Positions 1 to 35,684 of a stretch of DNA of 35,684 nucleotides are shown here, one piece after another. This DNA comes from a virus: IMG/VR virus record IMGVR_UViG_3300044951_000343, positions 1-35,684 of that record; one strand, given 5' to 3'. Both the position numbers and the translations under genes were made by a program. Within the stretch, counting starts at the first letter, position 1, and each line of letters opens with the position of its first letter. The notes beneath the pieces are model-generated. The model ran no database searches, was not told the DNA's origin, and was given only the letters and a program-made list of their open reading frames with translations.

Positions 1-65
1 TTATTTTTAAAGCCAGACATACGATAGAGCTATACACTCCGATGATTGGCTGGCTTTAAAAATAA
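1..65. repeat. Fold-back inverted repeat at contig start (likely assembly artefact)
   Basis: Bases 1-16 are the exact reverse complement of bases 50-65 (16 of 16), separated by 33 bases. The second copy of this locus, at the right end of the window, does not have the first 13 bases; the sequence before 35559 is different and continues the terminase frame. The first 13 bases are therefore best read as a chimeric fold-back read or hairpin artefact rather than phage sequence. Confidence 0.8.
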
Positions 66-139
66 CAGTTAGTGATTCAGGCATACTACCGCAATCAGAG
101 ATTGACTCATTAAAGCAAGAGTTATCTGAAGACGCATGG
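14..139. repeat. Left copy of 126-bp terminal redundancy
   Basis: Bases 14-139 are identical to 35559-35684. The reading frame of the large terminase passes through the overlap without a break: codon boundaries at 35076+3n land on 14, 17 and so on. This shows that the window is a circular or circularly permuted molecule opened inside the terminase gene, giving a unique length of 35,545 bp. It is more likely an assembly overlap than a true short terminal repeat because it lies in the middle of a gene. Confidence 0.9.
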
Positions 140-856
140 CGTCAAGAGATGGAATGTGACTTTGATGCTGCATTGCCTGGTGCTATATGGGGTCGTGAGT
201 TATACCAAGCAGAGCAAGATGGACGAGTAACTGGCGTAGAGTATGATGAGTTTGCCCCTGTGTTTACTGCATGGGACTTAGGCTACTCTGATGACACGGC
301 TGTGTTCTTCTATCAAGTAGTGCAAGGTGAGGTTCACTTCATTGACTACTACGCTGCTAGTGGCAAATCTATTGACCATTACGCTGCACACATACTAAGC
401 AAGCCTTATAAATACAAGACGCACTTCCTACCACACGATGCTAGAGCTAAGACCTTGGCCTCTGGTGGTAAATCAGTCATTGAGATGTTGGCCGAACACT
501 TGAGCATAACTAAGATGGCAATCACACCTAGCCTATCACTACATGATGGCATACAGGCGGTAAGACAAATGATGCCTAAAGCATGGTTTGATAAAGAGCG
601 TTGTTATGATGGCCTAGAGGCTCTCAAACAGTATCAGCGTGAGTGGGATGATGACAAGAAAATGTTTAGGGATAAACCTAGACACGATTGGACATCTCAT
701 GCGGCAGATGCTATGCGTTATGCTGCTATTAACTGGCGTGAAGAACATAAGCCTGTGGTAGAAGACAAACCAATTAGAGGCATCATGGTCGGTCAGACCG
801 ATGTCACACTCAATGAACTATGGGCCACACAGCCTAAACAACCTAAAAGGATTTAA
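14..856 (+). CDS. terL: Terminase large subunit, C-terminal part
   Basis: This is the C-terminal nuclease half of the DNA-packaging motor ATPase. The gene is split by the ends of the window: the N-terminal 203 codons are at 35076-35684, and after removing the 126-bp overlap the whole protein is 441 aa, a normal size for this family. Visible here are the first nuclease Asp in WDLGYSDD (about residue 249 of the full protein), which starts the RNase H-like fold that cuts the concatemer, and the terminal SHAADAMRY motif near residue 400, typical of the last metal-binding Asp. The stop codon is two bases before the next start codon, in line with a packaging-to-portal operon. Confidence 0.95.
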   Translation, partial: QTYDRAIHSDDWLALKITVSDSGILPQSEIDSLKQELSEDAWRQEMECDFDAALPGAIWGRELYQAEQDGRVTGVEYDEFAPVFTAWDLGYSDDTAVFFYQVVQGEVHFIDYYAASGKSIDHYAAHILSKPYKYKTHFLPHDARAKTLASGGKSVIEMLAEHLSITKMAITPSLSLHDGIQAVRQMMPKAWFDKERCYDGLEALKQYQREWDDDKKMFRDKPRHDWTSHAADAMRYAAINWREEHKPVVEDKPIRGIMVGQTDVTLNELWATQPKQPKRI

Positions 857-858
857 CT

Positions 859-1134
859 ATGAGCGGTATTGCTAATTATGTTGGTGGTTACAAACAAATC
901 ACTGCAACAGGTAATGTATCACCTATCGGCTGCAAGCTATTGGGCATCTTAGTATCAGCGTCATCAAGCGGTACAGTAACCATATACGACTCAGCTACGA
1001 CTACAACATCTACAAAAGTAGTAGACACAATAACATTGACTGCTGGCACATGGTTGCCTATGCCTATCGGCTTTGCTTCTGGCGTATACATCGTTGTTGG
1101 TGGCACATTAAGCGCAACTGTAGTTTACGCATAA
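859..1134 (+). CDS. Small beta-rich putative virion protein
   Basis: A 91-aa protein directly after the terminase gene. It is rich in Thr, Ser, Val and Gly, has one Cys and no predicted membrane segment or signal peptide, and reads as alternating short beta strands such as GTVTIYD and TITLTAGTW. Small beta-sandwich proteins of this composition between terminase and portal are often head decoration or fibre-attachment proteins. That role is inferred from composition and position only; I do not recognise a named family. An antisense reading frame across the same bases is a shadow. Confidence 0.65.
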   Translation: MSGIANYVGGYKQITATGNVSPIGCKLLGILVSASSSGTVTIYDSATTTTSTKVVDTITLTAGTWLPMPIGFASGVYIVVGGTLSATVVYA

Positions 1135-1143
1135 GGATTAACA

Positions 1144-1332
1144 ATGACTGAATTGGAATTGTTAAAGATTGAAATAGCTGAATTAAAAGCAAAGGTAGCA
1201 ATGTTGGAAGTTCGTCCTATTTATGTGCCAACTCCTGCGCCATATCCAATTTATCCATTTAATCCATGGCAACAACCATACATTACTTGTGGTGCATATA
1301 GCACAACCAACACCACAACATCTTCAATTTAA
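1144..1332 (+). CDS. Small protein with short coiled coil and Pro/Tyr-rich tail
   Basis: A 62-aa protein. Residues 1-22 form a leucine-heptad helix (ELELLKIEIAELKAKVAMLE) and the rest is a low-complexity tail rich in Pro, Tyr and Trp, ending in a run of Thr and Ser. It starts after a purine-rich AAGGATTAACA ribosome-binding region and ends nine bases before the portal start, so it is co-transcribed with terminase and portal. I do not recognise the family. A short trimeric or dimeric coiled coil with an extended tail would suit a minor virion component, but this is inference. Confidence 0.55.
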   Translation: MTELELLKIEIAELKAKVAMLEVRPIYVPTPAPYPIYPFNPWQQPYITCGAYSTTNTTTSSI

Positions 1333-1341
1333 GGATAACTC

Positions 1342-3507
1342 ATGGCTAAGGTTTCGCAAATAATGTCAGAGGTACAAACATACCTTGATATGTTTAGCCA
1401 GTACGACAAAGAGTTTGCTAAGTGGGAAGGTCGTGTAGAGAAGATTCTCAAACGCTACCGTGATGACCGTACTACAACTACGGCTCAATCTCACTACAAC
1501 ATCTTGTGGGCTAATGTACAGACTCTGAAGGCTGCAACCTTTAGCCGTATGCCTAAACCAGATGTGTCACGCAGACACAAAGACAGTGACCCTGTTGCTC
1601 GTGTTGCGTCTATGTTGCTAGAGCGTGCTTTAGACTTTGAGATAAGCAATACAGAAGACTTCTACCACTCTCTTAACTCATGCGTCTATGACCGCTTCCT
1701 AGGTGGTCGTGGTACATCATGGATACGCTACGAGCCTATCATTGAAACAGATGACACCTTCGTGTCTGAAGACGAGCTAGACAGCGACTCTGTATCTGAA
1801 TACCTAGACATTGAGCAAACACCAGTAGATTATGTGCATTGGCGTGACTTTGGTCATAACTCCGCTAGGACATGGGACGAGGTATCGTGTGTATGGCGTA
1901 AAGTCTACATGACTCGCCAAATGCTTAAAGAGCGTTTCCCTGAAGACAAGTTTGATGACCTGTGGAAAAGAATACCACTAGACGCTTCACCTGATGAGCC
2001 TCGCACTAAGATGACTGAGGGCGTCACTAAGCGTGGTCTAATCTACGAGGTATGGGATAAAGAAGAGAAGTGCGTCTATTGGATTAGCAAATCCATGGGC
2101 AAAATACTAGACAAGCGTGAAGACCCACTACAGTTAGAGGAGTTCTTCCCATGTCCAGAGCCTATCTACTCTACGCTTACTAACGAAACACTTGTACCAG
2201 TTCCTGACTTCACTCTATACCAAGACCAAGCTAACGAGCTAGACACGCTATCAGACCGTATTAAGGGCCTAGTGGACGCTATGAAGGTTCGTGGCTTCTA
2301 TGACGCTGCAAATGCTGATCTAGGCCGTCTATTTACAGAGGGTGACAACAATACACTTATTCCTGTTAAGAACTACGCTGCCTTTGCTGAAAAAGGTGGC
2401 TTAGGTGGTGCTGTAGAATTCGTTGACCTAACGCCTATTGCTAACGCATTGAACATGGCTTATCAAGCTATGGGTCAAGTTAAACAGCAAATCTACGACA
2501 TTACAGGTATATCTGACATTGTTCGTGGTGCAAGTAACGCTAACGAAACTGCTACTGCTCAACAAATCAAGGGTCAGTACGCTACATTGCGTCTTAAGAC
2601 TTACCAAGACGAAGTGGCACGCTTTGCCTCACAAATACTTAAGATTAAAGCACAGATTATTTGTCAACACTTCCAACCTGAAACCATCCTTAAAATTGGT
2701 GGTGCTGAGTTGCTAAGTCAAACAGACCAACAGTTAGTGCCACAAGCTATTGAGTTGTTAAAAGACAATCCTATGCGTACATTCCGCATTGAGATTGCCA
2801 CAGACTCTATGCTTTACGCTGATGAGCAGCAAGAGAAGACTGACCGTGTAGAGTTCTTACAAGCTACAAGCTCATTCATTGAGAAAGCCATACAAGGCGC
2901 TCAAGCTGTGCCTGAATTGACTCCATTGTTGATGGACTTGCTCAAGTTCGGTGTTCAAGGCTTCCGTGTTGGTCGTACACTAGAGGGTGAGTTTGATACA
3001 TTTGCTGATGCAGAGAAAGAAAAACAAATGCAAGCGGCTGCTAACCCACAACCACCAGCTCCAGACCCTGAAATGATTAAAGCTCAAGCTGAACAACAAA
3101 AAATGCAGATGGAAGCTCAACTAGAGCAAATGCGTATGCAGTTGGAAGGTCAAAAGCTAGAGTTTGAGAAGTATAAAGCTGACCTTGACAACCAAACTAA
3201 GGTCGTTGTAGCCGAGATTAACGCTAAGACAGACCTACACCTTAAGTCATTAGATATTAATGCGGCTAAAGAGCAAGAAACGCTTACTGAAGTCACGCCT
3301 GGTGGCATTGAGCAGCCCACATCTGCATTGTCAGAGTTGATTGAGTCAATAAACAACAACATGGCCATGATGGTAGCTACGCAACAACAGCACAACCAAG
3401 ACTTAGTGTTGCAACAACAAGCAGCCCATGACAACTTAGTGGGTCAGCTAACTAAACCTAAACAGGTTATGCGTGGTGCTGATGGCAAAATTATAGGTGT
3501 GCAATGA
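1342..3507 (+). CDS. Portal protein, P22 gp1-like
   Basis: A 721-aa protein, almost the length of the P22 portal (about 725 aa). The N-terminal part has the layout of P22-type portals: an amphipathic helix, then a region with IEPTD-like acidic loops, and residues around 130-175 with WIRYEPI and DYVHWRDF, typical of the wing/stem core. The portal is the 12-fold ring at the packaging vertex that docks terminase and later the tail factors. Residues of roughly 555-630 are a Gln/Glu/Met/Lys-rich coiled coil, equivalent to the barrel helix of P22. The last 60 residues are repeated in the next gene. The stop overlaps the next start (ATGA). Confidence 0.9.
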   Translation: MAKVSQIMSEVQTYLDMFSQYDKEFAKWEGRVEKILKRYRDDRTTTTAQSHYNILWANVQTLKAATFSRMPKPDVSRRHKDSDPVARVASMLLERALDFEISNTEDFYHSLNSCVYDRFLGGRGTSWIRYEPIIETDDTFVSEDELDSDSVSEYLDIEQTPVDYVHWRDFGHNSARTWDEVSCVWRKVYMTRQMLKERFPEDKFDDLWKRIPLDASPDEPRTKMTEGVTKRGLIYEVWDKEEKCVYWISKSMGKILDKREDPLQLEEFFPCPEPIYSTLTNETLVPVPDFTLYQDQANELDTLSDRIKGLVDAMKVRGFYDAANADLGRLFTEGDNNTLIPVKNYAAFAEKGGLGGAVEFVDLTPIANALNMAYQAMGQVKQQIYDITGISDIVRGASNANETATAQQIKGQYATLRLKTYQDEVARFASQILKIKAQIICQHFQPETILKIGGAELLSQTDQQLVPQAIELLKDNPMRTFRIEIATDSMLYADEQQEKTDRVEFLQATSSFIEKAIQGAQAVPELTPLLMDLLKFGVQGFRVGRTLEGEFDTFADAEKEKQMQAAANPQPPAPDPEMIKAQAEQQKMQMEAQLEQMRMQLEGQKLEFEKYKADLDNQTKVVVAEINAKTDLHLKSLDINAAKEQETLTEVTPGGIEQPTSALSELIESINNNMAMMVATQQQHNQDLVLQQQAAHDNLVGQLTKPKQVMRGADGKIIGVQ

Positions 3508-3698
3508 GTTCTGACGCATTAAAAGGCTTAGTTAAGTCTATCAATGACAATATGCGTCACATGATGAATGTGCAACATGATGGCCACAAGCAATTAATGG
3601 AACATCAAGCTATTGCTCACCTAAACCTAATAGATCGTCTTACACAGCCTAAGCAAGTGGTTCGTGATGAGAATGGCAAAATCATCGGAGTTAAATAA
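3504..3698 (+). CDS. 64-aa paralogue of the portal C-terminus
   Basis: The whole 64-aa product aligns without large gaps to the last 60 residues of the portal just upstream. Both have SINxNM near the start, a His/Gln-rich middle, LTxPKQV and the closing xGKIIGV. The start codon overlaps the portal stop (ATGA), so the two are translationally coupled, and the stop overlaps the next start (TAATG). It looks like a partial tandem duplication that was freed as a separate small protein. A role as a portal-associated barrel or adaptor subunit is inference. Confidence 0.75.
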   Translation: MSSDALKGLVKSINDNMRHMMNVQHDGHKQLMEHQAIAHLNLIDRLTQPKQVVRDENGKIIGVK

Positions 3699-6118
3699 TG
3701 GCGCTAGTATTAGCAGATAGAGTATTAGAAACGACAGCCGTAACAGGGACAGGTAATGCTGCCCTTGGTGGCGCTCAAGCTAACTACCAGACTTTCTCTG
3801 TTATTGGCGATGGCTCTACTACTTACTACACTATTGTAGACAACACAAACAATGAGTGGGAAGTTGGTATTGGTACCTATGTATCAGCAGGCAACTACAT
3901 CTCTCGTGATACAGTATTGTCATCATCTAATGCTGGTGCATTAGTTTACTTTGGCAGTGGCACAAAAGACATATTCTGTGACCTACCTGCCGAGAAGGTT
4001 GCAACACTAGGTGCATTAAGCTATCAAGGCACATGGAACGCATCAACCAATGTACCAACACTAGCAAGTGGCGTAGGTACGCAAGGCTACTATTATGTAG
4101 TAAGCGTGGCAGGCTCAACAAACCTAGATGGCATAACTGATTGGAAGGTCAACGATTACGCTATCTATAACGGTACAGCCTGGCAAAAGATTGACAACAC
4201 AGACGCTGTTACATCGGTAAACGGTCAAACAGGCGTAGTAGTATTGACGGCCAGTGATGTTGGCGCTCAACCTGCTGGCACTTATGTGACCTCAGTAGGT
4301 GCTACAAGCCCTGTTACAAGCTCTGGTGGCACAAGCCCTACTATTGCTATGCCTGCCGCTACAACAAGCGTATCGGGCTATCTCACTAGCACAGATTGGA
4401 ATACATTTAACGGCAAAGCTCCAGCCACATCAGGTACATCCATTCTTTATGGCAATGGCACAGGTGGCTTTAGTAATGTAACGGTAGGCTCAGGATTAAG
4501 CTTTACTGGTGGCACTCTTAGCTCTTCAGGTGGCAGCGGTACGGTAACCAGCGTAGGTGGCACAGGAACTGTTAGCGGTATTAGTTTAAGCGGTACTGTA
4601 ACCTCATCAGGCAACCTAACATTAGGTGGGTCATTAGATTTATCAGCGCCTCCTGCTATTGGTGGAACTACACGCAACAGTGCTGCGTTTACTACAGAAT
4701 TAATAGGCCCATCAGCATCAGCCAACTTCACTCGTTTCCCTAACGCTTTAGCAGTTATATCTGATACCGATTCAAGTATTCAACAAAACGAATCGTTATA
4801 TATTGGCACAATGTCGGAAGCCGTCAGCGTTGGCACTACTTGGGCATCAGGCGTTTATGGTGCTGGTTATACTAATGCAACTGGAAGTGGTCGCGGCACA
4901 GGCGTTACAGGTGAAGGCCATGTTGGTGCGGCTGGCGATACAGGCGTTTGCGTTGGTGTTCGCGGTTACGCAAAAGATGTTCATACAGGCAACTACAACA
5001 TTGGTCTTTATGGCGATGCTGAAAACGGTGACACTGGGTTAACTTATGGTGGCAATGTAGCCTTATTCTTAGCTAACGGTAACATCGTCACATCGTCTGC
5101 GGCTGATAAATCATGGTATTTAGGTGGCAACATTACATTTGATGGCCAAGGCACGGCTAAGACTATTGGCGTAACTAACGGTGCTGTGTTTGCGTTAGGA
5201 ACACCAACATCAGGCACATTGACTAATTGCACAGGCTTGCCAAATGCAGGTCTAGTAAATTCAAGCATAACTATTAACGGCACACCAGTGAGCTTGGGCG
5301 GTTCTGCAAGCGTTGGCACAGTAACTAGCGTAACAGGCACAGCTCCTGTCGTGTCTAGTGGTGGTGCTACACCTGCTATCTCTATGGCAGCGGCTAACAC
5401 AAGCACTAACGGTTATTTAACATCAACCGATTGGAATACCTTTAACGGTAAAGGTTCTGGCACTGTAACTAGCGCATCAGTTGTTAGCGCCAATGGATTT
5501 GCTGGCACCGTGGCTACTGCAACAACAACTCCAGCTATTACAATCTCAACATCTATTACTGGCATTGTTAAAGGTAATGGCACAGCGATTAGTGCAGCTA
5601 CGGCTGGTACAGATTATGTTGCTCCTGGCGGTGCATTGGGTACGCCATCTAGCGGAACTTTAACTAATTGCACTTTTCCTACATTAAACCAAAACACTAC
5701 TGGTTCTGCTGCTACATTTACTAGCACCTCTCAAAACTCTCAATTCAACTCAATTGGAGTAGGAACGGCAGGGTCAGGTACTGCTGGTGAAATTCGTGCT
5801 ACCAACAATGTAACTGCCTACTATTCAGACGATCGTTTTAAAACAAACTTAGGCAACATAACAAAAGCTTTAGATAAAGTGCAGTCTTTAAATGGCTTCT
5901 ATTATGAAGCTAATGAGCTTGCTCAATCTTACGGCTATGAAAAGAAATTAGAGGTTGGTGTATCTGCACAGCAAGTGCAAGCTGTTATGCCAGAGGTTGT
6001 GGCCCCAGCTCCAATTGATGAAAACTATTTGACTGTTAGGTATGAGCGTTTAGTGCCATTGCTAATAGAGGCCATTAAAGAATTAAAAGCAGAAGTTGAC
6101 TCGCTGAAAGGTAAATAA
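3698..6118 (+). CDS. Tail fibre/tailspike with C-terminal S74 intramolecular chaperone
   Basis: An 806-aa fibre protein. The N-terminal 110 residues form a conserved-looking virion attachment domain (starts MALVLADRVLET). Next comes a linker of the type VNGQTGVVVLTASDVGAQ found in many phage fibres, then low-complexity Gly/Thr/Ser repeats with the module YLTSTDWNTFNGK occurring twice. Residues 710-806 are a peptidase S74 chaperone: Ser710 and Lys715 in SDDRFK fit the Ser-Lys autocleavage dyad, followed by VGVSAQQVQAVMPE and a closing coiled coil LLIEAIKELKAEV. In this family the domain trimerises the fibre and then cuts itself off. Position between portal and scaffold is unusual for a fibre gene. 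Confidence 0.88.
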   Translation: MALVLADRVLETTAVTGTGNAALGGAQANYQTFSVIGDGSTTYYTIVDNTNNEWEVGIGTYVSAGNYISRDTVLSSSNAGALVYFGSGTKDIFCDLPAEKVATLGALSYQGTWNASTNVPTLASGVGTQGYYYVVSVAGSTNLDGITDWKVNDYAIYNGTAWQKIDNTDAVTSVNGQTGVVVLTASDVGAQPAGTYVTSVGATSPVTSSGGTSPTIAMPAATTSVSGYLTSTDWNTFNGKAPATSGTSILYGNGTGGFSNVTVGSGLSFTGGTLSSSGGSGTVTSVGGTGTVSGISLSGTVTSSGNLTLGGSLDLSAPPAIGGTTRNSAAFTTELIGPSASANFTRFPNALAVISDTDSSIQQNESLYIGTMSEAVSVGTTWASGVYGAGYTNATGSGRGTGVTGEGHVGAAGDTGVCVGVRGYAKDVHTGNYNIGLYGDAENGDTGLTYGGNVALFLANGNIVTSSAADKSWYLGGNITFDGQGTAKTIGVTNGAVFALGTPTSGTLTNCTGLPNAGLVNSSITINGTPVSLGGSASVGTVTSVTGTAPVVSSGGATPAISMAAANTSTNGYLTSTDWNTFNGKGSGTVTSASVVSANGFAGTVATATTTPAITISTSITGIVKGNGTAISAATAGTDYVAPGGALGTPSSGTLTNCTFPTLNQNTTGSAATFTSTSQNSQFNSIGVGTAGSGTAGEIRATNNVTAYYSDDRFKTNLGNITKALDKVQSLNGFYYEANELAQSYGYEKKLEVGVSAQQVQAVMPEVVAPAPIDENYLTVRYERLVPLLIEAIKELKAEVDSLKGK

Positions 6119-6480
6119 TGTTTGGATTTAACGCATTTGCCTCAACAGCGTTTAACTCATTACTATCGGCTATTACGCCTCCAACACCATCAGCATGGGG
6201 GTCTAAAGGTGGTCTAGGCAAGAAAAAGAAAGAACACATACGCAAGTCAGCTAGAGCTGAGATGCAAGACCATGTAAAAGAGTTATTTGCAGAGCCGGTA
6301 GCAGAAGACTTAAAACAAGAGGTTGCTAAGTATGTTAAGCCGTCACAAGGCTTGTCTATCCATTCCATTGATTACGGCAAATTAGCTCAAGATGTGGACT
6401 TAGTGCAACGGATCATTAACAGATTTAGAGAAATGCAACAAGAACAGGAGGATGAAGCATTACTACTAATGCTCATGTAA
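6118..6480 (+). CDS. Hypothetical protein, basic centre with acidic helical C-terminus
   Basis: A 120-aa protein whose start overlaps the fibre stop (TAATG). Residues 1-22 are moderately hydrophobic, residues 28-45 are a basic patch (GKKKKEHIRKSAR), and the C-terminal half is helical, ending in EQEDEALLLMLM. There is no clear signal peptide. It lies between the fibre and scaffold genes in the structural operon, so a minor virion or assembly role is plausible, but I do not recognise a family. Confidence 0.6.
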   Translation: MFGFNAFASTAFNSLLSAITPPTPSAWGSKGGLGKKKKEHIRKSARAEMQDHVKELFAEPVAEDLKQEVAKYVKPSQGLSIHSIDYGKLAQDVDLVQRIINRFREMQQEQEDEALLLMLM

Positions 6481-6482
6481 CC

Positions 6483-6929
6483 ATGGCTGCTAAAAACGAT
6501 ATAACAGGCGATACTATACAGACTCGCATGAAGGGTAAAACCTTTGATGACAATTACGACAAGATAGATCGCACAGTAAGGTTAGAAGAAAAGCAAGACG
6601 ATCATGAAGACGATTTAGTAACAATGAAAGCTGACTTCTTAGAGCGATGGAATCTTAGTGGTGAAGAAGGCGAAAAGGTTTGGCAAGAAAAGCTAACCAT
6701 GATGTACAGACAAGGCACTGTATCGTTGCCTTATGTCCGTGAAGACTACAAGCCCTATCAGTCAATGATTGATGGTCGCATGATAGAGGGCAAGAAAGCT
6801 CACAGAGAGCATCTAAAGCGTAACAACTGCATAGAAGCAGGTGATATGCCTATAAAGAATCCAGAAAGACCTAGGGATAACTTGAAAGAGCAAATTGCAA
6901 GAGAAGTTTACAACAAATTGCGTTATTAA
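6483..6929 (+). CDS. Hypothetical charged protein in structural operon
   Basis: A 148-aa, highly charged protein beginning two bases after the previous stop. It contains a helical, acid-rich stretch (EEKQDDHEDDLVTMKADF at about residues 36-55) followed by a basic C-terminal third. No membrane segment, signal peptide or known catalytic motif is seen. Spacing and strand place it in the head-gene operon. I do not recognise it; a soluble assembly factor is one possibility. Confidence 0.6.
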   Translation: MAAKNDITGDTIQTRMKGKTFDDNYDKIDRTVRLEEKQDDHEDDLVTMKADFLERWNLSGEEGEKVWQEKLTMMYRQGTVSLPYVREDYKPYQSMIDGRMIEGKKAHREHLKRNNCIEAGDMPIKNPERPRDNLKEQIAREVYNKLRY

Positions 6930-6943
6930 TAAGGGAGCAACAA

Positions 6944-7300
6944 ATGGCAAAAGTTTCAAATTTAACAGGTTCAGGTATCGCTGGCGGTGCTGCACAATCT
7001 GTAGTTGGTTATGTATCATTGGCTCAAACAGCTAGTGGTGCTACACAAGGCGCACAAACCGCTGTTAGCGACATCGTGCAATACACAACATCAACATCTA
7101 ACTACGGCCCTACATTGTCAGCCACAGCAGCACCTGGCGACACAGTAACAATCGTAAACGGTTCAGCTAACACAATCAAAGTATGGCCAGCTTCAGGCTT
7201 TTCAATTGATGGTGGTACTGCCGATGCAGCAGCTACACAAGCAACATTAGTTACCAAACAATATGTTTCACTAGGTAACGGTAACTGGGTAACACTATAA
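6944..7300 (+). CDS. Small beta-rich putative head decoration or structural protein
   Basis: A 118-aa protein with a good ribosome-binding site (AAGGGAGCAAC). It is rich in Ala, Ser, Thr, Gly and Val and free of Cys. Features include the segment SATAAPGDTVTIVNGSANTI and a closing YVSLGNGNWVTL, which read like alternating strands of a beta sandwich. Small proteins of this kind next to scaffold and coat are often decoration proteins. It is followed by a roughly 100-bp intergenic region with tandem repeats, after which the scaffold gene begins. Confidence 0.6.
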   Translation: MAKVSNLTGSGIAGGAAQSVVGYVSLAQTASGATQGAQTAVSDIVQYTTSTSNYGPTLSATAAPGDTVTIVNGSANTIKVWPASGFSIDGGTADAAATQATLVTKQYVSLGNGNWVTL

Positions 7301-7320
7301 ACAACCGACACATAACAACA

Positions 7321-7391
7321 ATGTGTCTAAAAAAATCAGTTTTGTATACATATAAATAAAATATGTACAAAAAAATCAGTTTTATATACAT
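7321..7391. repeat. Two tandem copies of a ~40-bp AT-rich element upstream of scaffold gene
   Basis: Bases 7329-7351 and 7369-7391 agree at 22 of 23 positions (core AAAAAAATCAGTTTT then TATACAT), exactly 40 bp apart, and the bases just before each copy are also similar. This is the only sizeable gap in the structural operon and it lies immediately upstream of scaffold and coat. The second copy runs into the ribosome-binding site AAGGAAG of the scaffold gene. It may be a promoter or operator pair or an mRNA element for high coat expression; TATAAAT and TAAAAT hexamers are present between the copies. Confidence 0.6.
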
Positions 7392-7402
7392 AAGGAAGCA
7401 AA

Positions 7403-8434
7403 ATGGAAAACCAGACTACTCTGGATGAGCCAATTAGCCTAAGAGATACAATTGAAAACGCTATTGAATCAACAGAATCAGCAGTAACAGAAAATACGAC
7501 CTCACAGGACGCTGTAGAAAGCGATAAAACTTCTCGTCCTAGGGATGAGTCAGGTAAATTCGCTAAAACCTCTCAAAACGCTTCAAAAGAGCTTACAGAG
7601 GCATCTGATGACAATGTTGTAGAAAATGATACAAATGTAGCAGAAATTAACACAAAACCTCGTCCTAGTTCATGGAAAAAGGATTACGAGGAGCATTGGG
7701 GTAAGTTAGACCCAACTTTGCAGGATTATATACAGCAAAGGGAAGCTGATTACGCTAAAGGCGTGTCAACTTACAAAAATCAATGGGACATGGCTCAACC
7801 AGTAATGGAAAGCTTGCGTCAATTTGAACCCTTGTTACAACAATATGGCGTAGCTCCACAACAATGGATTACGCAGCTAGGTAATGCTCATGCCAAATTG
7901 GTTATGGGTACACCTGAGCAAAAGATGCAAACCTTTCAACAATTAGCTAATGATTACGGAATTAACTTGGGTGCAGTAACTGGCCAAACAGGTTACGATC
8001 CACAGTTCTCACAATTAGCTCAAGAGTTGGCACAAATAAAAAATCAATGGTCAAGCTTTCAAAGTTCGCAAGAACAATTAGAGCAAGCCCAGTTGCAGAA
8101 TGAGATTTCGTCATTTAAAGATGACAAACCTTATTTTGAAGAAGTTCGTGAAACCATGGCTGGACTACTCCAAAGCGGAATGGCAAACGACCTTCAATCA
8201 GCTTATGACAAAGCTATCCGATTAAACGATGATGTATTTCAGAAAGTAAATGCTGAACAAGCGCAGAAATCTGAAGCAGCTCAACGAGAAAAGGTAGCCC
8301 AGGCAAAAGCGAAGGTACTTTCACCGAAGTCAACAACGCCTACAGCGTCAGCGTCTAGTGGTGGTAAGTCCGCAAGCTCTGCTAGAGATGCAATTATGCA
8401 AGCATTTGAACAGCACTCTAGTGGTTTAATCTGA
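7403..8434 (+). CDS. Capsid scaffolding protein
   Basis: A 343-aa acidic, Gln-rich, largely helical protein directly upstream of the coat gene, the usual place for a scaffold. The N-terminal 90 residues are disordered and Ser/Thr/Glu-rich; a conserved-looking core starts near RPSSWKKDYEEHWGKL (about residue 88), followed by helices and a coiled coil around 210-235. The C-terminal end has a basic Lys/Ala helix and a Ser-rich linker, where P22-type scaffolds bind coat protein. The protein has no Cys. It is expected to direct procapsid assembly and then leave. Assignment is from order and composition. Confidence 0.8.
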   Translation: MENQTTLDEPISLRDTIENAIESTESAVTENTTSQDAVESDKTSRPRDESGKFAKTSQNASKELTEASDDNVVENDTNVAEINTKPRPSSWKKDYEEHWGKLDPTLQDYIQQREADYAKGVSTYKNQWDMAQPVMESLRQFEPLLQQYGVAPQQWITQLGNAHAKLVMGTPEQKMQTFQQLANDYGINLGAVTGQTGYDPQFSQLAQELAQIKNQWSSFQSSQEQLEQAQLQNEISSFKDDKPYFEEVRETMAGLLQSGMANDLQSAYDKAIRLNDDVFQKVNAEQAQKSEAAQREKVAQAKAKVLSPKSTTPTASASSGGKSASSARDAIMQAFEQHSSGLI

Positions 8435-8455
8435 CAATAAATAAGGAGTGACATT

Positions 8456-9451
8456 ATGGCTTTTGCCAATTCAACCGTGTCAGACATTATTGCAACTACC
8501 ATTCAAAGTCGTAGTGGCAAATTGGCTGACAACGTAACACTAAACAATGCGGTTTTAGACCGTTTACGCAAACGTGGTAACGTACGCCCATTCTCAGGCG
8601 GTAACGTGATCTTAGAAGAGATCATGTACAACGATTCCAATACAAACAACACTAACTCATACAGCGGTTACGAAACTCTGAACATTGCGCCTAACAGCCC
8701 AATCTCAGCAGCTCAATTCTCTATCGCTCAATATGCGTCTGCTGTTACCATCTCTGGCTTGGAAATGTTGCAAAACAGTTCTAAAGAGGCAATCATTGAC
8801 TTGTTAGAAGGTCGTGTACAAGTTGCTGAAGGTCAATTGATGAACCGCATCCAAACTGACATCTACGGTGACGGTACTGGTAACGGTGGTAAAAACTTAA
8901 CTGGTTTGGCTGCTGCTGTTGCAGATAGTCCAGCTACTGGTGTTTATGGTGGTATTAACCGTGCAACATGGTCATTCTGGCAAAACCAAGCTTTCTCTGG
9001 CGTAACCAATGGCGGTGCTGCTGTTTCTGCTGCTAACATTCAATCTTACATGACTCAACTAGCTATTAAATTAGTTCGTGGTCAAGATAAGGCTGATTTG
9101 ATTGTAGCTGACAACAACTACTACTCACTATATGTAAACTCATTGCAAGCTATCCAACGCGTAACTTCAGTTGATGAAGGCGCTGCTGGTTTCGCTTCAT
9201 TGAAATTCTACGGTGGCGGTACATCTGCTGATGTAGTATTAGGTGGTGGTATTGGTTCTCAAGCAACTGCAAACCATATGTGGTTCTTGAACACTAACTA
9301 CATCTACTTCCGTCCACATACAGATCGTAACTTTGCCCCTATCGGTGGCGAGCGTCAATCTGTAAACCAAGACGCAGTAGTTAAACTAATCGGTTGGGCT
9401 GGTAACTTAACTAGCTCTGGTCCACAATTCAGTGGCGTTCTTAAGGCTTAA
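8456..9451 (+). CDS. Major capsid protein
   Basis: A 331-aa protein with a strong ribosome-binding site (AAGGAGTGACATT). It follows the scaffold gene and shows the HK97-fold style of a major coat protein: an N-terminal helix region, an E-loop-like segment with NVILEEIMYND, a spine helix (EAIIDLLEGRVQVAEGQLMNR, about residues 110-130) and a late beta strand with NTNYIYFRPHTDRNFAPIG. There is no Cys. Codon use favours the -aac and -ggt type, consistent with high expression. The fold is inferred from family resemblance, not from a search. Confidence 0.88.
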   Translation: MAFANSTVSDIIATTIQSRSGKLADNVTLNNAVLDRLRKRGNVRPFSGGNVILEEIMYNDSNTNNTNSYSGYETLNIAPNSPISAAQFSIAQYASAVTISGLEMLQNSSKEAIIDLLEGRVQVAEGQLMNRIQTDIYGDGTGNGGKNLTGLAAAVADSPATGVYGGINRATWSFWQNQAFSGVTNGGAAVSAANIQSYMTQLAIKLVRGQDKADLIVADNNYYSLYVNSLQAIQRVTSVDEGAAGFASLKFYGGGTSADVVLGGGIGSQATANHMWFLNTNYIYFRPHTDRNFAPIGGERQSVNQDAVVKLIGWAGNLTSSGPQFSGVLKA

Positions 9452-9462
9452 GGGGAAATAAC

Positions 9463-9753
9463 ATGGCATATTCAGTAACCCCACTTGCTGGGATTGATTT
9501 GGTTGACACCGTAACGGCAGTAGAAATTGCTGCTGGCTCACCTGTAAACGCTTTACTTGGTACTCAAGTATGGGGTTCAGATGGTCGTCGTTATGTATTT
9601 GCAAAAGCGGGCGATTCTATCAGTGCTTCTGATACAACTTGCTCTGTAGACGCAACAACATTCGTAGCATCAAATGTTGGCGGTACATACGATTCACCAG
9701 CAACGGCAATGGTTGTTGGCGATTACGGCTGGTTCAGCGAAGCATCAGTGTAA
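9463..9753 (+). CDS. Small putative structural protein after capsid
   Basis: A 96-aa protein 11 bases downstream of the coat gene with ribosome-binding sequence AAGGGGAAATAAC. It is beta-rich with Val, Thr, Ala and Gly, and has a single Cys. Segments such as GTQVWGSDGRRYVFAKAGDSI resemble small head decoration or stabilising proteins that commonly follow coat genes. It is followed by a hairpin with a UUCG loop, so it may be the last gene of a coat transcript unit. The family is not recognised with certainty. Confidence 0.6.
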   Translation: MAYSVTPLAGIDLVDTVTAVEIAAGSPVNALLGTQVWGSDGRRYVFAKAGDSISASDTTCSVDATTFVASNVGGTYDSPATAMVVGDYGWFSEASV

Positions 9754-9764
9754 TCTAAAAGACT

Positions 9765-9789
9765 CTCACCTCTTCGGAGGTGGGTTTCT
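9765..9789 (+). terminator. UUCG hairpin after the capsid genes (weak terminator)
   Basis: CACCTC (9767-9772), loop TTCG, GAGGTG (9777-9782), with two more pairs outside (one G-U) to give 8 bp, followed by only TTTCT. The hairpin is stable but the U-tract is short, so it may be a partial terminator or an mRNA 3'-end protector that keeps coat mRNA high relative to downstream genes. Confidence 0.6.
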
Positions 9790-9845
9790 AGGTAGTTTTC
9801 ATTCCGAGAGCTATCTACAAACCCCAAACCACTTTGGAGATTCAA

Positions 9846-10439
9846 ATGCAATACAACACAGATGTAAATAACCCCGATTCACGATTGAATGTTAAGTTCT
9901 ATCAACGAGCAGTAAGTAACGAGTTTAAGAGTGCTTTAGAAGGCCGTCCTATCATGGAGATGGCAGACTTTATTTTAATAGAAGTCCCAGGCAACACTCA
10001 CACAGTAATTGACACCTTTGCTGCGGCAGAACACAAAACACGCTTCCCTATACAATGGGCAAGGTATCAGAACGAGAAAACAGATGGCGATATTGAAGGC
10101 ACATTGCTTCACGATTGGCCAGTTTTAAATGCAGCTTCAGCGGCAGAGTTAAAACACTTTAAATTTTACACAGTAGAGCAGGTTGCAGAAGCCTCTGATG
10201 CCCAATTAGGCACAATGGGTATGGCAGCAGGTATGTCACCATTAGCTCTGCGTGACAAGGCAAAAGCTTTCTTATCTAGCGCCAAAGGCACAGCATTAGT
10301 TCAACAACAAGCAGACGAGCTTCGTAAGCGTGATGAAGAGCTATCAGCAGTCAAGGCTCAACTAGCAGAGTTAGCACAAAAAATGAATCAACCTAAAGCT
10401 GCGCCTAAAAAGGCTAAAGCAGAGGAATTAGAGGAATAA
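9846..10439 (+). CDS. Hypothetical virion/assembly protein with Lys-rich tail
   Basis: A 197-aa protein. I chose the ATG at 9846 because GGAG at 9836-9839 is six bases upstream; an in-frame TTG at 9834 would overlap that site. The N-terminal 90 residues form a globular region (FILIEVPGNTHTVIDTFAAAEH), and residues 150-185 form a coiled coil (QQADELRKRDEELSAVKAQL) followed by a Lys/Ala-rich and Glu-rich end. It lies between coat and the tail-closure proteins. Its N-terminal half resembles uncharacterised proteins common in podovirus head modules; no function is claimed. Confidence 0.65.
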   Translation: MQYNTDVNNPDSRLNVKFYQRAVSNEFKSALEGRPIMEMADFILIEVPGNTHTVIDTFAAAEHKTRFPIQWARYQNEKTDGDIEGTLLHDWPVLNAASAAELKHFKFYTVEQVAEASDAQLGTMGMAAGMSPLALRDKAKAFLSSAKGTALVQQQADELRKRDEELSAVKAQLAELAQKMNQPKAAPKKAKAEELEE

Positions 10440-10440
10440 T

Positions 10441-11358
10441 ATGGCAACAACTCTCTTGCAATTAGTACAACAAGCATCGGCCGAGATGGGCTTGGCTATC
10501 CCTAATACGGTAGCCGGCAATACCTCAACTGATGTTACGCAAATGTATTACCTTATCAATGCGGCAGGTAACGAACTTGCGAGAGAGTACCCATGGGAAG
10601 CAATGAATACCGAGTACGATTGGTATTCTCAATACTCTGAATCAGACGGTGCTATTCTTTACGGCACTAGCGTGATCACAGGTGTGGACCCGGCTACTGT
10701 AGCGTTTATCAACGCTGCCGGTGCAGAAAACTTCCAAGTGCAAGGTGAAGGCGTCATTCAAAGTACACAAGTGGTGTCTGCATTAGGCACTACCGTTACA
10801 ATCAACAGTGCAGCAACTAGCGATGGTTCGGGCAACTATGTATTTGGTCAAGTTATGTATGACTTGCCAGCCGGGTTTGATCGGATTACTGATCGCACAC
10901 AATACGATAAATCTAAACGCTGGGAAATGTTAGGCCCTGAAACACCACAACAATGGCAATGGCTCAAGTCTAGCTACATCTCAACTGGCCCTCGTATTCG
11001 TTGGCGTATTATGGGTCAAAAGTTTCAAATATGGCCACTTACATCTACTAACGAATACCTAAGCTTTGAGTACATATCAGGCAACTGGGCGCAATCATCA
11101 TCAGGCACAGGCCAAACTCAATTCATACAAGATTCTGACACTTGCATATTCCCTGATCGTTTAATTGTATTAGGCTTGAAAAAGAAATACTTTGAGGTCA
11201 AAGGCTTTGATACATCATCCTATCAGCGTGACTATGATATGCAACTTAACATTGCTAAAGCTAATGATGCAGGTTCACCAACACTATCCCTCGCACCAAG
11301 AACAGCCAATGTATTAATTGGTTGGGAAAACATACCAGACGCTAACTACGGAGCTTAA
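10441..11358 (+). CDS. Head-to-tail adaptor, P22 gp4-like
   Basis: A 305-aa protein starting one base after the previous stop. The N-terminal helix region (LLQLVQQASAEMGL, then TDVTQMYYLINAAGNELAREYPW) is characteristic of the gp4-like accessory factor that plugs onto the portal after DNA is packaged. The middle has inserted beta segments, and the C-terminal part carries FPDRLIVLGLKKKYFEVKG, which resembles the closing helices of this family. The P22 protein is shorter (about 166 aa), so an insertion is likely. Its position just before the gp10-like gene supports the call. Confidence 0.7.
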   Translation: MATTLLQLVQQASAEMGLAIPNTVAGNTSTDVTQMYYLINAAGNELAREYPWEAMNTEYDWYSQYSESDGAILYGTSVITGVDPATVAFINAAGAENFQVQGEGVIQSTQVVSALGTTVTINSAATSDGSGNYVFGQVMYDLPAGFDRITDRTQYDKSKRWEMLGPETPQQWQWLKSSYISTGPRIRWRIMGQKFQIWPLTSTNEYLSFEYISGNWAQSSSGTGQTQFIQDSDTCIFPDRLIVLGLKKKYFEVKGFDTSSYQRDYDMQLNIAKANDAGSPTLSLAPRTANVLIGWENIPDANYGA

Positions 11359-11360
11359 TA

Positions 11361-12881
11361 ATGGCTAGAGCTAAAAGAGCTGTATCACAGCCAGTATCAT
11401 TGCCAGCACCAGTAGGTGGATGGAACGCTAGGGATGCTTTGCCAGCCATGGCCCCTTCTGACGCTGTTATTCTTGAGAATTGGTTTCCAGCAACTACAGA
11501 AGTGACATTAAGAAACGGCTATATAAAACACTCCACAGGCATTACAGGGCAAGTAGAAACCCTTATGGCATATTCTGGAGCAGCCACAGACAAGTTATTT
11601 GCTATTGCTGGCGGCAGTGTATATGATGCTTCATCTCAAGGCGCTGTAGGTGCTGCCGTATTGACTGGATTGACTAATTCTAAATGGGGCTATTGCAACA
11701 TAGCAACCGCTGGTGGCAACTTTTTATCAATGGCCAATGGTGTAGACGCACCTAGAAATTATAATGGCTCTACATGGTCTACTCCGTCTATTACAGGGGT
11801 AACTGCTACTACATTGCGTGACCCTATACTGTATGCTGAAAGACAATTCTTTATACAAGACAACACTTTAAAAGTTTGGTATTTGCCAGTAGATTCAATC
11901 GCTGGCGCTGCTAACTTTGTAGATGTGTCTTCATTTATGACTAAGGGCGGTTACATTGTAGCTCACGGCACTTGGACTATTGACGCTGGTAATGGTGTAA
12001 ATGACCACTATGTAATTATGACCAATAAAGGTCAAATCATTGTATATCAAGGCATAGACCCTACATCAGCGACAACTTGGTCTATGGTAGGCGTGTGGGA
12101 TATTGGTGCGCCAGTAGGCCGTAGAAGTTTATACAAATACGCTGGTGATATGCTTATCATCTGTCAAGACGGTGTAGTGCCATTATCAGGTGCTTTGCAG
12201 TCATCTAGGGTTCAACCTAGAGTGGCCATTACAGACAAGATTCAGTATGCGATTTCAGAGGCTGTAACTAGCTATGCCAACAACTTTGGCTGGCAATTAA
12301 TGTATGTGCCTACTATTAACCAATTATGGTTAAATGTGCCTATACAAGAAGGCCAAAATCAACAACAATATGCAATGAACACTATTACAGGCGCATGGTG
12401 CAACTATACCGGTTGGAACGCTAATTGCATGGAAATGTTTAATGACGAGCCTTACTTTGGCGGTGATGGTTATGTAGCTCATGCGTGGTATGGTTCGTCC
12501 GATGACAACAATAACATTACAGCATTAGGCTTACAAGCTTTCAATAATTTCAATGGCGCAGGTCGTTTAAAACGCTTTACTATGAGCCGACCTATATTTA
12601 GGACTGATGGCGCTCCAGCTATATATGCTGGCATCAACATTGACTTTAATACAGATGCACCAACGGCCTCTTTAAATTTTACTCCGTCTACATTTGCTAA
12701 ATGGGATTCAGCTTTATGGGATGCTGGAACTTGGGGCGGTGCATTGTCTATATTGCAAAATTGGCAAGGTTTAAATGGTGTAGGATATTATGGCGCACCT
12801 ATTGTTAAAACTTCTGCCTCTGGCATACAAGTTAGATGGGTTGCTACAGATATTGTTATAGAGGGCGGTGCAATTCTGTAA
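11361..12881 (+). CDS. Tail hub/DNA-stabilisation protein, P22 gp10-like
   Basis: A 506-aa beta-rich protein. The start (after a basic 8-residue leader) has PVGGWNARDALPAMAPSDAV and LENWFPATTEVTLRNGY, a signature widely seen in phage tail-hub proteins of the gp10 type, followed by repeated beta blades such as MAYSGAATDKLFAIAGGSVYD. In P22, gp10 forms the hexameric hub under gp4 and holds the needle. Gene order portal, scaffold, coat, gp4-like, gp10-like matches that system. The stop overlaps the next start by one base. Confidence 0.75.
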   Translation: MARAKRAVSQPVSLPAPVGGWNARDALPAMAPSDAVILENWFPATTEVTLRNGYIKHSTGITGQVETLMAYSGAATDKLFAIAGGSVYDASSQGAVGAAVLTGLTNSKWGYCNIATAGGNFLSMANGVDAPRNYNGSTWSTPSITGVTATTLRDPILYAERQFFIQDNTLKVWYLPVDSIAGAANFVDVSSFMTKGGYIVAHGTWTIDAGNGVNDHYVIMTNKGQIIVYQGIDPTSATTWSMVGVWDIGAPVGRRSLYKYAGDMLIICQDGVVPLSGALQSSRVQPRVAITDKIQYAISEAVTSYANNFGWQLMYVPTINQLWLNVPIQEGQNQQQYAMNTITGAWCNYTGWNANCMEMFNDEPYFGGDGYVAHAWYGSSDDNNNITALGLQAFNNFNGAGRLKRFTMSRPIFRTDGAPAIYAGINIDFNTDAPTASLNFTPSTFAKWDSALWDAGTWGGALSILQNWQGLNGVGYYGAPIVKTSASGIQVRWVATDIVIEGGAIL

Positions 12882-13288
12882 TGTTAGTTCAAGGCGAATA
12901 TGTCGCTCGTTGGGTGATGGAAAAGGTAGGCTCTTATACCGAAGGCATGACAGCTTTAGGTTGGGAGATAAACGGTGTTATTGTAGCTGGCACAGCTTTT
13001 GAAAATTGGAATGGCAACAATATGTTCGGTCATCAAAGGATAGACTTACCGCCACCTAAAGGCTATTGGCTAACAGTGGTAGATTACATATTTAATCAAG
13101 TAAAGGTTAAACGCTTCACAGCTACCGTAGAAGCCGACAACCACAAAGCAATAAGCCTTAATCACAAGATAGGTTTTGTAATAGAAACAACTTTAAAAGA
13201 TGCAGGTCGTAACGGTGATTTACTTATAATGACCCTATGGCCTGAAAACTGCAAAATGTTAAATTGGAGTAAAAAAAATGCTAGGTAA
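12881..13288 (+). CDS. GNAT-family N-acetyltransferase
   Basis: A 135-aa protein starting at an ATG that overlaps the previous stop (TAATG at 12879-12883); a longer frame from 12836 is unlikely. The C-terminal half has the GNAT layout: a strand VKRFTATVEADNHKAI, then the helix SLNHKIGF matching the conserved N-x-x-A...L-x-x-K-x-GF block that contacts acetyl-CoA, then a final strand. The family transfers acetyl groups to amines; the substrate in phage is not known. It is embedded in the virion operon between hub and ejection genes, which suggests action during assembly or injection. The end overlaps the next gene by 11 bases. Confidence 0.75.
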   Translation: MLVQGEYVARWVMEKVGSYTEGMTALGWEINGVIVAGTAFENWNGNNMFGHQRIDLPPPKGYWLTVVDYIFNQVKVKRFTATVEADNHKAISLNHKIGFVIETTLKDAGRNGDLLIMTLWPENCKMLNWSKKNAR

Positions 13289-14384
13289 ATTTGTGCAATT
13301 AAGATTGCAAGGTGTTCGTGACCCATTTATATCAATGGCTAACGGTAAAGCTAAAGCACCACCAGCGCCTGACTATACTGCTGCTGCTAAAGAAACTGCT
13401 GCTGGAAACTTAGAGGCTGCAAGGGCTACTGCTGCGGCCAACCGTACTAATCAAGTAACGCCATACGGAAATTTAACATACACAGCAAACCCAGGTACTG
13501 ATCCTTACGGCAATACTTTGTATACAGCCACTCAGACATTATCTCCAGAACAGCAAGCTATTTACAACCAAGAAAGCAAACTTAACGAAGGCTTAATGTC
13601 TACAGCTAACAAAGGCTTAGATTACGCTAATGAAGTGTTAAGCAAGCCTGGTGTGGACACATCTAAATTGCCATCTTACGGCATTAATCCTGGCGAAACA
13701 TACTCTGACGCTATCATGCGTAGATTGCAACCTCAAATCGCTCAAGAATCAGAAATGTCTGACGCTCAATTAGCCAATCAAGGTATTGCTCAAGGCACAG
13801 AGGCTTATCAAAACGCTAAACGCCAGTTAGCTATGAGTCAAAACGACAGACAACTTGGCGCCATCACAAGTGGCATGAATGTAGGTTTAGGCGCAAATCA
13901 ACAAGCCTTCCAACAAGAAGCTTACAACCAAATGCAACCTATCAATGTTATTAACGCATTGCGTACAGGTTCACAAGTGCAAAATCCTACATTTGCTAAT
14001 ACGCCTAATCAAGCAGCTACTGCTGGCCCTGATATACTTGGCGCTACTCAACAAGGTTATAACGCTCAATTAGCCGCTACAAACGCTGCCAACTCTGCTA
14101 GTGGTGGATTTATGAGTGGTTTAATGGGTCTAGGCGGTGCAGCTTTAATGTCACCAACAGGTACATTTACATCAGATATTAATGCTAAAGAAAACATTAC
14201 TAAAATTGGTTCATTAGACAATGGCCTTAACCTTTACTCATACAACTACAAAGATGGCTATGATTTGCCTGAAGGCAGACAAATTGGTGTTATTGCTCAA
14301 GAAGTTGAAGCGGTTATGCCAGAGGCTGTTGTTGAAATGGCTAATGGGTTTAAAGGTGTTAATTACGCAATGTTAGGGGTTTAA
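13278..14384 (+). CDS. Ejection-type virion protein ending in a shortened S74 chaperone-like domain
   Basis: A 368-aa protein with GGAG nine bases upstream. It is Ala/Gln/Asn-rich and helical over residues 25-270 (for example ATAAANRTNQVTPYGN and ANQQAFQQEAYNQMQP), like phage ejection or internal virion proteins. Residues about 270-290 are a Gly/Met hydrophobic stretch. Residues 299-368 match the S74 chaperone: Ser299 and Lys304 in SDINAKENI, and GVIAQEVEAVMPEAV. The match stops at NYAMLGV, so the C-terminal coiled coil seen in the fibre at 6060-6115 is absent. It is followed immediately by two more ejection-type genes. Confidence 0.7.
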   Translation: MLGKFVQLRLQGVRDPFISMANGKAKAPPAPDYTAAAKETAAGNLEAARATAAANRTNQVTPYGNLTYTANPGTDPYGNTLYTATQTLSPEQQAIYNQESKLNEGLMSTANKGLDYANEVLSKPGVDTSKLPSYGINPGETYSDAIMRRLQPQIAQESEMSDAQLANQGIAQGTEAYQNAKRQLAMSQNDRQLGAITSGMNVGLGANQQAFQQEAYNQMQPINVINALRTGSQVQNPTFANTPNQAATAGPDILGATQQGYNAQLAATNAANSASGGFMSGLMGLGGAALMSPTGTFTSDINAKENITKIGSLDNGLNLYSYNYKDGYDLPEGRQIGVIAQEVEAVMPEAVVEMANGFKGVNYAMLGV

Positions 14385-14385
14385 T

Positions 14386-15855
14386 ATGAATTTTGCAAAA
14401 TATTTACCATCAGCATTGCAAGGCTTAATGCCTGGTGAGTCTAGCGGTATGCCTGACGAAATACCTCAAGACGATGCAATGATGCAGCTTGAACTGCAAC
14501 GCAGGATGAAGTTTGCTGATGCCCTGCGTCAACAAGAAGCGCCTCAAGGTCAAATGGTATCAGGGCATTATGTGGCTCCATCATGGACGCAACATTTAGC
14601 TGGTTTAGCTAATAAGTATGTTGCCGGCAAGCAAGAAAAAGGTGCAATAAAACAATATGGCGATTATCAAGCAGCACAAAATGCCAAATTAGCCGAATTG
14701 TTAAAACCTGAAGCAAACTTAGAGCCTTCTTACAATGAGTCTGGCAATCAGCCAATGATTAATGAAACTCAAGCAATGCCTGATAAGAATGCGTTTTTGG
14801 CTAAAGCATTACAAGCAAGGCCAGATCTAGCTCCAAAATTATTAGAAATGCAATTAGGCAATATGTTTACAGAAGAAAAACCAATGACTGTAAGCCCCGG
14901 TGCTAGAGTTATTGATAAGCAAGGCAACTTGATTTATGAGAATCCAAAAGAAGAGATTGCTAAATCTAAATATGCCAATGTGCAACAAGATCCGCAAACA
15001 GGAAAAATGTATGGTGTAAACATTACTACTAATGTAATGGAAGAGATACCGGGTGCAGCAATGACACCAAAACCAGCCATGACTGCTTATGAGCAAGCAT
15101 CTTTAGGATTAAGGCGTCAAGAAATTAACAAAAAAGAAGACAATAACTTTGACAGCGAAACAATAGACATGTTGGCCGATCAAGCTTTAACTGGCGATAA
15201 GTCTGTGTTTAGTGGCCGGGGTATGACAGGCGCAAACCTTGGTGCTATTCGTCAACGCATGAATCAAAAAATGCGTGATAGAGGTATGACAGGTGCTGAC
15301 ATTGCTGCTGCTAACGCTCAATTTATGGGCTTCGGCGCTGCTCAAAGAACTGCTGGTGTTAAAGGTGCCAATGTGCAGTTGGCTGGTGCTGAATTCCAAG
15401 GCTTATTGCCACTTGCAAAAGAAGCTTCTTCTGCCGTATCAAGAAGCAAAATCTTACCATTTGGTAAAGTTCAAATTATGTTTAATGAGCAAACCAATGA
15501 CCCGGCATTGCGTGAATTTGCTGCAGTCAATAACGGTATTATCAACACATATGCTAGAGCGATTAGTCCTACTGGTGTACCTACCGTGTCCGATAAAGAC
15601 CATGCTCGTAAAATATTGTCTACAGCCTTTGACCAAAAATCATACGAAGCAACTCTTAATATGCTTAATAGGGAAATTGCTGCTGCTATGCAATCTCCAA
15701 TTCATGTCAGGGAATCTTTGCGTCAAGAAATTACCGGAAGAGGCGCTAGTGGTACACCCAGAATGAATTCTAAAGGTTGGACATTAAAAACTGACAAGGC
15801 CGGCAACAAAGCTTATGTCAGCCCAGACGGAACTCAATTTGAGGAGGTTAGATAA
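14386..15855 (+). CDS. Putative internal virion/DNA-ejection protein
   Basis: A 489-aa protein starting one base after the previous stop. The N-terminal 90 residues are Gln/Met-rich helix, then low-complexity linkers, then an Ala/Gly-rich region around residues 275-330 (QALTGDKSVFSGRGMTGANL), and finally a helical segment with YEATLNMLNREIAAAMQSP. It ends in GWTLKTDKAGNKAYVSPDGT. No Cys or catalytic motif is seen. Size, composition and place in a run of three such genes after the tail hub match the P22 gp7/gp20/gp16 type ejection proteins; this is an inference. Confidence 0.6.
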   Translation: MNFAKYLPSALQGLMPGESSGMPDEIPQDDAMMQLELQRRMKFADALRQQEAPQGQMVSGHYVAPSWTQHLAGLANKYVAGKQEKGAIKQYGDYQAAQNAKLAELLKPEANLEPSYNESGNQPMINETQAMPDKNAFLAKALQARPDLAPKLLEMQLGNMFTEEKPMTVSPGARVIDKQGNLIYENPKEEIAKSKYANVQQDPQTGKMYGVNITTNVMEEIPGAAMTPKPAMTAYEQASLGLRRQEINKKEDNNFDSETIDMLADQALTGDKSVFSGRGMTGANLGAIRQRMNQKMRDRGMTGADIAAANAQFMGFGAAQRTAGVKGANVQLAGAEFQGLLPLAKEASSAVSRSKILPFGKVQIMFNEQTNDPALREFAAVNNGIINTYARAISPTGVPTVSDKDHARKILSTAFDQKSYEATLNMLNREIAAAMQSPIHVRESLRQEITGRGASGTPRMNSKGWTLKTDKAGNKAYVSPDGTQFEEVR

Positions 15856-16892
15856 TGGCATTTGATTTAGCTAGTGCTAAAGCCATTCAAGGGTTTGATT
15901 TATCTAGCGCTCAAGATTTTGATGCTCCAGTTTATAACGACATTCCGTCACCTATGTCTAATGTTAAAGCTCAACCAAGACAAAAGACATTATTAGATCG
16001 TACAGCAGAGATGCTTTCTGGTGGCAAGTTTGGCTCAATGCAAGACCTTGTTTATGGTGGCGAAAGGCCAGCAGATTCAATGTTAGGCCAGGCTGGTCAA
16101 ATTGCTAGACAGTCAGGCATTGAAGGTTTGCAAGGCATTGGTCAAGTTGGGCAAGTAAGCCCGGCAATGACTGCTATAGGCCAAAACATTCCTAACATGG
16201 GCAAATATACAAAGCCTGTTACAGAGGCACTAGGCAAAATACCTTCAGCAGTTTTAGGTAAAACTTCTGGCATTATTGATCCTAAGGCTATCAATGTAGC
16301 GTATCAAGTTGGTAAGTCTGGATCGCCTGAGTTAAGTGCAGCATTGGCTGCCGGCAAAGAAATACCAATTATGCCTGAGTCACGCATGGTTTATAACTAT
16401 GCCCGGCAATTAGGTTTACCTCACGACATAGCATCTACAGCAGAACATTATAATGCTAGTGAAAAAGGTGCTTGGGGTTTATGGAACGCAGCTAAAGCCG
16501 CAGGAACTAAATTCCCATCATTTGAAGATTTTTCTAAATTAAACTTACCAGAGCAAATTAAACTTGCAACACAAGCCGGTGTTGATTTAGGCACATATTT
16601 GCCACAAAATAAATTAGCTAAAGGTTTATTGGAAGGTGAAGGCATTATGGCCGGGGCATCAACACTTGGACACCTACCTGCCATATTAAAAGGTCTTGTT
16701 TCAGCAAAAATGCTTCCATTGGTAGCCTTACAATCACCTCGCATGGTTGGTAACATGGCCAAAGGTGCAGGGGCCACTGCTAGGGTTGCAGGTAAAGCTG
16801 CTCCGTATGCCAAGGCCGCAATAGGCGAATTGCCATTAAACCAAACAGCAGCAACATTAGCAAGACTGCTATCAAATCAAGAGGAGCAATAA
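15855..16892 (+). CDS. Second putative internal virion/DNA-ejection protein
   Basis: A 345-aa protein with start overlapping the upstream stop (TAATG at 15853-15857). It begins with an internal repeat, FDLASAKAIQG then FDLSSAQDFD. The rest is Ala/Gly/Lys-rich with amphipathic and hydrophobic segments (for example AGASTLGHLPAILKGLVSA around residue 260), as in proteins that form a conduit through the cell envelope during DNA entry. No Cys. Family not recognised; ejection role is inferred from context. Confidence 0.55.
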   Translation: MAFDLASAKAIQGFDLSSAQDFDAPVYNDIPSPMSNVKAQPRQKTLLDRTAEMLSGGKFGSMQDLVYGGERPADSMLGQAGQIARQSGIEGLQGIGQVGQVSPAMTAIGQNIPNMGKYTKPVTEALGKIPSAVLGKTSGIIDPKAINVAYQVGKSGSPELSAALAAGKEIPIMPESRMVYNYARQLGLPHDIASTAEHYNASEKGAWGLWNAAKAAGTKFPSFEDFSKLNLPEQIKLATQAGVDLGTYLPQNKLAKGLLEGEGIMAGASTLGHLPAILKGLVSAKMLPLVALQSPRMVGNMAKGAGATARVAGKAAPYAKAAIGELPLNQTAATLARLLSNQEEQ

Positions 16893-17573
16893 ATGGCACG
16901 CAACGGTTCAGGCACATACAACCTGCCAGCAGGTAATCCTGTTACGACAGGGACTACAATTTCATCAACATGGGCTAACACAACATTAAATGATATGGCA
17001 ACAGCCATTACAGGGTCTGTAGCTTCTGACGGGCAAACAACGCCTTCTGCAAACCTTCCTATGGGTACATTTGCTCATACTAATGTAGGCAATGCCACTG
17101 TAAGAACTATGTATGCCTGTGCTGGTCAAGTTCAAGATGGAGTAATAACTTACCTTACAAGCGTATCAGGAACAGACACTATTACGGCTGTAGGCGCTGT
17201 AGGTATGACTGCCTATGTTGCTGGCCAAAGATTTACATTTATTGCTGCTAATACAAATACAGGTGTTGCTACACTTAACATCAACTCTATTAGTGCTAAA
17301 GCAATTACAAAATTTGGTGCTACGGCTATTGTAGCAGGTGATATTGTTGCAAATACAGCTTATGAAGTTATGTATGATGGAACTCAGTTTCAACTACTTA
17401 ACCCATCATACTCATCAACAATAGCTACCGCCATTGCAAACGCAGGTGGTTGGAATATAACTCCAACAGGAACAACTTTATATTTTAATTACAATGGAAC
17501 AAATGTAGGATCATTAGATTCATCAGGAAATTTTATAGTAATTGGCGATATAACTGCTTATGGCACAGTTTAA
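16893..17573 (+). CDS. Tail fibre or tail-associated protein
   Basis: A 226-aa protein that begins with MARNGSGTYNLPAGNPVTTGT and ISSTWANTTLNDMATAI, an N-terminal block common to many phage tail-fibre proteins. The middle is beta-rich and Thr/Ala/Asn-rich (AGQRFTFIAANTNTGVATLNI, ITKFGATAIVAGDIVA), again fibre-like. There is no C-terminal chaperone. It is probably the shaft or attachment subunit for the glycine-rich protein encoded next, 13 bases downstream. Confidence 0.7.
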   Translation: MARNGSGTYNLPAGNPVTTGTTISSTWANTTLNDMATAITGSVASDGQTTPSANLPMGTFAHTNVGNATVRTMYACAGQVQDGVITYLTSVSGTDTITAVGAVGMTAYVAGQRFTFIAANTNTGVATLNINSISAKAITKFGATAIVAGDIVANTAYEVMYDGTQFQLLNPSYSSTIATAIANAGGWNITPTGTTLYFNYNGTNVGSLDSSGNFIVIGDITAYGTV

Positions 17574-17586
17574 GGAATAATATATT

Positions 17587-18471
17587 ATGGCTTTACCATC
17601 ATCAGGGCCAATAACATTGGCAAATATTCAAACTGAATTTGGAGGATCAAATCCAATTAGTTTAAGTGAATATTATAAAGGAGGGGCTTATGTAAAAACT
17701 ACAGATACTGCCCCAAATGTTCCTACATCAGGCGCTATTAGTATAGGTAATTTTTATGGAGCAGCAGTAAATGTTCAAGGACAAGCTGCGTACACTACGG
17801 CAGGTACATACACTTGGGTATGTCCATCTGGAGTAACTAGCGTTTCTGTATTGTGTGTAGGTGGTGGTGCTGGTGGCCCATGTCATGGTGGCGCTGGTGG
17901 AAATTCATATTTTATTTCTACTGGAACTATTTATGGTGGCGGTGGAGCTGCGTCTATTACTGGAGGAACTGGCGGTGGGACATACGCTGCTGGTGGTGGA
18001 AATGGCGGAAATGGCGGTAGCATACAAAACGGTGGTGGCGGTGGAGCTGGCGGATATACATCTGCTGGAGGAACTGGCTCGCAAGGGATATACTCTTACG
18101 GTGGAGGTGGCGGTGTAGGAATTTTAGGTGGGTCTGGTGGTGGCGGTGGCGGAGGCAGTGGTGGAGCTGGCGGTGCAACTGGCGGTGCTGCTGCTAGTGG
18201 AGGTGAAACTGGGCGAACTGATGGAAGTGGCGGTTTGTATGGTGGTGGCGCTGGTGGTGCTTGCGGACCAACTGCTAGAGGTGGTGGCGGTGGTGGCTTA
18301 AGGTATTCTACAAACTCAATACCTGTAACTCCAGGAACTGGATATACTGTAGTAGTTGGGGCAGGTCATCCAGCAGACCCAGGATATTTTCAAGCTGGCG
18401 GTGGTGGAGCGGTTAGAATTATATGGGGTTCTGGTCGCACTTACCCAAATACAAACACAGCTAATGTATAG
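17587..18471 (+). CDS. Glycine-rich tail-tip adhesin
   Basis: A 294-aa protein. Residues 1-60 (GPITLANIQTEFGGSNPISL then YYKGGAYV and ISIGNFYGA) resemble a common phage virion-binding N-terminus. From about residue 85 the protein is dominated by GGG- and GGAGG-type runs up to about residue 245, the composition of polyglycine-helix receptor-binding adhesins. It closes with PGTGYTVVVGAGH and GGGGAVRIIWG. Such domains form lattices of polyglycine helices whose loops contact the host surface. The DNA is correspondingly repetitive in GGT/GGC/GGA codons, which favours recombination and variation in host range. Confidence 0.75.
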   Translation: MALPSSGPITLANIQTEFGGSNPISLSEYYKGGAYVKTTDTAPNVPTSGAISIGNFYGAAVNVQGQAAYTTAGTYTWVCPSGVTSVSVLCVGGGAGGPCHGGAGGNSYFISTGTIYGGGGAASITGGTGGGTYAAGGGNGGNGGSIQNGGGGGAGGYTSAGGTGSQGIYSYGGGGGVGILGGSGGGGGGGSGGAGGATGGAAASGGETGRTDGSGGLYGGGAGGACGPTARGGGGGGLRYSTNSIPVTPGTGYTVVVGAGHPADPGYFQAGGGGAVRIIWGSGRTYPNTNTANV

Positions 18472-18479
18472 GAAAAATA

Positions 18480-18839
18480 ATGAATAAATTGTACATTAAA
18501 GTAATTGATGGGGTAATTATTGATCATCCTATGTTGTTTGAATCCGTTAAATATTTATATCCAGAATTTGATGGAATTAATCTTCCAGAAGAAATAAAAG
18601 AATTTACTAGAAAACCTATTCCTAGAAATATATATCCATTTCAAAAGGCTGAATGTTATTACGAATTTGATGGAAATATGGTAGTTGATGTTTGGGTTAT
18701 TAAAGACAAAACAGAAGAAGAAAAATTAGATGTTATTAAAGGTTATGGAGAATTAAAAGAAGGCGAGTTTATAGATTCATTTACTGGAATTATAACAAGT
18801 CTAAATATAAATGAAGATGCAATAGTAATTACAAGATAA
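18480..18839 (+). CDS. Putative tail-fibre assembly or fibre-linked protein
   Basis: A 119-aa protein eight bases after the adhesin gene, with ribosome-binding sequence AGGAAAAATA. It contains FDGNMVVDVWVIKDKTEEEKLDVI, a layout like the C-terminal arm of fibre-assembly chaperones, and has one Cys. Its codons are clearly more AT-rich than those of the upstream structural genes, like a gene exchanged with the fibre. Function is inferred from position behind the adhesin. Confidence 0.55.
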   Translation: MNKLYIKVIDGVIIDHPMLFESVKYLYPEFDGINLPEEIKEFTRKPIPRNIYPFQKAECYYEFDGNMVVDVWVIKDKTEEEKLDVIKGYGELKEGEFIDSFTGIITSLNINEDAIVITR

Positions 18840-18894
18840 TTTGTAATTTAATATAAAAATATTGATAAATTACAAAAGGATTTTAAGTCATATT

Positions 18895-19119
18895 ATGGAT
18901 CAAGGCATATTAAATATTGTCATAATGACAGCAGGGTCAGTTTTTGGTTGGATTCTTCGTATGTTGTGGACAGCCTCACAAGAACTAAAAGCTGATTTAG
19001 CAAAGCTTCGTGAAGAACTCCCTAAAGATTATGTTTCTAAAGACGATTACCGTCAAGATATTAAAGAACTTAAAGATATGATTAGCAAGTTGTTTGATAT
19101 ATTAGAATCACGCAGATGA
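18895..19119 (+). CDS. Small membrane protein with coiled coil, holin-like (XhlA-type)
   Basis: A 74-aa protein from the ATG at 18895 (MDQGILNIVIM). The purine-rich AAAAGGA is about 14 bases upstream, so the start is not certain; an in-frame TTG at 18862 is the other choice. Residues 4-27 form one membrane segment (ILNIVIMTAGSVFGWILRML), followed by a charged coiled coil containing DYVSKDDYRQDIKELKDM. This matches the small phage proteins with one membrane helix and a cytoplasmic coil often annotated as holin-associated or hemolysin-like. It is a second lysis candidate beside the gene at 21413. Confidence 0.6.
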   Translation: MDQGILNIVIMTAGSVFGWILRMLWTASQELKADLAKLREELPKDYVSKDDYRQDIKELKDMISKLFDILESRR

Positions 19120-19292
19120 ATCAACAACAAAAATTAGAGGCATTATTTGACAAGTTAGTTGGTCAAAGAATTGAAGAGGTGGGTATTGACAACGATGAGT
19201 TTGTAATGTATACAGAGGATGGCACTTGCGTAGTGCTTTTCTCTGATGAGGACTTACAACTATATTATGAGCTTCCTGACAAAACCCACTAA
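19116..19292 (+). CDS. 58-aa acidic hypothetical protein
   Basis: The ATG overlaps the TGA of the membrane-protein gene (ATGA), and the product is 58 aa. It starts MNQQQKLEALFDKLVGQRIE and has the pattern VGIDNDEFVMYTEDGTCVVLFSDEDL, an alternating strand/turn region seen in many small phage proteins. It overlaps the start of the following gene by 26-47 bases depending on the start used. No function is assigned. Confidence 0.65.
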   Translation: MNQQQKLEALFDKLVGQRIEEVGIDNDEFVMYTEDGTCVVLFSDEDLQLYYELPDKTH

Positions 19293-20046
19293 GACACACT
19301 TCGTGTTGCCTGATGTCCAGGCTAAAGATGGCAATGATTTTACATTCCTAACCTGCATAGGTAAATACCTTGTAGACAAAAAGCCTGATGTAATTATATG
19401 TATAGGGGACTTCGCTGATATGGAGTCCCTTTCTTCTTATGATGTGGGCAAAAAGTCATTTGAAGGTCGTAGCTACCAAAAAGATATTTGGGCTGCTAGA
19501 GAGGCTATGGATGCCCTTCTACAGCCTATATATGACTACAACAAACAAGCCAAAAGTTTTAAACACAAACAATACAAGCCTCGTATGGTTTTAACCCTAG
19601 GCAACCATGAAGACCGTATTAATCGTGCCATTAATGAGGATAGAAAGCTAGACGGCCTTATCTCCATTGATGACTTGCCTTACCAAGATTGGGAAGTTAT
19701 CCCATTCTTACAGGTTATCGTCATTGACGGTATAGCTTACGCTCACTACTTTACATCGGGTGCTATGGGCAGGCCTATTGGCTCTAGTGCAGCACTATTG
19801 TCTAAAAAGCACATGAGCTGCTTTGCTGGTCATCAACAAGGTAGACAAATCTCTTACGCTATGAAAGCTAATGGCCAAGAGATGACAGCCATTATCTGTG
19901 GGTCATGCTACGAGCATAATGAGGACTATTTAGGCGCTCAAGGTAACAATCACTTTCGTGGGTGCTATATGCTATACGATGTAGAGGATGGCCGTTTTGA
20001 CGAATTGCCACTAACACTTAAATATCTTAAGAGTAAGTATGCCTAG
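19267..20046 (+). CDS. Metallophosphoesterase-like protein
   Basis: A 259-aa protein from ATG 19267; an upstream in-frame ATG at 19246 would give 266 aa. The calcineurin-like layout is visible: LPDVQ where D-x-H normally starts the site, CIGDFADM (GD), TLGNHEDRI (GNHE), an internal YAHYF and FAGHQQGR (GH). The His of the first motif is replaced by Gln, so metal site 1 may be altered. The family hydrolyses phosphomono- or phosphodiesters with two metal ions. The gene ends inside the stem of a strong terminator. Its role in the lysis-side cluster is unclear. Confidence 0.75.
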   Translation: MSFLTKPTKTHFVLPDVQAKDGNDFTFLTCIGKYLVDKKPDVIICIGDFADMESLSSYDVGKKSFEGRSYQKDIWAAREAMDALLQPIYDYNKQAKSFKHKQYKPRMVLTLGNHEDRINRAINEDRKLDGLISIDDLPYQDWEVIPFLQVIVIDGIAYAHYFTSGAMGRPIGSSAALLSKKHMSCFAGHQQGRQISYAMKANGQEMTAIICGSCYEHNEDYLGAQGNNHFRGCYMLYDVEDGRFDELPLTLKYLKSKYA

Positions 20047-20064
20047 CCCTTCGGGGCTTTTTTT
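20045..20064 (+). terminator. Rho-independent terminator
   Basis: AGCCC (20045-20049), loop TTCG, GGGCT (20054-20058), then an uninterrupted T-run to 20064. The stem begins inside the stop codon of the phosphoesterase-like gene. This is a compact, strong intrinsic terminator and probably ends a late structural transcript. The lysis genes downstream then depend on antitermination or another promoter. Confidence 0.9.
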
Positions 20065-20075
20065 GTAGGTAAAAT

Positions 20076-20216
20076 ATGAAACAGATTAAGCTATGTGAGT
20101 GTTGCGGTGAGCCTTATGAGATAGACGATGCTGACATAGACTTTCATGTCTGCCATGAGTGTAATGTATACGATGAAGATTTAATTGGAATTATTGATAT
20201 TGAGGATGAGATATAA
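20076..20216 (+). CDS. 46-aa zinc-ribbon-like protein
   Basis: Directly after the terminator, the frame gives 46 aa with two Cys pairs: CECC at residues 7-10 and CHEC at residues 26-29, the layout of a small zinc ribbon. The last third is acidic (DLIGIIDIEDEI). The stop overlaps the next start (TAATG). Ribosome binding may use GTAGGTAAAAT upstream. Small zinc ribbons of this kind are common in phage late or early accessory regions; partner unknown. Confidence 0.65.
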   Translation: MKQIKLCECCGEPYEIDDADIDFHVCHECNVYDEDLIGIIDIEDEI

Positions 20217-20617
20217 TGGCTGACCCATTAGATTTTTTTAAAAGAACAAGGGATTTATATCCTGGTGAAGACCAGTATTTCAAATCTAATCCACAAGTAG
20301 GTGGCATGGCTACTGAAGACCAGTATGTAGTTTTAAATCCATACTCAAAATTATCCCCACAAGAAAAATCTGCTGTTCATGTTAATGAGGCTGCTCGTTT
20401 ATACATGAATAAAAATGGTGTGCCAAATGTAAGTTTAACTAGAGAACAAGAGCAAAATCTTTCTGGACTTGGTGCATACGCTAATGCTGACCCACAGTAT
20501 AGAAAAGCCACTATGATGGCTAGAATACTGTCTGGAGATAAAACTGGAGGAATTCCTACAATGGAGCAATCTGAAGCCTTAAAACCAATGTTATTTTTAA
20601 AGGATTTAATGAAATGA
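20216..20617 (+). CDS. Hypothetical protein (133 aa)
   Basis: A 133-aa protein with its start coupled to the preceding stop. It contains the segments EDQYFKSNPQVGG and LSPQEKSAVHVNEAARLYMN, is free of Cys, and has no membrane segment. The C-terminus overlaps the next gene by four bases (ATGA). Similarity in style to short virion-associated proteins near lysis genes suggests a virion or lysis-accessory role, but I do not recognise the family. Confidence 0.55.
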   Translation: MADPLDFFKRTRDLYPGEDQYFKSNPQVGGMATEDQYVVLNPYSKLSPQEKSAVHVNEAARLYMNKNGVPNVSLTREQEQNLSGLGAYANADPQYRKATMMARILSGDKTGGIPTMEQSEALKPMLFLKDLMK

Positions 20618-20976
20618 TAGGTGAATTTATAGCAACATTGTTTTTAGCTCGTGATGTAGCACACAGAGAACATTTACGCACTAAAAGTTATTCTCAACAC
20701 AAAGCATTAGGCCACTTCTATGAGGACATAGCAGGTTTGGCTGACAAGCTAACAGAAGCCTACCAAGGCCGTCATGGCATCATTAAAGAGATACCTATAC
20801 TGACCGAAGAAGAAAAGTATAAAGAGCCTATCTATTGCATAGCTGAGAAACTAGCCTATGTTGAGAAGAATCGTTACAAGTGCATACCTAAAGATGACTC
20901 TGCGTTACAGAACATTGTGGACGAAATAATAGGTGAATTCTTGAGCCTAATCTACAAGCTGGAAAACCTTAAATGA
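20614..20976 (+). CDS. DUF5856-like helical protein
   Basis: A 120-aa helical protein whose start overlaps the previous stop (ATGA). Its N-terminal half has FLARDVAHREHLRTKSYSQH, KALGHFYED and a following AYQGRHG, a pattern that I recall from the phage family DUF5856, which looks like a ferritin-like four-helix fold with conserved His and Glu. Its biochemical role is not established. It overlaps the endolysin gene by four bases, so the two are translationally coupled. Confidence 0.6.
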   Translation: MIGEFIATLFLARDVAHREHLRTKSYSQHKALGHFYEDIAGLADKLTEAYQGRHGIIKEIPILTEEEKYKEPIYCIAEKLAYVEKNRYKCIPKDDSALQNIVDEIIGEFLSLIYKLENLK

Positions 20977-21410
20977 AGTTGAGCGAGCATTTTACGCTTG
21001 AGGAGCTAACCTTCTCACAAACAGCAGTTCGCAGTGGCATTAACAACAACCCATCCCAAGCAGTTAAAAACAATTTAAAAACACTAGCTGACAACCTTGA
21101 GAAAATACGCACATTTTTAGGCCATCCATTACGGATCAGCTCTGCCTTTCGTTGCATGGAACTTAATCGCAAAATAGGCGGTTCAGTAAACTCTGCTCAC
21201 ATGGACGGTCTAGCTGCTGACTTTACTTGTGCTAAATTTGGCAAACCTATTGATGTAGTAAAAGCATTATTTAAGTCAGGCATTAAAGTAGATCAGGTAA
21301 TTGAGGAAGGCACATGGGTTCATGTATCGTTTGACCCTAAAATGCGTCAGCAATTCTTAACAGCCACTTTTATAAACGGCAAACCATCTTACAAACCCTT
21401 TAAGGAGTAG
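20973..21410 (+). CDS. Endolysin, peptidase M15 (D-Ala-D-Ala carboxypeptidase/endopeptidase-like)
   Basis: A 145-aa soluble enzyme of the M15A type. The zinc site is visible: His76 in SAHMDGLAADF, Asp83 in the same block, and His117 in TWVHVSF, with Glu111/112 just upstream as catalytic base candidates. SSAFRC before it is the usual substrate-loop motif. No signal peptide is present, so release to the periplasm needs a holin; two candidates are nearby (18895 and 21413). The start overlaps the previous stop. It is followed by the holin-like and spanin genes, giving a complete lysis cassette. Confidence 0.9.
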   Translation: MKLSEHFTLEELTFSQTAVRSGINNNPSQAVKNNLKTLADNLEKIRTFLGHPLRISSAFRCMELNRKIGGSVNSAHMDGLAADFTCAKFGKPIDVVKALFKSGIKVDQVIEEGTWVHVSFDPKMRQQFLTATFINGKPSYKPFKE

Positions 21411-21412
21411 TT

Positions 21413-21580
21413 ATGAAAGCATTTTTATTGGCTCGTGGCAAAGAATCATCTACATGGAGGGGTTTAGTAGCCCTTTTAACAGCCGTAGGCTTGACTTTAT
21501 CACCAGAGCAAGGTGAAGCTATTGTTGCACTTGGTTTAAGCGTTATAGGCGCTTTAGGCGTGTTTACAGCAGACAAATGA
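21413..21580 (+). CDS. Holin candidate, two membrane helices
   Basis: A 55-aa protein starting at ATG 21413 with an ideal AAGGAG site. Residues 15-28 (WRGLVALLTAVGLTL) and 36-51 (EAIVALGLSVIGALGVF) are hydrophobic helices joined by a short loop (SPEQG), the layout of small class II-type holins. The N-terminus is basic. It lies between the endolysin and the spanin pair. The stop overlaps the next start (ATGA). Confidence 0.75.
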   Translation: MKAFLLARGKESSTWRGLVALLTAVGLTLSPEQGEAIVALGLSVIGALGVFTADK

Positions 21581-21783
21581 AATACCTATTGGCAATCATA
21601 GATCGGCTGCTTGCTCTATACCAAGGGTGGGCAGCTAAAAGGGAGCAGAAAGATGTGCAACAAGAGAGTGAGCAAATTGAGGCAGCTCCTGCTGATTGGT
21701 TTGAGCAGCACTTTGATAGCTTGCACGACTACCATGCCAAAGCCATATCCCCTCAAACCGACCCTCAACATCCAAAAGATTGA
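21577..21783 (+). CDS. Putative inner-membrane spanin (Rz-like)
   Basis: A 68-aa protein with start overlapping the holin-like stop. Residues 1-18 (MKYLLAIIDRLLALYQGW) form an amphipathic to hydrophobic N-terminal helix that carries a charged D-R, so the membrane anchor is weak. A Gln/Glu/Lys-rich helix follows (AAKREQKDVQQESEQIEA), then a Trp-Phe-Glu and His-rich tail. A lipoprotein gene is embedded in another frame inside it, as in lambda Rz/Rz1. The call rests mainly on this arrangement and on position after endolysin and holin. Confidence 0.6.
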   Translation: MKYLLAIIDRLLALYQGWAAKREQKDVQQESEQIEAAPADWFEQHFDSLHDYHAKAISPQTDPQHPKD

Positions 21784-21856
21784 TGGCGGTATGTGTCTAA
21801 GTAAAGAGGACACAGCAAAGCTTGGTAAATATATATTGGAATTAGAAAGGCGCTAA
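21653..21856 (+). CDS. Outer-membrane spanin lipoprotein (Rz1-like), embedded
   Basis: A 67-aa protein in the +1 frame relative to the preceding gene and overlapping it for 131 bases. I chose ATG 21653, with GGGAG at 21640-21644 as ribosome-binding site. Residues 1-23 form a lipoprotein signal: basic start, hydrophobic LLLIGLSSTL, and lipobox LIAC with the lipidated Cys at 24. The mature part is short and starts CTTTMPKPYPLKPTL, Pro-rich as in o-spanins. The stop overlaps the next start (TAATG). Together with the Rz-like gene it would fuse the two membranes in the last step of lysis, implying a Gram-negative host. Confidence 0.8.
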   Translation: MCNKRVSKLRQLLLIGLSSTLIACTTTMPKPYPLKPTLNIQKIDGGMCLSKEDTAKLGKYILELERR

Positions 21857-22248
21857 TGGCAGACCGTAAAAAACTAGCTAAAGCATTGCTTGGCGAAACT
21901 AACTTTGCAGGGCAACCTGTACCAGGCTGGATTGATGCTAAATCCCTAGCAGAGCAAGAGGCCATCAAACGCTATGGCAAAGACACAGAGCATAATGGTG
22001 CTGCTGACGCATTTAGGCATTTAGTTTGGTCCGGCATGGCTGCTAAAAAATACGGTAATGCGTTACCTACTGCAATGGGTGCGTTTCATGAGTTTATTGA
22101 GCCTGGGCAACCTGAAGCCGAAGCTAACATGGACGCAACAAATAACAAGTATGGCCGCTACATTGGCTCTGATGCTAAAGACCTGCAGCAAATTATGGAT
22201 CGTGCCAAATTGCTGATGGATTACAAAATAGCCCCAACATTGAAATAG
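21856..22248 (+). CDS. DUF6973-like protein
   Basis: A 130-aa protein. The core EHNGAADAFRHLVWSGMAA followed by AMGAFHEF, then EANMDATNNKYGR and YIG, has spaced conserved His, Asp, Arg, Glu and Asn residues like the DUF6973-type domain that also occurs at the C-terminus of some bacterial secreted toxins. The residue pattern suggests a metal-dependent or hydrolytic enzyme, but no activity is known to me. It lies after the spanins and before a large virion-type protein. The first 17 residues resemble the start of the next protein (KALLG/KALLK). Confidence 0.5.
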   Translation: MADRKKLAKALLGETNFAGQPVPGWIDAKSLAEQEAIKRYGKDTEHNGAADAFRHLVWSGMAAKKYGNALPTAMGAFHEFIEPGQPEAEANMDATNNKYGRYIGSDAKDLQQIMDRAKLLMDYKIAPTLK

Positions 22249-22256
22249 GTATCGTT

Positions 22257-24785
22257 ATGACAGATAAAAATAAAGCTTATGCAAAAGCCTTGCTTAAAAA
22301 CTCTAATGTAGACTATGGTGCTAATTACAAAGCAAACCCATTAGCCGATTTAGATATTACCGGTGGCATGAAAAAGCAATTAAGGCAAATTGGTAATAGC
22401 GCTTACAGCACATTGCGTAGTGGTGGAGTAGTTGGTGATTTAATTCGTGCCGGGTTAGATGCTGCCTCTGAAGATCCATTTGTCCAAAAGTTATCCCCAG
22501 GGGCCACATATAACGCTCCAGAAGGGCATACATTATCGCAAGCGCCAGAAGATTATCAAGATTGGTCATTGGGAGATTCTAGGACGCAAACTGCCGGTGC
22601 TATGCTTGGCGATCCGTTAAACCTATTGCCGTTAGCTGGACCAGCAGCCTCTGCCGTCAAAGCAGGTGCTAAAGCAGTTGCGCCAGAAGTTGGCCGTATG
22701 GCTGAGAACTATATGTTTGACACCGGCATGGCATTGTCAGCTCTTCCAAAATCTAAAGCCAAAGCAATGGCTAAAATGTTAGAAAATGTAGACACCACAA
22801 ATCTAAGCCAAGCGGACCAAATGCTTTTAGACACTTTTGGGTCTAAGGCTGCCAGGGAAGCTAAAGCTGCTAAAAAAGTATTAAAACAAGCAAGCACAGA
22901 AAAAGTAGCAAAAACAGTAGAGCGTGGAGAAAAGTTATCTCCAGATTATTTTAGGACTTTGCAAGATACAGAAGGCGAGGCAGAAGTGTTGCGCCAGGCT
23001 GCTGCCGGCAAACACTTAAAGCCAACATCAAGCGGTGGTTATGTAGGCGCTCCGAGGACAGTAGATTCACCTCAAGCGCTTGGTGCTATGCGATCAGGAT
23101 TTGATACGCAGTTTGACAATGCCGCAAATGCTATTGCTGCCTCTGACGATCCATCAAGGGTTGGTACATGGTACGACCGGGCCAAGGCTGCACAAGCTGC
23201 ATCAAACGAGCCTTACCAATTGCCACGCTCTTTAGAGCAACACGCTGTGTACAGTGCCGGCGTATCACCAGAGAATGAACTTGGTTTTGCCCTTAAACAT
23301 TTGAACTCTAGGGCTTTAGGTGATCCTGAGATGGCCTATCGTGGCGCACCAATGCGTAACCTAGACACTGCTGTAGCAGAAGATCGCCCGGCAAATCTAG
23401 CATTTAAGATTGGCGAGTATCGCAATAAGAATGACCCAACAATCCCTAACGAAGGCCTGTTTGGCGTTAACGATTTTAGGGCAGCTCAGTCATGGGGTTA
23501 TACGGACCCGGCTGGCGCACCTTGGAAAGCTGGTGCAAGCTCTACTATGCACCCATTCATGGATGCGGAAACAGCATTGGCCGTTGATAGAGCAAACGCA
23601 CTTGGTGTTGGTGGCCGTACTGATTGGGCTGGTCCACATTTACAAGAAATGCCATGGGTGCTTAACAAGGCTGAAGACTATTATGGCCGTGGATTTAATG
23701 CAAAATACGCATCTGACAATCCATTAGAAGGCATCAAGCAAGCTGTATCAGAGGCAAATAACACCATTGGTGATTACATCCCTAAACACACAATGAGCGC
23801 AACATACGAAGCAATACCTGGTGCAAACACTGGCCATGTACCTTCAATGCTTACAGCCACGCCTGAAGAAAAAATGGCCTATACAAATCAAGGTCGCTGG
23901 GATGTGCCAGCTCCAGACTTAAATCCAGAGTCATCTATTGGTGCCGGCAACCGTGATGCAATTTACTCTGCAATGGGCCTTAGACAAATGCCAACTCAAC
24001 AAGGTGTTGGGGCTTACTTAAACTCTGCCGGCGAGATGGAGCATAACCCAGTTAACATTGCCAATGTGCTAATAGACTTTGCTAAAGGTTCTCACGACAT
24101 TGATCCTAGAACTTTAAATGCCGTAGGCGCTGCTGAGAAATTTAGAGCATTGATTGATGCACAAGAGGCCGGTGCTGCAAACTTACTTCGTACAACTGCA
24201 GGTAAAGGCAAGTCTTCTATTTTGCTGGAAGGTAAACAACCAACCAAAGAGCAAATGGCAAAGATTGTTAACATTTTAAAAGGTACCAACCTAAGTCCTG
24301 CAAGTAGCAGTCGTGGTATTTCATTGATGGATTTTAGTGGCAACACAAACTTAACCAATAAGGTAATGAAAGAAAAGGCAGCAGAGCTAAGTGCAGCTTA
24401 CCCATCTAAAGCGCTTAAGGCTACAAGGCAAAGTGTTTACGAGCCGGGTCTTGGTAAGCTTGGTCCTGAAGGTGAAATTTTACCTACGACACCAGGATCA
24501 GGTGAAGCAACTGCTGCGTTATTAAATCGCTTATCAGAAGCTCCACCAGAAGTGGCTAGAAAAATTAGCGAGTCAGAGTCTGTTAGAGATATTATTAAAC
24601 AGAAAATAGCCAGAGATAACGAATTAGCCCTGGCTAGACCTGATGTGCAAAAAACTAGAAAATTCTTTAGTGAAGCAAACTGGAACAAAGTAGTAGAGCT
24701 TATCCGTCAGGGTGCAAGTCCTGCCGCTGCTTTAGGCGCTCTTGGATTTTCTCTTGAAGGTATGGCGAAAGAGAAGGGCCAATAA
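22257..24785 (+). CDS. Large cysteine-free protein, putative ejected or internal virion protein
   Basis: At 842 aa this is the largest protein in the window. I see no Cys. It has an Ala/Gly-rich hydrophobic region at about residues 118-150 (AGAMLGDPLNLLPLAGPAAS then VKAGAKAVAPEVG), a Lys/Ala coiled segment around residues 200-225, a long mixed region, and a C-terminal helix with a second Ala/Gly hydrophobic patch (QGASPAAALGALGF). The lack of Cys and the two membrane-active-looking patches suit a protein ejected with the DNA. It lies beyond the lysis genes and ends in an 86-bp convergent overlap with a minus-strand gene. I do not recognise the family. Confidence 0.6.
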   Translation: MTDKNKAYAKALLKNSNVDYGANYKANPLADLDITGGMKKQLRQIGNSAYSTLRSGGVVGDLIRAGLDAASEDPFVQKLSPGATYNAPEGHTLSQAPEDYQDWSLGDSRTQTAGAMLGDPLNLLPLAGPAASAVKAGAKAVAPEVGRMAENYMFDTGMALSALPKSKAKAMAKMLENVDTTNLSQADQMLLDTFGSKAAREAKAAKKVLKQASTEKVAKTVERGEKLSPDYFRTLQDTEGEAEVLRQAAAGKHLKPTSSGGYVGAPRTVDSPQALGAMRSGFDTQFDNAANAIAASDDPSRVGTWYDRAKAAQAASNEPYQLPRSLEQHAVYSAGVSPENELGFALKHLNSRALGDPEMAYRGAPMRNLDTAVAEDRPANLAFKIGEYRNKNDPTIPNEGLFGVNDFRAAQSWGYTDPAGAPWKAGASSTMHPFMDAETALAVDRANALGVGGRTDWAGPHLQEMPWVLNKAEDYYGRGFNAKYASDNPLEGIKQAVSEANNTIGDYIPKHTMSATYEAIPGANTGHVPSMLTATPEEKMAYTNQGRWDVPAPDLNPESSIGAGNRDAIYSAMGLRQMPTQQGVGAYLNSAGEMEHNPVNIANVLIDFAKGSHDIDPRTLNAVGAAEKFRALIDAQEAGAANLLRTTAGKGKSSILLEGKQPTKEQMAKIVNILKGTNLSPASSSRGISLMDFSGNTNLTNKVMKEKAAELSAAYPSKALKATRQSVYEPGLGKLGPEGEILPTTPGSGEATAALLNRLSEAPPEVARKISESESVRDIIKQKIARDNELALARPDVQKTRKFFSEANWNKVVELIRQGASPAAALGALGFSLEGMAKEKGQ

Positions 24786-24927
24786 CACCACAGCTTTTAG
24801 CATAAGCTATGTCTGAAATAATTTGATCTATATTTACTTCTTTTGGTAACTTAGCAAGGCGTTTCTCTTCACGGAGCAGCGCCTTGTTTTGTTTTACGCA
24901 ATCTTTATAGGTTATTGTGTTTTTCAT
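24700..24927 (-). CDS. Small basic hypothetical protein
   Basis: A 75-aa basic helical protein on the minus strand. The start at 24927 is chosen because an ideal GAGGAGG site precedes it by five bases; a longer frame from 24975 is unlikely. It has CVKQNKALLREEKRLAKLPK followed by IISDIAYAKSCGVIGPSLSP. Its last 86 bases overlap the end of the 842-aa gene convergently. Its first 23 bases overlap the upstream minus gene. Function unknown; it is the last gene of the leftward early operon. Confidence 0.6.
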   Translation of the reverse strand: MKNTITYKDCVKQNKALLREEKRLAKLPKEVNIDQIISDIAYAKSCGVIGPSLSPYLQEKIQERLKQRQDLHPDG

Positions 24928-25201
24928 TTTCCTCCTCAAGTTCTTTGATTTTTTCTGCCAGCTCAAAGTTCTCATCTTTTAGTTTTTCAAGTTGATCTTC
25001 GTAATCATCCTCAAGCTCTTGAAGTTTCTTTTCAAGACTCCAGACTTTATCGGTCAAATCATCAAGCTCATTATTTAATGCTTGCTTGTCATAATCGCCA
25101 TCAATCAAAGCCTGGTATAAAACATCTTCAGTATCTGTAGATGGTTTAAAGTATTTAACAAGCTCAAAAGAATTTAGTATAGATAAATTTAATGTAGTCA
25201 T
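24905..25201 (-). CDS. Acidic coiled-coil protein
   Basis: A 98-aa acidic protein starting at 25201, with AAGGGGACA as ribosome-binding site; a second ATG lies three bases upstream. Residues from about 50 on form a continuous coiled coil (LTDKVWSLEKKLQELEDDYE and following heptads) ending in NEKHNNL. It is part of a compact leftward operon. No catalytic features; a multimeric scaffold or regulator partner is possible, but nothing specific can be claimed. Confidence 0.65.
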   Translation of the reverse strand: MTTLNLSILNSFELVKYFKPSTDTEDVLYQALIDGDYDKQALNNELDDLTDKVWSLEKKLQELEDDYEDQLEKLKDENFELAEKIKELEEENEKHNNL

Positions 25202-25211
25202 CATTGTCCCC

Positions 25212-25643
25212 TTATTTAACAAATACTACTTGAAGTTTGCCTAGCTCTTGCAATGCGTCAAACGCAAGCACATTAGATAGACTTACTTTTTTAGTATTAA
25301 CATATGGTTTATTCCATTTGCCAACATTGATGTCAATATAAAAAGCAGTGTTGAAATAATCAATCTGTGCGTTAGATTCGTCGTACCACTCACCAACATC
25401 TTTAATGGTGTTTAATACATGATTTAAAAACAACCTGGCTTTGCCGGTATGGTTTTTGTCTATGTGGTACACATTGATCTGCGTGTAATCTGAGCCAAAA
25501 TCAATGTCACCGGCAGAGATATTCACAACCAAGGTTGATTTATTAGATCCACGAGCGATTGTAGCCTTAACACCGTAGCTTTTGAATATAGGTCTTAGTG
25601 CTGCACTGATATTTAATTTTTTTAAGTTTGATACATAAGCCAT
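25212..25643 (-). CDS. LPD29-like hypothetical early protein
   Basis: A 143-aa protein with ribosome site AAAGGAGAAACAAA before ATG 25643. The N-terminal part (ISAALRPIFKSYGVKATIARG then STLVVNISAGDIDFG) resembles the small alpha/beta domain found in many large phage and polyvalent proteins (LPD29-type). It has no Cys and no membrane segment. It is the first gene behind promoter P1 (25708-25735) with a 5' leader of about 60 bases. Function unknown. Confidence 0.7.
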   Translation of the reverse strand: MAYVSNLKKLNISAALRPIFKSYGVKATIARGSNKSTLVVNISAGDIDFGSDYTQINVYHIDKNHTGKARLFLNHVLNTIKDVGEWYDESNAQIDYFNTAFYIDINVGKWNKPYVNTKKVSLSNVLAFDALQELGKLQVVFVK

Positions 25644-25707
25644 TTTGTTTCTCCTTTAGCGTTTAATTGATCGGTAGCAAGTAGTTGTAAATCACCGATA
25701 TGTGACC

Positions 25708-25735
25708 ATTATATTCCATTCTCGGAACCTGTCAA
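25708..25735 (-). promoter_or_regulatory. Leftward early promoter P1 with dyad operator
   Basis: On the minus strand: -35 TTGACA (25730-25735), a 16-bp spacer, -10 TATAAT (25708-25713), both perfect consensus. The spacer contains the dyad TTCC-N6-GGAA (25714-25727). The same layout occurs at 29200-29227 and 29413-29440. It would drive the genes from 25643 leftwards. A protein bound at the dyad would block RNA polymerase. Confidence 0.85.
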
Positions 25736-25828
25736 CTGTTTTTTAAAAAAAAGTTTAATCTTTTGGCGTAGATCAAACTAATGATTCTGCCGATGTGTAA
25801 AAAGCTTGATTCTGTTACTATGTATGTG

Positions 25829-25870
25829 TTCAATACAAAAAAGTTTGTGTTGAATAATTCTTGAATTATT
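25829..25870 (+). promoter_or_regulatory. Two adjacent hairpins in the pqqA leader
   Basis: TTCAATACAAA (25829-25839) pairs with TTTGTGTTGAA (25844-25854), 11 bp with one G-U and a 4-base loop. Next, AATAATTC (25853-25860) pairs with GAATTATT (25863-25870), 8 bp with a 2-base loop. They share two bases, so they may compete. They end seven bases before the AAAGGA ribosome-binding site of pqqA. A TTGATT hexamer at 25806-25811 could be part of a promoter, with no convincing -10 partner. Confidence 0.5.
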
Positions 25871-25889
25871 ACAGACAAAGGAAATTATC

Positions 25890-25961
25890 ATGTGGACAAC
25901 ACCAGCAGCTACAGAAATGCGTTTTGGTTTTGAAGTTACAATGTATGTAATGAATAAATAG
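25890..25961 (+). CDS. pqqA: PqqA, precursor peptide of the cofactor pyrroloquinoline quinone
   Basis: A 23-codon gene, the usual PqqA length. It starts MWTTPAATE and has RFGFEVTMY at residues 11-19, matching the family pattern MWTKPxxTDLRxGFEVTMYxxN, with the invariant Glu15 and Tyr19 spaced E-x-x-x-Y. In PQQ synthesis the radical-SAM enzyme PqqE, with chaperone PqqD, links these two side chains, and the carved-out Glu-Tyr unit becomes PQQ, cofactor of methanol, glucose and other dehydrogenases. AAAGGA lies seven bases upstream. It is the only plus-strand gene in the leftward early block, under its own leader, and no pqqB-F is present, so host enzymes would be needed. The identification is strong; expression in infection is inferred. 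Confidence 0.9.
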   Translation: MWTTPAATEMRFGFEVTMYVMNK

Positions 25962-26090
25962 TCTAAAACTAAACTAATAGTTTAGAAGCGCAATAAAAAA
26001 TAAACTTTATAGGCGGTTAAGCCGACATTAGAGGATGTAGTAAGTAACGAGTTTTTCGGCTTTCTGCGTTACATGTAACAACTACCAAAT
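25962..26090. other. Non-coding segment with several dyads and a possible pseudoknot
   Basis: No gene is seen here. CTAAACT (25969-25975) pairs with AGTTTAG (25979-25985) right after the pqqA stop. AAGCCGA (26019-26025) is complementary to TCGGCTT (26056-26062), and GTAACG (26044-26049) to CGTTAC (26067-26072); the order is that of an H-type pseudoknot. GTTACATGTAAC (26068-26079) is a perfect 12-bp palindrome. A structured RNA 3' of pqqA, or a replication or protein-binding site, are all possible. Confidence 0.5.
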
Positions 26091-26192
26091 CTACGCCTTA
26101 CTTGTTTTATAAGCAATAAACAATCCACAAGCTAGACCCAGCCCAAAAGCTGTTGAATAACACAGCACATACTCAATTATAGTCTGTAACAT
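26091..26192 (-). CDS. 33-aa single-pass membrane peptide
   Basis: The frame starts at ATG 26192, inside the end of the upstream minus gene, and encodes MLQTIIEYVLCYSTAFGLGL followed by ACGLFIAYKTSKA. About 24 residues are hydrophobic with a basic C-terminus, so one membrane helix with the C-terminal end in the cytoplasm is expected. Overlapping start and compact placement at the end of an operon segment support it being real. Function unknown. Confidence 0.5.
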   Translation of the reverse strand: MLQTIIEYVLCYSTAFGLGLACGLFIAYKTSKA

Positions 26193-26466
26193 TTTGCAGC
26201 CTTTTCAATTCAGCGTTAGCGTAAAATAAAATCTTTTTAATGCCTCGCACTTCATCACAATGTGACGCTTGGCCATAACGGTAACATTCCCTAAATATCT
26301 CACCGATCTGTGCGTTCATATTCTTTGCGCTAATTAAATCCTGTAATTCAGCAGCCAATTTCGGGAGTTTATAATAATCAGCAGAAGATCCGTCAGAGCG
26401 TTCTTTTGTGGCCCTAACTTGCTCTAATGCCAAGTCCCATGCTGCTTCGCTCATACCATCACTCAT
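26173..26466 (-). CDS. DUF3310-like protein
   Basis: A 97-aa protein starting at 26466, with AGGAG six bases upstream inside the end of the preceding gene. The central motif YYKLPKLAAELQDLI, then a GEIFRECYRYG helix and EVRGIKKILFYANAEL, follows the pattern of the phage family DUF3310 (YxLP...E..D.I......GN..KY..R.g....e.l.K...yl..El). The family is common in early phage regions and is sometimes called nucleotide-kinase-like, without proven activity to my knowledge. Confidence 0.6.
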   Translation of the reverse strand: MSDGMSEAAWDLALEQVRATKERSDGSSADYYKLPKLAAELQDLISAKNMNAQIGEIFRECYRYGQASHCDEVRGIKKILFYANAELKRLQNVTDYN

Positions 26467-26677
26467 AGTGTTCTCCTGTAGGGCCGTTCTGACCTATGAC
26501 ATCAACTCTTTTTTCGTCTTCTTCAGTCCACCATTCTGGGTTTTTCTTTAATGCCTCTGACATCAAAGAATTAAAGCCTCGCTCAATTAACCACCGTTTA
26601 GCTTCTTTATCCATGTATAACTCGCAGACTACGCTACCGTCAACCAGCTCTTCTATGTCGTTCACCTCAATAATCAT
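26459..26677 (-). CDS. Hypothetical early protein (72 aa)
   Basis: A 72-aa acidic protein with start at 26677 and site TAGGAACAA. It contains YMDKEAKRWLIERGFNSLM and PEWWTEEDEKRVDVIG. It overlaps the next gene by eight bases and the previous one by four, typical of a translationally coupled early operon. No family recognised. Confidence 0.6.
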   Translation of the reverse strand: MIIEVNDIEELVDGSVVCELYMDKEAKRWLIERGFNSLMSEALKKNPEWWTEEDEKRVDVIGQNGPTGEHYE

Positions 26678-26844
26678 TTGTTCCTAGCCTCCCTAGCATC
26701 TCGTTCAGCTTCTTGTTGAAACCGTAAATACACATTCTCAATCAACTGGCCCAAGTTACTGCTTGTCGTGTTTGGCAAACTTAACACTATCCTGCGGACA
26801 GATTCCCCAAAGCTATCAACATTCCTATCATCAAGTTTATCCAT
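26674..26844 (-). CDS. Hypothetical early protein (56 aa)
   Basis: The start at 26844 is chosen because GGAG lies eight bases upstream and its ATG overlaps the upstream stop (TAATG); a TTG-started longer frame is unlikely. The 56-aa helical product contains SFGESVRRIVLSLPNTTSS and FQQEAERDAREARNK. No motif is recognised. Confidence 0.55.
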   Translation of the reverse strand: MDKLDDRNVDSFGESVRRIVLSLPNTTSSNLGQLIENVYLRFQQEAERDAREARNK

Positions 26845-27053
26845 TAGGTCTGCTCCTGCACCGTGTAATAACTTAGCAAGACTTTGCAAGCTTTGATGTT
26901 TGCTTTATATGCAGCCTGGTCATCTTTATGAATAAAAGTTTCAAGATACATTTCGTTTTCTGTCAATTCAGCTTTAAGCAAAGTAACAAACAAAGCCTCC
27001 CTAATATCCAGCAGCACATTGTCGTTATCCTCAAAATCCATTTGTATTTTCAT
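26844..27053 (-). CDS. Hypothetical early protein (69 aa)
   Basis: A 69-aa acidic helical protein with start at 27053 (site GAGGTAGGT). It contains DIREALFVTLLKAELTENEM and AAYKANIKACKVLLSYY. Two bases separate it from the upstream stop. No known motif; it is one of a tightly packed series of small leftward early genes. Confidence 0.55.
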   Translation of the reverse strand: MKIQMDFEDNDNVLLDIREALFVTLLKAELTENEMYLETFIHKDDQAAYKANIKACKVLLSYYTVQEQT

Positions 27054-27055
27054 AC

Positions 27056-27238
27056 CTACCTCATTTTGATGTGTTTAACGAAGTTTTGTGGGTGCAGACG
27101 ATACTTACTATCAAGTTTAATTTTTAACAGCTCTACGGCCTCTCTACGAGCCTCTACGAGGTGTTCTGGAGGTGCTGAAAGTAGTCTTAAATCATTAATC
27201 ATGCCTACTGATGGATAATACGGTAACATATTTAACAT
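27056..27238 (-). CDS. Hypothetical early protein (60 aa)
   Basis: The start at 27238 is taken because a perfect AGGAGG precedes it by four bases; a longer frame reaching 27340 runs through a hairpin and the preceding gene and is unlikely. The 60-aa protein has PPEHLVEARREAVELLKIKL and a basic end (HPQNFVKHIKMR). A GAAA-loop hairpin lies just upstream of the ribosome-binding site. Function unknown. Confidence 0.55.
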   Translation of the reverse strand: MLNMLPYYPSVGMINDLRLLSAPPEHLVEARREAVELLKIKLDSKYRLHPQNFVKHIKMR

Positions 27239-27248
27239 ATTGCCTCCT

Positions 27249-27268
27249 AGAAGGGCTTTCGCCCTTTT
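27249..27268. terminator. Hairpin between the SSB-like gene and the next gene
   Basis: AAGGGC (27251-27256), loop TTTC, GCCCTT (27261-27266), plus one G-U and one A-U pair. On the plus strand it is followed by a T-rich run and looks like a terminator against antisense transcription. On the minus strand, the direction of the operon, the loop is GAAA without a U-run, so there it may be an mRNA processing or stability element. Confidence 0.5.
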
Positions 27269-27269
27269 C

Positions 27270-27512
27270 TTAAAATGGAATGTCACTTTCAATGTCTTCA
27301 GGTTTGTTAGTTTTAACTGGCTCGCTAACATACGGCTCACTAAATGAAAAGCTAAAAAACTTGCCTGATTTGCCTTCTTTTAACCAGGCTGACATACGCA
27401 TCTCTTTGCCGTTGATCATGCAGTTGCCGGTGTAGTCCGGGTGAGTATCTTTTTCTTTGCGGTTGTTCTTAAAAAGACTGCCGCTGTTATCTCGTTGTTC
27501 ATATTGTGCCAT
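27270..27512 (-). CDS. Small protein with SSB-like C-terminal tip (putative ssDNA-binding protein)
   Basis: An 80-aa protein with start at 27512 and site AAAAGGGAACTAAC. The N-terminal 55 residues look like a short beta barrel ([36 protein letters not shown]). The last residues, EDIESDIPF, match the acidic DDIPF tip by which bacterial SSB recruits replication and repair partners. It directly follows the annealing-protein gene. A phage mini-SSB or an SSB mimic that competes for host partners is the likely role; the fold is inferred. Confidence 0.65.
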
Positions 27513-27513
27513 G

Positions 27514-28104
27514 TTAGTTCCCTTTTTGATATTTTTTAAATGATGATCGTGTTTTACTATCTAACAGTCCCCACAAGGCAGCTTTCTGCTCATTGTCTAG
27601 TGAGTCCCATATTGTTTTAGCTTCGTCAGGCTTGCTGTCAGCCACAAACGCTGTAAACGAATCAGCCAGCTCATGCAAGATGTCCATCTCTTCCTGGCTA
27701 AACTCCGGCTGCTTAAGCTCTAAAGTCTTAGGCTTTTCAGTAGCGTCTTCCTCAGGAAGGTCCTCACCTGTATAAATATAAAGCCCCAAACCATGTAGCG
27801 CAATAGCCTTGGCAAGACACCGTTGCATCGCTGTATTGACAAACATTGCATCAGGATTTGCAATAGCTTTGTTGCGATAATCCATGACAGGTAGTTGAGC
27901 GCACATATCTTTGCCAAAAGCTTTAACCGTGCAAAAGACCATGAGCGTTTCACCAAACTTTGCTGGCTCCCCAAAAGACCATGTTGCGGTAGGATCAAGT
28001 TGTAACAACTGGTCAACAGCCCATGCCCATGATAGGTAGTTAAGCCCATTTTTCTGTTCAATATGCTCATTTACATTTACCTTTCTGATTTCAGAATAGT
28101 TCAT
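27514..28104 (-). CDS. Single-strand annealing protein, DUF1071/Sak3-type
   Basis: A 196-aa protein that I recognise as DUF1071, the Sak3-type recombinase family: [20 protein letters not shown] near the start, then [28 protein letters not shown] and [20 protein letters not shown] with GEDLP. The C-terminal 75 residues form an acidic, helical tail. The family is Rad52-like and anneals complementary single strands. Its stop is one base from the SSB-like gene, which fits joint work in recombination-dependent replication. Confidence 0.85.
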
Positions 28105-28331
28105 TCGTCAATTGCCTCCATGTTTGCTACCAAAATCAAGTTAAGCTCTTCATACAAGCCTAAGGCACGGATCAATGGCAATACATCAACGCCTAGATAT
28201 AAAACTGTTTTAGATTCTGCTTTAGGCTCTGTTAAAGCTTCCAGATCGCCAAAGTAAGCGTAGGTCGGTTGCTCGTAATCGTATTCAACTTCTAAGGTAA
28301 CGCCGTCTTCCAAGTTTAGGTGAGTTATCAT
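28101..28331 (-). CDS. Hypothetical early protein (76 aa)
   Basis: The start at 28331 overlaps the stop of the HTH gene (ATGA) and has GGAGG seven bases upstream. The 76-aa acidic product contains LNLEDGVTLEVEYDYEQPTY then AYFGDLEAL and a C-terminal amphipathic helix (PLIRALGLYEELNLILVANM). The stop overlaps the start of the annealing-protein gene by four bases. No family recognised. Confidence 0.6.
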   Translation of the reverse strand: MITHLNLEDGVTLEVEYDYEQPTYAYFGDLEALTEPKAESKTVLYLGVDVLPLIRALGLYEELNLILVANMEAIDE

Positions 28332-28465
28332 TTCCATGCCTCCAATATGACCCAAGAATGGCCGTGTTTAATTGCTTTTAACTTGCCCTTGATACAGAGC
28401 TGCCTGACCCATCTGCCAGACTTGCCCATTTGTTGCGCTATTTCTTCTACTGTGTAAATCGTCAC
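28328..28465 (-). CDS. 45-aa helix-turn-helix protein (excisionase/MerR-like HTH)
   Basis: A GTG start at 28465 has GGAG six bases upstream. The product has TIYTVEEIAQQMGKSGRWVR then QLCIKGKLKAIKHGHSW and VILEAWK, the pattern of the HTH_17/excisionase fold: a recognition helix with RWVRQL followed by the short wing GKLKAIKHGHSWVI. It is coupled to the next gene through ATGA. Promoter P4 (28494-28522), which carries a perfect 14-bp palindrome next to its -10, lies 28 bases upstream, so it could regulate itself and related promoters. Confidence 0.7.
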   Translation of the reverse strand: MTIYTVEEIAQQMGKSGRWVRQLCIKGKLKAIKHGHSWVILEAWK

Positions 28466-28480
28466 TACATTCTCCTGTTA

Positions 28481-28522
28481 TTCCAAAATTGGAATTATAC
28501 TCTTGTTGCATTAATTCGTCCA
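28481..28522 (-). promoter_or_regulatory. Promoter P4 with perfect palindrome, upstream of the HTH gene
   Basis: On the minus strand: -35 TGGACG (28517-28522), a 17-bp spacer, -10 TATAAT (28494-28499), then the perfect palindrome TTCCAATTTTGGAA (28481-28494), which overlaps the end of the -10 and the expected start site. The palindrome matches the TTCC-N6-GGAA dyads of P1-P3, but here it lies after the -10 instead of in the spacer. Confidence 0.6.
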
Positions 28523-28527
28523 TTACT

Positions 28528-28722
28528 TCAGCCTGGTATTGTTGCTGGCTCATATACAAAGTCCTCTTCGTTAAAACCGTCTGCAAAACTTTCAAACAGA
28601 TCGCCATAGTTGTCTAAGATGTAATCCTCGTTATGGTAACCCTCACCTAAGCACCAGTTCCAAAACGCAGCTTCATGTTTTTCTTCTGTAGCTTCCCAAT
28701 CTATGTTTTTAGGAAATGTCAT
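28528..28722 (-). CDS. Acidic hypothetical early protein (64 aa)
   Basis: The start at 28722 lies just after the stop of the upstream membrane-protein gene, with GGTGG as possible ribosome site. The 64-aa product is very acidic, with two Trp in FWNWCLGEGYH and the run NYGDLFESFADGFNEEDF. A strongly acidic small early protein could be a DNA mimic or inhibitor of a host enzyme, but there is no direct evidence for this. Confidence 0.55.
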   Translation of the reverse strand: MTFPKNIDWEATEEKHEAAFWNWCLGEGYHNEDYILDNYGDLFESFADGFNEEDFVYEPATIPG

Positions 28723-28723
28723 A

Positions 28724-28840
28724 TTAGGCCACCAATAACAAGTATAAGAAAATTGACAATAAGACCACACCAACAAAACAAATGCCTTCTATCCATGGTG
28801 TTAAGTCTGTTTTAGGTTTGTAGTTTTTGTAATCAGTCAT
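28724..28840 (-). CDS. 38-aa single-pass membrane protein
   Basis: The ATG at 28840 overlaps the end of the upstream gene and has GGAGG nearby. The product starts MTDYKNYKPKTDLTPWIEG and has a hydrophobic segment CFVGVVLLSIFLYLLLVA at its C-terminus, so it is a tail-anchored type membrane peptide. The tight overlap with both neighbours supports it being a gene. Role unknown. Confidence 0.6.
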   Translation of the reverse strand: MTDYKNYKPKTDLTPWIEGICFVGVVLLSIFLYLLLVA

Positions 28841-29168
28841 CTTGAGCCTCCGTTTCAATACCAGTCATACATGCACGAGCAAATGATTTAGCAAACACAA
28901 TAAAGTCTTGCTCACTTTGCTCACGGTTTACTTTTTTACTTGCATTAACAGAATTGTCGTATGCAATAATCATTGCTTTACATGTTTCTGCTATTTTTGT
29001 TTGGTCAGCGTAATCTAACACTATTGAAAATACATTGTTAGCTGACAGCTGTAATGTTTCAGTAACACGGTCATACACACGCTCATCATGGTTGTCGTAA
29101 TGATTATCACGGTCTTGCCAGTCTGGGTCGTTTGTGCAACCTGGGTACCAATCTGCGTTATATTCCAT
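28833..29168 (-). CDS. Hypothetical early protein (111 aa)
   Basis: A 111-aa protein, first gene behind promoter P2, with ribosome site CTAGGAGATAAAA before ATG 29168. The N-terminal 35 residues are Asp/His/Asn/Tyr-rich (DPDWQDRDNHYDNHDERVYD); the rest is helical with IAETCKAMIIAYDNSVNAS and FAKSFARACMTGIETEAQ. No known domain. The stop overlaps the start of the small membrane protein. Confidence 0.65.
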   Translation of the reverse strand: MEYNADWYPGCTNDPDWQDRDNHYDNHDERVYDRVTETLQLSANNVFSIVLDYADQTKIAETCKAMIIAYDNSVNASKKVNREQSEQDFIVFAKSFARACMTGIETEAQDD

Positions 29169-29199
29169 TTTTATCTCCTAGTGCGTTGTTAATGTGTTT

Positions 29200-29227
29200 A
29201 TTATATTCCGTTGTCGGAACCTGTCAA
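29200..29227 (-). promoter_or_regulatory. Leftward early promoter P2 with dyad operator
   Basis: On the minus strand: -35 TTGACA (29222-29227), a 16-bp spacer and -10 TATAAT (29200-29205). The spacer holds TTCCG-N4-CGGAA (29206-29219), the most symmetrical of the promoter dyads. The 19 bases ending in this -35 region (29221-29239) are identical to 29434-29452 at P3. It drives the gene starting at 29168. Confidence 0.88.
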
Positions 29228-29230
29228 GCA

Positions 29231-29386
29231 TTATTTAATGTTTAAATCAGAAAACAATTTATCTAGTAACTTATATGCTCTAACTGATTGCTTATTGTCC
29301 GCTGGGTCATCTTCCGTATTTTGATTTAAACGAACAATTATTAAAGCATAATTTAAATCTTGCAATTGTTGTTTGGTAAATTTCAT
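29231..29386 (-). CDS. 51-aa early protein
   Basis: The start at 29386 is preceded by CGGAGAAACAAA, the same leader as that of the 25643 gene. The 51-aa protein starts MKFTKQQLQDLNYALIIVRL and ends KLLDKLFSDLNIK; it is helical and free of Cys. It is the first gene behind P3, and P2 lies in its last bases. A regulator or host-takeover peptide is possible, but no motif is seen. Confidence 0.65.
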   Translation of the reverse strand: MKFTKQQLQDLNYALIIVRLNQNTEDDPADNKQSVRAYKLLDKLFSDLNIK

Positions 29387-29412
29387 TTTGTTTCTCCGTT
29401 GTTGATGTAAGT

Positions 29413-29440
29413 ATTTTATACCAATCTCGGAAGCTGTCAA
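29413..29440 (-). promoter_or_regulatory. Leftward early promoter P3
   Basis: On the minus strand: -35 TTGACA (29435-29440) and -10 TAAAAT (29413-29418) with a 16-bp spacer. The dyad is degenerate here (TTCC-N6-GGTA). The upstream 19 bases match P2. It drives the 51-aa gene, and with a candidate rightward promoter at 29495-29524 forms a divergent early control region. Confidence 0.8.
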
Positions 29441-29494
29441 GCATTATTTAATACTATTTACTTATAAACAACTGGTTAATCATAAGCAAAGTTA

Positions 29495-29524
29495 TTGGAC
29501 TTTTAAGGTAGTTTGTGCTAGACT
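29495..29524 (+). promoter_or_regulatory. Candidate rightward early promoter with extended -10
   Basis: TTGGAC (29495-29500), an 18-bp spacer and TAGACT (29519-29524) preceded by TGC, an extended -10. The -35 match is poor, so the call is tentative, but it is the best candidate between the divergent P3 and the replication genes and would give an RNA that ends at the terminator at 29637. Confidence 0.45.
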
Positions 29525-29529
29525 GTTGG

Positions 29530-29637
29530 TAGTGGTATGATTAATGGCCTGGACTAGAGGTCGCAATTAATGATGCCTCTGGTGTCAAGGGTTGTTATTT
29601 AGGTGCTAGTCCCACCTAGGTAGCAGCCCTTTTTTTT
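29530..29637 (+). ncRNA. Candidate leader RNA of the rightward early operon
   Basis: A non-coding stretch of about 110 bases between the candidate early promoter and the first replication gene, ending in a very strong terminator-type hairpin. Inside, AGAGG (29553-29557 region) can pair with CCTCT before the terminator. The arrangement fits either a short stable RNA or an attenuated leader for the replication operon. The 5' end is not defined by the sequence. Confidence 0.5.
29587..29637 (+). terminator. 17-19-bp hairpin plus U8 directly before the replication genes
   Basis: 29589-29605 pairs with 29613-29629 at all 17 positions (five G-U), with loop CTAGTCC, and two more A-U pairs use the start of the U-tract. 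The U8 run is 29630-29637. The ribosome-binding GGAG of the next gene starts right at the end of this run, so any transcript of the replication operon from upstream must read through it. Confidence 0.85.
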
Positions 29638-29648
29638 GGAGTAAAAAA

Positions 29649-30314
29649 ATGCACTATTACCAATTTAACATTGGCGATTATTATAGTCATACAAAACATT
29701 TGTCACCTATTGAGGATATATGTTACCGCAGATTATTAGACTATTACTATTTACACGAAAAGCCATTAACTAGCGATATTGCAAAATTAGCTAGATTACT
29801 AATGCTAAATGAATATCAAGTAGAATTAATGACTGTGCTTGATGAATTTTTTGTTGTAGTTACTGAAGGCTTTATAAATCCTAGGGCAGACAAAGAAATT
29901 GAGCAATATCAATCATTTAGTGAGGCTGGTAAGCGTGGGGCTGCTAAAAGGTGGTCAAAGGGTGGTGATAGCGAGGTTATAGGGGGGCTATCAGGGGGTG
30001 TATCAGAGGCTAATGCTAACCATAAACCAATAACCACTAACCATAAACCATTAACCAGTAAACATAAAACAAATAACAAGCTTGATTATGAATTAGGCCT
30101 TGGATGGATTAATTATCAAGCGTTCCTAGAGAAAGCTGAAGTTGACTTCCCGTATGTGGACATTTTAAAAGAGTTTGACAAGGCTGGTGCTTGGATTAAA
30201 GAAAAGCCAAGTCAAAGGCAAAAAACTGATTACAACAGATTTATGCTCAATTGGATTAAACGAGTAGCCGAAGTGACGCCAAACCCTAATGACATATTCT
30301 TGGGGGCTATATGA
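29649..30314 (+). CDS. Replication protein with DUF1376 domain
   Basis: A 221-aa protein with site GGAGTAAAAAA. Residues 1-90 are a DUF1376 (YdaU-like) domain: YYQFNIGDYYSHTKHLSPIE then YRRLLDYYYLHEKPL and a winged-helix-like stretch. A disordered linker follows with a short repeat (NHKPITT, NHKPLTS, KHKTNN), then a C-terminal helical domain with WIKEKPSQRQKTDYNRFMLN. Such proteins act at phage origins as initiators or helicase loaders. It opens a run with primase-zinc-finger and helicase genes, overlapping the next by four bases. Confidence 0.8.
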   Translation: MHYYQFNIGDYYSHTKHLSPIEDICYRRLLDYYYLHEKPLTSDIAKLARLLMLNEYQVELMTVLDEFFVVVTEGFINPRADKEIEQYQSFSEAGKRGAAKRWSKGGDSEVIGGLSGGVSEANANHKPITTNHKPLTSKHKTNNKLDYELGLGWINYQAFLEKAEVDFPYVDILKEFDKAGAWIKEKPSQRQKTDYNRFMLNWIKRVAEVTPNPNDIFLGAI

Positions 30315-30715
30315 TAAACAACCTATTAGGCCGTTTAAACAAAGTTAAGTCTACTGGCCGTAACTCTTATTTGGCTTGTTGCCCAGCTCACGATGACAGA
30401 AGCCCTAGCCTATCCATTAAAGAGGAAGCAGACGGCCACATACTATTGCATTGCTTTGCTGGGTGCAGTGCTGTTGATGTTGTTGGGGCAATAGGTGTTG
30501 ACATAGGTGACTTGTTTCCAGAGCAGGTGCATCACAAAGCACCAGTTAAGAAGAAGTTTTACGCCACAGACATCTTAGAAGCTATCAAGTATGAGTCGCA
30601 AATCGTTCTCCTAGCTGCGTTTGAGCTAAAGAAAAATAAACCGCTTGACGAAACTGACTTACAGCGTTTACAGTTAGCTTACGAAAGAATTAGAGAGGCG
30701 GTTGATTATGAGTAA
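30311..30715 (+). CDS. Primase zinc-binding domain protein (CHC2-like)
   Basis: A 134-aa protein. Cys24-Pro-Ala-His27 and Cys48-x3-Cys52 with PAHDDRSPSLSI between them form the zinc ribbon of DnaG/phage primases, which reads template sequence. The RNA-polymerase (Toprim) domain that normally follows is not present, so this is the zinc domain alone with a C-terminal helix (LQRLQLAYERIREAV). It sits between the initiator and helicase genes and overlaps both, and may work together with the helicase or host primase. Confidence 0.8.
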   Translation: MINNLLGRLNKVKSTGRNSYLACCPAHDDRSPSLSIKEEADGHILLHCFAGCSAVDVVGAIGVDIGDLFPEQVHHKAPVKKKFYATDILEAIKYESQIVLLAAFELKKNKPLDETDLQRLQLAYERIREAVDYE

Positions 30716-31676
30716 TCTAGAAAGAGGCGCAACAGCTTTAGATGAGGCTAGACGCAAGCGAGCAAGCATGATGTTGCCAAAGGTTGACTTTGAAGGCTTT
30801 ATGAAAGCCAGGGAAGAAGACAAGGCTAATGTTAAGTCGGCTAGTCAGTATCAGTCAGAGGTTATAGACTACTTTTACAAAGACGAGCAGATGCAAGGCG
30901 TTAAGTTGCCTTGGGAAAAGACCTTTGACCAGTTTAGGTTGCGTCTAGGTGAGGTAAGTCTGTGGTCAGGTATAAACGGCCATGGTAAGAGTCAGCTAGT
31001 GGGCCAAGTAATCAACTCTATCGTGCAACAGGATTTTAAGGTGTGTGTGGCTTCGTTTGAGATGCACCCATACTCAACCTTACAGCGAATGACTAGACAG
31101 GCCACAGGCACAGAAAAACCGACAGAGAAGTTTATTGGTGAATACTTTACATTCTTAGATAACAGGCTGTATATGTATGACCAGCAAGGCACAGTAAACG
31201 GTGAGCGTGTTATAGCTGTTTTGTATTATGTGGCTGAAACGCTAGGTGTGCAGCATTTTGTGATTGACAGCTTAATGAAGTGCGGTGTAAGGTCTGATGA
31301 CATGAACGCTCAAAAGGAGTTTTTGGATAAGCTTTGTGCAGCAGCTAGGGATTTGAATGTCCATGTGCATTTGATTGCTCACAGCCGTAAGGGTGAGGAT
31401 GAGTTTAGCCCACCTAACAAGATGGATGTAGCTGGCTCTGCTGACATTACTAACCAGGTAGACAATGTGATGACTGTTTGGCGTAACAAGAAAAAAGAAA
31501 AGTTAATTCGTAGTGGTAAGGCGAAAGAGGAAGAGTTAAATGCACCTGATTGCTTGTTGATATGTGATAAGCAGCGTCATGGTGAATGGGAGGGCGAGAT
31601 TGCATTGTGGTTTGATGCACCATCTATGCGATACAAGGGAAGCCAACACGAAAAAGTGTGGCAATTAAAATTTTAG
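30708..31676 (+). CDS. Replicative DNA helicase, DnaB/Twinkle-like
   Basis: A 322-aa RecA-fold ATPase. ATG 30708 overlaps the end of the primase gene; a TTG at 30702 is the alternative. Walker A is GINGHGKS at 88-95, with FEMHP at 117-121 carrying the catalytic-type Glu, Walker B HFVIDSLMK with Asp187, then LIAHSRKGEDE and the DnaB-type block AGSADITNQVDNVMTVWRNK. The N-terminal DnaB domain is missing and replaced by about 75 residues with charged helices, as in small phage helicases. It would unwind the fork as a hexamer with the neighbouring zinc protein. Confidence 0.85.
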   Translation: MSNLERGATALDEARRKRASMMLPKVDFEGFMKAREEDKANVKSASQYQSEVIDYFYKDEQMQGVKLPWEKTFDQFRLRLGEVSLWSGINGHGKSQLVGQVINSIVQQDFKVCVASFEMHPYSTLQRMTRQATGTEKPTEKFIGEYFTFLDNRLYMYDQQGTVNGERVIAVLYYVAETLGVQHFVIDSLMKCGVRSDDMNAQKEFLDKLCAAARDLNVHVHLIAHSRKGEDEFSPPNKMDVAGSADITNQVDNVMTVWRNKKKEKLIRSGKAKEEELNAPDCLLICDKQRHGEWEGEIALWFDAPSMRYKGSQHEKVWQLKF

Positions 31677-31685
31677 GAGATTGAT

Positions 31686-31907
31686 ATGCCGTGTAATCAA
31701 AATTGTAATCAAGGCCGTAATTGTCAATGTGGAAATAACAAATCAGATAGAGCCGTAGTAATTATAAGCACTTTAATTTTAATAGCGGTTGTTTCTATGG
31801 GTTGGGGTGTATGGAAGCTTTTTAATGGAAGCAACGCACAAGATTGTGCTGTAGAAGTGCAATTTAGTAATGGTGTAAAGGCTACTTACCTTGGAACTAG
31901 CGTATGA
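31686..31907 (+). CDS. Single-pass membrane protein with Cys-rich N-terminus
   Basis: A 73-aa protein with site AGGAGATTGAT. The first 15 residues hold four Cys (MPCNQNCNQGRNCQC), then residues 22-45 form one membrane helix (AVVIISTLILIAVVSMGWGVW) and the C-terminal 28 residues have a strand-like end (AVEVQFSNGVKATYLGTSV). Cys-rich cytoplasmic or metal-binding heads on small membrane proteins occur in phages, but the role is unknown. Its stop overlaps the next start. Confidence 0.6.
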   Translation: MPCNQNCNQGRNCQCGNNKSDRAVVIISTLILIAVVSMGWGVWKLFNGSNAQDCAVEVQFSNGVKATYLGTSV

Positions 31908-32008
31908 CTAAAGACGAAGCATTACAAAAGCAAATAGATAAATTATGGAAAGCAATTTGGTTTTTCTTTTTCTTTTCCGTTGGTATTTTTTTATTGGATT
32001 TTGTATGA
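31904..32008 (+). CDS. 34-aa membrane peptide
   Basis: The ATG at 31904 overlaps the stop of the upstream gene (ATGA). The product starts MTKDEALQKQIDKLWKAIW and continues as a Phe-rich membrane helix (FFFFFSVGIFLLDFV). Its first seven residues equal those of the next protein, and the DNA around both starts is a direct repeat, so it may be a duplicated gene start joined to a membrane segment. Its stop overlaps the next start. Confidence 0.55.
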   Translation: MTKDEALQKQIDKLWKAIWFFFFFSVGIFLLDFV

Positions 32009-32316
32009 CTAAAGACGAAGCATTAAAGATGGCGATTGATGCGTTGCTATATGGAACAGACCATACAAAGGCAGTTAAGGCTTGCAAAGAAGCACTAGAA
32101 CAGCCAACAGTCGCAAAATTAAACGATGAATACTTGCGTGATACTTATGTTGAGGGATTAAACCAACCAGCTTGGCAAGGATTAACGGATGATGAGATAA
32201 CGAAAGTATACAAAAATAGTTTAATTGTTCATTCAGATACGCATTATGAGTTCAACAATTTTAAATTTGCCCGTGCTATTGAACAAGCATCAAAGGATAA
32301 GAACAATGTCAATTAA
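32005..32316 (+). CDS. Hypothetical early protein (103 aa)
   Basis: The start at 32005 overlaps the upstream stop (ATGA). The 103-aa product begins MTKDEALKMAIDALLYG and has AVKACKEALEQP, a layout frequent in small phage early proteins, followed by NQPAWQGLTDDEITKVYKN. The C-terminus is AIEQASKDKNN. Function unknown. The end of the gene contains the ribosome-binding module that is repeated at the end of the next gene. Confidence 0.65.
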   Translation: MTKDEALKMAIDALLYGTDHTKAVKACKEALEQPTVAKLNDEYLRDTYVEGLNQPAWQGLTDDEITKVYKNSLIVHSDTHYEFNNFKFARAIEQASKDKNNVN

Positions 32317-32491
32317 CACTATGGATAGTGAATTAGGCAGTGATTATCAAGTGCAAGAAAGCAAGATAATTAACCATCCTGAATATTCAATGCCTATTAC
32401 AGTAACTAGGTATGGCTGGGCTAAAAGAGATAGAGATACGGTTTGGCACACCACAAAAATTGAACAAGCATTAAAGGATAAGAACACATGA
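32306..32491 (+). CDS. Hypothetical early protein (61 aa)
   Basis: The start at 32306 has AAGGATAAGAACA as ribosome-binding site within the preceding gene. The 61-aa product includes ESKIINHPEYSMPITVTRYG and WAKRDRDTVWHTT and ends KIEQALKDKNT, like the end of the upstream protein. It overlaps the next start by four bases. No family recognised. Confidence 0.55.
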   Translation: MSINTMDSELGSDYQVQESKIINHPEYSMPITVTRYGWAKRDRDTVWHTTKIEQALKDKNT

Positions 32492-32712
32492 AATTTAGTG
32501 AAACCGAGTTTTACAAGCATTTTGGCGATGCCGAGTGGAAAGTAACCACTAACGATGGCAAGGTTTACAAGTCTAAGAACTGGCTGCCATCTTACGAAGA
32601 CAAGAATTATAAAGAAGGGTCAATATATGTGTCAGAAAAGCCAACCGAAGATTTGTCCGTCATGCGGTCAAAGTCAAAGACGGTCATTGCCACAAAATTC
32701 AAGGCTGCATAA
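32488..32712 (+). CDS. Hypothetical early protein (74 aa)
   Basis: A 74-aa protein with start overlapping the upstream stop (ATGA) and with AAGGATAAG upstream. It contains DAEWKVTTNDGKVYKSKNWL and a basic C-terminus (SKSKTVIATKFKAA). Its last 86 bases overlap the NinB-like gene in another frame. A small DNA- or RNA-binding role is possible from the charge; no family recognised. Confidence 0.55.
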   Translation: MKFSETEFYKHFGDAEWKVTTNDGKVYKSKNWLPSYEDKNYKEGSIYVSEKPTEDLSVMRSKSKTVIATKFKAA

Positions 32713-32950
32713 GTTGTTTCAATTAATGGCTGAAAGCTTGAAAGGCAAAGATGGGTTACACCATCCGCACCAATGGTGGAAAGTGATGGCCAAAGATCAG
32801 TGGCTAGGTTACAATGAATTTACAGCGCCAGATGGCCGTACAATTTATGCGTTAAAATCTACTGCAGACTTAAGCGTAGAAGAACTTAACAATTTTATGA
32901 ATGAAGTTGAACGATACTGCGCTTTGCGTGGTGTTTATTTACAGGATTAA
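32627..32950 (+). CDS. NinB-like recombination protein
   Basis: A 107-aa protein from ATG 32627 (site GAAGGGTCAATAT). After a short head with CPSC, the body has RSLPQNSRLHKLFQLMAESL, HHPHQWWKVMAKDQWLG, then STADLSVEELNNFMNEVERY, following the pattern of NinB/Orf family proteins of lambdoid phages (R-x-L-x-QN, W-K, ST.LS..e...fie.ie). NinB helps strand exchange and binds ssDNA/SSB. Its place upstream of YbcO-like and RusA genes agrees with a nin-region order. The Cys pair is an unusual addition. Confidence 0.6.
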   Translation: MCQKSQPKICPSCGQSQRRSLPQNSRLHKLFQLMAESLKGKDGLHHPHQWWKVMAKDQWLGYNEFTAPDGRTIYALKSTADLSVEELNNFMNEVERYCALRGVYLQD

Positions 32951-32952
32951 TC

Positions 32953-33444
32953 ATGGCAAACAAAAACAACTTGGCTTCTGCTCACAAGCTAAAAGAAGAA
33001 AACAGAGCGTTTAACAGAGCGGTAGTGTATTCACATATAATTGATGGCCCTAAGTTTGCTTCAGATATGGCTAGACGCATGAATTTAGCACCGCATACGA
33101 TTACAGAGTATTGCAAACACTTGGAAGAAACCGGCTATGTTCGTTGCGTGTTGGTAAGCAAAGATATGACCAGGGTTAAAATGTACTTTAAAACAGAAAA
33201 AGAAGATTTTACATGGCCAGCTAAAGTTAAGAACTCGGTTGACATAAAGCGTGAGTATTTTAATCAAAGCTATCAAGGCATACACCAGGCTTTGCTGGAT
33301 GCAATTTACGAAGGCCGCATAAGCCCTGATGTTATAAAGTCACACAGGGAATTAGATACGGATCACTGGGACATTCCTAAAAAAGATGGCTCACAATACA
33401 GGGGCAACTTTCAATCTAGCTTAAGCGGTGAATACAGTGCCTAA
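32953..33444 (+). CDS. Winged-helix DNA-binding protein
   Basis: A 163-aa protein. Residues 20-85 form a winged HTH: AVVYSHIIDGPKFASDMARR, then the recognition helix MNLAPHTITEYCKHLEETGY and a beta wing with VRCVLVSKDMTRVKMYFKTE. This is close in style to MarR/ArsR-type domains that decide gene expression. The C-terminal half (YQGIHQALLDAIYEGRISPD) is not recognised. Within the nin-like region it may regulate early or late genes. The stop overlaps the next GTG start. Confidence 0.65.
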   Translation: MANKNNLASAHKLKEENRAFNRAVVYSHIIDGPKFASDMARRMNLAPHTITEYCKHLEETGYVRCVLVSKDMTRVKMYFKTEKEDFTWPAKVKNSVDIKREYFNQSYQGIHQALLDAIYEGRISPDVIKSHRELDTDHWDIPKKDGSQYRGNFQSSLSGEYSA

Positions 33445-33730
33445 TTACAGAAACAAGAAATTGCTAGAGCTTTGCCGGGACATCCCTTGCCAATCATGTG
33501 GCGCTATGGACGGCACAGTATGTGCAGCACACTCTAACCAATTGCGTGATGGTAAAGGCACCGGCATCAAGGCAAGCGATGCTATGGTGGCTGCCATGTG
33601 TGCAAGATGCCATTTTGAACTAGATAACGGTATGGCCCTAAATAAGCAGGACCGCAAAGATATGTGGGAACTGGCCCACAGGATGACTATGCAGCACTTC
33701 ATTGAGCATGGTATGCTGGTGGTCAAATGA
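33437..33730 (+). CDS. YbcO/DUF1364-like nuclease
   Basis: A 97-aa protein. GTG 33437 gives MPNYRNKKLLEL and overlaps the upstream stop; an in-frame GTG at 33428 is an alternative. The body has PCQSCGAMDGTVCAAHSNQL, RDGKGTGIKASD and CARCHFELDNG, the DUF1364/YbcO pattern: two Cys pairs around an Ala-His-Ser-Asn site, as in HNH-type nucleases. Lambdoid phages carry this protein in the same place just before rusA. It overlaps the rusA start by four bases. Confidence 0.8.
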   Translation: MPNYRNKKLLELCRDIPCQSCGAMDGTVCAAHSNQLRDGKGTGIKASDAMVAAMCARCHFELDNGMALNKQDRKDMWELAHRMTMQHFIEHGMLVVK

Positions 33731-34110
33731 TTAAACTTACACTGCCATGGCCGCCTAGCACCAATCACTCACACCACTACGGAGGCAAACGCAAGTTTTT
33801 AAGCAAGCCTACGCAGAAATTTAGGGAGGATGTCCAGGACATAGTTGTAGATGCAAAGGCTAAAATAGATGGAAGGTTGGCCGTGTTCTATGCTTTCTAT
33901 CCACCAGATCGCAGGCGTAGGGACATAGCCAACTACGAAAAGCAAGCTACAGACGCATTACAAGCTGCCGGCGTATTCTTAGACGATGAGCAGATAGATT
34001 TTATATGGCTAGTGCGTAGGCACATTGTTAAGGGCGGCATGTGCAAGGCTGTTATTGTGCCATACACAGAAGTACACCAAATGCTAGAAAAATACGAGGA
34101 TTACATTTAA
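33727..34110 (+). CDS. rusA: Holliday junction resolvase RusA
   Basis: A 127-aa protein. The RusA pattern is clear: LPWPPSTNHSH at the start, YPPDRRRRDIANYEKQATDA around 58-76, then AAGVFLDDEQID at 80-91. RusA cuts four-way junctions as a dimer with three Asp at the metal site. Here Asp66 and Asp86/87 are present, but the position two after Asp66 (Asp in E. coli RusA, from memory of D70-x-D72-N73) is Ala68, so the site may differ. It would clear branched DNA before packaging. The stop overlaps the next start. Confidence 0.9.
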   Translation: MIKLTLPWPPSTNHSHHYGGKRKFLSKPTQKFREDVQDIVVDAKAKIDGRLAVFYAFYPPDRRRRDIANYEKQATDALQAAGVFLDDEQIDFIWLVRRHIVKGGMCKAVIVPYTEVHQMLEKYEDYI

Positions 34111-34436
34111 TGGAACTAGGTAGAGTAATATATTATTTAGATATGTGGCGTGAGTACATGAAGTCAGACAACAATAAGCTAGGCTATAAGTCTAGGTCTT
34201 CTGGCTTTCACACAGGCGGTGTACACTCGTTTGATGATATAGCTGACGAGGTTGATAGCCATAGCGTAAGAGTTGTGGATAAGGTGATAGACGATCTGCC
34301 GGCATTTCAGCGCAATGCTATATATGTGATCTATCTGGGCCAAAAGACAATGATGGACATGAAGGTATTAGATCGCTATTACGACAATGCAATGGCCATG
34401 TTGCAGCAAAAACTGACAGAAAAGAACCTATATTAA
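34110..34436 (+). CDS. Probable antitermination protein Q-like/late gene activator
   Basis: A 108-aa protein with start overlapping rusA's stop (TAATG); a longer frame from 34041 runs inside rusA and is unlikely. It begins MELGRVIYYLDMWREYMKSD and has ADEVDSHSVRVVDKVIDDLP then AFQRNAIYVIYLG, a helical region-4-like fold seen in Q/ArpU-type phage late regulators. Its place at the end of the early operon, after RusA and directly before a consensus promoter, leader and terminator, is exactly that of lambda Q. Sequence match is modest; context raises confidence. Confidence 0.7.
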   Translation: MELGRVIYYLDMWREYMKSDNNKLGYKSRSSGFHTGGVHSFDDIADEVDSHSVRVVDKVIDDLPAFQRNAIYVIYLGQKTMMDMKVLDRYYDNAMAMLQQKLTEKNLY

Positions 34437-34443
34437 ATACTAC

Positions 34444-34472
34444 TTGACAAACGAGCCATTTTGTGGTAATAT
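34444..34472 (+). promoter_or_regulatory. Late promoter, pR'-like
   Basis: TTGACA (34444-34449), a 17-bp spacer, TAATAT (34467-34472). The -35 is a perfect consensus. It lies eight bases after the stop of the Q-like gene and points to the packaging and structural genes, with transcription expected to start near 34479. Confidence 0.9.
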
Positions 34473-34478
34473 ACGACC

Positions 34479-34573
34479 TGCTGGTATAGTTGCGTCTATA
34501 TGATTCATATACCAAGCTTTAACCTAATCTCCGTTGGGTTCGGACTCTCCTAAAAGCTGAGTCCATTTTTTTT
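34479..34573 (+). ncRNA. Late leader RNA, lambda 6S-like
   Basis: The roughly 95 bases between the late promoter and the terminator hold no gene. TGGTATA (34482-34488) pairs with TATACCA (34508-34514), in competition with TATATG/CATATA (34497-34511). AACCTAA (34521-34527) pairs with TTGGGTT (34534-34540), one G-U. A terminator then follows. By analogy with lambda this would be a constitutive short RNA, and the leader would hold the pause where Q-like protein loads. Analogy is inference. Confidence 0.6.
34542..34573 (+). terminator. Leader terminator, tR'-like
   Basis: GGACTC (34542-34547) pairs with GAGTCC (34559-34564), 11-base loop, then A and a T8 run (34566-34573). It lies about 70 bases after the late promoter and before terS, so late transcription needs readthrough. 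Confidence 0.85.
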
Positions 34574-34639
34574 GGGTGAAATTAATATACATACTACTGG
34601 TATTAGTTGAAAGTAGCCCATCTATTAGAGGACACCTAT

Positions 34640-34798
34640 ATGCCATGGACAGAAAAACAGCACAGACTATTTCAAGCTGCCGCTCATAATCCGTCTATAG
34701 CAAAGCGTGTAGGGATCCCACAAGGGAAAGCAAGGATGATGGCTTCAGAGGGCGTAAAGAAAGACCCTAAGAAGTTAGCGGCTGCATTAATGAAGTAA
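34640..34798 (+). CDS. 52-aa basic protein before terminase small subunit
   Basis: The start at 34640 has AGAGGA eight bases upstream; a longer frame from 34607 is unlikely. The 52-aa product starts MPWTEKQHRLFQAAAHNP and continues SIAKRVGIPQGKARMMASEG, a small basic helical protein common next to terminase genes in many phages. It is the first gene of the late transcript after the leader. Function unknown; a link with packaging is inferred from position. Confidence 0.7.
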   Translation: MPWTEKQHRLFQAAAHNPSIAKRVGIPQGKARMMASEGVKKDPKKLAAALMK

Positions 34799-34839
34799 CT
34801 TAACAATTATGGGGCATAAGACCACTCTTGTGAACATAT

Positions 34840-35088
34840 ATGACAGAAGAAAAAAGACAAGCTGGCAGACCAATAGGTAAACGACACCAGGAAGATGTGC
34901 GTAGCAAGATACAAGCTACTCAAATAATCAATAGATTATATAGCGCATTTCAAGGTGAAGTAGAGCTAACAGCGATACAAGTTAATATAGCAAAGACTTT
35001 ATTAGACAAAGTCTTACCTGACTTAAAAGCGATTGAACAGACGACTCAGCTTACTGCTGATGTTGAAGTCTACGCATGGCAAGAATAA
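34840..35088 (+). CDS. terS: Terminase small subunit
   Basis: An 82-aa protein just before the large terminase. The basic start has KRQAGRPIGKRHQ, an AT-hook-like DNA-binding patch, followed by helices (ATQIINRLYSAFQG, ELTAIQVNIAKTLLDKVLPD) of the kind that form the TerS oligomerisation domain. It overlaps the start of terL by 13 bases. TerS would recognise the packaging site and bring in TerL. Short for the family, so the call leans on position. The ribosome site is weak. Confidence 0.75.
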   Translation: MTEEKRQAGRPIGKRHQEDVRSKIQATQIINRLYSAFQGEVELTAIQVNIAKTLLDKVLPDLKAIEQTTQLTADVEVYAWQE

Positions 35089-35684
35089 TACCTTACAAGC
35101 CTAGGGAAGCGTTCCAACCATTACACACTAGCAACAAGCGATGGAAGGTTGTAGTAGCCCACCGTAGGGCAGGTAAGACAGTAGCGTGTGTCAATCAGCT
35201 CATTAAAGAAGCTGTAATGAGCAAGCGTAATGATTTTCGTGCAGCATACATAGCGCCATTCTATAAACAGGCTAAGTCTGTAGCCTGGGACTATTTTAAA
35301 TACTTTACTAGGGTAATTGATGGCATCGTCATTAATGAGTCAGAGCTACGCATTGATTTTAAGAACGGTGCAAGGATTCAGCTTTTTGGTGCTGATAATG
35401 CTGACAGCCTTCGTGGTCTTTACCTTGATAGTATCGTCTGTGATGAGTATGGTGATTGGAGGGCTAATGTATTCCAGTACATCATCCGTCCTGCATTGGC
35501 TGATAGACAAGGTAAAGCGGTCATAATCGGAACGCCTAAGGGCAGAAACGCCTTTTGGCAGACATACGATAGAGCTATACACTCCGATGATTGGCTGGCT
35601 TTAAAAATAACAGTTAGTGATTCAGGCATACTACCGCAATCAGAGATTGACTCATTAAAGCAAGAGTTATCTGAAGACGCATGG
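35076..35684 (+). CDS. terL: Terminase large subunit, N-terminal part
   Basis: The ATPase half of the packaging motor, open at the window end and continued at 14-856. Start ATG 35076 overlaps terS. Walker A is AHRRAGKT at residues 28-35, the variant typical of terminases. Walker B is LYLDSIVCDE with Asp123-Glu124, and the coupling motif GTPKG is at 152-156. The frame has exactly 203 codons here and joins in phase to the left part, giving 441 aa. It would use ATP to drive DNA through the portal and cut it. Confidence 0.95.
   Translation, partial: MARIIPYKPREAFQPLHTSNKRWKVVVAHRRAGKTVACVNQLIKEAVMSKRNDFRAAYIAPFYKQAKSVAWDYFKYFTRVIDGIVINESELRIDFKNGARIQLFGADNADSLRGLYLDSIVCDEYGDWRANVFQYIIRPALADRQGKAVIIGTPKGRNAFWQTYDRAIHSDDWLALKITVSDSGILPQSEIDSLKQELSEDAW
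35559..35684. repeat. Right copy of 126-bp terminal redundancy
   Basis: Identical to bases 14-139 and the reason to read the window as circular. Base 35558 differs from base 13, which marks where the artefact at the left end begins. Confidence 0.9.

Follow-up and report, generated by a model that had tools for sequence, protein, structure and literature searches.

A very small probable phage SSB encoded beside a Sak-family annealing gene, and the two other tip-bearing classes that replace it in related loci

Can a phage protein of 80 residues that ends like bacterial SSB serve as the phage's own SSB, or does it borrow just the tip? The question is raised by a locus in the IMG/VR virus record IMGVR_UViG_3300044951_000343, of which positions 1 to 35,684 (35,684 nucleotides, termed the window here) were analysed. 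An earlier note on this DNA had described an open reading frame whose 80-aa product closes with EDIESDIPF; the frame, its position, the length of the product and its C-terminal residues are all borne out by the sequence. The coding sequence together with its stop codon occupies 27270–27512 on the (-) strand, and its product, a predicted minimal SSB-like protein, is referred to below as the window protein. The adjoining annealing gene that the note had also proposed is indeed found at 27514–28104 on the (-) strand, where it encodes a 196-aa single-strand annealing protein of the Sak family (Pfam SSAP_Sak, E 3.5e-38; PHROG Sak-like, E 9e-44). The ATG of the window protein lies 1 base beyond the stop of sak, and as a Shine-Dalgarno-like AAGGGA (27519–27524, (-) strand) is located inside the 3' end of sak, 6 nt before that ATG, translational coupling from sak to the window protein is likely. 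Divergent replication genes are present on the (+) strand of the window (29649–31676 and 33727–34110), and encode a DUF1376 primosomal protein, a CHC2 zinc finger primase piece, a DnaB-like helicase and a RusA-like resolvase.

The window protein is, most probably, a genuine and functional phage SSB of very small size. We put at roughly three in four the probability of a minimal SSB that belongs to the phage itself, in which a core would cover ssDNA and the tip would bring partners. Its last nine residues (residues 72–80; 27273–27299, (-) strand) form the acidic tip ending in hydrophobic-Pro-Phe that is characteristic of bacterial SSB, and are predicted to function in partner recruitment. Conservation of this tip was studied in 162 complete family proteins (the window protein and 161 from viral contigs), 129 of them distinct, using the pattern [D/E]x0-2[I/L/V/F/M/Y/P]P[F/W]. 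The proteins came from three viral-contig scans (the best 80 of 587, the best 80 of more than 581, and all 32 relatives), leaving out L056, which is cut by a contig end, and the named-phage proteins L001–L003. The tip is the C-terminal end of 116 of the 129 distinct proteins and is followed by at most eight further residues in another nine, so that it is present, terminally or nearly so, in 125 of 129, in a sample that may favour tips because relatives were ranked by similarity to tip-bearing queries. Both the likeness to the SSB tip described in the earlier note and its conservation among homologues, the lack of which the note would have counted against its proposal, are thereby upheld. All eight of the named-phage relatives examined also end in the tip.

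Several lines of evidence argue that the tip is not a product of chance. Among 1998 other distinct ATG-started ORFs of at least 60 aa in loci L001–L165, the pattern was found nine times, and by their coordinates all nine are family members (eight read from an upstream start, and L081, missed by the family filter, which had set aside 94 other ORFs); on our reading of these matches, the tip occurs in no non-family ORF among the 1998. Within the 116 tip-ending proteins all four Pro codons (48/40/22/6) and both Phe codons are used, and since synonymous codons vary under the tip it is the residues rather than the DNA that have been kept. Family conservation, the ORF control and this codon variation together rule out a chance tip.

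The tip is attached to a body of two contrasting parts, a conserved core (residues 1–59; 27336–27512, (-) strand) and a variable, probably disordered linker (residues 60–71; 27300–27335, (-) strand). An AlphaFold2 model of the window protein has four strands (residues 10–15, 27–33, 36–46 and 51–58) and no helix, with a mean pLDDT of 79; block means are 88–93 over residues 11–60 and 57–58 over residues 61–80, the tail being of low confidence and free of predicted structure. In an alignment of 44 relatives, hand-picked from 59 representatives, mean column entropy falls from 2.58 bits in linker residues 59–75 to 1.40 in the core and 0.83 over the three final residues, which makes the linker the most variable part and the tip the most conserved part of the tail. 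The linkers are 73 percent Pro, Ala, Lys, Gln, Ser, Glu and Gly, and the disordered linker of bacterial SSB has a similar composition. Conserved core positions in the 44 relatives comprise Gly, Phe, Asn, Lys, His, Pro and Trp, with the Gly, Phe, Asn, Pro and Trp columns invariant or nearly so. The core of the window protein carries a charge of +3 and its last nine residues -4, and across the 59 representatives core charge ranges from -1 to +4 (mean +2.1).

These features suggest how a minimal SSB of this kind might work. The mostly beta core of about 60 residues, which carries +3 and has aromatic and Lys residues at conserved positions, would be the ssDNA-binding part and would probably act as an oligomer, and the flexible linker would hold out the acidic tip, DIPF. 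Sak, as the co-translated partner, would dock there, as might host readers of the SSB tip (RecO, PriA, RecG), and the docked partners would be delivered to phage ssDNA, leading to annealing and to concatemer-forming replication. The ssDNA binding, oligomerisation and partner docking are put forward by analogy. A point against a minimal SSB is that the host's own SSB is always available.

To which family does the protein belong? It matches PHROG 18154 (E 6.3e-15) and PHROG 7364 (E 1.8e-10), both of which are annotated 'single strand DNA binding protein', a transferred label, and all 44 hand-chosen relatives receive the same assignment. Among 23 phage records containing a relative at E <=0.01, the relative is annotated as SSB in 16, as hypothetical in five and not at all in two. 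As these PHROG and phage-record annotations already name the family SSB, its filing as a phage SSB is known and not new; a survey from 2016 of how dsDNA viruses replicate their DNA may already name the family. Members of the same sequence family include proteins of Acinetobacter phage SH-Ab 15497, Pectobacterium phage PM1 and Microcystis phage Mae-JY35. The eight named-phage relatives examined (of the 23 records) are 85–130 aa long and several have long Pro/Gln/Ala-rich linkers, whilst the window protein has 80 aa and a short linker; among viral-contig relatives, which span 64–119 aa (median 83), 80 aa is an ordinary length. A distant scan from an Acinetobacter protein gave eight stretches and no relative.

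The established SSB families do not account for the window protein, which at E <=1 has no match to PF00436 (the bacterial-type SSB OB domain), to DUF669 (PF05037, the HK620-type SSB) or to Enc34_ssDNA-bd (PF10991, the T7 gp2.5/Enc34 type); in separate PF10991 and PF05037 searches the controls were silent. The nearest Pfam resemblance is to DUF736 (PF05284), membership of which was rejected because the window protein scores 15.7 bits against a curated cut-off of 22.1. This weak likeness spans residues 12–69 and is seen at E <=0.1 in 18 of the 44 relatives (best 0.0011), and a remote link between DUF736 and the PHROG 18154/7364 family is possible. DUF736 genes (L326, L327) were found in one of four bacterial MAGs, the one that also holds a distant family match. 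Matches restricted to one or a few relatives were set aside as evidence, both those to SLT_beta (1/44) and Shiga_Stx2B (2/44) and those to the SSB models PRK06958 (3/44), PRK05733 (2/44), PRK08763 (1/44) and TIGR00621 (1/44).

Fold searches with the window protein against solved structures gave nothing significant (best Foldseek E 0.7 in the PDB, best VIA Z 3.9), and the best sequence matches to solved structures, at E 0.15 and 0.45, are likewise not significant. No fold was assigned from Foldseek, where Enc34 SSB chains appear at E 1.4–2.2 amid unrelated rows, or from VIA, where Pur-alpha (Z 3.9) is accompanied by Ku, Sub1 and SH2 rows within one Z unit. At E <=0.001 there are matches to 11 predicted phage proteins (67–151 residues), nearly all of them unnamed or uncharacterised.

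Comparison with characterised SSBs places the window protein more precisely. Bacterial SSB (PF00436; E. coli SSB) shares with it the acidic DxIPF tip on a flexible linker, and PF00436 SSBs also occur downstream of sak in related phages. The two differ in their cores, which show no detectable likeness (profile probability 0.2 percent without the tail), and in size: the body had been described as much shorter than a normal SSB, and the window protein does have 80 aa against open frames of 133–143 aa for the phage PF00436 SSBs. A canonical or shortened SSB is ruled out by the PF00436 result and by the unrelated cores. The SSB of phage HK620 resembles the window protein in lying beside an annealing-protein gene and in having an SSB-like tip; it is, however, a 21.3 kDa DUF669 protein with Sak4 as its partner, whilst the window protein has no DUF669 match and Sak as its predicted partner. 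For HK620, it is reported that the SSB stimulates annealing by Sak4 chiefly by way of its tip NDYPPF, that the last six residues of the SSB are needed for Sak4 to bind SSB-covered ssDNA, and that their loss lowers the stimulation of recombineering tenfold without abolishing it (as described in PMC5928155). In staphylococcal phages sak or sak4 is described as clustering with ssb and both as contributing to phage replication and concatemers, with the Sak or Sak4 of phages 80alpha and phi11 working with the neighbouring Ssb (as presented in PMC5499656). A phage SSB of different ancestry is also reported to complement E. coli ssb-1 (as outlined in PMC3208561).

The main alternative, which we consider unlikely, is that the protein is a tip mimic or adaptor: its core would bind Sak, the exonuclease or the replisome in place of coating ssDNA, and its tip would draw host SSB partners or compete with host SSB. 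A core smaller than the usual SSB domain, for which no OB fold has been established, fits such an adaptor, as does a tip that is the best conserved element of the tail. Gene neighbourhoods bear on both readings. The nearest same-strand gene of at least 60 aa was recorded upstream for 56 of the 59 representatives, and found to encode a YqaJ exonuclease in 15, ERF in 12, SSAP_Sak in six and Rad52 in one; if no protein matches two of these four families, 34 of the 56 genes belong to annealing or exonuclease families. The corresponding 52 downstream genes include one YqaJ, three NinB, one RusA and no annealing family. The varied upstream genes suggest that the PHROG 18154/7364 protein is kept while its recombinase partner changes, and such varied annealing or nuclease neighbours would also suit an adaptor. 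Against an adaptor, the family coding sequence adjoins a DNA polymerase gene, not an annealing gene, in three phages, two of Acinetobacter and one of Burkholderia (L003, L329 and L331). These three phages encode an (aminooxy) adenylosuccinate synthetase, which we take to be PurZ-like.

Also relevant to the alternatives is what accompanies sak when the family is absent. A scan from Sak proteins yielded 80 loci. In a first pass the PHROG 18154/7364 family was found in 38 of them, never with a second tip-bearing ORF, whilst 19 of the other 42 have a different tip-bearing ORF downstream, either a long open frame (133–143 aa, five loci) or a short one (79–95 aa, 14 loci). Four of the five long frames tested as PF00436 SSBs, and the remaining one (L232) shares 81 percent identity with L211. 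The short frames led to a second class of phage protein, class B, a tip-bearing family of about 83 aa downstream of sak (L244–L321; for example L206:5228–5476 and L328:3001–3282).

Class B is like the window protein in its similar size, in the same tip and in lying downstream of sak, but only the last nine columns are in common and the predicted layout of strands differs. All 53 distinct class B proteins of the set collected for this class end in PF. The six that were tested have no significant Pfam family and only weak matches to PHROG 18187/37570, which are of unknown function, and fold searches with class B gave nothing significant (best Foldseek E 0.39, best VIA Z 2.7). Eight Pseudomonas or sludge phage records contain a class B relative; three of these relatives are annotated as SSB, one of them adjoining an exonuclease. 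When profiles of the three classes were compared they aligned only over the last 9–13 columns, and with the tails removed no meaningful match was left (probabilities 0.5, 0.2 and 7.5 percent). As only the tails align, the tip is the common part of the three classes; judged by sequence, the tail is all that is detectably shared by the PHROG 18154/7364 family, class B and canonical SSB.

A profile scan of the 80 Sak loci assigned 39 to the PHROG 18154/7364 family, 17 to class B, five to PF00436-like SSB and two to class B with PF00436-like SSB, leaving 17 with none; for the 64 loci with at least 1.5 kb downstream the corresponding counts are 36, 17, three, one and seven. None of the 39 loci with the PHROG 18154/7364 family has class B or canonical SSB. 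What is new here is that three tip-bearing classes replace one another in Sak loci, and that in these the PHROG 18154/7364 family never meets either of the other two. The gene of the family or of its replacement lies between touching sak and about 2.4 kb downstream of it; in one PF00436 case (L204) the gene runs on the strand opposite to sak and stands apart from it.

The same pattern was observed when 85 records, which in IMG/VR may be fragments, were searched whole (35 chosen by the PHROG 18154/7364 family, 13 by class B and 37 by Sak). The 37 Sak records, all of at least 10 kb, contain the PHROG 18154/7364 family in 24, class B in six, PF00436 in four and none in three, with two classes together in no record. 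Two of the three blank records stop 52 and 100 bases past the Sak match and L199 is a true blank, with sak and none of the three SSB classes in a 16.9-kb record. PF00436 was absent from the 35 records chosen for the PHROG 18154/7364 family, and class B had no match in the same records in a search whose positive control was silent; the 13 records chosen for class B contain neither the PHROG 18154/7364 family nor PF00436.

Exchange between the classes is incomplete. Seven loci with at least 1.5 kb downstream are blank (L199, L202, L207, L209, L231, L233 and L242); the L207 record holds the PHROG 18154/7364 family elsewhere, and L202, L209, L231, L233 and L242 were covered at the locus only. Two further loci (L195 and L200) have a tip-less class B protein beside a tip-bearing canonical SSB. 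These seven of 64 blank loci and two mixed loci indicate that the three classes are not fully interchangeable. The cases of exclusion are also related by descent, since a Sak tree built from 62 of the 80 loci (55 distinct rows, the 18 then-classless loci being left out) shows six class changes in its best version, and well-supported branches require at least two of them. One supported sister pair joins L188 (PHROG 18154/7364 family) with L217 (PF00436), the latter on a long branch that was flagged as unsure. A hypergeometric value of 8e-7 for the exclusion ignores this relatedness and is not relied upon.

For the adaptor these loci count in two directions. The tip-less class B proteins next to canonical SSB look accessory-like, which would favour an adaptor role for class B at least. 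Against it, no canonical SSB accompanies the PHROG 18154/7364 family in any of the 35 chosen records, the 37 Sak records or the 80 Sak loci. The earlier note had left the choice between a minimal SSB and a mimic, and it is the minimal SSB that is favoured by the conserved tip and core, by the annealing and exonuclease neighbours and by the lack of co-occurrence with canonical SSB; a pure mimic fits less well, since it would have no need to exclude a phage SSB or to keep an invariant core. That the protein is some other small nucleic-acid or nucleotide-processing accessory, such as an annealing-protein subunit, and has its acidic PF end by coincidence, would agree with the weak resemblance to DUF736, a family of unknown function, and with the absence of any experiment on the PHROG 18154/7364 family among the papers listed in literature searches, but is very improbable given a tip that is nearly universal in the family, has undergone synonymous codon change and does not recur in the unrelated ORFs that share its contigs, and given the exclusion with canonical SSB.

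What stands out beyond the window protein is that three apparently unrelated cores occur with a single tip in groups of genes that share an annealing family. A wider reading, offered tentatively, is that phages have at least two unrelated ssDNA-binding cores of fewer than 90 residues (those of the PHROG 18154/7364 family and class B), that each of these acquired or retained the same SSB tip of nine residues, and that both interchange with canonical SSB, with one tip-bearing protein per phage. With the three classes interchanging around a single family of annealing proteins, the tip, and not the DNA-binding fold, would then be the conserved functional unit. If this were true, few known SSBs would be as small as these cores, which may lack an OB fold. 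Three kinds of protein beside one annealing family, with the tail alone in common, provide an economical test of the minimum content of an SSB. Detection of phage SSB is reported to trigger the Nhi, Hachiman, Septu and Eco8 retron defences (as covered in the review PMC12904381), and as these defences are triggered by phage SSB, SSB swapping could evade recognition. A further use for tip-bearing proteins of 80 aa could be as small cofactors in recombineering with Sak or Erf proteins.

A small number of proteins depart from the usual arrangement of the tip. In the two mixed loci the tip-less class B gene is directly upstream of the SSB (L195:5130–5747 and L200:2479–3099), as if the tip had passed between them. 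Four of the 129 distinct family proteins have no in-frame tip (L066, L071/L072, L163 and L164); in L066, L071, L072 and L163 the tail ends differently (DDFLSNL) or has no tip, and L164 (4971–5220) is a member shortened by an in-frame stop, after which a tip-like SDLPF follows in frame. The possibility that the L164 contig belongs to a TAG-recoded phage was rejected, as reading TAG as sense raised coding coverage no more than did other stops, and with no sign of TAG recoding L164 was counted among the proteins with no in-frame tip. Residues beyond the tip are found in L086, L117 and L324 (TSEWR, APEWR and AACKD), and also in the class B protein of L228.
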